NCBI GenBank assembly: GCA_021904315.1
Contig: CM038914.1
Location: forward strand, 20,075,065-20,139,064
Source of the DNA: Sphagnum magellanicum
Lineage: Eukaryota; Streptophyta; Sphagnopsida; Sphagnales; Sphagnaceae
Reading direction: 5' to 3'
Length of the DNA stretch: 64,000 nucleotides
The position numbers were made by a program, and so were the translations under genes. Positions 1 to 64,000 of the stretch are shown in pieces. Numbering within the stretch: the stretch's first letter is position 1; every line of letters begins with the position of its first letter. The notes beneath the pieces were generated by a model. The model had not been told where the DNA came from. It did not search any database and saw only the letters and a program-made list of their open reading frames with translations.

Positions 1-3000
1 TACTTGGTTAGTACCCCTTTTTTTTTTCACTATTTTTTTTTGCATATTCTTGTTCTTGTAATAACCAATTCATGTTCAATGACATGAGCAACCTATTTTG
101 ATGTTTCTTTAAGAAAAATTTCAGAATTGTTGGGGATGTGTTCAGGCTTGTCATATTTATGGCATCAACTTGGATTTTTTTCCTTCCCAATTTATTATCT
201 TAATGCCATCCTAGATGGAAGCCACCATTGATCCGTTGGTTGCACACCAATATAAATCAATGGATGCAATGTTGGTGAATGAAAACCTCCTTTTCTTCTT
301 CCACACTTTTTAGTGGCACCATGACTTAACCTTGTAGTCACCTTTTTTTTTCACTCCTCTTGAGATGGTGTGGATGGTCCCAATTTACAACTACCAATTG
401 GGTACACTTTAAGATCATACTATTTTGATGTCAGGTACTTGAGTGGAATTACAATATTTCCAATTAATGGTTGTGTGGTAATCTATTTTTGTAAGTACAT
501 GGTAGTCACAACTTTTGTTTGGTAAAAACTTGGCATGCGGGAAATTGTGTCATGGAAAATAAACTATATGGAAATTTGTAAAATTTTTTAGAAAGATCTT
601 TGAGAAATATGTTTAGAAGTTTTAAAAAGTTTTTAGAACGATCCTTATAAAATATGCTTAATTTTTAAATTTAAAAAATAAAAATAAAAAATAAATTATA
701 TATATATATATAATTTAAAAACATTCTTAAAATTTTCATAAATAATAATTGAGAAAAGTTAATAAAACATGCAGTTAAAATAAACTTCTTTAAGAAGAAT
801 AGTTGGTGGAAGCTTTTAGAAGATGCTATAAGTGAAAATTTCTAAGATGTTATTAAGTAAAGAATTATAAAAAAATTATTTAGTGAAATTTTCCACAAAA
901 TAGATGATCTTTTAAAACATCCCATTTGATAATATAAGCAAAGGTCCAAAGGGCACCCCTTCAATCTTGCCAATGCAAGTTGTGGCCTTTGTATTTCTAG
1001 TTCATTTCATGCTTAATTTGTATCATGCTTTGTTTAAATAATAAAGTTTTTTAGTTCTTGTTCATCGTTAAGTTTTTTGTTTGTCAAATTTCTTAGTCTT
1101 TTCCAAGTTATATCATTGTTTTGTCCTTGACAAATTGCCCTTAAAACATTGCATTTGCCATGGATGGGAGTTTGTGTTTGTCCTTAAACAAAAGGCATGC
1201 TTGATGAACCATAAGAAGATCAATTCCAAACCTTCATGTCTACACTAAAATGAACAAGAAATTAAAAAGTGTGAAAGGAATTATAAATTGTTGCAACATA
1301 AACAACATATAATGAAATTGCCACAATCACTATAAGTGCCTTGTGATGAACCAATTGCTTTAAAGAAACGAAGGTCATGAGTGGATGCCAACATTGGCCT
1401 ACATGATGTTCTATTCTAATGCAATACCATTAATGATATGTAATTCTATCCACACCATAGAATTCCAAGAGAATTCTTTGTACTAAAATAGGATCATCAT
1501 TTTACTTGAAGGTCAATCATGAGTGAAAAACAATGGGTTAGTACTTATCAACTTGCAAATGAAAGGGATATGCTTCAAAGCTTGATATACCTCATTTCTA
1601 TGTCATTATGTCTATATAGTTTGTGAAAAAGACACTGAGAAATAGACATTATATTAGGCTAACACAACTATGAAAACCTTTGGTTGAAGTCTATTTGTAG
1701 GAACAACATTCACATATGTTGATGTAGGGTGAAATGCATGTTAATGCCTATAATTGGACATTTCAATGCCATAAGCAAGCATAAGTATGATGAACCATCT
1801 TTTGATAATCAAGATAGTTCACATTACTTTGATTTTTTTAATCAACTCTTGGGAAATTTCTTGCCATGCTTGTGTGTGATTGTGAATAACACAATAGACT
1901 TGGTGGCCACTAAGAGGTGGGTCACAAAGAGGAGGCATGCTATATATGGACAGTGAGTAACATAAGGATTGTTATCCATTATTAGATCCCAACATAAATC
2001 TTGGATTTGTGATCAAATCCTTTGAGGAATCTATGTTGTTCCTATCTTTCACATCACCTAGAACTTTAAATGATTTCCAACTTGCTTCACTTAAAGTGTT
2101 TTTCAATCTCACACATAATGTCCCTATCATGTGATAATGAGCTATGCATCTAGAGAACAAGAGCTTCCATTCTTTCCTCCAAGGAAAATCCATGTGTAGA
2201 GACTTTGTTAAGGTCATAGAAGCAACTTTATATGTAATTGAACCAATACTAAACATGGTTTCAACTCACATAGTAGAATCAAGTCGAATCAAACAAGAAG
2301 ACTCTTAGTTCTTGATATTGCAATTTTTTTGGTTAAAACCAAATTAAAAAAGAAGTTGCCAAACACAAAGATGGAGAAGTTAATCATCACAACAATACCA
2401 AGGACTAATAGCAAACCTTGGAAAATATGCAACAAATTGCTAAGATCTTTGAACCTTCTTGTAAACTTGTTCATTTGCTAGATTGAAGAGTCTTACTTTT
2501 CTATGATCAACTCATAGTTGTGTAAGTCTTTGAAAGGTCCTTATTAGCAAAATGTAGCAAAATTCCGAACATGTAGTAAAATTATTACATAGAACTTGTG
2601 CAAATCTAACCCAATTCTTTAGAGGAAATTGTGAAATGAGGGCATTAGATGAAGATGATGGTAACACCTACCACTTTCAAATATTCATATGCACATTGTG
2701 TTTGAGATCTATGATACATCTTTAATACATTGTTATGGAGACATGTAGTACGTCGAATGAAACTTATTGATACCCCTTGGAAAACATGTGGGCCCACCAT
2801 GAATCTCTTTTTCTTCCTTGGACTTTAAGCAACATATGGTATCCAATTTGTTTTTCATTTCACGTTCACCATATTGTGTTGATTTCACATCCTATAATGT
2901 AAATACTACATCTTAATTCAAGGGTTTTCCTTCATGTATTATGGTACGAAAATAACACAACCATCAATTTGCCCTCATGTCACTTTGTTGTTCATGGTAT

Positions 3001-3563
3001 TGATTTGGTTCAATAATAGCTTGATGTGAACATAACCTTAAAAAATGAAGCTTGTCTTTAATAATCATAAAACAGTGGTGTACTTCCAAAAAATGGTTGA
3101 TTTACTAATAGTTTGAAGAGTCCATTGTGTTTTGGGAAGAAGAAAATTGTGAAGTTCATTTGGTCCAATGATTTCAAAGGAATCACGGGAAACGAAAGAC
3201 AATTTTTGCACAAGTTTCAATTATGTTTGTAAATTAGGTCAACAACAACTATGATAGTTTTGATATAACCTTGTTTTGGGTTTTTGATGAATCAATGCAA
3301 CACAAGCTTAAATTGATTCAAGATTCCATCCACAAAAAACAACATAGGTTTGAATTGCCTTCTTCTTGGCTTTTTGTTTATACTCAAAACCAATATGTGA
3401 TCTTGTTTGGGGATTAGAAAATCCTTGAAAATTAAAAATAGATTTGTGTGTGGGTGTGTACCATAGAAAAGTAAAAGAGATGGTGGCATGGGCGATGGTG
3501 AGTGGTTTTGCAATGTTGAAGTTGTTCTAATTACATCCTTTGTGTTTTCACGATGAAAACAAC
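1..3563. other. AT-rich intergenic DNA, no gene seen
   Basis: No reading frame here resembles a known protein and all open frames are short. A run of alternating T and A lies near 696-712 inside a strongly A/T-biased stretch (about 640-900). Two short antisense frames at 1972-2256 and 2289-2474 have no recognisable domain and are treated as chance. The composition fits decayed repeat sequence, but I could not assign a family. Confidence 0.5.
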
Positions 3564-3646
3564 TATGATAGGAAGGCAAACTGATGCTTGGGTGGTACCA
3601 CTAGGATCCACCTCACCAAAATTCCAAGAAAGGTGTACCCACTTAA

Positions 3647-3652
<6 letters not shown>
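3564..3652 (+). repeat. Left arm of a dispersed inverted-repeat pair
   Basis: This segment and 4330-4415 are imperfect reverse complements. The shared core reads CTTGGGTGGTACCA on the + strand here and TGGTACCACCCAAG on the + strand at about 4378-4391. Similarity continues outward through GGCAAAC and a CCAAAATT block. The arms are about 85 bp and enclose roughly 680 bp of AT-rich DNA that starts with an (AT)n run. It may be a foldback or MITE-like element, or two separate insertions of one small repeat in opposite orientation. Confidence 0.55.

Positions 3653-3681
<29 letters not shown>
3651..3681. repeat. (AT)n microsatellite
   Basis: About 15 uninterrupted AT dinucleotides directly abut the left inverted-repeat arm. 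Confidence 0.95.
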
Positions 3682-3684
<3 letters not shown>

Positions 3685-4329
3685 GTGATTTTCACTATTG
3701 ACTTATCACATGGGCTTTGTGTTCCCCACCTATGTATACATTATGAAAAATTGTAAACATTTACATAGGTTACACAAATTATAGATTTATATTCCTAAAA
3801 TGTTTTTGGCATGTGTTCCTAAATTTTTTAATTTTTTATCATTAAGTGTTAAATTGCAACATTATAATTTTATTTTTATTTTTGATTTATCAATTATAGT
3901 CACTAAAGTATAGCTAAATTTTTTGATTGAAAAAATAAAAAATAAAAAATAAAAAATTTGTAAGCATGAATGCAATGAGCTTTCAAAACCTCTTCATCTT
4001 GACCTTAAAATATTATTCAAAAAGTTATGGTTGGCTCGATCCACTATCTATTAAACAAATAGAAAGGACTAGTTGAGAACCTCCTATAAATTAAATGCAA
4101 TAAAAAATTGAAAAAAAATTCTTTTAAGTTTTTGAACAAAGGAATTCTAAATGTTAGTTTTTAAAAAAAAATCTTTGACCACTGATTTGAAATATTCAAG
4201 TTAATTTTTTTGCAAATTCAATTGAAGTTTCAAGTTTTACATGACTAGAGAATTTTTTTTGATATAAAATTTAAAATGAAAAATATTCCTTATGTAACTT
4301 CTATGTTATTTTGAATAAATAAATAAATA

Positions 4330-4415
4330 AAGTTTGATGTTGGATGCATCTCAAAATTTTGGGATGTAACATTCTTACTGGTACCACCCAAGGACGGGTT
4401 TGCCTAAAAATCATA
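4330..4415 (-). repeat. Right arm of the inverted-repeat pair
   Basis: Reverse-complement partner of 3564-3652. On the - strand it runs through GGCAAACC, CTTGGGTGGTACCAG and CCCAAAATTTTGAGATG in the same order as the left arm. An (AAAT)n-type tract at 4316-4330 borders it. Confidence 0.55.
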
Positions 4416-4825
4416 ATGGCATCATATGTACTACTTTGATTTTTTCTTCTCTCTTTGTGTTTCCAGCTAGATTCTTTCATTTGGGCTTGAAGCATGAAGT
4501 AGAATAACCCAACACTTGTGATTTTTCAAGGCCCATTGTTTATTTGTTGCAAATCTATTTGTTAGATGTTGGTTGTAAATTTGCAATGGTTTGATCGTTG
4601 AGAAAGTTGGAACTTAAAAAGAGATTTCCTAGCTTGAGATTTGGTGGAAAGGAGATTGTTGAGATGATGTTGACTTAATCATTGCTATTAGTGAAGATGT
4701 GCATGTTTAGAAGGAAGATGCACTTGTGGTCATAGCAAGGGTGAAAAGACAAGGAATCTCAAGACAAGCTTGTTGGTGGTAGAAGATGGAATCCATTTTC
4801 GTATTAGGGTTTTTTTTTTTTTGTG

Positions 4826-4845
4826 TTGCAACATCCATGTTGCAA
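4826..4845. repeat. Perfect 9-bp palindrome with 2-nt loop
   Basis: TTGCAACAT, CC, ATGTTGCAA forms a perfect short hairpin or cruciform just after a T12 tract. It lies at the head of the tandem duplication described next. No function is assigned. Confidence 0.7.
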
Positions 4846-4867
4846 AATAGTAAGATCCTTTACTCAA

Positions 4868-5165
4868 AGGATTTTAGGGGAATATCTCCCTTGCTAAAAG
4901 ACAATGACAGGTGAAAGGAAGTAGCCAATAATTAGGGGTTTAGAATTTTAAGAGTAGGGAGGGAAGCCTTCTTTTTTTTGTTGTAATCTGCATTGTCAAA
5001 GTGCAGATTACAACAAGGATTTTAGTGGAGTAATTTTGCAATTTCAGTTGTCTTTGCTAAAGACAATGGCAAACAAAAGGAAATAGCCAAGAATTATGCA
5101 TTAGGGAGAAATACAAATATTCTAAGAGTAGGAAGGGAAGATTTTTGTTGTAAAATTTTCATTGC
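4868..5165 (+). repeat. Local tandem duplication, about 145-bp unit
   Basis: Two imperfect copies (about 4868-5010 and 5017-5165) share the order AGGATTTTAG, a block around CTAAAGACAATG, GGAAGTAGCCAA or its variant, AAGAGTAGG and a T-rich end with TTGTTGTAA. Divergence is substantial, so the duplication is old. The hairpin at 4978-5016 lies at the junction. Confidence 0.6.
4978..5016. repeat. Perfect 15-bp stem, 9-nt loop hairpin
   Basis: TTGTTGTAATCTGCA and its exact complement TGCAGATTACAACAA flank the loop TTGTCAAAG. A T8 run precedes it. It could be a recombination by-product of the local tandem duplication. It is too short to be a typical plant miRNA precursor. Confidence 0.75.
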
Positions 5166-5463
5166 ACATTGCAAGGTTGCATGCCTCATGAAATAGAATC
5201 ATTTATCACAATACGAGAGTCAGGTGTCATTGATTTGGTTTTTCCTGCCTTTTTATCTTGTTGTTTCATGATGGTGGCAGCATAATTTCATCAGTTGGAA
5301 ACTTATTGTGCATTTTCAACAACCATCTTGAATGATTATTTCTGTTCAATCCTACAAAAAGGATGAGATCTATGTTGAGAGACTCAATATCTGAGACACG
5401 GAGAATTATGTTACTAAGTTTATGGAAAGGCATAAGATGTAGGTAGGGGCCAACCAGCAGCCA

Positions 5464-7429
5464 TGGCAAGCACATTGCAAATGGTGTCTAGGGGAGAATG
5501 CCATGGTGTCTCCGCATTGACTCAAAGACATCTGAGCTTGGAAGGAATCCAGTTTCCATGCTTTTCCCTTTGAGCATCAAGGACTCCCAAAGATCTGAAA
5601 GGTACCATAGATTTGCTACTTCTTCAATATTTGGCATTCTGTTTTTAGTCCCTAGCTTTTGAGGTTTCGCATATGTCAGTGTTTGCATGCTATTAGCAAG
5701 TCTCTTCTTATCTGTGGAGCAAGTATTGAAGAAGTTATGCAGTCTTGCAGCAATAGAGAAAGCTGTTATCAAGTCTGACTTGGGCCTCACATCAAGCAAT
5801 GATGGGAATGTGATCAGACTCAATGTCCGATAACTCAGTGCAGATAGGAGGAATGTTTATTTTTCTTCACATCACAATGAAGTGCTAATCTTTCTGTGCA
5901 GATAATCATTTTAGACTCACAAAGAATGGACATGTTGTCCATGGAACATTTGAGGAGGAAATACATTAAAGTATTTTGTGATGAGTTTCACACACTCAGG
6001 TGTGGACGCTAGATAACCAACTGCACACTATTGTAACCCAGATGGAATAACCCTTTGATGGATCATGGAAGCAGGCAGTTTATAATCTGCTGCACGGTAT
6101 GCAATGCTGGTTGAATGTGGGCCATATGCATTGTTGGGAACTGCCATTAAGGCTGCATGATTTCTATTTTGCAGGAACTTTTGAAACTGGTCTCAAAACT
6201 TACAGAAGATGGCAAGGTTTGCTGCCTTCCAGGACAAGTAGTTTCTTTGTTGGGACCATTTGATGCACTGCCATGGTAAATGATCCAATAGCTTCTGTGC
6301 AAGGAACATACACTTACTGGGGCTGCTGATGCTTCAATTGATTGGAGAATCAAAATACTATGAACAGATTTTGCAACCTGAAACTGGTAAGTCTTGTCCT
6401 CTTTAGGTTGTAGATCACAATGCAGGAAACAGTAAAGAATATTGAATATCTGTTACATTTGTAAGGGACTGTGCCACTGTTTAGCATGGATGGACAACCA
6501 CTCTCCTCCTCTGAAAGATCCCTTATGTTACTCTCTGTTGAATTTCCTGAGTTGTGGAGATTTGGGAGTAATGGGATGGCAGGTGGCATTGTGAAATGTG
6601 AGGAGATGTAATCAAAGTATATGACAAACTTGAAAAGGTTGTTTTGCTTCTCTGTCATTTTTCTACCAGTATGCACTGTATCAGTGCACATACTTTTGTG
6701 CTGGCTTCTATTTGTTGGGTAGCTAGCTTCTTTGATAATTCATTTGTGGCAAGCTTAGACATGCTGCTTGCACCACAGGACCATGTTGTTGGATATACAT
6801 GCCCAGTACTCTCCCATGAACATGACAGAATTCTTTTGCTCTGTCGGCAATAGGAAAAGAAGCTCTCTGCTGACAATGTGAAGGACTTGTCTGAGGATAT
6901 CCAGGTACAATTATCAAGCTTTTTCATATTCATATTCAATGAGGATTGAGTATATTATATGTAATTTGGTTTGAGGATGGTCATGCTAGTGACACAGAGT
7001 TGCACTAGATACATTCGAATCATCACCTATACATTCTATTATGCGTATTGAGTGTTCTGAGGTGGTTAAGAAAATAGGTTTGTTTCATGCCCAAAATTAG
7101 ACTACACCTTGAATTCTTTGTCTATCCACCAATGTTTCTGAAACTTACTGATGAGTACAGTGAGAAGATGGAGACCCTTTTCAAGCACAAGGAGAAGTTG
7201 ACCTACTGCTACAACTTTCCCTAATAATGTTTCAAGAGGTTTGCTAACTGTCATCAGTTGACATGGCTGATCCTTTAAGACTTGTGAATGGGACTGGTGC
7301 AAAACCAGTCTGTGGTTCTGTACATCTTTTTGTATTGCACACTGCCTTGCTTGTGTCTTGAATTGTGTGGGAGAAAGAGAGACTGATTGTGAACATGATT
7401 CTGTTTTGCAGGAATTGACTCTTGCCTGA
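5464..7429 (+). pseudogene. Ribosome recycling factor (organellar type), intron-containing pseudogene
   Basis: Ribosome recycling factor releases ribosomes from mRNA after termination; plants carry a nuclear-encoded plastid form. A possible transit-peptide start is ATG at 5464 (MASTLQMVS..., S/R-rich, frameshifted near 5560). Recognisable exon remnants follow in family order. About 5743-5853 gives AIEKAVIKSDLGLTSSNDG then VIRLNV and, after a stop, LSADRR. 6175-6216 gives ELLKLVSKLTEDGK with a tttgcag acceptor. 6583-6637 gives VAL-stop-NV and, after a 2-nt deletion, DVIKVYDKLEK. 6854-6904 gives EKKLSADNVKDLSEDIQ between AG and GT. 7141-7200 gives KLTDEYSEKMETLFKHKEK. A final 6-codon exon ELTLA-stop may lie at 7412-7429 after ttttgcag. 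Stops at 5831 (TAA) and 6592 (TGA), the 2-nt deletion and a lost acceptor before 7141 show it is dead. The N-terminal half of the mature protein is missing or unrecognisable. Retained introns mean a DNA-level duplicate, not a retrocopy. The antisense 111-codon frame at 5488-5823 is its shadow. Confidence 0.82.
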
Positions 7430-7500
7430 GAAAAACTGCCACCAGTATCTGGATGATGGCAAAAATCCAGAGACACTACATAAAGTTCAATTCTGATAGT

Positions 7501-7804
7501 TGGGAGGTGACAAGCAACAAGTTGATAAAGCTCACTGTGAAATGCAGAATAGCTTCCTGAATTCATATTCCCCTGATCATGTAGAAATTCAATGCACTTT
7601 GTTGTTGACAAAGCATCATCATGCACAATGATGATTCACTGTATTGGATGTTGAAAATCCAATACAGTATGTGGGAGGTAACAAGCAACTAGTTGATAAA
7701 GCTCAGTGTGAAATTCAGAAGAGCTTCCTGAATTCATATTCCCTTGATTATGTGGAAATTCAATGCACTTTGTTGTTGACAAAGCATCATCATGCACAAT
7801 GATG
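7501..7804 (+). repeat. Tandem duplication, 171-bp offset
   Basis: Copies 7501-7633 and 7672-7804 are about 90 percent identical by eye. Each runs from TGGGAGGT through GTTGATAAAGCTCA, CTTCCTGAATTCATATTCCC and CTTTGTTGTTGACAAAG to CATGCACAATGATG. Each copy carries the small inverted repeat CTTTGT/ACAAAG. This is a recent local event just downstream of the ribosome recycling factor relic. The 174-codon antisense frame over 7102-7626 crosses both and is not believed. Confidence 0.9.
7638..7668. repeat. Perfect 11-bp hairpin in the duplication spacer
   Basis: ACTGTATTGGA and TCCAATACAGT flank a 9-nt loop. It sits exactly in the 38-bp spacer between the two duplicated copies and in neither copy. 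Confidence 0.8.
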
Positions 7805-8739
7805 CTACACTGCAAATGATGATGCACTGTTTGTATTGTTTGATTCCTGGAGTGTTGATGGAAGTGGCATGGTGGTGTGCATTGCTCAACAACTAGACTC
7901 TGAGCTATGCTAGTGTAGACAGCTGAAACCTAAGCCTGATATCTGAGTGAGAAAAAACCACAGAGAAGTTAACTATCCAAGCTCAGTTAGCAAATGCCCA
8001 TTAGCAGTGGAACAGAGTAGTACTTAGGTTGATACTTGGAACAGAGCTGGGTCTTTGGAAGAAATCAATTTCAGTGTTCACAAAGGTTTTCATGGGGACA
8101 ATTGTTTGTCAACAACAGGTCTGTCAGTGATTCTGCATCAGTCTATGGCCATCTCATAACATTGGAATCTCACACTTATTGTGGATTTGATCCTTTACTT
8201 CTTCTTTATCTGAATTGACAATTACATCCAAAGTGGCAGACTTGATACCATGTCTACAGCATTGATGCAGGACTTCACTGTTTGTGTTCAAACATTGAAA
8301 CTGCTTCCACTGTTATCTTATGAATCTTCACCACAAATGTGGTACTTAGCACATTTTGGCAATTCCACAAATATTTGCAGATGCAAGCTGACAAAAAACT
8401 AAGTAGCTATTTACAGAAAGCTGCTATGGCGGCCAGAGTTCCTTGACAACTTGTGACAATCTGGTTGTTTGTAAGACAGTTTTAAGCACCAGGGATTTCT
8501 GGCTCCTCCTCATCAACTATATTTCCAACAGGTGGTTCAATCTTCATACCCACATCTTTACTGTAGTCTCCATCCACCGTACCAGCAGCAAGAAATGGTC
8601 ACTTTGCTGTTTAATGGTCTAAACTCACCTTTTGAAAGAAGCTGGAAAAGCAAGGAGGCTTCGATGACAAACCAGACTGCCTCCTTGCTGAATCAACTTG
8701 CATGCATGTCATCAGATAGTCATGATTTCTACCAAATGT
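7805..8739. other. Unassigned stretch, balanced composition
   Basis: Composition is less AT-skewed than the flanking repeats. I see no convincing exon. The frames at 8036-8218 and 8532-8741 have no family resemblance and lack clear splice context. It may be intron or UTR of an unidentified transcription unit. Confidence 0.35.
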
Positions 8740-9240
8740 GAAGGATCAACATCACGATCCATCTGTCTTTCTTCTTCTTTCTTCATGTGTAGTATCGATC
8801 GCCGAGTCTCTGGAATTTCTTATGAGTAAAACAATAGAACGCTCCAAAACTACATACCCGATCTCGCTACCTGATCTATTTCTCGGGTTTGTTTTGTTCC
8901 CGATGCGCAGAGGTGAGAGACTTCCAGCGGCGGCAAAGGGCAGCACCACCAGTGAGCGAATTTCTACTGACATTTTCTTCTTACTCACCACCCTTCTTGC
9001 CTGCCCTTTGAGCTTCGCTCGTTCTTGCCTACTCTTGCTTACCAACATAGTGGCCGGCATCGAGTAGAGGAGATCGCTTCGAACTTAGCAGCAACAAACG
9101 CAGATACCAAAACATCGCGCGCGAGAATCTTCCTCCACGAAACCCTAATTTCCCAAAACCCTAATTTCACTCCTTCAAAACTTGCGCAGCCGACCTAAGA
9201 TTTTTCTTGCGTATATGAACGGCTCCCCGCCGTTGCAGAT
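8740..9240. promoter_or_regulatory. GC-richer island with two telo-box motifs, candidate promoter
   Basis: CpG and GC content rise sharply here; for example a CGCGCG-type stretch lies near 9116-9122. Two AAACCCTAA motifs occur at 9140-9148 and 9156-9164. This motif is common near transcription starts of plant housekeeping and translation-related genes. Frames stay open on both strands (+ 8738-9067 and - 8752-9060) with no recognisable protein, so neither is called. Gene-like sequence lies on both sides, so a bidirectional promoter is possible. This is inference; no TATA box was used to fix a start. Confidence 0.4.
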
Positions 9241-11601
9241 CAATATGTTGAACTACACACTGTCGCAGTATTTGTCTTTAAATCGTTTTGTATGGTCGCT
9301 ATTCTGGAAGTCTGTGTTCATGGTTTTACACTTCTTGTTGTTTGGGGTTGTTAAGGACCGATGATGTTTTGTATGCTACTTTCCTAGAAGCAGACTTAAA
9401 TATGAACCAGTTCTCGTAACTTGCCTTCAGATGTGGATTTCTTATCTTGGGTTTCTGATGTATGGGTCCTGTGTTCTATTGTACGTCTGAACATATGACC
9501 TTCGTCTGTGGGTCTTCTTGCTGCGGCTCTGATTGTTTCTAGAAGCCTTCTGAGGGTTTTTTCTGTTTCTGCTTGAGGGTACTTCTTTTGAAGGATGCAG
9601 AGCAAGTGTAGATAGATCGGGTTGGCCGATGATTATACCAGTATTTGCTACTCTTGATGGTGCACGTTTTTGGCACCAGCTGATTAGACACAATACCACT
9701 AAGATCGATGAGGCCTTATTGTGTTGGTCTTCTTACGGTTTCTGTGTTGATCTGCCTCTTCTTGTCGTACCCCAAAAACTGGGGTGTGAAATAGCTGCCT
9801 ATGAGGAAAAGAATCGTATCGATGTGTGTGCTTCGAGTCCAGTGGGACTGTGAAGAAAGAACTGATCTTCTCTCTGAGGCATTGCTATTCTCGTCTCCTG
9901 TAACTCTCTTCCACACCCTTTTGGTGTTCTTCTATGGGTTCCTTGGCTGGAGCAGTAAAGATTACGAGTGCTGCACAATGCTCCCCGGGCAGCTCTGATC
10001 TCTAAGGAAGAGTGCGCCCTAAGCATGTGCTAGAGAAACCTCCTGCTCCGTGTTACTTGCTTTGTGCTTTCTTTTCCACATCGCAAGTGTCTTTAAGTGC
10101 AGGTATATTTCAGTCCGCAATGAAGAAATCTGCAAGGATTTGTGTAGTAACAGTATATTTGATGATCATTTGTTTTGTGCATTTCTTGATCTGTAAGCTG
10201 TCATCGCATGCACATTTTGTAGTCATTTTTAAGTCCTCGGAAATCTTTGATGTTGTTTCCTTCAGTCTCATCCATATGGAGTCTTCTGTATTTCTGCAGC
10301 TATTCAACACTTGAATCCCTGGCCAAGTCTGCCAAGTTAGTCATGTGAAGATATGAATCGGTGTGCGGATCCATTGCAATCTTGTAGTTGAGAGAAGTGT
10401 TCAGACCGCAGGCCTAGAATTCAAATACCACATGAACTTCTTCTGTAAGAAAATTGGAGAGCCAGTTTCATTATTGCAAACCCCATGAAGATTGAAATTA
10501 TAATCAGGAAATGATATAAACAAAAAAGAGTTCCAAATTACTTGCACCTTGTTTGACTGCAAAGTTCTTAAGGAGATCTCTTTATGATCTCCCATTGATC
10601 ATATTGAAGCCCTGGTGCATCTTCTTCAATAGATTGCAAATTCAGAGGGCGGAGAATAGGTGCGCAAGTCTCAGAATCCCAAGCAACAATTTTGCTAATG
10701 CTTCGTTCCCACAACCCTCTTCGTCTGCTGTTTCATTTTGTGATATCTTCACCGTTTCTGTGTTCCCTTTCTCCTCCCTAGCAAGCGGGAAAAATATATC
10801 AAGTGTTAACAAAAGCAAGAAAACAGTTCATTCCTTGGTGTGAATGAGAAGCCTACCCGAAAAAGAAGTATTTATTCACCTCTCAAATCTTCTGAGCATG
10901 CCTGCGAATCACATCGCAAGTTCGATTTATGTAGGCAAAGAGATGGAAGTTTAAGACTGATATCCACAAAAGCCCTACCCTTGTATCTACTGTGCGGACA
11001 GGTGCGTGGCCAGAGAGATATGAACAGAAACGTTTCTCAACATTAAACTTCAATGAGGAGGAAACCCAGAAACAGGCAAAGGGCGCACTTACATCTTGTT
11101 GTGTATGAATGTGCAAAAGTTCTTTAACATGGAAACATTTCTGTGGTCTGAGGACATACTTAGAACTTCTAAAACTTGACACACATCCTGTTGTGCAAAA
11201 GTTCCTTACTATGGACACTTTTTCGAGGGTCTGAGAACACACTTAGATCCTGTAGTGTGTATTTCTATGCAAAAGTTGCTGTGACCTGCAACAATCAAAG
11301 GTTGAAGTGGGGATAAGAATTACCTAGAAATGCAGTTTACTGTCATTTCTGAAGTATCAGAAGAGCCTTTATTAAAACTCACTACTCCTTTCATGCATTA
11401 GCATGAAATTTATCATTTCTTGTTGTCATTTGCGTATCTGTATATTTTTGATTTGAACATTAGCTTTGCTTCTATGTTTATTTTCATTTATAAATGTTTT
11501 TCAAAATGATGAGGAATTCTCATTGAGGATGTATATCAACTTCATGTCTGTGTTGGTAGGGTAATCATCTGCTATAGTCACAACAGCACACAGTGGTTTA
11601 C
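9241..11601. other. Gene-like block without an assignable protein
   Basis: Composition is near-balanced and several medium frames exist on both strands: + 9629-9853 (74 codons, begins MIIPVFATLDG), + 10553-10843, + 10840-11046, - 10883-11242. None matches a family I know. A GGACAG/GTGCGT donor-like site lies near 10999 on +. A GCTAG/GGAGG acceptor-like site lies near 10780 on -. I take the block as introns and exons of one or two unidentified genes, or their relics. Confidence 0.35.
11091..11280 (+). repeat. Short tandem repeat, two and a half units
   Basis: Segments starting near 11091, 11183 and 11245 share ACATCYTGTTGTG, GCAAAAGTT and GGTCTGAGRACAYACTTAG in the same order. Unit lengths are unequal (about 92 and 62 bp), which suggests duplication followed by deletion. 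Confidence 0.6.
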
Positions 11602-11745
11602 CTTAGTCAAGCTGTCAAAATTAGACCCTTGGACAACACAATGAGGATCTACTTCCAAGCCTCCACAACATACACACACGTTCAATTCAACATCTGGGGA
11701 AGCCTCTGGAGCTAGGCCACACCAATTACAAGGTAGTATATCCTT
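11602..11745 (-). CDS. Candidate internal exon, cysteine-rich, of an unidentified gene
   Basis: Read on the - strand, a pyrimidine-containing acceptor ending ttgcag precedes 11745 and a donor AAG/gtaaac follows 11602. The exon is exactly 144 nt, 48 codons with no stop, phase 0 at both ends. The peptide begins KDILPCNWCGLAPEAS and includes NVCVCCGGLEVDPHC. Cysteines sit at residues 6, 9, 24, 26, 27 and 37, with a histidine at 36. That spacing suggests a small metal-binding fold, but I cannot name the family. No neighbouring exon on - joins it convincingly. The + strand of the same interval has a stop in every frame. It could be one exon of a real gene, a relic, or a chance coincidence of splice signals. 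Confidence 0.42.
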
Positions 11746-12054
11746 CTGCAATGGAACCAATGGTAGCCTATTCAATATCATGGACACACAATTGTGATCT
11801 TTGTACATTTTATTTTTTATAATCATTTATGAAGATAGTAAATGGTCAAATTAAAGATGTTTTCTTCATTTATAAAATATAACTTAGCTATTAATCAGTT
11901 ATCAAAACCTACCGTATTTATCAAAAGATAAAGATATTAATCTCATTTATCAATAGGAATAGAATAATATGCTAGAAATAGAAGGGGTACTCAACAAATA
12001 GAAAGAGTGGCCTTGTAAATGCAGCCATTTGAAGTTCTATTTGATTTTCTCAAG

Positions 12055-12392
12055 GCTATCTCCTAACAAGATTGAAAAGAGGACAAATGGAAAGAAAAGG
12101 CAATTGAGCTTCCAAGTGTCCAACAAGAAGAAAGGGACGAAAAACACAGAAGAGAAAGGGGCTAGGTCACAAGGTGAGGTCATTGCACTTTTTCATTTAT
12201 TAGTTTACGTTGTTTTATACAGTTTCACACGGTGTGTAAAGCAATATGTGTATGTATTTTATGATTTTATAATTACACCATTTTTCATTTACATGTGAAT
12301 ATATTTTTAAATACAGGTAGTGACTATTGACCTTGGTTTCATTACTGATTGCAGAGATAGATATGCAACAGGAGATGGAGCTCCTGGACTAG
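12055..12392 (+). CDS. Candidate two-exon C-terminus of an unidentified basic protein
   Basis: Exon 12055-12173 has a tttctcaag acceptor and a strong AAG/GTGAGG donor. It encodes 39 codons plus one base, starting LSPNKIEKRTNGKKRQLS, and is lysine/arginine-rich as in nuclear proteins. Joining it to 12355 after gattgcag keeps phase and gives EIDMQQEMELLD then TAG at 12390-12392. Open frame, both splice sites and phase agree. No domain is recognised and the upstream exons were not found. It is on the opposite strand to the 11602-11745 exon, so at most one of the two probably belongs to the dominant gene here. Confidence 0.33.
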
Positions 12393-12624
12393 GCAAGAGA
12401 TCTCTAGACTAGAGTTTCTGAAAGCCTTTTGAAACAGATCTGAAGAATGGGTATAACTAGCGTATTATGAGCAACGGGCATTCAAATGTGTTGTTGATTC
12501 CCATCAAGTCTGGATTCGTACTGGTTTTTTACATCTACAGCTTGTTTAATTTGTTTCTGCTGAGATCGTTGGTCAGTCTGTCTGTTTCGAGGAGGAGTTC
12601 GACATTTAATCTGAGTGGAAAGCT

Positions 12625-12646
12625 GGGGCTGGGGCTGGGGCTGGGG
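12625..12646 (+). promoter_or_regulatory. Perfect four-tract G-quadruplex motif
   Basis: Four GGGG runs are separated by CT loops only. This matches the canonical intramolecular quadruplex pattern with four tetrads and 2-nt loops. It lies about 220 bp before the hairpin array, on the strand I infer to be transcribed. It may equally be a short GGGGCT microsatellite with no role. Confidence 0.6.
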
Positions 12647-12866
12647 ATCAGAACTATGCTACAATACTAATCTAATTTCAATATGAAGGTATGAAGAATG
12701 AAGACGATCACATTGGCGACTGATCTAGAACTTTAAAAATCCTTTTCTACTTGAGAGAGAGATTTGTAGAAATCAAGAGTTCTACTCCATTGCCTATGAG
12801 TGTCATGCCTTGACATGAACGTCTGTGTTGTCAAGTGCCACATTCTGCCGTCTGATTGTGTCAAAG

Positions 12867-12961
12867 ATTTCCTTCACCTTGACTATGATGCAGATCCTTC
12901 GTGTGCAACTATATCGAGTTTGCAGATGAAGAATCTGCATCATAGACTAGCTGGAGGAAAT
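12867..12961 (+). ncRNA. MIRNA-like hairpin A of a tandem cluster
   Basis: The arms 12867-12908 and 12920-12961 pair over about 42 positions around an 11-nt loop. A 13-nt perfect core, CTATGATGCAGAT, lies mid-stem, with mostly single mismatches elsewhere. The 95-nt length, stem quality and short loop fit a plant miRNA precursor. Two arm positions are U-G wobbles if + is transcribed but would be A-C mismatches on -, which favours + transcription. The arm sequence is not one of the conserved plant miRNAs I know (miR156, 159, 160, 166, 167, 172, 390, 482 and others were considered). A tandem or foldback repeat with no small RNA output remains possible. Confidence 0.55.
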
Positions 12962-13054
12962 GTGTCGATCGAGAGCATCCCTCTAACATGTGATCCGTTG
13001 CGACTTGATATCTGAGGACTAAACATTTATGCTTGGCTGCTTTTCGCGCTTCTG

Positions 13055-13156
13055 TATCTTGGCTATTCTGCAGATCTGTCTTTTACAAGAATCTCGAACC
13101 CATCTAGGGACTGCAGTATGTAGGTGAAGAGAAGGATCTGCACCATCGACGAGCTG
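13055..13156 (+). ncRNA. Degenerate hairpin B of the cluster
   Basis: This copy aligns with its neighbours at CTTGGCTATTCTGCAGATC (5' arm) and GATCTGCACCATCGACGAGC (3' arm). The pairing is broken and the loop enlarged. Downstream sequence around GAGATATCTG and CTAACATTTAAGG matches the sequence following hairpin A, which shows it is a unit of the same tandem array. Confidence 0.4.
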
Positions 13157-13258
13157 AACAAAAACTCAGCTTCGCCGTTAACTGCACACGAGATATCTGT
13201 AACTTGAGATGTCGATCTAACTAGGACTCTAACATTTAAGGTCGCTTGAATGTTGGAA

Positions 13259-13357
13259 ATTTCCTTCCATCTTGGCTATGATGCAGATCCTTCGTGTGCA
13301 AGATCTGCATCGAGTCTGCAGATGAAGAATCTGCATCATAGACCAGTTGGAGGAAAT
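13259..13357 (+). ncRNA. MIRNA-like hairpin C of the cluster
   Basis: The arms start ATTTCCTTCC (13259) and end GGAGGAAAT (13357). The 13-nt CTATGATGCAGAT core again pairs perfectly and the inner stem continues through CTTCGTGTGCA with TGCAGATGAAG. Arms of A and C are almost identical over about 26 nt on each side, while the loops and outer stems differ. Outer stem has one bulge. As in A, G-U pairs appear only if + is the transcript. Confidence 0.55.
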
Positions 13358-13448
13358 GAGCTATCGAGCGGTCTCCCTAGCTTACTATATGTCGTGGACA
13401 TCTAATTGACATGCTTTGAGGATTCTAAACGAGCTTTGCTTGTTGCAG

Positions 13449-13539
13449 ATTTCCAAGTCATCTTGGCTATGGTGCAGATCATTCCTTCGCCTGCAACTAT
13501 GAATATGAAGAATGTCACACTAGACAAACTGTAGAAGCG
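13449..13539 (+). ncRNA. Degenerate hairpin D of the cluster
   Basis: The 5' arm keeps ATTTCC, TCTTGGCTATGGTGCAGATC and CCTTCG. The 3' arm keeps ATGAAGAATGTCACACTAGA but the pairing is interrupted. It starts about 190 bp after hairpin C, matching the array period. Probably a decayed unit. Confidence 0.38.
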
Positions 13540-13559
13540 TTGACGAAAGCACTAAAACA

Positions 13560-15200
13560 AATGTGAAACACATTCCTCCTACGTGATTAGCAGGAACGAT
13601 TGCTTCACACCTACACAAACTACTGATCGCACCGCGGCCTTACACAATAGACGCACTAGAAGAAACTCGAGGCAAGTATGATCGATTGTTTCACACAACT
13701 GGCTACTTATAGCAGGAAACTGCGACACTGTAGAGATTGAAGGATGCAAATGAAAAGGTTTGGAACTATGATTTTACGCTCATCCTTCCGTCAGGAAGAT
13801 TCAGCGTATGTTTCCCTGAAACAGACAACAACAGGAAAAGAGGGGGAAAAAAAATCTTCTGCACCCTGACCAGATTAGGAGAATGGAAATCGGATACATT
13901 TTTCCTAGAATATTTCTTGTAATGAGATCCACAGAGATGGAAAAGTACTATCGATTCTGTTCTTATTGGTTACAAGCTGCTAAAAAGCAAGCTCTTAAAG
14001 ATCATGCCCATTATACTATACAAGAGCTACGGAAGCTCGAGTTTCAAGCCCATGCTAGCTGGCTGGAGCCTCTGCCTGAAACATGATGTACAACTTATGT
14101 CGCAAGTTCTGATGTATAGGTATCAATGCACCCACATCGATCCAGTCCAACCACGAGTTCTAGCATTTGCGGTCCAGAAATATTTGTGTTTTGCTGATTA
14201 AATCCCAAAATGGAAAATCGTACTTCCCTCTCCTCCCCCAATATCTTCACCAACTGCGCACTAGGGCGCGGCCGTTGTCGTGGCTCCTGGAGTAGTCGAA
14301 AAAGCAACGTCAGTACACCAGCTGTGTTACCACGACAGTCTTGCCCTTTCCCCCTCCGGTCGGCAAAATTTCCCGCAAGTGTAGGCCAAGTATGTGCACC
14401 TAATTACGACGACGGACTAAGCAAAGTCTTCTTCTTCTTGCCGTTGCCCGGCATTTTCCAAAACCCTGGCAGCTAGCCCCATGTTCAACCACCCAGCTCC
14501 AAACCTGCTGAAAAATCTCTCTGAAAAATCCTCCGGTAAACTTGCTTTGTCTTTTCCAGGCTGCAAAAGGTCCCGGAGAAAATGCCCTATTTCAATGTCG
14601 AAATATGAAGAAAACCCAAAAGTAAGTCTAAATTCACACCCAAAGAAAGAAAAATGAATCAAATATCATCATAATCATCATCATCATCTTCAGATCATCA
14701 AATGCAGCGTCAAGCTTGCCCAAAAAAATTTATTTCGGACTTTCGCCAGGTAACAAGATTTTGTTTGCGCTAGCTAACTAGCAGCTCTTTTTTCTGCAAC
14801 CGCCTGGATTTTAGATCTTACCCATGTGGCGATGCATGTGGCGTGGATGGGCTGTAGCGGCGACTGATTCTGAGATCTGTCAGTGCTGGCCTGTTACTAA
14901 ATTGGACGAGCCGCTTAAATCGGACACAGCTAATTGTTTCTTCAAGCTGCACATCATCATCATCAGCACGCACCCTCATCAGCATCATCATCATCATTTA
15001 CGCTGCTTGATTGATGATGCCGCTTATGATTTAGATAAGATGTGCGAGAGCGCCCGAGCTAGTGGTGCTCGCTTTCGCAAGAAAATCACTGGAGCCCACC
15101 AATAGCTGCTTCGTGCTTCGATCGAATTGCTCACTGGGTGGTGGTGGTAAAAGCTCTTGACCTTTCTTTCTCCCATAAGCAGAGGGGGGATCTGTGAGGT
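13560..15200. other. GC-richer gene-like block, no assigned protein
   Basis: CpG content is higher than in the flanking repeats. Several short frames occur on both strands; none is recognised. On the - strand an ATG at 14454 in a reasonable context opens a 16-codon frame (MPGNGKKKKTLLSPSS, stop at 14404), which could be an upstream ORF or a first coding exon whose donor I cannot place. If transcription runs on -, 14.4-15.2 kb could be a 5' region. If it runs on +, this is downstream sequence of the hairpin transcript. Confidence 0.3.
14665..14999. repeat. Two (ATC)n-type microsatellite clusters
   Basis: Imperfect ATC/CAT triplet runs occur at about 14665-14700 and 14951-14999, with unrelated sequence between them. 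Confidence 0.8.
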
Positions 15201-15530
15201 CCTCAAATTCATTTTAAACCTGAATTTGTTTTAATCATTTGGTACATGTAATATAGCATAGGTCTCTAACTCTATCGCTTAGCCCTATAAATTTTTGGGG
15301 TTTCGTTAGGGATATCCCTTTGTTGGTCTTAACTCATAAGTGTGGGCTTTAGTGACCCAGCACACACGAACGCACCATCCAAAAAACCCCGTTCTGGATT
15401 TTTTGGATGGGAACCTGAGGGTGGGTGAGTTTGGGGTGAGTTAAGGGTTTTTCTCCCTCACCCCTCTTCCTACCTGCCAGAGGCTTTTTTTTCAAAAAAA
15501 ATCTTTCTGCCATTTCCTCCGACCTACCTA
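15201..15530. other. Repeat-like stretch before the minisatellite
   Basis: A TATAAAT motif at 15286-15292 is followed by G/T-rich sequence and mirrored ATCCAAAAAA/TTTTTTGGAT blocks around 15377-15410, a small hairpin. ACCT/CCTA runs occur at 15520-15570. No coding content is seen. Confidence 0.4.
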
Positions 15531-15639
15531 CCTATCCTCTTGTGTCTACCTACCTCCCTCCTACCTACCCCCATTCTCGCCCTCTTGGCACCTCCGTTGT
15601 GTTGTCATCATCATCATCGTGTGCTTTCATTTCTCACTT

Positions 15640-16300
15640 TTGTCTTGTGCTCTCATTTCCATGTTGTTTTTCATATGGTGCTTTCGGCTTTCACTCTTGG
15701 TTTTTTTTGCTCTTGGTGTTCTTTGTTTTTGTTCGTGCTGTTCCTTTTTCTCGTTCTTGGTGTTTTTGTTCTTGGTGTTTTTTGTTTTCACTCCCGATTC
15801 TCACTTTTGATGTTTTTGCTCCTCGCTTTCACTCCTAGTGTTTCTGCTCCTAGTGCTTCTTGTTCTCACTCCTTATGTTTTTCAGTCTTGCTCTTGGTGC
15901 TTTTGCACTTGGTGCTTTTTGTTCTTGTTCTTGGTGCTCCTTGTTCTTGCTTTTAGTGCTTTTGGTTGTTTTTCTTGGTTGCTCCTAGTGTTCTTGAATT
16001 CTCATTCTTGGTGTTCTTATTCTTGGTGTTCTTTGTTCTCATTCCTAATGTTTTCGCTTTCACTCTTGGTGCCCTTAGTTCTTGCTCCTAGTGCTTTTGG
16101 TTTTCACTCTTGGCTTTTGCTCTTGGTGCTCTTACTCCTATTGCTCTTCATTCTTATTCTTAATGCTCTTGCTCTTGGTGTTCCTGGCTCTCGTTCTTGG
16201 TGCTATTGCTTTTGGTGCTCCTTGCTTTCATTTTTGGTGCTCTTGGTTATGGCCCTTCATTTTTTGTTCATGGTTTTTGTTCCTGGTGTTCCTAGTTGTG
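15640..16300 (+). repeat. T-rich degenerate minisatellite (TTGGTG-type unit)
   Basis: Dozens of imperfect copies of a unit close to TCTTGGTGCTTTTGTTC, often spaced in multiples of 3, fill the region. All + frames therefore stay open for long stretches and code for Leu/Phe/Val-rich peptides (frames 15540-15956 and 15838-16626). The periodic low-complexity source, not selection, explains the openness. No signal peptide plus domain structure is visible. Confidence 0.75.
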
Positions 16301-16664
16301 CCATCGCCCCCCTCTTATTTTGTTCTACCATTGCCCCCCCTTCTCTCCTTGTTCTGCCATTGCCCCCCTTTTTTCTTAGTTTTGTTGTCATCATCCTCTT
16401 GGTAACACCTCCTTTTCTTTTGCTCTTGCTACCATTGCCTTCCTTCTCTGTTTTTGTTACCATCACCTTAAACCTTTTGGCAACACCTCCCTCCCTCTTT
16501 CCTGATGCTACTATCACCCTAAACCTTAAAACCATCCTAGTAGCACCATTTTCTATTATTGTTTTATACCCCTTTTTATTTTTGGTTTCCATTTTTCTCC
16601 TTATGTTGCTTTTTGCTTTTGTGTGATGATAAATTTTTTGGGTTATTATTTGGTGCATTGGATT

Positions 16665-16975
16665 GTTTAGTTGAAGATGGTGTTTTTCACAAGGTTGAGA
16701 AGGATGCAAAGTCCATGCATTGAATTTTAGTTGTTGATGATAATAACAGGGTTGATGATTCAATAACTACATTGATTGTGGTGGTTGAAGGTTAAGATAT
16801 TCCAAGTGAAGCAATGCTTCTTAATGCATTAATTGACCTTTCAAAATTAATGGATGAAGGTGAAGATCTTCAAAGTGTAGAAGTTGATAGATCCATTGTG
16901 AATGTAACAATCAAACCACCAAGTACGGTGGTTGAAGGTCAAGTTGTTAAAGGTGACCATTTTTTTTTGTACTAA
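16665..16975 (+). pseudogene. Decayed ORF fragment of unknown origin
   Basis: One + frame reads through about 100 codons with only two stops and protein-like content: VEDGVFHKVEKDAKSMH, then ILVVDDNNRVDDSITTLIVV, then EAMLLNALIDLSKLMDEGED. I do not recognise the family. It abuts the minisatellite and may be part of a transposable element. Confidence 0.35.
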
Positions 16976-17440
16976 ATCGCATTACAAATTTTCATTTCAT
17001 TTACTTTTGATTTTTTGTCCTTTTTCAAGGTGACTAATATGGTTCACACTAACGTTTAAAAACCTCCCCCACCCCACTTTCCTTGATGATTTAATGTAAT
17101 ATACGATCAATCATCCATGCTTTCAATAGAATATTCCCTTAATGCAATACCTTTGTCCAGGTAGTTACAATTATCTTCATTTGGGCATTACAAGTGGCAT
17201 GTGTGAACAAATCCAATGGAAATGTAATACTTGCATTTTTTTCATTTGAACATCACAATGACCAAACGAGGGAACTGTCATACTAATGACTAAACAACTA
17301 GGTATGGTTAGGTGGTGTTTGGTAAGTACCTACCTTTAGGGCTTGTAGGTATGAAAGTGAAAGGATGGCATAATCATTTACATGATGAAATGCAATACTT
17401 TCATCAAATCTCATCATTTAATGATGCCACATGGATTATA
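16976..17440. other. Noncoding flank, nothing recognised
   Basis: AT-rich sequence with no frame of note, ending at the TTATA flank of the solo LTR. Confidence 0.5.
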
Positions 17441-18332
17441 TGTCGCAACCTTAGCCTTGGGCTCGCGACCAAGGCAAGGGCTTGCAAGGTTGTGGGCCAA
17501 GAGAGAAGCCCAGGAGTGAAGGAAAATGCGAAGGAATGAACCTTCATACTCCCAAATGAGCTTCCACTTTGGGAGTTGGAGTCCTGGTGGACTTTTGAAT
17601 GTTCAGAGAGCAATTGCAAGGGTCAAAACCCAATGGCTTGAAAAGTTCTTTATACCATTGAAAAGCTATTGAAACGTAGATGTCTAAAATGGGCTCGCAT
17701 GACCCATTTGGACATCTAAAACACAACTTATGGCCAAAAGAAAGGTCAGGAGTCAAATTGGTAGTTTGATTCCCAACCATTAAAAGTCAGGAATCGACCT
17801 GATTTCCTTGCGTGTAGGTGGCGTGCGACATACCTTGGAAAGCTCTCAACGAAGGCTATAACTTTGTTTTAGACCTCATTTCAATCGGAGGCCTGCACAC
17901 AAAGTTATGGGGCCCCAAAATCATGGGAGTCCTAATTTTGGCAATTTTGGGACTCCCACTCGGGAGTTCTAGGACAAAAAAAGTCATTTGGATGTGAGTT
18001 TCATGAAGAGGCACAGAGTATATTATAAGGGGGAAAATGGTGGCTTCCCCCAAGTCCGGGCCGTGGTGAGTTTTGTGAGTCCAAGTTGCCCATGGCTCGT
18101 CCTAGCACCAAAAGTGCTCCAACTATGCACTAACCACCTTGTATTGGTTTTGTGCAGGTTCGTGTGAGTAGTCAATGCTTGTCACTCTTCCTAATCCCAT
18201 CCCAAAGCTCCAGCACGCCCTTTTACCCCCTCAAAGTGTTGCCAGCAGGGAACGTGCCTCAACTCCTTGCTCTTCCTTTGTTTTCAGTTTGGACTCACAT
18301 TTGAGTCCATTAATGAGCTTGGGGGTGCGTCA
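17441..18332 (+). mobile_element. Solo LTR, copy 1 of the window's LTR family
   Basis: It begins TGTCGCAACC and ends GGTGCGTCA, 892 bp. Flanks are TTATA (17436-17440) and TTGTA (18333-18337), a 4-of-5 target-site duplication. A TATA-like TATATTATAAG lies near 18018-18029, followed by a CCCCCAAGTCCGG block shared with the other copies. No internal region or second LTR is adjacent, so it is a solo LTR. CpG sites of the family are partly converted to TG/CA. Confidence 0.8.
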
Positions 18333-18900
18333 TTGTAATACCCACATCTAGTTTTGTCGACATTTTTCTGCATTTGTGTGGTGTCTAGGATGTTGGTAGG
18401 TGTGTAGGGGTAGATGGGTAGGTTAGTAGGTATATGAGTGCCACTTGGTAAGTAGATGGGTGGGCAAATAGGTAGGTGGGGATGAGATTAGGTCATTTGA
18501 AATATGTAGGTGAGAACATAGTTGAGAAAAAAAGTAGGTTAGGGGGGTTGGTGGGTGGGAGAGTGGGGTTTTGATGTGGTCATGTGAGTCCAAAAAACAT
18601 CGCAACATTTTTTTTTGGGAAGTCCAAGGGCTAAAAAGGTAAAAAAATAAAATCAAATTGTGCTAACTAACTTGACCAAGGTGGTTATCACAGGGATAGG
18701 AGAGGATAAAAAATTAACACATCCATTGGACTGTCCATCCGTTTGTGGGTGTTGGTTCAGGTTGGCCATATGTGTGTGTTCTTCCTAAGGTTCTTCCTAA
18801 GGTTATAGGGTGGGTACATTCCCTAAAGGAGGGGCCCATGAATAGTTTGGTCTTAGATATTGGAAATGACCCCACCTTTGGATTTGGTATGTTTTTAGTC
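18333..18900. other. Noncoding, G-rich TAGG-type low complexity
   Basis: Repeats of the GTAGGTGGG type occur at 18380-18570. No protein-like frame is seen. Confidence 0.5.
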
Positions 18901-19098
18901 TATTGAAATTATTATTTAAATCACGGATAAAAGTTTATAATTAGCCGTTAATCCATATATTATAATTTTTTAATGTACAAATCTACTAATTATTTATAAT
19001 GACCTTCTAAGGTGATTACATTAAAAATACAAATATAATAACCAAAACCTTTATTTTGGGGGGGAATTTTTGCATTATGGTGACCAAAAAAAAGTCAA
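18901..19098 (+). repeat. Direct repeat, left copy (about 197 bp)
   Basis: It starts TATTGAAATTATTATTT and ends CATTATGGTGACC plus an A-tract and GTCA. It matches 20557-20752 at roughly 88 percent by eye. It could be the LTR, or part of the LTR, of a small non-coding retroelement whose internal part is 19099-20556. Confidence 0.7.
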
Positions 19099-20556
19099 CT
19101 AGGAATAGGAGATTTGGACCAACTAGCTATGGTTTACAAGATCTCAATGTGAGAAACAAACAAAAGAAACTACCTTCCTGAATAGATAGATGGTTGAATT
19201 TGTCATTGCATGTTTTAAGCACAACTTCAAATTCAACCATAAATTATTTAAACTACCTAAATTACAGGAGTGACTTATGCAATTTGAATCTTGAATTGCC
19301 CACTTCAACATGGGAGTCTTTCACCTCAAATAATGGCTAAAAACAACACTCAACTTTGAAACATCCAACCTCAATACCAAGCTATTACTCATGCCCACTA
19401 CAATATGGGAGTGTTGCACCTCACATAATAGTCAAAAGCAACACCCAACTTTGAAGCATCCAACCTCAACACCCAAAAAATGGTCTTGCCCATTATAACG
19501 TGAAAACCTTGCACCTCACATAATGTTTAGAAGCAACACTCAATTTTGAAACATCCAACCCAAACCCCCTTATCACTTGAACAATAATTTACAAATATTA
19601 ATTGTGACACCACATTGACATATGTAAACCTAATTTCAAATTTGCAAGAAAAACACATTCAATCTTAAATTTGAAAAAAAATTCCATTTAAAAACAAAAA
19701 ACTTCCCCTCATGTAAGGGTTAAGTAGAATTTGAGAAACAAAAGACTACGCTACACCAAATCAAAAATATTCAAACCTAACTACTCCCAATATACTTGAT
19801 ATAACAACTTCAACTTCTTTCATATTGTAATTGCATTACAATATGAATTAAACAAGGTGAAGGAGTTTTGCGTAAGCATGTGAACACAAAAATCCAAATT
19901 TATGGTCAATCAATTTCATAGCTTGCTTTTCATCAATTTGAAATTGTTAAATGTTTGTCATCTTCAACAAACTTGAAACCTAAACTGTGACAATCTCCAC
20001 CAAATTCATGTACATTTGAATAACTTATGTGACAAAATGGAGATAACACTAGTCTTTGACCACATTTTGGTAACAAGGTTTAGGTTATAATGTTCATGTC
20101 ATAAATGCTCAACATTATGATCGATAAAAAATCTAAAAACAGAAGATTACCCATCAAATTTTCAAACGATCAAAAGTTCAACAATGCTAACACCACAATT
20201 CCTTTGGTCTTCCTTGGATAAAAAATTTGCCTTGATAACAACCAATTTTAGGAAGTGGGGATGACCTTTTTCTAGCCTTAGTTGCCAAAAAATATTGAAT
20301 GTAAACCAGGACCCATGGCTTTCATGGTCCCATGTTTTGGAAATTGGCAATGTATTTCAATAATCAAAGTTTGGGCAACCTTTGTAACACACCCCAACGC
20401 TATTACAAAAGGTTGGTCCATTTCACTAACCAAATTAACTAAGGGTCTTCAAAATGAATCAAGATGTGCCATTTCATCTTGGGTGAAACTTGAATCATTT
20501 TATTGCAATCATGTCTAGCTTTAATCAAAGTAATTCACTAGTATTAATTTATAATT
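19099..20556 (+). other. Interval between two direct repeats, no coding content
   Basis: About 1.46 kb, with short frames only. It holds the 95-bp tandem trimer. If the flanking repeats are LTRs this would be a LARD-like internal region, but I see no primer-binding site or polypurine tract that settles it. Confidence 0.4.
19297..19562 (+). repeat. Three tandem units of 95 bp
   Basis: Units start at 19297, 19392 and 19487. Each contains TGCCCAYT, a TTGCACCTCA-type block, AGCAACACYCAAYTTTGAA and CATCCAACC. The third is truncated after CATCCAACC. Confidence 0.85.
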
Positions 20557-20752
20557 TATTGAAATTATTATTTTAATCATGGATAAAAGTTTATAATTAA
20601 CCATTGATCCATATATTATAATTTTGTCATGTACAAAGCTATTAATTATTTATTATAACCTTCTAAGGTGATTACATTAGAACTACAAACTATAATAACC
20701 AAAACCTTTATTTTGGGGGGAATTTTTGCATTATGGTGACCAAAAAAAGTCA
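20557..20752 (+). repeat. Direct repeat, right copy
   Basis: Partner of 18901-19098, same orientation, sharing the GATTACATTA, ATAATAACCAAAACC and GGGGGGAATTTTTGC blocks in order. Offset between copies is 1656 bp. Confidence 0.7.
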
Positions 20753-21530
20753 CATGTGAATATTACAAAAGGGTTTTTTTGGGAATGTTTTTGCAAATTC
20801 GCCCTGTTTTGAGGGAAAATTGTGATACATGACCAGATTTAGACATTGCATTCACGGAAGTAGTCAATATAAAATAGAATTTTGAAAAGACCTACTTTCT
20901 TGTTTAACATGTGGCCAAATTTCGCTCACTCCTCTTATTAATAATTGTTAGTCCACCTATTTGAAAAAATTAAAAAAACAAGAAACTTGATCATACCTAT
21001 AATCATAAATATTTAAACTATATACATATTTTTAGTTTACAATAAAATATTTAATTAAAAATTTTATAAACTAAAAAATATGATAACCTATTAATTACAA
21101 TATGAAAATTTACATGATTGCGTAAATTACCATACTAAATAAAAAAAATCTTACATACAATTTTTAAAAACCAATTTTTATTTATTGTGCAAGCCTTTTC
21201 ATTCAAATAAAATGAAAAGAATTTTTAAGAAGCAAAAGAAGATGAGATCATGATTATGTAAAATCAAATAAATTTTAATATATAAATTTGGATTATATTC
21301 TAAAAAGAAAAAAAATTGTATGTATTAAATGTACATCATTGACCCATCATATATATATCATTTTAATAACATGTCTAAAAATGAATAATTGAAAAATATA
21401 AAAAAATATGACCAATAATATTTTAGTCATCTTGTTTGTTCAAATGTTAGTGATTCACCAACCAAATGTTTGTACCAACTAGTTGCTAATCATTAATCAA
21501 GGGGTTAAATTTGGTCAAATGAAATGGGTG
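20753..21530. other. AT-rich noncoding DNA
   Basis: Strongly A/T-biased with many A-tracts; nothing recognisable. Confidence 0.5.
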
Positions 21531-22478
21531 TGATTTCACTACAAAGTTTAATGAAACATGTGGTGAACTAAACCCACTTTATTTGTAGTAATTAAATTTG
21601 GCAAGATGTTTCACACGTTAAAAAAGTCTTTGAATTCCCACCTTTGTAACACAATATAAATCAAAGGCATATTTCTTAGCTCCCAAGAGAGAAATTAAGG
21701 TGTGAGCTTCAAGATGGGATTAGGACAAACTCATAAGCAAAAATTCAAAGTCAAATTAACCTACACAAACCAACAAAAAAGGTAGTTAGTGGAAATTGGA
21801 GCCAAAATGGTGCATGGATGAACCTTGGGTGAACCAAATTCACAAAACACACCATGGCCCAAACTTGGAGAAGAGTCAATATGTTTTCTCTCCTTATAGT
21901 ACATATTGTGAGCAACAATAGGGGTTGTTTCAAATTGCCAAAAACTTCTAAGATTCAAGATTTTGAAAAGGGAGTCTTAATTTTTTTATATTTTGCCAAG
22001 TCATGAAGTTTGTTGAATTGTGAACTCATAACTCCTAGGTACAAGTTCTAATTGAAGAGCTCTCTAATGCAATTTTGTGACCTTTGAAATGACCTTTTCA
22101 TTATCACATCACATGTTCAATTTGAAAGTCATTTAACCCTTGTTTCTTGGGTTCTAATGGTCAGGAATTGACCTTCCAATATGACCATTGACATTAATTT
22201 GTAACCCACAACTCCAAATGGAAAATACAAACCTTTTCAAAATATGTGTTTCAAGACCTTTTTAGCATTTTATTAGGGCCTGATACTACTTGGATTGTTT
22301 TCCCAAATATTCAAGATCCATGGGACTTTAATTCCCAAAGTGGGAAAACTACTTGGGAGCATTGAAACTCATTTTCATGCGCTTATGAAAGTGTGTTTAG
22401 TCTCATCCCACTCTCTTAGTCCATTTTGTTTCTTTATGTTTTAGTTTTTGTGTTGAACCCAAAACTAGGGTTGTAACA
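21531..22478 (-). mobile_element. 3' LTR of a chromovirus fragment, same family as the solo LTRs
   Basis: Read on -, it starts TGTTACAACCCTAG at 22478 directly after the polypurine tract. It contains the family's CCCAAAGTGGGA-type block (about 22337-22350 on +), the CACCATGGCCC block and a TATA-like stretch near 21890. It ends near 21531. The length of about 948 bp agrees with 976 bp for the copy at 55.3 kb. CpG sites present in the younger copies are mostly TG/CA here, so it is an old copy. Confidence 0.7.
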
Positions 22479-22490
22479 TTTTCCCCCACT
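22479..22490 (-). promoter_or_regulatory. Polypurine tract of the chromovirus fragment
   Basis: On -, AGTGGGGGAAAA immediately precedes the LTR's TG. This is where plus-strand DNA synthesis is primed in LTR retrotransposons. Confidence 0.7.
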
Positions 22491-24680
22491 AGAAGAAGTA
22501 AATGTCCTCTTGGACACTTAAATTTTTAAAAAACTAGGATCCCTTTTGAATTTCACAAGTCCAATTGGAATTATGTCATTTTATCACATGGCCATCTCAT
22601 GTTGACTTTTGTAATTTGAACTATGCATCAAGCTAAATTTGGCATCCTCAAGTTTCCAAAAAATTTCAACAAGGCCAAAAAGGGCCTTTCAAAAACCCTT
22701 TCCCATGGTTTTATTAAAATACCTAAACTATTTTAATGAATGAAGCCCTCACTTATAAGGAGATTCTTTTAATCCCTCCCAAGTGAGAATTCAAGTCAAG
22801 CTCGCTCTTGACCTAATCTATTTGATATGATCCATTTCATTACTTTGTGCCTTCTCAACCAATCAAACCTACCAAAAGGTTTATCCTATTTAGGTACGAG
22901 GAATGATGCCCAAGTTTTGGTAATTTTTAATCTTTTAATCATAGTGCATGACCAAGGTCATGATGTTTTGTGATGGCCATTATTACCAACCAATTACCCT
23001 TTGGGATGCACTTTGAAATAGACTTGTGTTGCCATAGCTCACCTTTCTTGTTTTTTCTCATAGAATCAAGGTTTCCCTTTGTTTTGAAAGACAAACTCAA
23101 TTTTGGTTTGAGCATATGCAAAATAATTCAATTCATTGATGTCATTTCTACAACCTTTATTCTAACATGCATTCAGAATTTTTATCATAACATTTTCCTA
23201 GAAGTTCATAGATTTATTTACATGCAACTTGGTACAATTCCTTTGGATTATGCAAACTTTTCTTCCACTTTAAAAGAAAGGTGATGTTTTCATCACATTT
23301 AAAGTTTCCTATGTTTTTTTGCCAATCAATTATGGAAAGCTTCTATGGCTTCTTGGGCATGATCCAAATCAAATTTGTTCACCCAAGAAACCTCTATCAC
23401 ATGGTAATTTTTTTATTTAACCAAATACTCCCATTCATACCCCCACAATTGCTTTGACTTGAATATGAATTCTACCTCAAATTCCAATTCATTATCAATG
23501 AATTAATTTAAAGGTGACCTTGATTCATGTTTTCGATCATGCCTCAATGGATCACAGGTGATTAGTTTTGAAGGAAAAAACATGAAATATGGGGTGAAGT
23601 TCTAAAATTTTCAACAATTCTAATTTACAAATGTAAGATTTTTATTTTTTTAATAGTTTGAATAATCTTGCATGAGGCCCTAAAAGCTTATGATTTAAGT
23701 CTTGAAGCAAGTGAAAATGATTATGTTCAACTGCATTTTGTTTCTCTCCTCAAAAAGTCATTTTGTAATGCATGGGGTTTGTCCGCATAGCCCATACATC
23801 GCTTTTGTGCCTTTTGAAAGTTGGCCTTGCCAACTCCCACAACCACTTCTTGTCCTCATTGAATTGAATTGTCACTGGAACTTCCTCACACACATCATTA
23901 GGAGGCCATTAATTCAGAACACAAGTCACAAAAAACATTTGGTGATTTGGCGGTCACCATTTGGAAAGATGTTCGTGTCCTAATTGTAAAGTGTTCCAAG
24001 TTATTTCAACCATGTCAAGGTGATACACCCAATTTTATTAGACTGTTATAACATAACTCATTGGATGACTAAATTCACCCTCTTAGTTCCCCATTATTTT
24101 GGGGTAAAAAATATGTATTAATTTTGAGTCCTCACCTTTTTTCACAAAACATGCCAAAAACTTATTTGTGAATTCTGGGTCATGATCAAAAATAAAATCC
24201 TTTGGAAGGCCATGGTGTTTGAACACATGCAAAAAAAAATCCTCTCATTTCCTAAGCCAAAGGAGTCCATAATTTGAATGAAATGAGCCATCTTCTTCAA
24301 CCTATTCATTACGACCATTATCATGTATTAAATCCCTTTGAAGGTGGGAGGTTCACCATGAAGTCCATGGACACACTTTCCCAAGGCCTATCTGGAATAA
24401 AAGGAGTTTACAACAATCTTGCTTACTTCCTAAAAATTGTTCAATTTTGTTGGCATGTCAAACAAGTTTTGACATACTCTTTTGGCATCATCCTTCAAGT
24501 TGAGCCAATAATAATTCTTTTTTAAGAATGTTGTGATGCACTTTGCATCACCATTTCCCACAAGTAATCCATTGTGGTACTCCTTCAAAAGCTTATTTCC
24601 CTTCAAAACATATGACTAATTTTATTTGTACCAAAATAATCTTTGAATTGGAAATGTGACTTGATTATTTTCCACAAGTC
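22491..24680 (-). mobile_element. Ty3/gypsy chromovirus, 5'-truncated: integrase and chromodomain relics
   Basis: On -, 24450-24590 reads like the integrase zinc-binding domain (KEYHNG..., FLKKNYYWLNLK, VCQNL). 24140-24420 gives the core (MIMVVMNRLKKMAHFI, then QRILFLIMTQNSQISFWHVL, where the consensus Asp-containing motifs are damaged). About 23330-23505 gives a chromodomain (LEFEVEFIFKSKQL, EYLVK, NYHVIEVSWVNKFDL, HAQEAIEAFH), which marks chromoviruses and is thought to guide integration to chromatin marks. Multiple stops and frameshifts occur. RT, RNase H and gag were not found upstream (above 24.7 kb), so the element is truncated or interrupted there. Confidence 0.8.
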
Positions 24681-27600
24681 CTCCATCAATTGCTTCATCA
24701 TCATTATCATCATTATGAAGGGTAGACGCAAGTTATGGTGGCTCAATTTTTACATCTTTATGGATTTTTTGCAAAGTGTACTCTATTCAAATGCCATAAA
24801 CACATTGTAAAATTATTAATTTGACAAAAATATTTATGGATTAAAATTTCCAACATGAATAAGAATATTTATTGAGAGGTGAAATTCAATAAACATACAC
24901 TAATCATATAGTAATGAACTTTTAAAGTGGACATATGGAATATAGTCTGGGTTTTGCATTAACATTCAAATGTATTTTTTATTATGATTTCATCTGAATG
25001 TTTTTTATAGGGATTCAATACATAATACATGATGGGAAAAATATATGGATTGAAAAAAATTACAACAAAAACTCTAACCAACAAATAACAATGGACTTTT
25101 GTATGATCAGATTTGGACCTTATTTTCAAAAGCCCCTATTTTGGTCATTTTTTGTTGGATTGATATTCTTTCCCTCATAACATGTATGTCAAAGAATTTT
25201 CTTGATGGGCATCCTTTCCTATGGACTTTGTTAATTGATTAATCACCACATAGGGCCCATTCAACATTGGTTTAATTTTTAATTATTTTTTCCATTTTAG
25301 TGTTAAGATATGGACTTTTAAGATTGGGACTCTTGCCACTTTTGAAACACCCTAACTTACATCTACCTTAAAAAATTTGCCCATTTACCTAAAAGAAAAA
25401 ATGGTTTGGGGTAAATAAGATCTAAGCATGCCATTATTTTCACATTAAAACCATGTTGTAATCCTTGTATTCTTTATTTGCTCAAAGTTTTAATACCATT
25501 GCCAAATTAGTTTAGTGTGTCAATCAAGTATGAATAAATGTTTTCTTTTACCTTTGGGCTAGAATGAAATGCCTTTGAAACACAAAATCATTACACCAAA
25601 TTGAAATTAGGGAACCAAAAGCCAAATGGTGAAAATTGGACAAATGGAATTCTTGTTATGGATGGAATGGTTGTGGTAGTATTGATCCCTTGTAATCACT
25701 ATTTAAAAGTGGAAACAGTGGCCTTCCAATGAACAATGTGTTTTGTAATGTACCCAACCAGCTGGGTGATGATAGTTTTATTTTCCATTGATTCATGCAC
25801 AAATTTTGCATCTAATTTGATAATAAGACCAAACTAATTTAGCCTAAGATAATTTTCCCATGCAAGTGTCTTAAAACATATTAGACTTCTAATAAAACAT
25901 TTTAGGTTTGTTCAATGAAGATTCTTCTTCACTTAAGCAATTAAATTAGCTTGGGAATGAGATGGGATATGAAGGGAAAGCATTGAGGATTGTGATCTAG
26001 AAATGTTTGACCAAATTCATTGAAAAACAAATGAAACTTGAAGTTCTCAAACATTTGTAAAGGCACCATTAAATAGGTGAAGGACACAATCATCAAGGCT
26101 AGTTGCAAAAGACAACTAGTATCATATAATCCAAAGCGCACATTGCAAGGTCTAAACATAAGTGAAAAAAATGGAGCACATGAAAGTGTAGGTGAAAATG
26201 TTTTGGCCTCTACAAAATCAAAGTCTATAAATGTGGATCAAAAGATTTTGTGCATAATAGGAATTATTTAGTTGTGATAATCTTCCTACCCATAGCATTC
26301 CATTGCCATTAACACTAAAAATGTTCTTTCAAATAGTTTCCTAATCACAACAAGAAATTAATTCTATCAACACAAAATGCTTTGAAAAGAAAATAATTCA
26401 TGATCCAAGTTCTAGCCCAAAACACACATGCATAACCCTATCACATTGCACAATACATGAACCTTATATTGAAATGTATAGACTCCAAACTACTTCCATA
26501 CAACAATGAGAATTAAAGGTTCAATGGGCTCAAGCTTCAATGGCAAGGCACTCCAATGATGAAGAACACTAATCAAAATGGGAAAGGTTATTTAATAGGT
26601 CAACTACTAAGAAAAAACAAAATGTTCAACTAAAAACTCTAAGCAAAATGGGTTAGAAATAATGTTACTAACAAGTCCACCATTGCAAACATACTAAGGC
26701 CAACAAACTGAAACAACCAACATGGATTCACAAGCATCCTCTCACACACACAATACACATTCACACAAATTTTATGTAATGTGCAAAATTCAACCATGTG
26801 CAATCATATGTCGTACACACATTATGTTCACCAAACTACAAATGCACACCTCTAACTAGATGCATCCCTCAACAAATTTATAATGCTCCCCAAACCCAAA
26901 AACCATTTCACTAATGAGACTATGAGAAATGTGAAAACTAAACTAACCTATCAATTGAAAGGTCAAAACTAATTTGAACCCCGCATGTATGAAAAGTTAG
27001 AAGTAGATTTACCTATCAAATAAACTTATTATTTTAAAAACTTAGTCCCAATTTGAAAAAAGAAGGTCATGAAGTGGGTAGGTTCTTTTTTTATATCCTC
27101 AAATAAGGATATATAAAATTTTCTAATTTATTTACCCATCAAGTAAAGGTTTAGGGAAATGATGGTTCACCTTTAGTGTTTATTGATTTTTTTTTAAAAA
27201 ATTGATTAGATGAAGTTTAAAGCTAATTTAATATACTTAAAACAAGCAAAAATAATTCAAGATGTGATGTCCATACATTACCAAAAAAACTAATTGTAGA
27301 AAGATTATAAGTGTGATTACAATTTTGGGGGGGCTTAATGTGTTGTCACCCTATTCACATTTCCATCAAGTTGGGATCTAAATATACAAAAAATCAAATT
27401 TATGGTAGATGGGTACCCATGATCAACGTACCCCTTTATCATATACTCTTTTTTGGGGTAAAAGGGTGTAGTTTTGTTTATTTACTTTAAAATGAAAAAA
27501 TATGTCCACATTTTGGAAATTTTAAAATGAGTTTGAGAGGCCAAATCTAAAATGTTTGTGTCATCCTTGATTAACATGAAACTTTTACAATATGTTAGGT

Positions 27601-30600
27601 TTAGAAGAACATAAGTTACCCCATCACCATGGATGGGAACAACTTTTTAAAAGTTTTGATCTCAACTATTGGTGGTTGATGAAAATTTTTACATCAAGAA
27701 GTGTTTAGCTTTGATTTTCATCCATTTTTCTTATGGGATAGATGTTGTTCATTTATTATCAATCCTTTGTTCAATTTTAAGATGCAAATGATAGGGGCAT
27801 ATGTGTTTGTTAAACACGTTTTCTAGCCTCTAAGGTTCTCCTATTTTGAAGGGCAATATCTATTTCATTTTAATTCAAATGATGCACCATAAATGATGTT
27901 GGAGTGCCCATAGGTGCTCTACAAAGTTCTTTTGGACTCCATTGCCAACCGAATTACATACAAAACAACCCATTGTCAAAATCTTTAAGAGTTTTATCAC
28001 CAATCTACCTAGCCCATATGGTATTTTACCCAAAGTTCTTTCATTTTCACCTATCTAGTTCAGCCCAAGGGGAAGCATTACATCATCACATAGAAAATTT
28101 CATTATGGGGAGCTTCCAAAGTTTTTTAGGGGGGGGGGGGGGGGGGGGTAGGGGGGGTGATGTGCCAATTAGTAGTTTCTGTCTATAAATTGTATAAAAC
28201 CTAAAAAATGGTTTTTTCAGAGGTGACATAAATGGAGTCTATACTAACTACACCTACTTAATTTCATATAAAATATCTTTCAACACATTTTAAAGCTAGT
28301 TGATAATGTTTCTTTGTGTTTAAAATGCAATGTATAACAAAATGGTTTAAGCACAACCTAAACACAATCTAAACATAATAGAAAAATATTAAAACATTGT
28401 CACAAACATGATTAGAAATCATCAACAATTATTTTTACCTTTTTTTACCCAAAATGCATAATCATTAAACATTAGTGAAAATTTAATGTTGGCATTGTAC
28501 ACTAAGATAAGTAGCATATTAAAAATTGAACATAAAATTCCTTTGAACATCAAAATTGTTGGCAAAATGAATTTTAGTCCTCAATGTATTTTTTCTTGCT
28601 TCTATTTTTAATCTCAATCCCAATCTTGGTTTAATGCCCAATGTCTATGATTTTATGAATAACTTCCATATCATCAAATTCTATTTTCCTTTTATTGAGA
28701 CTTCATATGATTTATTAGTCCAACCCATCAATTATATATCACTCCAAAGGCTTTTCTTTTTAAAACCATGTGAAATGACATATAATCTTTATATCAACCA
28801 ATCACATTACTTACATCAATTTAAACATTAAAGCTTTCCATTGGATTTTCTTGGTAATGATTTTCACTATTGAGTATTTTTGTGAGAGGAATGTGGGAAA
28901 ATGTGTGATTTCATTATAAGATGTATTATCAAAAAAATGTTTACCATTTTGAGATTTTAATTAAATTTTTTTGAAAAAAATAGTGGGGTCTTCATCTTAA
29001 ATATGGTAAAATTGAAAACACTTCTATACCATACACCAAATGTGAGGTGGGGAGAGGGGGGCAGGGAGTATTAGATCCAATTTGTAAAAAGTGCTTGCAC
29101 TTTTCTTTTCCAAGCAACTTGCAAAACACACATGCAATGTGTGTTGAAACATGAATTATTTAAAATTTTGCCATAGACTAGTTGCAAAAGATCCTCTATT
29201 AAAAAAATGTAGCATGCACGTTAAAGTAGTTGAATAAGTTATGAGATTCCAAAACTTCCTCACATTTTAGTACAATGAAATCATTAGAAAGGGGGTCATC
29301 ATGTTACATTCAATTGAAATCAATTGGTGAACTTGAGATCCAAGTTTCAAACATCAGACATTCAATTTCAAGGTTGGCCCAAGAAGATTTAAGGTTTGAA
29401 ATAATTTTTGCAACTACATTGGCCACTTTCCACACCACTTGTGTAATTAATCAATAAAAGGTTAAATATAAGATTTTGAATGGGACAATTTGTAGTCCAT
29501 GGAGTAAGGCAAATTTTCATTCTATTTCATAAGTTCTTATGGCAAGAGATTCTCAAGCACACTTGTTCCAAATCTTCCATGTCAGCATTCTTCTTTGGTT
29601 GAATATGGACTTAAGAAATATTTTTTTGTGAAAAATGCTAGAGTTCGCCTAGGTGTGCATATGCATGAAAGGACATCATTAAAGTTGGAAAAACCATATC
29701 AAACATATTAGCCCACCTTTTAAAAGACCATTGGTGCAAGCTTGGTACTTAGCCAAGGCCACAATTAAGTAAAAGTTTCCAATATGTGTCAATAACCTAA
29801 AATAAAGGATCCTTTTTTTTGGTGCCTTTTATTAGTAGTGGTGCATGATTGCAAATGATTGTCCATTTGAATATTCATGTCCAAGAATGTTGAAGGTACA
29901 ATGTAAATAAAACGCATGAATCGGTCTTGATTCCATACCAACAATTCAACTCATTTACTTGGTTCCTAGATTGAAAGCATTGTTCGATGGTAGTTGTGAG
30001 AAAGAAGTTGTGTGACATCAAAAAGGGAGGATAAAGATTTCAAATCTTCTCTCTATGTCTAAGCTATTGCAAAAGAGAAAAAATTCACCTCACAATCATT
30101 TTCTTGTTTTAAAATAAAAAGAACAAAAGAACAAGATTGAAGGATTTTATTTGTTCCTTTCTTGCTAAAAATAAACATCAAAATTCAAGGACCAAGTTCA
30201 AGATTGAAAAGAACTTTTTGATAACAAAAAAAGAGAGGATAGTGGTCCTTCCTACCACATTCTTTCTTTCTCCTACTCTTCAATATTTTTTTATTAATCA
30301 CAAAAGTATAAATTTATCCACAATTTATGGCTTCAAGCCATTCATGACATTATGACATTATTTTATACACCCTAGAAAATCTTCCAAACCATACCATCTT
30401 ACACCCTTCCTGTGCCAACCTACATGGATATGAAAAGGCACATTAACTTTACCTTAACAACTAGTTTTCAAATACCTTGTCAAAACTTCCACCTCTTTTA
30501 CCGTTATCTTTATTTCTTTTTTAATATCTTTTCACAACTTCCCCTTCAAAGTGATGTTAAATGACCATAAAATTAAAATGATAAAAATAATTAAACTATG

Positions 30601-31470
30601 AAAATAGATTCCATAATTTTTCTTAATGACTATTAATTTGATAAACCTCCACCTTCTTTACCATTATTCTTACCTCTTTCTAAAATTCAATTTGAAAACC
30701 TCCCTTTCAAAGTGAAGTTAAATGATCAAAAAATAATAATTTAAGATTAATTTAGTTATTAAAATACATTCCATAATTTTTTAATGATTATAAATTTCAT
30801 ATTTATTCTAGTGATGATGGCAATTAGTAACACCAAAGCTAGTATAGGGTAAACACATTTAGGTTTTAGTGGTTGTTTCATTAGCCATACAACCTTAAAG
30901 TTGTAGTTCTTAAAGTACCTTAAAGTCTTGAAGAGGTTTTCTTGAACATTGTATCCCTTAGACCCTTGAAGATGATCCACTTCAACCAACAACACAAAGG
31001 TCCACTAGTCATGTTTAAAATCAACTCTTTGCCTCTCATTTTTTTTTTGTAACTTAAAGAACTAACAACATATGACCCGTTGTTATCAATGAAAAGAGAA
31101 CCAGGACAATCAAACTCTTGTGCATTGGCATGGAGTTTATGCACACTCTTCCTTGGTTGGGAGGTTGTTATACACCCCTCATTGAACTCTTCTACAATGC
31201 TTTGCATGATTTTGTGCAAATTGCATTACATGGTACATGTTCTCATCTGTTTTATTTAGCCCAAAAAAAATATGCGTCACATTTCATAGGGTGAATGTAA
31301 CCATATTTGAACCTAATAACCTCGTAGCTAAAGGAACAAATCACTAATATTAGCCTAGTTTGATACATTACTCTCCAATTGTTTGTTAACCCCTAAACAC
31401 TTGGCAACTTTTGAAGGACAACTCATAATTCAATGTCATCAAACATGAATTATAATGAATATAAGGTGGA
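24681..31470. other. Long noncoding stretch, no gene recognised
   Basis: About 6.8 kb of AT-rich DNA with only short, unrecognised frames. The most protein-like are - 30920-31219 and - 30759-30995, consecutive frames with no family match. Probably old, unrecognisable transposon sequence. Confidence 0.45.
28129..28157 (+). repeat. G20 homopolymer plus G7
   Basis: Twenty consecutive G at 28129-28148, then TA, then seven G. Length is likely to be unstable in the genome and in sequencing. Confidence 0.9.
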
Positions 31471-31474
31471 TTAG

Positions 31475-31890
31475 CTGTGATAAGTGCTCCCCCCCCACCC
31501 CCCCCCCCCCCCCCCAACTTAAGGGTTGTTGCATCCCTTATGTTTATCACAAATCCCCCCTAAATTGACATGAATTTCCTTGGTCAGCATGTCATTTGAG
31601 CCTATCATCACCCTACAAATGGCCCAAATTTTCATTTGATAATTTCATTTTCTTTTTGCTAGTTGCATTAATTTAAAATTCCAGAAAAACCATTTTTGGC
31701 TTATGAGGCATTTAGGGGTTAATCTTCAGTTAGAACACAACCATGCAGGTGTCACATTAACACCCACAAGGCTAGATTGGGGATGCATAGGGTCTTTTAT
31801 GTTTGGTTCCATATGAGGCACTCCTATCCCTACAAAAGATGGGGGGGGGGGGGGGGGGGGGCTTTTGGGGAGGGCGGGGGGGGGGGAGGG
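31475..31890 (+). repeat. Repeat bounded by a C tract and a G tract
   Basis: It opens with GTGATAAGTGCT followed by C8, A, C18 (31489-31515). It ends near CCTACAAAAGAT followed by G21 (31841-31861) and further G runs. Its body (TAAATTGACAT, GGCCCAAATT, TTTTTGGCTTAT, GAGGCATTTAGG) also occurs at 48.94-49.25 kb in the same order. It is therefore a dispersed element of unknown class. Confidence 0.6.
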
Positions 31891-34039
31891 TGGGAGGGTT
31901 TTGCAAGGTAGGTTTGGGACTAGGGTGGCCTCAAGCCGGTTACTGGACATAAACAATTGACATGATCATCTGGTTGATTCTTGCATCCTACCTGTCTACT
32001 CTCTTGTTCTTGTGAAGGGTCATATCAATTAGTTGTTATGTTTGCACCTTGTTTTGAGATATCATCCATGAGGGCATGTCTTGATTTTGAAATTTCCTAT
32101 TCGTCATCCAAGAGCAAGAGGGTTTTCAGATATCATCCATGAGGGGGGGGTTCTAGGGATTAGTAGGTGGGAAATGACTAGAAGGTCACAGATTATGGGT
32201 TCTGACCCATGTCCTCTCAGCCAATCAGGTGAGGGAGACGATCGCGTCAATTGTTTATGTGGGGCAGCCCTGAAAACAAGGTATAATAAAGTGCAAGGCA
32301 GGTTGTGTGGGAAGTGTGATGACCACGTACTTAGAAGACATTATTTCAGTGACATGTCTCTATTGTAGGCAATATAAAGGTACTGCCTGCTTCTTTTTTT
32401 CCTTGTTTGCCCTTGGCCAACTCAACTTTTTCCCAAAAGAGATAGATGTGGACATCTAGGTGTCCATTGCAGACCTAAAAAGTGCATAAGGGGACCCAAA
32501 AGTGTGTATGGGTAGCATCAAGATGTGTTTGGGCGGCAGCGGCAGCAGCAGAAGACACATCTTGTTCAGCAAATGGGCAGTCAGGGAGAAAAAAGAAGTA
32601 GGCAGTACTTTGCAAACAAGGGGTGTCACATTGTGGCCTTGCCATTTACATTAAAAAGTATCTTAAGCCAAAAGAAGAATTATGAAAATTCAAATATTTC
32701 ACCGTGCAAAAATATAATCTTCAAGAAAATCCGCTAAAAGATACCAACATCCTTCAAGATATCATAACTCAACACAGGCCAAAATATCGTTTTTCAAAAA
32801 TCCTCGTATAAATAGACCTTTTATTACCTAGGGGCCAAAATCTCTTAAGCTACTATACTCTATAATGAATCAAAACACAATATCCTTGCCTTGGTAGGCA
32901 AGGCCAATAAAGACATGTGGCTGATTTTAACATCTTCCCCCACATACACCAAGTCAAACTGTCAGGACAAAAAAACATTTGTTGTGAGTTTCTCCCCTAC
33001 TAAAACTAAAGTGCAAAAGGTGAAGTCTATATAGTCCCCCTTGATCTATGCATTTTGTGTATGTTTGGTACTCAAGGTGCTTCTTTCCCTCTCTCTCATT
33101 GCTGCCATGCATTGACTGTGGAGTTTTAAAAGTTTAAAGTAGATGGCACAAACACTCGCCCTAACTTGCTGACACAAATTCTCTTTTGGGCCCATTGTGA
33201 TGCACCCACAAGAAAAGAAATGGGGCCAAAGTTTGGTATCCCTACATTCTAGAGTCATGTGGAGTTTCAAGATTGAGGTTTAAGGTCTTGGTTTTAGACC
33301 ATATATGTTAAGCCGGGGATAGGCATGGCAAACCATGTGGGTTATTCGTCCTCGAAGCGACGCCAAACATCCCAACCCTCCCAACCTTCCCAACAAGCAC
33401 CCAATAGAAAGCCAATAATCAGCTTTACCCCTATGCCCAGATGTACTCCAGCTTCCATCCATATGCCCATCATTCCCATCTCTCTTAGTTTACTTTAGCC
33501 AATGCCTTCATCCTTTCTGGGTTCGTCGGCCCCCTTTTCATTTCACTCACCACACCCACTAAGAGCGTCTCTCGTATTCGTCATGCAATGCTCTCCTCCA
33601 TGACCCCATGTTCCCTGTCCTTCTTGTGGTCGTCTATTCATTGTAGGGGGGGGTTAGCATGACACCAACTTTCATGCATTGCTCATAGGCAGTTATTTGT
33701 CTCAAGGGGATGTTGCCCCCAACTTTGTTATGTTCTCCTCCCTTTTTAGCATGGACATGGATTGCATCCACAAACATCATTGATGTTTTCCATTTGGGTT
33801 TACCACGTCCTCATTCTTACCATCATATCCCATATGCGCTTCAAGTTGATGTTTAGCGAACGTTACATATCCCTTTATTTCAATTAACATCTAATCCTTC
33901 TAATGTTACAACATGGCATTTTTTTTCTTATGCCATCATTGGTGTTTGTCCTTTCCTTCATAGGGTGGTGAGAAATGCCACCAAGATATTTACATTCATT
34001 TACATCAATACATGGGTGGTGACTAGGAGGCATTATAAG
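31891..34039. other. Unassigned sequence
   Basis: The 95-codon frame at 32081-32368 starts near a repeated ATATCATCCATGAGGG phrase (32058 and 32127) and has no recognisable family. GC rises around 33.3-33.7 kb without a clear gene. Part may be the 5' portion of the non-LTR element that follows. Confidence 0.35.
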
Positions 34040-37000
34040 AGGAGCACATGATTAAAGCACTTGCTTTAGTTTTTCGCAAATGTTTGGAATTGACTCCAAA
34101 TCCTACCCCACCTCCATTAGCATGAACTCATCACACATGAGCCCTTGCTCATGTAGGGGAATATGTTCGAGCAATACGCACATTAACTCTAAGCACACCT
34201 ACAACCCCATTTAATGCAACCACAGGAATCCTTTGCTTTCTCCACCCACTTGTTGAGGTTGATATCCCTCTGTTCATTGATGATTTCCATCTTGAGACGG
34301 AGGTTACTTTAAATCGAAAGGAATTTGTCTTTGCCTTGGCTCATTCACCACATCTTTTTTCTAGTGGCCCCTAAGGTATGGTGTATGAACTTTTACAAGA
34401 CTATTTTGTCCCAGATGATTCTACAAATGGTTTTGACCTCTTTTTCAAGGTATGTGGGCACATTGCTCACGGTCATGTTCCACCTTCAATATCATGTTTG
34501 TTTTTTGCATATGACTTTTAGCATTGGAAAAACAGTCTAGAAGCATACGCCCCATCACGATCGATGAGGTGACCTATCATTTAGTTGCCCGCACTCTAAC
34601 TATTCAGTTTAGGGATATTTTTATGAGGCATTTTAGTCCTTAGCAGTTTGGTGTAATGATTCATGGTGGGTGTGAAGCAATGGTTCACAACATTCAAATG
34701 ATGTTAAATTTGCACCCAAATTGGGTGGTGTTATAGGTGGATGTTTGTAATGCCTTCAATTTGATGTCATGGTTAGCCATTTTTCAAGAGTTACGGTCTT
34801 TGCCTGGTTTTTTAGATCAGCTTTTCCCACTTGTTCGACAATTCTACACACGCCCATCCCCATTTTTTTTTTCAAGTTTCCCAACATGGGGATTTTAGTC
34901 ATTTCATCAAATATAGGTACACAACAAAAGGACCCATTGCAATGAGCATTGTTTACTTTGGCTCACCTTCACGATCTTCACCTTACAGCAATAACCCACC
35001 TTACTTGTGTTTTCCCTTCCTTGGCGAATCATACACATATAATAGGTCTTGCATCAAATGTGGTTCCTTCATTTTTATGATTGTAAAAGGATTATTAACA
35101 TTAATGCTTTCAGTGCAACTTAGTCTCTTCAAGGGGGTAAAAACACACTAGGGTGTCACAATTTCGACAAATTAAAGTCCTTTTTCAAAGTCTTTTTTTA
35201 ATGTAATTGAAAATCGACTTAAAATATGAATATTTAAATGATATTGAAAGTAATAATTTTTTCCATTTCTAATTTCAAATCATGATGTTATAAAACATAT
35301 TTTTTAAATCACAAAAGAATTTTTTTTAATAATGATTTTAAAATGTGTAAAATGGCTTTTAAAATAATTATAATTTTTGGGATTTCAAAAAATTTATAAC
35401 ATAACAAATTAAAATCACATTTCATTCATTCAAGGGATATTTAGTTTTTAAAACATGATTCATCCAATATCCCAAAGTTTCAAACACATGAGACTAACAT
35501 TGTAAGATAAAAATCCATATCCATGAGTTTTGTAGGTGTGACAAAAAAATGTGGGCAAAATTCAAAGGTCCATTACTTGTTAGCTATCCATGATTTTGAT
35601 TTGATTTTCTCATTTTTTGAAGGTTGATTATGATAGTTTTAAATAAGTGACTCCATTTTTTATTATTTCAATGACTTTTTTCTTTTTTGCATTTAAAAAA
35701 TACAAGAAAAATTGCCATTGTGACGTCCATATAAGGTCACTATAGTGTGCAAACACCTAGGGGTTGGAACATTTTATATCATTTCTTCTTGGCTTTCTTA
35801 CTTTCGATTTGGGTTTTTGTATTTTGGCCACATTATTGGGATCCACACATTTGTTGAGTCATTTATGGTTCTTCATGAAAATCTTGGGATGATATCTAAT
35901 TTCCCTATGCTTGCAAATCCTTTGGCAGCTTTTGCAATGCTTTCATTGTGTTACGCCCAATGCCCAGGCTACTTACTTCATATATTGTTCCCATATTTAA
36001 GTATTTTGTAACATTATGTTGAATTCAATACTCATACCATAACTATGTTGGAAAAATTACTTGGTGTGGGATCTTTTGGTGGTTATATCAGTCACCTAAC
36101 TCATCGTCAGACCATTCTTCTTACTTCTTCAGGCAGGTTCGACCTCCCTTTGATGGTTCAGATTACTACCCCTGCATATTTAGGGTGTTGGGCACTAATT
36201 GTTCTTGCACTTATCATTCATTTCCAACAGGATGATCACCTTATTCTTTTAGATGCAGTAGCACATGTTGAGACCAACACTTCCCCATTTTAGATGGCAT
36301 TACAAGATGTCCAAGCCATGTTACCCTAGGTTGTCCGTTCTTAGGTCCCACCCTTTAAAAATCTAGTGGTCCAGTCTTATCCCCGATTGCAGGCTTTTTT
36401 GGTAGATCGTTTACACAAGTAGGAGTTTGCTTCTCTTTTAGTATACACTCCTTCAGATATCGTGCAAACATGTTTTCACTCATGTGCATGTCCAAGGGTA
36501 GGCACTTGGTTATAGTTCATCCTACCACACCAACATTTCGTTTATCATCAGCCCATTTTCTTACAACACTATGCACTCATCTTGGCTTGTCACATCCTAT
36601 AGTTGCCCACCTTTCACAATGTTAATGTGGTCATATCATTGACAATCCAGGTACCCATTTACTTTGGTGACCTTGTGGGAGTGAACGTACAATAGCCCAC
36701 AACACACTTCAGGATACTGTTGCAACTATTGCTTTGAAAAGTGGAGCACATGTTTAGAAAGAGGTCTCCCACCTTTTCCTTCACCACATTTAACAACGAA
36801 TGGATATCCTTATCACCAAATACGGCTTTTGAATTTTGATGGACGTTATCATTATTGACTTGACTTGCACATATATGGTGCAGTAAACATCAATAACAAT
36901 AGCACATGCAAAGATGATGGCTGCTTAAGAGAAAACTCAATCCTACACCAAACAAACATTAAATGATGACTTTATTCCCCTTGCTATTAAGACATATGGG

Positions 37001-37250
37001 TGTCTTTATTCTTGATCGCTTGTGCACATACCACTATTGTGTGTCATGAACAGTCTTCTTTAGTCCCTTTGATGTTTGTTTCTCACTATCGATAATGCGT
37101 GTCCATAGCCCTGCAATGTGCACAAGTCATAACAATTTTTCAACGGGTTGCTACACTTGGTTAGGGTTCCTCATCTCTTCCACACATCATAATTAGTGCA
37201 CCTCCATCACTAGCCAATTTGTGACAGACGACAACTTTCTCATCTTAGGT
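34040..37250 (+). mobile_element. Non-LTR retrotransposon polymerase fossil
   Basis: Translated pieces match the order of a plant non-LTR type polymerase. About 34370-34480: a YELLQDYF, FDLFFKVCGHIAHGHVP region. 34640-34800: QFGVMIHGGCEAMVHNI, LHPNWVVL, VDVCNAFNLMSWLAIFQEL (RT fingers/palm). About 35010-35040: FPF then GES where the catalytic ADD is expected. 35900-36190: CYAQCPGYLL, LEKLLGVGS, YISHLTHRQTILL. 36690-36880: MDILITKYGF, LMDVIIIDLTC, resembling a nuclease-like C-terminal motif. About 36970: FIPLAIKTYGCL. There are many stops and shifts and no target-site duplication was found. The family label and nuclease-like domain come from remembered homologues and need a search. Confidence 0.62.
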
Positions 37251-39360
37251 CTTCTTTGTTATTGTTGATTGTCATTTCATTGCCGTGGGTCCTATTTGCA
37301 TAGGGTTTTTTCCTTATTTTTGGTTGATTGTTTGCTTTTGTTTTTTCTTTGGATTGTGTCTACTCATGCTTTCATTTGCCTTCTACTTTTGATAGATGGG
37401 TCCCCGTCCTTTATTTTTATATACTTGGGGTTCCTCCATTTTACATGCCAACTCTATAAAGCACAACATAAAAAGGGCAAAAGGGAAAATGGGGACCACC
37501 AAGAAAAAACTTCCAAAATAGTAAACAAGTCCCACCTGAACATATACACCTATGGACTTATTTTAAGTGATTACAGCAGACATATCTGGGAACCACTAAT
37601 ATTTTCAAAGACAAAAAGCAGAACTATATAGTCCAGCACCAGCAAAACATCGCTGATTCACCAAGGGGGTCCAATGGCATGAAATTCCCAACAATCAAGC
37701 TGAATTCATTTTGGCCTCTTGATATATATATATTAAAAGTGGATAGTCCTATTCCAAAGGAAGGGGTGAAAAATAGGCGCCACACTTGGTCCAAGTTGAG
37801 CAGGGGTTTAGGGTTAGGGTGGCCTTTTGTACAAAATTTGTGGTGCCACTTCCACACACATCCCGCCCACTTTTCCCCTTTTTCTGTTAGATAGTGTTTT
37901 TTTTTCCTTTGCAAGAATAGCCAGTCAGTTCCCACACATACACATAATGCTCACTTTCCCTTTTTCTGTCAGTGATTTTGCAAGCATGGCCGAGAAATTG
38001 CCACATCTTGAAACACTTTTGGAGGTGGGGTTCAGCCATCAAAAAGTACCAAGGATGAGGAGGCTCTTGCAATGGTCAAAGTGGTTGTGAATGTGTGGTA
38101 GAAGTCTCTATATGTTTTCCCAAGTGGGAAGAGAAGTTATCTTTATTTTATCTTTATTTTTGTCCATTGCCCAATTGGGTGTCTAAATTCTTTTAAGGTT
38201 TTGGGAGAAGATTATATTACCGAATCATCATGCCTGGTTGTCAAACCTTCAAGTCATTATCCTCTTGGCAACAAGTTCTACGTGATTTGGAATGTAGAAT
38301 ATCCCATGAGCAAACATGAAAATCTTGGAGTGCAATTAGATTTGCCCATTCAACAAAATGTGGAGGCAGTTGCATTGCACTCCTTCAACTACATTTTTGT
38401 GGATTGGTGGCTTTTTAATTCACCAATGACACTAGTTTGGACTTGAGTCTTGGTTTAGGGACACACAACAAAGGGGGGGAAAAAACAATAATAGTACACC
38501 ACAAAATCTGCTCTACTCATTTGTGGGGACAAAACTTTTGGTTAGGTTGGGTGATTGGCCTCTGTGGACCATAGAGAACATTCTTATTGGAACTATTTGG
38601 AGGCTTAAAAGTGGGGTTGATGGGTTCAGCTTTATAGATCACTTGGTTGTTGGGCATTTCAACATTGAAACTTGCAACCAATTAGAGAACCAATGAACAT
38701 TTTGTTTAAAAAATTCATATTTTATCATCAACACCAAGCTAGTTCTTGCACCCACTTTTGATCAAAAATGGCATCTCAAAACTGGATGTGGATGCTGAGG
38801 CAGAGTCTTGGAACTTCATCTCTCATATAGGTATGCACCAGCATGAGGTGGGTACCAAAATTTTCTCCAAACCCCTGCTGGGTGTCAACTGGGGTATATA
38901 CATGCATAACCGGCAGGTGTAAAATTCCCAAAGAGCTGCAGTCAACTCATACCTGCCCTTTTGTACAATTGTTTTTTGTCACTTCCATTCCAAGACCATC
39001 ACCTTCAGAAGCAATGTTTGAGGGTTTAGGGTTTGTGAAAGCTTTGAAGTTTTCACCTTATGACTTGTATCACCTTGTTGCCTTGACTCTGAAGCAATTA
39101 TGTGGAGGGAAGGTGGGAAAAATGCAAATACCAAAAAGGAAGGCAAAATTGGGGTTGAGCTGCAAATTGCAAGTTCTGTCAACTGTCATCGAGCTTTGGC
39201 CTTCAATTTCTTTCCCATTTCTCTATTTTTCCACCTTTCACCAAATCCCAATTGTCTTTCTTTTAGTGACTTTGTGAGCTTTTGTTTTTTCACCTCCGGC
39301 AAACCCCCCTTGTTTGCATTTTTTGGGGGTGAAAAGTTGTGAACTTTCAACAAGTTTTGT
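37251..39360. other. Unassigned sequence, possible fragments
   Basis: Short frames on both strands (for example + 38201-38446, + 38843-39277) without recognisable domains. A telomere-like GGGTTTAGGGTTAGGG occurs near 37804-37819 but is too short to mean more than chance. Confidence 0.35.
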
Positions 39361-42300
39361 ATGGGTTCCTCAAGTCTTGTCATGAAGAATATAAATTTGT
39401 CACCCAATGAGGAGATGGTCCAAATATTTGTAGGCCATGATAATAGCATTAATGTTGATACTCTGTTGGAAGCAAATGGAAAGCTTCATCCTACTGAGAT
39501 TATTCCTATTCCTAGTGATGATTCATATGTATTAAATTTGCACATGACAAATTTGAGAAAGCAAGTAGTTCACTAGAAGCCTCACAATCATAATTCACCA
39601 ATGTGGGTTTTTCTTTTTAAGGTGAACAACAACCAACCAATTGACCTTTTTCAAATCAAATCATGCAGTGCATAGTCTGTCGTAGTGAAGTCATGGGTCT
39701 TAAAGTTTTGGCATTATGCATTGGGTTATGGAAAGGTTTCATTGCTTATCATAAATCAAATGGAATTACAAGCATGAAGAAACATGTCAAAATTGAATAC
39801 AATGTCATACTTAAGAAATTCCTTGACAATGTAACTAATGCAATTGTTGCTCCCCTTGCCTGTGAACCAGCCAAAAAAAGGACACATGTGACACCATTGG
39901 CCATTTTTGAGTTTTTTTCTTATGTTAACCAATTCAAGAAAGATAATGAAACACAAATTGGTTCCTTGGAGGATTTGATGTTTTTTGACGCACTCCCAAG
40001 TCCCAGGTTGAACCCACTTGAGGGTCCAACTATGTTGAGTTGCGGAAAGTTGGGACTTCAGGGGCATTCCCGACTTCCAGCACTAAAAGGGGGTAGAGGG
40101 GCGTGCTAGAAGTCCCGGAATTAAACTAGGAAGATGGATTAGAAGATCAAGCTTGAATCTGCATCCAAGAGGGTTAGTTCACATTCGGGAACACCCTTGG
40201 GTGTTGAGACAAGCCACGGGCACTTTTACATACAAAACTCACCACGGCCCGGACTCGAGGGAAGCCACCACCTAACCCCCATATAGTATACTCTGCAACT
40301 CTCCGCCGAGGCTACATCCAAATGGGTCTTTTTCCCGGGACTCCTAAGTTGAAGTCCTGAAACTGTCCTGGGTTGGAGTCCCGGGACTTTGGATGGTCAT
40401 AGCTCCTCGCCCCGAACTCGGATCGGGACGAGGTCTAAACCAAAGTTGTAGCTCTTGTCGAGAGCTTTCCAACGCCGTGTTGCACTCTTGAGGTGACATC
40501 GGGAAGAGGTCGATTCCCGACTTTTAATGGTCGGGAGTCAAATTGGCAGTTTGACTCCCGACCTTTCTTATGTCCATAACTTGGGCTGAAGATGTCGAAA
40601 TGCCAATGAGATGCCATTTTGGGCATCTACGCTTCAAGAGCTTTCCATTGATATAAAGAACGCATCAAGGAGAGGAGATTTGACCCCTCAAATCGTCTTC
40701 TGAGTTTTCGGGAGTCCCGGAGGACTCCATTTTCCCACTTTTGGGAGTGTGAGTTGCATTCTCACACTTAGCCCCAAAGTGGGGTTGTGACATTCTTTAT
40801 GATGAAAGGCTACTTGCCCATGAAGATTATTGAATCCATTTGGTTCCAAAGATTTTCATATAGGTTATGCCCAAGGTGATTTTCCGTAGCAAAAAGGTTT
40901 GGTGGATGAAATTTTACTTGGATTGGTGGAAAAGACTACGGTTACTTATGTTAGCCAACACTAATAAAATATATATCAACCACATGCACATTTAATTTAT
41001 AAATGTCAAAAAGCGCACATGACCTTTGTGCTATGGTTGTTAACTTTTTGTTTAATATGTGGGAGGACAAACACATGATTACTATTGGGTTAATGTTTGA
41101 GGTGAGTGACATTAGTGGTGCAATTATGGTTCCAAAATTACAACTTCTTGACAAATCTTTCCTTATTCATAAGATCCTTACTTGCATAAAAAATGATGAG
41201 TCAAATTTATAAACATGTGTCAATTATACTTTGATTTGGTTGTTTCATGTACACGTTTGGGTATGTTAGATCCATTTGATGGATGATGCTTTTGGCATGA
41301 CCTATCAAAGGTTTGTGAATATACAACTACATATGAAAAAGTGGCCCATGGCCTAGGCATCCATAATGATAGTTCAAGTTCATATCTAAAAATGTATTTA
41401 CTTGGCCACATAAGTTTAGGAAAGGGAGGCAAACATGGGAAAAAAATTGTGTAAGTTCTGGCTTGAAGCCTAGAAAATTGAACACACATGTCAAGACAAG
41501 GTGAATGTGATTTTCTTATTATTAAGTTTTAATTAACACGAGTTTTAAAATTGTTAGGTTTTTATTATTTCCATTAATGTGGTGTAAATTGCATTTGTTG
41601 TTGATTGTAGGTTTACAAATTGAGTTTCATTATTCTAAGACGCTTTGGCTTTTCGAATTGCCACTGCATTGTGAACTACAAATCAAACTATAACGTTACA
41701 AAGTCACATTCCTTCACCACAAACATGGGTTGTTTGCAAAGTTGTGAAAGTTTTGTCACCCATTGTGAATAGTTATGTTTTGAACCAATGTTAAAGGAAC
41801 TAGTTGCTTGGGGATGCCTTCCATTTTGTCATATTTACATGTCACAACTTTGTGAAGAAATTTTCGACTAGAGGGTCCCTAACAACCAACTTGCTAAAGA
41901 AGAGGCAAATGTTTTTTATTTTGAGTTGGATGAACTTTTTTTTCGTATGAAGCACCATGTGTTGGAGGTCCTTACACCCTTCCTTTCTTTTTTGCATTTT
42001 GTTGATAAGAAAAAAAGGCATAACATGTTTGTATTGATGTTGGATTTCAAATATAAAAATATGCAATTGGTGACCATTAATCTAGGTCATGAAATTGATG
42101 CCACCTTCATTGTTGACCAGGACAATTGTTATTGCCTCTAATGTTGAATGTTTTCAAGTTGTTGATGCCCAATAGGGTTTAAGACCTTAATGAGTCTACC
42201 TCACTTATGGACTATCATGATCTACTTTGGTAGTCTAACACATATGTAATTGTGCATACAAGGACATTGTGGCAAGAGAGTTTGGATCATTACATTGTTA

Positions 42301-42690
42301 TCCTATTGATCTAGAAATTTGCAAATGTGTTTTTGTCATGGTGGCAAATAGAAGAGCAAAAATTTCCCACCGTGGCTACATTAACATGAAAAAAATTGAA
42401 CATCCCAACTAGCCTACCATATCAAAATAAAAAGAATATATTATATTTCTAGAATTGTCACAACACTTTGGAGATGTTGGCTTCAAATTGACAACTTGGA
42501 CAATCTTATTTTTGTGAACAAAAATTGGCCAGCTAGTCCTTGTGCTAGTTGCTTGAAACCTATAGATTTGGCATATATATGTGAGGTTGAATCTAATTTG
42601 ACAAAGGAGTTGGATGTCGGATTTGGGGATGAGGTTGAATGCGAAGAATTTTCAAATGTTCACAATACATTTTATATAATTATGTGACAT
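39361..42690 (+). mobile_element. hAT-superfamily transposase fossil, interrupted by an LTR
   Basis: 39663-39810 reads as a BED-type zinc finger: C-x2-C near the start, then GITSMKKHVKIEY, where the last metal ligand His is Tyr. After the LTR insert (39986-40792), 40990-41215 gives AHDLCAMVVNFLFNMWEDK and MITIGLMFEVSDISGAI. 41250-41480 gives a run around SKVCEYTTTYEKVAHGLGIH. 41990-42130 gives RHNMFVLMLDFKYKNMQLV. 42480-42690 gives LIFVNKNWPASPCASC, the C-terminal region typical of these plant hAT proteins. Stops are numerous, so it is dead. Terminal inverted repeats and the 8-bp duplication were not located. Confidence 0.8.
39986..40792 (-). mobile_element. Solo LTR, copy 3, inside the hAT fossil
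   Basis: On - it starts TGTCACAACCCC (40792) and ends GGGAGTGCGTCA (39986), 807 bp, the shortest copy. Flanks TTTTT and TTCTT agree at 4 of 5. A TATAGTATACTCTG block (about 40285-40298 on +) and CACGGCCCGGACTCG keep CpGs that older copies have lost. It splits the hAT reading frame, so it arrived after that transposon. Confidence 0.78.
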
Positions 42691-44811
42691 TCTGTGAATT
42701 CGTTTTGGAATGTGTAGGTGTTTGAAGTTTATACTTTTTTGTTACATGGAAGTTAACCAAATGTATAAATCTTTGTACATATAAGGGTGCAAGCAAGGTA
42801 TTTTGTACATACTTGGTACCTTATTTTCTACTTGAAAACACCCAAAAAATAATTTTTTAAACTTCTAACCTTTGTTTAGCATTTCAACACAAATGACACT
42901 TTTAGTTTTTTTCATGGGCATCTTTAGCCGCCTAGCTTCTCAAAACAATTTGTGTCATATCATTTGGACTTGAAAAAGTACTCCAAAAGTATCCCCAACA
43001 ATTTTGTCATTTTTCAAATGTTGGGGATGATTTTAGTTACGAAAACAAACTCATCAACCAAAAAATTTATCTTCTAATATTCACCACATCAATATTGAGG
43101 TGTAGGAAAACAACCCAAATATTTACAAAAAAATTCACCTACTTTCAAATAGTTGAACTTTATTTTTCAAGTTGCCACAAATTTTAGGTCCAATTCAAGT
43201 ATTTGCAAGTAGTGTAAAAAATCATGATTATAACAATTTAACCTTTGAAGTTCATGCAAACAAAAGTTAAGAAATAATATACCCAAAAATAATATTATTA
43301 TCTTCATAAAATCATTTACTTGTTAGTCCTTTTATATAAAAACCTCAATATTTTATTGTTTACATTATTTTTTGTGTATACTTTACCATGCTTTCACCCA
43401 CCAAGTATCCATGAAGATAAAGAAATGAATTTTATGTTAAGGTTTTCGTATAAAAAAATTCTTATGTGTTTCCAAATTGTGGAGTGTTTTCTGTGAATCC
43501 AAATTCTATTAAGTTTTTTTGAAGGTCTATCTATCTATCTTTGAAGGGAATTAAAGATTGATGTGAAGTCTAAAATTTTGATGGTTAATATTTGAAGAAA
43601 CTCTTTCTTTGAAGGTTTTTTTTTTGTTTTTGAAACATCTATCTTTTAATTGTGAGGTCTTTTATGTTTTTGAATGTTGAACACTTTAATTATGAAATCT
43701 TCGATCATCGTTTTTGTATTTTTGTGTCTATCATTTTTAATATGAGGGTTTTGGTTAGATTTTTTATGTATATCTAGATTTTTGAAGTCTATCTAAATTT
43801 TTGAAATATGTCTGTTTTTTTAAGTTTGTTTATCTTTCATGTCAATCTTTTTAAGATTTGTTTGTTTTCTAGGTATGTTTATATTATGAGGTGTATGTTT
43901 GTATTTTGAAGTTTGTAGTTTGTATATCCATCGTTGAGTTGGGAATCCATATCTGAGTATGTTTTCAATAGCCCATCTAAAACTATATATGGAGCATGGA
44001 ACATGTAAAAGTGGCCTATAACATAACCAATCTAATAAAAAATACTATCATTCTAATTCATATTAACATTAACTCATTTCAATTAGGTTTATAGCTTAAA
44101 TTTTTTTTAAAAAAAACTTGTGATTTTAGATTTAGTTATGAAACTTTGCATGTTTTGTTGTTGGTTTCCCTTTTGTTGCATGAATGTTTATTGTTGGTTT
44201 CCCCGTTTTGCAATATTTCATACAAGGCATTTTTCAACCTTGCATTTTAAGACCTAGTTAAAAAATTGTCAACTATAATAGTAGGTTTCTTTCAAAGAAT
44301 TGAGATGTCTTAAGGAACAAAATAGGATATCAATTAAGGTTCATATTAAAGACCCTAGAATGTAATATTCGCCTTCAAATGGATCCAACCCTTAACACTC
44401 CTTCATACCTACTTGTCATTGGAATCTTAAGAACCCAAAACTAACCTATTCTTTGAAATTTGGAATTTGAATAAACCCAAACCCCATCTATTCTTTCAAA
44501 AATATATATATCTTAAACCCATAATTAACTATTATTAAAAAAAAATTAGATACCCAACTCACACTGGTGCACTATGCAACAACTAATAACAACTAATAGC
44601 AACAAAAATAAATGAATATTAGGTGGGATCTAGCTTTTCACATAACCCATGGGCTATTGGAAGGGTGAACACCCACAATGTTATTCCTCTCAATGATCAC
44701 AAACTCCAAAAGTGTCTTTCACCTTAAGGATTGAAAGCTAGTTCAAAATCACTCCTTTAACACACTTTTTAATTTCACCAAATGCTTTACAAAAATGCTA
44801 AACTTTCAAAA
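42691..44811. other. AT-rich noncoding DNA
   Basis: No gene. Around 43500-43920 there is a degenerate low-complexity series of TTTTGAAGTCTATCT-like phrases. Confidence 0.5.
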
Positions 44812-44950
44812 TGTTAGATATCAACATCCTACCAAGTTATTTTTGCATCTTTGGTATTTGTGCTTAATGCATTTAAGTTTGTAGTTTGGAAAGAAATTCC
44901 AATCTTAACTTGTATGAGGTATATTTTTATGATCCAATTATAAACACCCT
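44812..44950 (+). repeat. 5' LTR remnant of the copia element
   Basis: The first 80 bp align with 47969-48050; the remainder is too diverged to bound. Confidence 0.55.
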
Positions 44951-47045
44951 ATTTACATATAAATAAACTATAACTTTTACTTTTTTTTCAGTAGCTTGCA
45001 CTTTTTTTTTTTTTGGCCCGTCATTTGGGAAAATTTGGAAATAACTTCTCTTGGAATAATTGTGGTCTAAGCAATAATTTTGAGCTTAACCATGGTACAA
45101 AATAACGAACACTATTAGTATAAGGATTTCTAAAAAGTTGAAAAATGGTGTAAATTGAAAAAAAAGAAGGAATGAGAAGCTAAATAAGAAGGGATCTTGT
45201 TATTATTGTGGCATTAAAAGATCATTTTGTGAAAGGATTTCATAAAAAGAAGCAAGATTGAAAAAGCAAGTTAGCAAGATACTTCACAAATAACTAGAAC
45301 AAGCAATGGTGAACATTTCATGATTGTGTTGTCTATCTTTGAGGTTTGTAAGTATACTTTTATTTGTTGAATCTCAAGCTTCACAACTTTTCACCTTCCA
45401 AAAAGAAACATTTTCAACCTTTGGGGACTTTGCTTTGGGTCACAAACTATATCTTGAAGACAATAGTACAAATTTGATGTGCGAATGAAAGGCATTATTG
45501 CTTTCAAACTATTAAATAGAACTAAATGCATTGAAAATGTATTTTATGTCCCAAAGTTGCCAAAGAATCTATTATCATTTAATCAATTCTTATAACAAGG
45601 TTTCAAGGTGGAGTTTTATTCTAACTAAATGTTATAATTGAAGTCATATGAGCCAAGTAAGGTGATTGTTAAGGCTATCAACAAAGAAAGGTTATACATG
45701 TTGGTTGGAGTTGTTTACTTTTTGGTTGTAGATTGTAATGTCACATAAATAAGATGTGTAATTTGTGGCATCAAAGATTCAAGCATACAATCTCTATGTA
45801 AGCTTAACAACCATGTCCAAAATTAAACATGTTGAAGACATGGACCACAATTTTGAGATCATGATTTGAGTTCTTATGATGGATGTGTGCATGGTAAACA
45901 TCATCTACCCCATTCCCTTTGATTGAGGATTTTCAAATGCAAAGAAAATTATAAAATTTATGCACATAAATCTATGTGGTGGTCCTATGGAAACATCTCA
46001 TATATATAAAAAATTCTAACCTTCATTGATGATTTTTCAACATTCCTTTACACCACAAAGATTAAATTTAATGTGCTTGACAAGTTCAAGGTTTAAAAGT
46101 TTGGGTGAAAAATCAAACTAAAAATATATTAAAAAATTAAATGTGATGGGGGTAAGGAATATAACTCCAAAAGTTTCTACGTGTTTTGCAAGCATAATGT
46201 CATTGTGAAATAAACAATGACTATGTATGCACTAGAGCAAAATTGAGTAGCTAAGAAAAATAATCAAATGGTTATCAAAGTGTGTGATACATGTTAAAAT
46301 ACATGAAATTGAACCATATATTTTGGTCAAAACTAATGACAATTACAACATATGTTTAAAATCAAATTCTTACCAAGGCAATTTTTAAATGACATTAGAA
46401 AAAAAATGGTGTTAACCATATTGTTTATTTCAAAAGAGTTTTTTGAAAAAACATACTTTATATGTTGATAATTTTATTTCAACTTCTAATGACTTCATTT
46501 ATTGAAAAACACAAACAATAATTTCTTGAAGAATTTTGAGATTTAGTGGATTTAAGTGAGATCCAATATTGCTCAAGATACAAGTGAAACACATTTGACA
46601 AAACTAGATATATTTGAACCAAAGTAATACTTTAAAGATATATTTAGATGTTTCAGTATGGTGGAAAGGAAGCCAATGCAAATCTCTTCTATTATTAATT
46701 ATAAACTTTCAAAAGATGTGTCCTAAGTGAAAGCATGGTAAAAAGACACAAAAAAGGTGGCACCAAAATCTAGTTTAACAATAAGATACTTTTGAACACA
46801 AACACATGAAAATAAACTCAAAATCTTTTCAATAGTATTTTGAATGTGGATCTAGCCCTCATTGCTTGTAAGGTTGCAATGATACGCACATGACTTAATA
46901 GCTTTCATGCTATGGGGGTCATGATCCAATTTATTGGATTATAGTGCAACATCTATTTGATTATCTATTCAAAGCACTTTGTGTTTTCTGTTTGTTGAAA
47001 TTGAGGGAAGTATTGATAATACTTTTATGTACTAAGTGCACTCAG

Positions 47046-47455
47046 AAAGGGGTGTTAGTGTTTACCACAGCCAAGGTTTTGACGGAAACTATATGAGTCA
47101 TGTGCACATTGAAAAGGGTGCCTAACATAACATAACATAACAAGACGTGCATGTTTTGAAAGGTGTGCTTTAGCCAAGGTTCTAATAGCACATTAAGGGT
47201 TGGTTCACTTTAAAACGAGTGCCTACCATAGGCAAGGTTTTGATGGTAACATTTTGGGCCCTATTTGCACCAAATGGGATGCCTACCGTATTGAAGATTA
47301 CAATGGTCCAACACTTTGGACCAAGTGTGCTCCAAAAGTGGTGCTTACCATACCCAAGGTTGCAATGGAAACAATGCAAACCATTAATTTTTTGAAAGGA
47401 ATGCCTATCAAAGCCTCTACTTCAATGGGAACTATATTATTGTTTATGAAAACAC
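47046..47455 (+). repeat. Minisatellite inside the copia pol region, about 61-bp unit
   Basis: Units beginning AAAR near 47046, 47112, 47159, 47212, 47272, 47334 and 47395 share a GTGCYTACCATA, CCAAGGTT and ATGGWAAC pattern. The last three full intervals are 60, 62 and 61 bp. It lies where the copia RT-RNase H connection is expected. Confidence 0.75.
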
Positions 47456-47968
47456 AAAAATGTATGCATATTGTGATGTAGATTGGGCTAGAAATTTTGA
47501 TAGGGTACAATTCAGGTTAGGAATTCTTAATTAGAAATGGAACTGCTAGTTGGAGTAGCAAAAAGTAGACCTTTAATGTCATGCCATCAATAGATGCTCA
47601 TGAGTATACAATAACTTCCCAAGCCACAAGGCAACAAAGTGACTTTCATCAAATTTTTTAAGGAACATTGGTTATCCGCATGCATATGAAACCCCTTATT
47701 ATGTATGTTAATGATCAATGTTGTATATCTCTATATAGATGAGTCCAACATGTCTTACTTGCACAAGGCAGGTCACGATTTCAACATTTAATTTCAGACA
47801 AAATTAAGACAGGATTTATTATGTTGGTGTATTACAACATAGAAAATATGATTGTAAATATTTTGACCAAAGGGATTTTTTGCTAAAAAGCATGAGCATT
47901 TCCAATGCGTGATGAGTGTGATTAAGGGCATAGCTTGATAATTTGTTGAGCCAATCATTGAATGGCAA

Positions 47969-48120
47969 TGTTGGATATCAACACCCTATCAAATTACTTT
48001 TATATCATTGCTAATTGTGCTTGATGTATTTTAGTCTGGAACTATGAGATAAATTAATTTGCTGATTTTTCAAATCTTCATGATATACGAACATATATGT
48101 AAAGTATATCTTGTTGGACA
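47969..48120 (+). repeat. 3' LTR remnant of the copia element
   Basis: Starts TGTTGGATATC directly after the RNase H relic and its stop region. The downstream border is unclear. Confidence 0.5.
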
Positions 48121-48939
48121 CCAGTTTGGGCACCAGTTTGGACCTCAGTTTCTCATTTCATGCCCAGTTAATATTGCCCTTGTAACTTGTGACAATTATT
48201 GAAAATATGACTCCTGGGAGCACTTTTTCAATCTCCCCAAAATGTCATATTAAACAAGTCAAACAACACTTGCAATCCCAGTGACCAGTCCATGTTCCTA
48301 GCACAACCCATATGGGACCATATAGCACTCTGCACGTCTGATGAAGAGAACACCAGAAGGCATCTTAGAAACAGTGATATGGAAGATCTGGATATTGTTT
48401 ATAATTTCCGATAGTGGGGGGTGGCAAGGCAGAAGATATGATGAAAACATTAGGCTTGCAGAGGATAATAAGGTACAACATCAAACCCGAAAGGGCTTGG
48501 GCTCTTCCATGTGTGTGCTTTATTAATTTGCTAGTCATGCAGAATCTGCTGGTGTCGTTTGATTTGAACACCGAGGTAGATTCTGTGTGACTCATGAGGT
48601 TACCGAACTTTTAAACTGCATGGAACACTGTGAGTTCTGAGCCCTAGCACGGCCTGGGCTTGCCCCTGACACTTGCCAGGACCCTGAAAGGGCAAAGGAT
48701 GATGGCCCATTCCCTAGTACATGACTATTTGTACGTGTGTGAATCCCTTGGAAGGAAGAGAATCTCTACTACTTAGAGCTTTTCTAGCACTTTGATATTC
48801 TAACACATTCAAACCTTATTATACATTTGGCACCTTTTACTGCCAGACTCACAATACAAGTGATCACATTGTGAAAATATTTTGATTGTCCTCAAGGTTG
48901 CATCCGATACAAAAATCACCAGATTTTTGGTGGATTAGA
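48121..48939. other. Unassigned, slightly GC-richer
   Basis: No recognisable coding sequence; a CCAGTTTGGRCMYCAGTTT duplication lies at 48120-48150. Confidence 0.4.
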
Positions 48940-49560
48940 CATTATGATAAGTAATGCTCACCTGCCCTCCCCCCCTAATATAACTACAATCCCCTTCAAG
49001 TGTCCTTCACAAGTCTGGCACCATTGGTGCTCTGGGCAGCCTTGCCCAGACACTGCACCCCCACCTGCCCACACCCTCCCTCCCTCCTTCCAGGTCACTG
49101 CATGCATTATTTTCATCAAAGTCCCCAGCTAAATTGACATTGACTCTATGGGGCAATGTGCCATTTGTAGCTTATGACCATACTCCGCATGGCCCAAATT
49201 TAAAATTCTCAAAAGGAGTTCATTTTTGGCTTATAATGAGTTTAGGAATTAAACAAACGTTTGCCAACTCTGTTGGTCTTCACAAAACCGCGACTTTCAT
49301 TTCTGTGTCGTCTTGACTGCAACCTGCAGATTGCAAGTGGTACAAGGCGTTGTACCGTCTACCTTGAGAAAAACAGAATAGACTTGTTCATTTATTCGAA
49401 AAGTATACCTTGCGAGTTGTGTTCAGGATCTTACAAAAGACCAAGGTTCATATGATATTTCTCATTCACACATTGACCTTTCTGGGTACTTTGGTACTTT
49501 GTACTTTTCCCTTTGCCCCTTATTTTCTTACTTACTGTAGGGGTAGAAATTTTGGGGGGT
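48940..49560 (+). repeat. Second copy of the C-tract/G-tract dispersed repeat
   Basis: It shares ATGATAAGT..., a CCCCCCC tract near 48970, TAAATTGACAT, GGCCCAAATTTAAAATTC and TTTTTGGCTTATAATGAG with 31475-31890. It ends near GTAGGGGTAGAAATTTTGGGGGG (about 49537). The internal filler differs, so one copy carries an insertion or the other a deletion. Confidence 0.55.
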
Positions 49561-50920
49561 AGTACTAGAGGCTAGGATGGGTGGTCATTGGTCACCACCC
49601 CATGCACCTCTTTCAAAGGAAGCAACTCGTGGAGAAATGTGCCAAGGTGAATTCGTGGACCTTTTCAACTCTCTTTCCAACTACCCCCCCCTCGCCGCCC
49701 GGCGCCCCCCCATTGGAGCTAACAAGAGGCCTCAATGTCCATTGGTGTGTTGGTGATCCTCCTCCCACTCTTTCATTGGACCTAAAGAGATGATTTGCTT
49801 TTTTGATTCTGTGAAAATCCGCCAGTATTGAGAACGCACAACAGATTGAATCGTGTCAGACAAAAAGCATGTGTGACCACTAAGGGGGCACAGAAGATCT
49901 GCCTACTATACTATCTGCACTACCACTCCCATACACAGCTCGTTCAAACAATTGAGAAATTTTATTCATAGCATCCTGGAAACATACTTCCAGTGATCAA
50001 CACCAAACTTTAGAAATCAACACACACACTACTGCCAATCAACAGGCACTGTTCACTGTAATGCTTAACAACCCTAGACCGGAGAAAATGGATTAGAATT
50101 TTCTCTGTTCACCTCTCTAGTCTATGGACAAATATTATTCCATGCTTACAAAGGTAGAAATTCATAATGTCCACCCTTGTCTCTTCAATGACAAATTCCC
50201 AAACCAACTCACTCTTACTCCATAATCCCACATCAAAGATAAATTCTACTCAGACTTTTATGCATGCAACTTGTTAGACTCATGAATCTAGACATTATCA
50301 TCCTTTTCAGATCTCTTGTTTTAAGTCAAGGAAAATACAAAACATTTCTGACACTGCTCTGTTCTATGACTTCATAGAAAGCTATACTTACAACCTTTAA
50401 TCACAACCTTTGTTGCAGGAAACAAAACCAATTGGAAGAACAACATGATTTTCCAAAACAATGGTACTTAGATTATTTTTTTACGTCCGATCTTGCCAAG
50501 AACATTGCTCCCCTTAAATCCTCTTTCCAACTCCTTATCTCCATCCTTCTTCTTGCATTTCTTCCACACAACACCTTCACATAGAGAATCCACAAAAAGC
50601 TTATCAGCCAACACACACGCTCAACAACAAACCAAGTATAGAAGGATTAGAGGAATGGTAGTGCCACTATTGGCTACCATCGCCTTCCTCCTTCAAGGAC
50701 AAATTGCCAAAAAGTTGGCAATCACATCACTATGCACAAAGCGTAAAAAGAAAACCCTAAAGATGTCCTGCCCCCATAGGACATGCCTTTAGGTTACGTA
50801 TGTGACCACCCCCAAACTGATTTAGCTACACCCTTGTAGTTTCCGTCAAATCATGGTACAATATGAAAAAGTTGTAGATCTTTTTGTGGTTATTGCCACT
50901 GAGTTTCATCAAATCCCTTA
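49561..50920. other. Unassigned sequence
   Basis: Short frames only. It may include the 3' flank or LTR of the gypsy element that follows on the - strand, but I could not match it to the 5' end at 59.6 kb. Confidence 0.35.
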
Positions 50921-51894
50921 ATGATACAAGCATCCACCATCAACATCAATCTCATTCTGACCATTGGCATATCCAACAAACAAATACAACTTTTCCTAGC
51001 TTGCCTCAAGGGCTTTCTTTTGGCTTGGTTTCTTCATCTTTGCCATATCCTTCCCAATAACAAAACTTGGAAACACATGCCTCCCTTTCCACAACGCATA
51101 GGTCTTCTTTTGCTTTTTGTTGTGCCTCCTCAACATTCCCAATAATGGCCTTGTGCATCCTAGCAATCAATTCCATCTTAGCAATTATTTGCCTAACCAT
51201 CTACTCCACTCCAACTTTTGCATCAAACTCTTGTGTTAACATGCTCAAATGATTGTCCACCTTAAGTTTAGGTGTGCATCCAGTAAGAATCATAAAAGGT
51301 GAAAACTTGGTATTGGCTTTCATTCCACACCTATAACCAAACAACATCCGTTGCAATTGTAATTCTCAACTTTTGAGATATTTTGGGAATCTAAATGGCA
51401 CAAAGATACCATGTTTGATGGTCTTGATCGTTGGCTCTGCCATCCCATTGCAACATGGCCACTTAAATGTTATGAATCAATATTGGATCCCATAAACTTT
51501 ACACAAATTCCCAATCTTTGCCATTGTTAGTCAATATACATTTTGGAACACCAAATTAACAAATAATTTCATCCTCTAGGAACTTTCCAGTTGTCATAGC
51601 ATGTGATCAAGTATTACTTTAACCTTGCACCACTTTGAATAATGATGAATGGTTAGTAAGATGTATTTATTACCATTCTTAATTTCAAAAAAAGGACTAG
51701 CTATATCTAACACAATCTAATAAAACAAGTCATGAATGGGTATGCTCTTGAATTCTTCCACATTAAATCTAATATTCCCTATCATCTTCACCATTTGACA
51801 TTGGTGGCATGCCTTCACCACTCTATTGACTTCCTAAGTACATGTCAATAATACCTCATGCAAATTTCTACCAAGGTGTGTTGTTCATTGAAAC

Positions 51895-52810
51895 TGTTGC
51901 AACCCTAACCTTGGGCTCGTGACCAAGGCAAGGGTTGGCAAAGGTGTGAGCCAAGAGTGAAACACGAGAGTCACATTTCATGCTCCCGAGAATGTAGGAA
52001 AATGTGAGGGAATGAACCCCCACACTTCCAAGTGAGCTCCCACTTTGGAAGTTGAAGTCCTGATGGACTCCTGAATCTTCAAAAGGTGATTGCAAGGGTC
52101 AAAACTCATTGGACTAAAAAGTTCTTTATATCATTAAAAATTTCTTGGAACGTAGATGTCGAAAATGGGTTTGCATGACCCATTTGGGTACTTAAAACAT
52201 AAGTTATGGCCAAAAGAAGGGCGAGGAGTCAAATTGGCAATTTGACTACCGACCACTAAAAGTTGAGAATCGCCTTAATTTCCTTACGTGCGGGTGGCAT
52301 GCCACATACTGTTGGAAAGATCTTGATAAGGGCTACAACTTTGCTTCAATCTTTGCTTCAATAGGAGGTTTGCACACAAAATTATGGGCCCCAAAGTCGT
52401 GGGAGTCCCAATTTCAGGAATTTCAAGACTCCAACTTGGGAGTCCCAAGACAAAATGACATTTGGGTGTTGGCCCCATGGCCAGGCACAAAAAATGTTAT
52501 AATGGGGAAGGTGATGGCTTCCCCCAAGTCCGGGTCATGATGAATTTTGTGAGTACGTGTTTGCCCGTGGCTCATCCATGCACCAAAAGTGCTCCAACTA
52601 CGCACTAACCAACTTGTTGTTTGGTTTGTGCAGGTTCGTGCGAGTAATTGAATTGTTTGTCACTTTTCCTAGTCCCCATCATGGAGCTCCAACACACCCT
52701 TCTACCCCAAAAGTGTTGCGAACCAAGGAGCGTGCCCAAATTCCTTATCCTTCCGATGTTTTCACCTTAGACTCACATTTTGAGTCTATCAAGGAGCATG
52801 GGAGTGCATA
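51895..52810 (+). mobile_element. Solo LTR, copy 2, inside the gypsy element
   Basis: Begins TGTTGCAACCCTAACC and ends near GGGAGTGCATAA, where the family's GTGCGTCA end is mutated. Flank GAAAC on the left resembles AAAAC on the right (52812-52816). It is in the opposite orientation to its host element. Confidence 0.75.
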
Positions 52811-55306
52811 AAAAACGTCCAAGCTTAACATGCATATCCTTTATTATTTTTTGCCATTCATTTGGTTTTGGCATGGTAAATCCCTTGAAAATCCAAGCTT
52901 CCATGTGCTAATAATAATTAAAAGGATGCAATTTTTAACTATGTCTAATTCCTTTGTTGCACATTCATCAGACAACCTTCCCCCATTCAAAACAATGAGG
53001 CAATTAACATCTTGCCAGATGTCTAAATTACACTCATTATCCCAATTGTCATCATCTTCTACTTCTAAAGATTCTCCACCATCATCCCCAATTTCCACCA
53101 TCTTTTGAACAACCATAATTAATTTTAAATGCAAATTAACATTAATTAGACATGTCATTTGTTTGGAAGCCACATGCAACCTTTTTCTTTTATTGTTATG
53201 TGCTTAAAAGGTCTTAGTGGCCCCTAGCACTCCACCATTAGCTTGTCCTACATCTACCTCCACCTCCGCATCTTGTTCCTCTAATTCCACCATGAAGATT
53301 CGTGGAATTTCAAGTCTAGGAGTATTATTTCATATGTTTGAAACATTTCCTCCAAATCCAAGTATGAATCCCCGTTATTTTAAACATCTTCATGTCTTGA
53401 ATTTCATTTACAAAATCTTCATTATCAGCTACAAGACTAACAGGGTTACGACTAAGTGCATCTACATCACCATGCTTTGGTCTTATTTTATGTATGATCT
53501 TGAAATCAAAATCTCGCAACATGTCAATCCACATGCCCTATCTTCCATAAAGGGCTTATGGTTAGTCCTTAATGTGAAGTGGTTTATGTGCAGATACTGT
53601 CTAAAATGCATAACATTCCCCTTCCATGGGATGGAAATGGCTATGTATTGATGAAAACCCTTTATTAACATAGGCAATTACATATTTTTGTTGCCCACCT
53701 TTTTGCAACAGAATTGCTCCCACCCCCCAAGTTGATTAATCTACATCAAATACAAAAGCTTTGTTAAAATTTGGTCCATACAAGATTGGTGCTTCCACTA
53801 ACACCTTTTTCAATGTTTCAAAGGCACCTTGGCAAATGGGAACCCACCTAAAATCTACAACCTTCCTTGTTAGTTCAAACAAGGGAGGGCAAAAACATGG
53901 TTAGGTGTTTCAAAAGTGGCATTTAAAAGTCCATAATCTAACACTAATAAATTTTTTGCAGTTTTAACAATTATCAAACCATAAATCCTATAATTATCCC
54001 CTATGCTTTTAATCATAAATATTAATAAACCAACCTATGAATATCCTTAAACATGTGATTGATAAAAAACATCCATGAAAAAAATTAAAAAATTAAATTT
54101 GAAATGAACTTTCAAAGATAAAATTTATAACAATCATGTCATTTTTTTAAAAAATTAATTATAAATATTATTATTATGAAATTTTCAATGCACTTCACAA
54201 ATAAATTCTTCATTTGATGATTTTTTAAAAATTATTAATTTGACACTACTTTGACATATTTTTTGAATCCACATTTTTCATTTTCTCTATGTGATAGATG
54301 TAGTGCTATCATTTTAAAAATCCATTATGAGTCCATAATCTTTTTAGAATTCATCCAAAAAAATTATGATGATTTTCATTAAAGTTTATGACAACATGAA
54401 TAATTAAAAATTGATAATGTTAATTTTGAATATGGATGTAAGTTTTACATTTATATGTAATCCAGAATAATTACAAGTGTCACAATCGAAATAATCCCCT
54501 TATTCATGTTTTCACCCATGAATAACAATTTTTACATACCCCTTAATGTAATTTCGGTAGTAACCAATCAACCCAAAAAATGCACGAACATTTGTGACTG
54601 ACATAAATACAAGAAACTCTAGCACTACCCTTATTTTTAAAGGATTGAACATAATTCCTTTCTAACTTAATTACATGTCCTAAAAAACTTATGTGTTTAA
54701 CTCCAAAAACAGATTTGCTAGGATTGAGTTTTAAATTTACTTCCTTAATCTTGTTAACACCAAGTGTAGGTGTTTCAAGTGTTCAAACTAAAGGGCACTA
54801 TGTACATTTAAGTTAGATCCACAAAGACCTTTAAAATGTATTGCACCCACTTTTGAAAGACTTCTATCATTGTTCAACTCAAAGTGCTTGTGGCATTCTT
54901 CAAACCAAATGGCATCACCATCCAATCAAAAAGCCTTGATTTCATTATGATTACAATCTTTTTAATGTCTTGTGGCACTATCCTTATTTTGGTTTTCATA
55001 GATTGAATTGTCTCAAGTAAACTAATTATTCCTATGGAGAACAATTATGGCTTTGTAACAAAGATGATATCTTCTTCTTCATCTATGATGCCATTCTAAT
55101 AATTGTTACACAATAACATTTTTGGACTTCTTATTTCACCTCCCAAATGTTTAGTAACTATAATTGTTCTGACTGTCCCATTCCCTTGTATGGTTATAGT
55201 ATTACTTCCCCAATCATGTGCCACTTTAGCATCCCTCAACCATGGTCTCCCCAACAACATGGAATAATTAGAATCTACCACATTATTCTAAAACACAGTA
55301 AATGTA

Positions 55307-56282
55307 TGACGCACTCCCAACTCCTTAAAGGACCCAAATGTGGGTCCAAATGGAACACAGCGGAAGAGGGAGGAGTCGGGGCACGCTCCCTAACTCACAA
55401 CATTTTGAGGGGTAGAAGGGCGTGTTAGAGCTCCGGGATGGGACTAGGGAGAATTGACAAGCTTCACTCATTCACACAGGCTTACACACAACCCACACGA
55501 AGTGGTTAGTGCATAGTTGGAGCACCCTTGGTATTAGGACAAACCATGAGCAACACGGACACACAAGACTCACCACGGCCCGGACTTGGGGGAAGCCACC
55601 ACCTTCCCCCTTATAGTATACTCTGTGGCTAGCCACGGAGCCTACATCCAAATGGTTTTTCTCTCCCGGGATTCCCGAGTGGGAATCCCGAAATCCCGCC
55701 AACTGGGACTCCCATGATTTTGGAGCCCCATAACTTTGCGATCAAACCTCCGATTGAGGTGCGGTCTAAAGAAAAGTTGTAGCTCTCGTCGAAAGCTTTC
55801 CAACGGTATGTCGCACGTCGTCTGCAAACAAATAAATCGGGTCGATTCCCGACTTTTTCTGGTCGGGAGTCAAATTTGCAGTTTGACTTCCGGCCCTTCT
55901 TTTGGCCATAACTTGTGTTTCAGATGTCTGAATGAGCAATGCGAGCCCATTTTAGACATTTAGGTTTTAAGAGCTTTCCAATGATATAAAAAACGCCACA
56001 AGCCATTGAGTTTTGACTCCTCAAATCGCTCTTTGAAGTTTTGGAAGTCCATCGGGACTCCATCTCCCAAAGTGGGAGTTGTCTTGGGAGTGTGAGTGTT
56101 CACTCCTTCACACTCCCTCACACTTTCTTACACTCCCGGGAGTATGTGATGTGACTCCCTGGCTTCCTCTTGGCCCGCACCCTTGCAATGCCTTTGACTT
56201 GACTCCTGGACTTCCTTCCTCTTGGCCCGCCACCTTGCAACCCCTTTGCCTTGGTCGTGAGCCCAAAGCTAGGGTTGCAACA
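55307..56282 (-). mobile_element. Solo LTR, copy 4, inside the gypsy protease
   Basis: On - it runs from TGTTGCAACCCTAGC (56282) to GGGAGTGCGTCA (55307), 976 bp. It is flanked by a perfect 5-bp target-site duplication ATGTA (55302-55306 and 56283-56287). TATAGTATACTCTG lies at 55613-55626 on +. It is CpG-rich compared with copy 1 and the chromovirus LTR. It divides the host protease between KDLKIYI and MLLGRPWL. Confidence 0.88.
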
Positions 56283-59200
56283 ATGTAATTATGTAAAGAA
56301 TGCCATGAACATATATATATCTTCAGATCTTTGATCAACCCCATTGGTTTTGTGGTTGTTTGATCTACCATCCTCAAATTATATGGTGTAGGTTTAGGCT
56401 TTGGAAATTGCATCCTCAATCTCAACTATTCTATGATAACATTATTCCAAAACCTCCATCCAGCAACACATCCTTTATTATATTTTTCCCAATCTATATT
56501 TGGATAATTGTCATATGATTATCTATTGCTACAACAATTGTCCCTACTTTTAATACTAAAGAACCAACTTATTTATCTATGGTTGCTTTACTTACATTCT
56601 AAATTTTTTATAGTTTTAGGTTTTGCCAAAGATATATCTTTAGTTCAAGAGCTATTTGAAGTAATTGTCCTAAGTTCAAAGGATAACTTGTTTCTAGCAT
56701 TTGCTTACCAATGTCTAAAAAAATCTCTTCTACTATGATCAGGTTTTCTTGTGAATTCACTACTTCCTAAAATTTCTATGTGTCCACAAAAATAATATAT
56801 TTGGCATACTTGGCCAGGTTGTGTTCCATCCCTCCATGGATGTGGATGGCCCTTTTATTTGGGTTTATGTTTTTTGAATCTATTGAATTATTTCCACCAT
56901 TGACTATTTCAATTGCTCTTCTTTCTCCCAGTCAACAACAATATTTTCTTTCCTTGGTTCTCTATCCTTGAATACTTGTTCTTCAATTACATTATGTCTT
57001 ATGATGACATTAACATCCACCACATTCACATTCGTGATGATTGTTTGTGTTTCAACAACATGTTGAACCTCTACTATTGTCATAGATTTCCCATGAAACA
57101 TTTTTTGCATCTCAGCAATCTTTGGACAATTTGTCATTTTATGTCCATTCAAACCACAGATGTGACATGCATATGAAGATGTCTTCTATGTTTTTTAACT
57201 TGGTTGTGCTACCTCTATGGTTGCCACCATGGTTTGCTATTTTTTCTTTCTACATGTCTCCACATTGTGATTTGCCATCCCACAATTTGTGCAATGTTTG
57301 TCATTATTCCTTGTATTACTTTGTGTTTTTGCTAGTATTGCCTATTTGATACTATGTGGTATTGATAGTGCACTCCTTACTTTTGTAATAGTCATATTTT
57401 TTTCAACAACATTGCTGCTTCCTTATGTTGTAGTGTTGACCGCTTCATCCCTACAATTGCAATTTTGAGGTATGATTACAAACCCGTTCTAAACATAATA
57501 ATTTAAAAAAATTATTTGGTTAGTACTTGTAAACCATGAACCAACTTCTAAATCCGCTTATAGTAAACCTCCACCCTCTAAGTTTCCTCCTACTTCATGT
57601 TCTTTAGCTCCATGTATAATTACTTGTCATTATGAGTCTTTTGATGACGTTTGCAAAATGCTTGTGTAAGTTCTGAAAAAGTATAATCAGGAAATTTTAA
57701 CATGTAATTATGGCACCAACCCAATGTCATGTCTTTTAGTGTATAGCTAAATGCATTGATGATATACTCTTCAAAAGTTTCTACATTTACTTTTACTACA
57801 GAATTGAACACTTTAACATGAACATGTAGATTAACATCTTTTTTGAAATCAAAATACTTAAAAGTTGCCTTGTTTGGCTTAACATAATGGCCATCTATGT
57901 GATCATGAAGAATTGGTGTAGTTACAGGAGATGGTTCTTAGTATCCTCTTCTTGGATTCATAGCATCTACACTTTTGTACCTTTCAACAGCCATTGAACT
58001 CATCAATGGTTGATTTACAGTCCTATTCACATGAATAATCGTTATTAGATTAGTAAACACCATTTGAGGTGTGCGGGCAACTCGAGTAGTAGGTGTTGGA
58101 AGTACCAAACTTTGACTCAAATTCCTTACTATCGAAACTCCACTTTATCCACTACCCAATTTTGCTACAAATCCAATTGGTACTCCCCTTTTGACAACAT
58201 CTATGTTGGGCACAACAACCATTACCACTTCTATGGTTGTTATACTTGCATCAAGTGATTGAATAACTCCTACTCCAACATGTTGTTTTCAGGTTTCAAA
58301 AACTACCGATTCTAACACTATTGGTGGAGTTGTGTTGATGCGAGATCAACGATGTTCTAATATGTGGTTACCCATTAGTATCCATTGTGGTGCAGTATGT
58401 GGATGTGAATACCTTTTTGGTTTTCTACTCCTGGTCTGAATAAATGGACGAATCTATCAACTCTGTGGTCCCAATTGGCTTCCCAATTCCATGCCTCTAA
58501 ATCTATTATGGACTACAAGAATTTTTAATTTTTGTTATTATGGTTGATCCATTAATGTTCATGCCACATTATGTAACTCCACAAGCTTAGTAATATTTGT
58601 TCTAATGTGAAAAAACATAGAAGGACAATCCATGATTGCATGTCCTTCTTCCTCACAGAATGCACAGACCCTTGAAAGTAACTTGATCATCTCTGAATCC
58701 ACATATTCATGATGTCATGTTTTGCCTATGTACCTTGTTTGATCCAACTTTGGATTCCCTTGATGTGACCATGACTACAATATTTCATCCAACGCATTCA
58801 CATGTGCTTCTAAATACTCAAATGATCTTGGGTATTTTCCTTAATCTCCCCAAACACATCAACATTGGTGTTTTCATCCACCTCCTAGTGTTCCATTGGT
58901 TCATAGTAATCTAGAGATGCAAATTGATACACAAACCTAGGTTGTATACCTCATGTAACATCCCTCCCTCAACTAGTCACCGACTTTAAACTTGAAATTT
59001 CCTGTGGTTGATCAAGTACTATAGAAATCCCTACTTTGTCTTGATCTCTACAACTCTGAACCACAGATTGCGGTTGAAAAGTATACTACATATGTTCATT
59101 TGGATGAATAGTTGACTACATCTTTCTCCATGGATATCATCATATGGATCTATGCCTTTTTTGAAGACCCCCAATCCATACATCTCGTTGTACCACTTCT

Positions 59201-59592
59201 TGTGGTAGAAACAACACATGCCCCATAGGCTTTTCCTTTGTTCTCAAAATTCATCTATCCATCATCAAATTCTGATATGGGGTTTCTGTAAGCCCTGCAT
59301 ACTCCTCTCCATTTTCAAAACTTACTAATTTGCCTCCAAGTCAAGTCTAATTATAAATTCCAAATCATCATCTGATTCATCTTGTTTCACAATTCTTCTT
59401 TTTAAAATTCTGTAGATCATTCTATAATCTTCATGACATCAACTGCATAGACCTCTAATATTTTCTAACATACCCTTTAAAATTCTAAATTGAAAAAAAA
59501 ATCACTACTCATTTGAACACTCTCAACTACATTATATAACAAAATTTGTAAAAAAACCTTCCCATTACTAAAAGAAAGAATAGAAAAAAATT

Positions 59593-59613
59593 CCCCACAA
59601 GATGGTCGCCAAA
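59593..59613 (-). promoter_or_regulatory. Candidate primer-binding site of the gypsy element
   Basis: On -, CCA is followed by TTTGGCGACCATCTTGTGGGG. A TGGCGAC-type site right after an LTR end in CA is a known arrangement in some plant gypsy lineages, and it lies about 0.9 kb before the first gag zinc knuckle. The LTR itself (59614 upwards) could not be bounded or matched to a 3' copy. Confidence 0.4.
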
Positions 59614-60240
59614 TGGTATAAATGAAATTTAAATTCTTGCAAAATATTTGACATTATTGTAACAATAGATTTGCATTTCACATGCATATGTTCACTATTC
59701 ATGTCTTAAGTTTCAACAAACTTAACACTACCATTCATTCCAACATCAAATTCATGGTTATTGCATATGACTAGAATCTGCATTTTAAAATACATTGTAA
59801 AAAACTCTAGAAACAAGGTTACAATTCATTTCATCATAATTTGATACTACAAAAAATTCACACAAAGATGAACATAGAATTCATTGTAGAAGTATGTGCT
59901 TCTCTATATTACTCAAAACATGAATCCAAATTATAGCATAATCCCATGTTTTGTTCAAAAAAAATCCAAAACAACACTTAAAATCTATGTTATATCAAAA
60001 TAGAGTTTGTGGTTTTCTACTACAAGTACCTATACCTCCTCCTACTCTTCTCTAAACTCCATGTCTCATCCTCTTTCCTATTCTTTAGAACTTTAACCTT
60101 TTGAACTATCCCAAGTCACATCATCATAATCAAAACAACAAGAATTCCAAATTCAAACTAACAAAGTTCCCTTATTAGTCCCTATCCTAACTGCCTTGTT
60201 CATCCAAAATCACATACTCATCCTACCCCCTTAACAACAA
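59614..60240. other. Possible 5' LTR of the gypsy element, otherwise unassigned
   Basis: No coding content. Its position next to the candidate primer-binding site suggests LTR sequence on the - strand, but no matching 3' LTR was found by eye at 49.5-50.9 kb. Confidence 0.3.
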
Positions 60241-60249
60241 GTTACTAAT

Positions 60250-62180
60250 GGTTTGGTTGGTTAAAAGCATAGAAAATTGGTTCAATTTGATACATTGTTC
60301 CACACACTTAAACATGGCAAGCCAACATTTGAATATAAGGCTCAAAAGGATTTGTTTGAGTTTTTGAATCTTGAGGAAAATCCAAAATGCATTGTGCAAA
60401 TACTCCTAACTAAATTATTGCATATGCATTATTGCATGGCATTATTTTGGAAGCCACAAAATCTATTGTTGGTGTAGCTGATTATTTGTCACTTGTGATG
60501 AGATCAATACAATTGACAACCAAATTTGGTTGTTAATTCATGTTTATGTGGTTCAAAATTGGTTGCAAATATGAATCCTCTTGTCCTTTGAATGCATGGT
60601 GGCTAGATTAGGTGCACATAATCTTACTCAAGTCCTTATGCAAGCCTTGATGCATGAAGGAGATCTCACAAAAGATTTGATTGGCAAAGGCTTGTGACAT
60701 TGGTGCTAATGGGATTTTTATTTTCCAAGGCTCTAGGTTAGGTGTTATGCAATAAACTTTGAATGGCTGGACTCCACATTCCATGGGGATTCATTGCATG
60801 GCTCATAAAACCAATTTTGCCATTCAAACTTTGTCACATTTCTCAATGGCCACCATAATTTTCATTTATTTTAGGCCTTCTACCAAAAAAAAAATCCAAA
60901 AGCTTTAAGAGGCATTTAAAATTTACAAAGCTTGTAAAGCTTATTGAAACAAAAGGTGTCAAGATTTTGAAGAATGTCAAAACCTATTGCATATTTATAT
61001 TTTCCACTACCTAACATGTTAGGACGAATATTGAACTTTGTTGATGAAGATGGCCATTGATGGTCTTACCAATGACAAGAAAAAGGTAAAACTTGATCTT
61101 GTTTGTGATGTGTTTTATTAGGGCTTACTTTTATTCTCCCATTGCTACAATCAATCCACAACTTGACTAAATTCGACTAGTTGTTGGATGTTTTCATTTG
61201 TGATTTTGTGATACTAACAAAAGTATGTCAAGGGGAAGTCTATGAATTATATTCAAACCTAAACACAAGGTTCAAATCTAATGCATTTGATGTTTACAAG
61301 TTTCTATTATATGTTAAACATGATTCTATAGTCATGCGTTGGATCATAGATTTGAACACATGTGTGGAACATTTGACATTTGATGTGAATTAACAACACA
61401 TTTGGGATAATCATTTTAATTTACAAACTCATGAAGTTTCATATGTGATGAAAGATGATTATGTTATAGCCATCACATAGGTGGAAGCAAAATGTGCAAG
61501 TTTAACTTAAAACCTTAACCCCCTTGTATTTCATGTTTATTTTTATTTTTTCTACTTTAATTTGCATTGAAATGAACCAAAAAATGGATGTGGGTTGTAA
61601 GGGTTATTGATTGCCTTGTTACATCAAAATTGCAAAGGAGATGCCTTACTCATGGCATGATGGATAATTAGGTGTGGTATACCCACAATATTGGTTACAA
61701 TCCAATGCCAAAGAAAGTTTTTGCAAGCACTTGAATGTAATTAAAACAACCTTTTGCCACCCCCAGACAGTTGAGCAACATTGATGCATGGGTGCCTAAG
61801 TTTTGTCAATAGCTTCCATTGACATTCAAATGAAATTAAATGCATGTCCATGGCTAAGCCACTTGATGTAAATCCTTTGATGCACCTTTGGTGCATTCTT
61901 TCAACATCCAAAGTGTTTACATGTTTTTCTCCAAAGTACTTCATGTTGGCTAAGATTTTCATGGTACAAGTCATTAGTAGTGTAGAAGGTGAACATTGTT
62001 TCAATTTTTTTGCATTTTGCAAATCCGAGTTGCACAAGTAACTCACTACCAACTTGGGTTTAGTGGTTAAAATGTTTTCCCAAAAGTTTTATAACTTGCA
62101 TAATTTTCTTTATGCAAAAGCATACAAACAATGGTGTGCAAAATGTCTTCAATATGGTGTGGGAGCTTAGGTTTAAAGCT
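60250..62180 (+). mobile_element. Second hAT-like transposase fossil
   Basis: + strand pieces: HGKPTFEYKAQKDLFEFLNL (about 60313-60372), LTQVLMQALMHEGDLTKDLI (60620-60680), IPWGF with an AHKTNFAIQTLSH-type region (about 60780-60840), KRHLKFTKLVKLIETKGVKI then LKNVKTY (60905-60995), FKSNAFDVYKFLL (about 61270), EGEHCFNFFAFCKSELHK (about 61986-62039), and a MFSQKFYNL block (about 62071). These resemble plant proteins related to hAT transposases of the KIAA1586/ZNF862-like kind. Frames are broken repeatedly. It is not the same subfamily as the 39.4-kb element. Confidence 0.6.
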
Positions 62181-64000
62181 TTCCAATCTTAGCTTAATAA
62201 GTATTTGGCAGCATTGCAAGTTCCAATTGTTGGCTAGTTTTCTATGTAAGTGAAATTATTGATCCCAAATGGATACCAGTTTTTATTTATATCTCAAGTT
62301 TCCAAGTTATTATTCTATTGTGATAGCTTGATAGTGATTTTGTATTTAACTAGCCTTGTTTTGTAGGATACTTGTGCTACAATGGGCAATTTAAAAAGTT
62401 CACTCACAAGTGACTATTTTCGTTTGCTTCCAATTTGTGGAACTTGTGTTACAACTTACATGCACATGCATTGTGGTTTGTTGCATTAATATTGAACAAT
62501 GAACATTGTGGTTAAGGTCTTATAGTTTCCATGATTTAGTAGAAAGGTGTTTAGATTTTTGAGGATTGGCAAGAGCCAAAAAACCTACAACTATCTTATC
62601 CTTGTAGCTAGAAATAACCACCTCGAAAAAATCTTCATTGCCTAATTAAACTCCATTTCCCCTTAATCTATAGAAAAAAATGACTTTTAGAAAAAATAAA
62701 AATTATTGGACTTCAACTCATGCCAACTAGTGACCAACCTAGCATCAAAAGGGTTGAAATGATAGCCAAATGTCATATTTTTCCAAAACAAAAAGAAAAA
62801 CTCTACTTGAAATCATTGCAAGAACAATCATGAACCCAAGGTGAAGCTCAATATCATACTTGGGCTCCACACTACTTCATATTACTAGTTACAATCAACT
62901 ATTTTTTCTCTCTAGCTATGTTCCCATATGGTTTTCAATAGTTCATTTTTATTGATGTCAATCTCAATTTTAATTTAATTTGAATTAATATAAATATCAT
63001 GAACATGAAAAGACACGTGCTAATTTGTCTTTTGCTAATTTGTGCTAATTTCCTATACATGTTGGTGTTGGTGGGCAGGGGAAAGGAGTGAGGAAGTTAT
63101 TAAGAAAAAAATGAGATAATAGTTAGAATAGAAGTAATTATTAATAAAGTAGGAAAGGAGATAATTATTAGGAAAGGAAAATGATGTAGATATGAATTGT
63201 CTTTGGAATTTACATATGGATGACCATACAATAGATTCCAAAAAACCATCAATGTATACCAATTCTTCTGGTCACTAGAATTTTCTTCAAGTGATAATCC
63301 TTTGCTTCACAATTCTGAACTCATGCTCTTGTTGTTGTGTAAGTTTCAGAGTTGTTCTTCCTCAAAATTAGCAGGTAAAAGTTGCATATCAATCTTATTC
63401 AGTGTTATTTTCTTGGTGAATTTTTCGCCAGGCAGTGATTTATTTTTTTCAAAAAGCTAAAAATGAGTTTTTCCAATTCTTTTTCTGCTCATCAAATATA
63501 GAAATTCCTTATTAAAATATCGCTAAATCCTACCATAGGTTCTAGCACATCACCAACAACATAGAAGAATGCTTAAATTGTTTTCCTTTCATATCTTTTT
63601 TTAAAGCCGGATTTGAGTAAAATTTTGTTGTGGATGATTGCAAGGCATGCTACATTACAAAATTGAAAGTAAAAAAGAAAAAAAACACTTATGTGATATT
63701 GTTGGTAAAGGATTGTGTAACTATCCTCACAAATTGCTAACAATCCTAGAGTTCTATGGAAACATGGTGTTACATATGTCCAACAAAAAACTATAAGAAG
63801 ATGGACCTGAGAAAGATGAAACGAACTGAATCAAGAATTGGTGGTGTGCTTAGCAGCTTTTGGAAGAACCAATAGTGCGAGTTTTTTGGGTTTGAGTATG
63901 AAGATATTTGAATACAAATGCATCAGTGTTTTTTTTTGGGGGGTGAATTTTCCCACATTTACAAGCTGAAAACTATGATTTTGACACATACAAAGGATTT
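62181..64000. other. AT-rich noncoding DNA at the window end
   Basis: Short unrecognised frames only; AG-rich stretches at 63075-63180. Nothing further supported. Confidence 0.45.

Follow-up and report, generated by a model that had tools for sequence, protein, structure and literature searches.

Results

A tandem array of foldbacks

The window, a 64-kb stretch of DNA (C8:20075065-20139064), lies in an assembly of 438,994,042 bases in 31 contigs and contains a tandem array of four related units, A to D (Table 1). The original prediction, made from the letters of the window, had described such an array, and we recovered it with spacings of 180, 213 and 191 bp from one unit to the next. The gymnosperm setting that it assumed found no support and is unlikely for an assembly of this size. 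For one light-harvesting protein encoded in the genome, the best PDB match was 9vfj_2 (620 aa, over two matched stretches), followed by 8htu and 7xqp, both of which are Physcomitrium patens entries. We found no further copy of the unit within the 64-kb window beyond this array. When the four units were aligned, conservation fell mainly into two islands, which are the two arms.

An inverted repeat had been described in all four units, and folding into hairpins for A and C. For A and C this was correct, and their geometry is MIRNA-like as proposed: the arms of A are 42 nt long and 83% complementary, with 11 nt between them, and those of C are 40 nt long and 80% complementary, with 16 nt between them. 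Hairpin A has a minimum free energy (MFE) of about -50.3 to -50.9 kcal/mol on the plus strand and -47.0 kcal/mol on the minus strand (z -9.35 and -8.61, respectively); for hairpin C the values are -53.8 and -51.5 kcal/mol (z -7.64 and -8.18). None of 200 shuffled sequences matched the folding energy of A or C on the plus strand. The 13-nt core, CTATGATGCAGAT, which had been called perfect, is indeed perfect on reading the sequence. B and D have similar arms, but on the plus strand they fold no better than shuffled sequences (z -0.39 and +0.42), so that good hairpins are limited to A and C and a set of four working hairpins is not supported.

Table 1 Coordinates of the window array, its relatives and other window features. 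Positions without a contig or locus name are window positions.
Feature	Position	Strand	Description
Hairpin A	12867-12961	-, on mixed evidence	intact foldback resembling a miRNA precursor
Unit B	13048-13166 (ends approximate)	-	decayed; arms recognisable, weak hairpin
Hairpin C	13259-13357	-, on mixed evidence	intact
Unit D	13452-13540 (ends approximate)	-	decayed; one arm retained, the other degraded
Candidate mature miRNA of A	12926-12946	-	5'-UCUAUGAUGCAGAUUCUUCAU-3', ends approximate; placed by the overlapping 21-mer, supported by target pairing and conservation
Candidate mature miRNA of C	13322-13342	-	UCUAUGAUGCAGAUUCUUCAU; 21 nt identical to that of A
Cluster-type site	C13:11.93 Mb		DNA search
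Cluster-type site	C5:19.40 Mb		DNA search
Cluster-type site	C14:4.80 Mb		DNA search
Cluster-type site	C3:12.71 Mb		DNA search
Cluster-type site	C3:12.68 Mb		DNA search
Diverged hairpin	C2		3'-arm 21-mer search; one in the 401 bases fetched
Diverged hairpin	C13:18.11 Mb		3'-arm 21-mer search; one in the 401 bases fetched
Diverged hairpin	C14:11.03 Mb		3'-arm 21-mer search; one in the 401 bases fetched
Diverged hairpin	C18		3'-arm 21-mer search; one in the 401 bases fetched
Conserved patch adjoining the C13 and C14 arrays	L029:2648-2764 and L031:5543-5662		about 120 nt, 79%
SNORD24 (C/D) near snoR134 (H/ACA)	9624-9715 and 9971-10110	+	both exceed the gathering score
Imperfect tandem repeats	15687-16376		CTTGGTGCTCTTG-like units; in-frame Leu-rich ORFs, the longest 262 aa
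Dispersed repeat, four copies	17441-18333, 40163-40735, 51895-52807, 55306-56194	both orientations	up to about 0.9 kb; 67-79% identity
Gypsy-type retroelement-like fragments	about 53300-57200	-	reverse transcriptase-like and zinc-knuckle-like stretches

Outside the array, the window also carries a pair of small nucleolar RNA genes, a stretch of imperfect tandem repeats, a four-copy dispersed repeat and fragments resembling a Gypsy-type retroelement, the last recognised by eye from translations.

A family of hairpins at ten loci

Searches by DNA similarity and by pattern, which yield lower bounds on copy number, placed the hairpins of the window in a family of 16 good or fair hairpins spread over 10 loci, a count that leaves out B and D. 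Six of these loci are cluster-type sites and four hold one diverged hairpin each. At least two good hairpins, about 200-400 bp apart, occur at four of the six cluster-type sites (C8, C13, C5 and C14); on C3 there is a single good hairpin per site, joined at one of the two sites by a weak second match (E 0.36). Read on the plus strand, 10 of the 12 cluster-type hairpins reach z values of -6.6 or lower, the remaining two being C14_4 (-3.70) and C5_2 (-1.74). In all four diverged hairpins the candidate miRNA region is identical.

Between loci, similarity is almost limited to the hairpin. C13 and C14 are the exception, sharing about 330 nt across adjacent hairpins as well as a 120-nt patch, and shorter patches of 36-54 nt are common to C13/C14 and to C5/C3. 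The 120-nt patch sits upstream of both arrays if they are transcribed from the proposed strand; it is possibly a promoter or first exon, or the trace of a segmental duplication.

Among the paralogous hairpins the arms are better conserved than the loop and flanks, a usual companion feature of MIRNA genes. Pairwise identity in the best 21-nt window was higher on the candidate arm than on the other arm across all 16 hairpins (0.913 versus 0.842), across the 12 cluster-type hairpins (0.911 versus 0.892) and across the four diverged ones (1.0 versus 0.929). Covariation in the family is modest. In the 12-row plus-strand alignment, both-side changes occur at 4 of 38 pairs, a count reached by 97 of 500 shuffles, and in 7 cells, reached by 1 of 500, with a covariation score of 0.081, reached by 6 of 500; RNAalifold reported both-side changes at 3 of 25 pairs in the 12-row alignment and at 5 of 27 in the 16-row alignment. 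The 5'-arm pattern had no match in the genome-contig collection that we searched; a viral-contig collection gave five 18-nt matches to it.

One arm is antisense to a bHLH codon stretch

One arm of the hairpins is antisense to the codons for VK(N/D)L(H/Q)H, in helix 2 of six bHLH genes. These six, query included, were returned by a protein search, and the site reads VKNLHH or VKDLQH in every one. The HLH domain (PF00010) is present in 6/6, with two exons joined by eye; on one bHLH exon alone Pfam found no domain, and HLH was recovered after the exons had been joined.

The plus-strand 5'-arm 21-mer had 23 genome matches with up to three mismatches, versus 3 for a reversed control. Seventeen of the 23 lie in the clusters and six outside them; one of the six is a bHLH exon on C4, and the other five showed neither this hairpin nor a bHLH frame by eye. 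With the plus-strand 3'-arm 21-mer, the same limit gave 39 matches versus 2 for the reversed pattern. The 21 of these with at most two mismatches comprise 12 in cluster-type sites, the four diverged hairpins, four bHLH genes of one group (on C4, C11, C16 and C19) and one unexplained site (C11:9757704). Eight of the 18 three-mismatch matches fall in cluster-type sites and ten elsewhere, more than the control count. The one of these ten that was inspected (L083, C15:14880405) is related to the miRNA arm and translates as MKNLHQKL; it folds poorly and is perhaps a decayed copy.

We scored target pairing with a home-made Allen-type penalty (mismatch 1, G-U 0.5, doubled at positions 2-13). The penalty of UCUAUGAUGCAGAUUCUUCAU is 2.5 on C19 and C16, 3.0 on C4 and C11a, and 5.5 on C11b and C15, so predicted pairing is acceptable for four of the six genes. 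For UAUGAUGCAGAUUCUUCAUCU, two bases further on, it is 2.5 on C19 and C16, 3.5 on C11b and C15, 4.5 on C4 and 5.5 on C11a. This shift of register improves C11b and C15 and worsens C4 and C11a, so that the 21-mer given here is provisional in its register.

The codons at the site are also unusually constant. AAG AAT CTG CAT CAT is identical in the four VKNLHH paralogues, so that 5/5 site codons are invariant, compared with 2/12 other conserved codons in the same genes (P 0.0034, in a small post hoc test). The site had been fixed beforehand from the match, and the test was devised after the codons had been seen. On the C4/C11a pair the test gave P 0.46, a comparison without power. Taken on sequence, the bHLH genes are a well-supported predicted target group of the hairpin family.

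Strand and position of the candidate miRNA

A miRNA is necessarily antisense to its target. In A and C, the minus-strand reading of the 5' arm gives UCUAUGAUGCAGAUUCUUCAU, with approximate ends, and the candidate miRNA would lie near UCUAUGAUGC or UAUGAUGCAG. In both hairpins its start is 15-17 nt up from the base of the stem, which is the distance expected for DCL1 cutting from base to loop.

Evidence on the strand is mixed. Counted by alignment column, unpaired cells in the duplex are fewer on the minus strand than on the plus strand in the 16-row alignment (9/288 versus 29/288), among the 12 cluster-type hairpins (8/216 versus 18/216) and among the four diverged hairpins (1/72 versus 11/72); for hairpin A the figures are 0/18 and 1/18. 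In individual folds of the cluster-type hairpins, 38/252 positions of the 21-nt miRNA region are unpaired on the minus strand versus 34/252 on the plus strand, the minus strand being better in four hairpins, the plus strand in five and neither in three, and the MFE of the whole hairpin is better on the plus strand in 8 of 12, A and C included. In the four diverged hairpins the corresponding counts are 5/84 on the minus strand versus 15/84 on the plus strand, and the strand with the candidate miRNA folds 11 to 21 kcal/mol better. We lean towards placing the putative window gene on the minus strand, chiefly because of the diverged relatives and the target match.

Comparison with MIRNA criteria and known families

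The plant MIRNA criteria set out by Axtell and Meyers in 2018 reportedly comprise a foldback of less than 300 nt, a miRNA/miRNA-star duplex with at most five mismatched positions, and reads of 20-24 nt that are precise on both arms and show 2-nt 3' overhangs. On the minus reading, all 16 hairpins form foldbacks of about 100-120 nt with 1-5 of 21 duplex positions unpaired. Units B and D lie beyond the duplex limit, with 7/21 and 11/21 unpaired.

The arm sequence had struck the original prediction as unfamiliar, and so it proved in Rfam and in searchable text. No Rfam family was matched at gathering score by the scanned hairpins, a set without the four diverged ones. The weak cmscan matches were to mir-4679 (best E 0.0039), at no more than 35.1 bits against a gathering score of 88 and on both strands alike, as for any long stem, and to MIR7996 (best E 0.069), at 25.5 bits against 119. 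The core sequences that we tried were not found printed in the main text of papers, the part covered by the search. A 12-mer match in PMC11773456 lies inside a miR159 precursor, and two other papers with a 12-13-mer match were judged unrelated by title.

Discussion

We consider it probable that the window array is a tandem MIRNA locus in what, from assembly size and chromosome lengths, is probably a moss and probably Sphagnum, and that it belongs to a family with at least ten loci that is predicted to regulate bHLH genes. From the hairpins and their match we infer the following course of events. A transcript, more likely from the minus strand of the window, would fold into hairpins A and C, and a DICER-LIKE1-type enzyme, cutting some 15-17 nt up from the base of the stem, would yield a 5'-arm miRNA near UCUAUGAUGCAGAUUCUUCAU. 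Loaded into AGO1, this miRNA would direct cleavage of the mRNAs of the group of six bHLH genes, within the helix-2 codons for VK(N/D)L(H/Q)H. The family may have originated when a bHLH exon was duplicated in inverted orientation, since the other arm resembles these codons in sense, and would then have spread through tandem and segmental duplication, with decay of some units (B and D).

Bryophytes offer precedents for miRNAs that act on bHLH genes. In Marchantia, the FRH1 miRNA acts on RSL1, a bHLH gene, and in this respect resembles the family described here; going by the RSL motif, the present bHLH group appears unlike RSL class I. Physcomitrium patens miR902 is described as controlling several bHLH mRNAs (PMC3565333), with PpbHLH given as a target of miR902-5p (PMC4957126); the likeness here would be one of predicted target class. 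miR1026 is likewise said to act on PpbHLH (PMC3565333, PMC4957126), and also to lower the PpbHLH level via DNA methylation after ABA (PMC3565333). Because bHLH mRNAs are the reported targets of both these moss miRNAs, the term 'lineage-specific', which the original prediction had used, calls for caution. The present family has a somewhat better than even chance of being miR902, or miR1026, in another moss, an identification that would name the MIRNA reading and not exclude it. The predicted target class speaks for it; the core sequences matched no paper and no Rfam model at gathering score, a result that leaves homology unsettled either way. The stretch proposed for alignment with miR902 and miR1026 is UAUGAUGCAGAUUCUUC; the available passages of PMC3565333, PMC4957126, PMC9280363, PMC9138629, PMC1838911, PMC5688659 and PMC5397531 do not give the mature sequence of either.

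A MIRNA gene could also lie on the plus strand of the window, with a 5'-arm miRNA near UUGGCUAUGAUGCAGAUCCUU. The whole-hairpin energies and the slightly better pairing of the miRNA region in individual cluster-type folds favour this arrangement, and the plus-strand 5' arm is likewise antisense to bHLH codons because the stem is nearly palindromic. Its fit to the targets is poorer, however: pairing with C4 and C11a carries penalties of 5.0 and 5.5 and is mismatched at positions 4 and 10, and the remaining four bHLH genes score at least 8.5. In the C13/C14 version of this arm, the penalty is 4 on C4 and 4.5 on C11a. Column-wise duplex pairing in the cluster-type hairpins is also worse on the plus strand, and the four diverged hairpins favour the opposite one; we regard a plus-strand gene as unlikely, if far from negligible. 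Explanations other than a MIRNA gene fare worse. The presence of some 42-bp inverted repeats at each of ten loci would suit a foldback transposon (MITE) family with no regulatory role, but few copies were found, at no fewer than ten loci, good hairpins stand in tandem at most cluster-type sites, and the match is to a single bHLH codon stretch. The flanks of the 16 hairpins, set against cross-paired flanks, showed no target-site duplication, the longest shared flank word averaging 4.75 within a hairpin versus 4.46 between hairpins. Dispersal as a MITE had been named from the outset as the case to be set against a MIRNA-like array, and these flanks did not bear it out. As similarity is also nearly limited to the hairpin, we judge a MITE family to be highly improbable. 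The decay of B and D and the resemblance of one arm to a bHLH exon would also be expected of an inverted-repeat siRNA locus in decay, or of a foldback built from bHLH exon fragments; this, too, strikes us as improbable.

The tandem MIRNA reading can be drawn further than we would readily vouch for. This moss MIRNA family may have no relation to miR902 or miR1026 and may have begun when a bHLH helix-2 exon was duplicated in inverted orientation, later separating into two types, one in tandem clusters and one diverged. In the cluster type the stem would have stayed so palindromic that a 5'-arm miRNA directed at the same bHLH codons would come from whichever strand is transcribed. We put this forward as a doubtful conjecture.

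As a probable MIRNA family, the hairpins of the window turn from bare foldbacks into a testable circuit, with ten precursor loci and six predicted bHLH targets in one genome. The two variants of the site, VKNLHH and VKDLQH, in two bHLH subgroups suggest that miRNA variants and their targets may have co-evolved. If the sequence is miR902, the circuit would be old within mosses; otherwise, moss bHLH genes would have come under miRNA control more than once in evolution.
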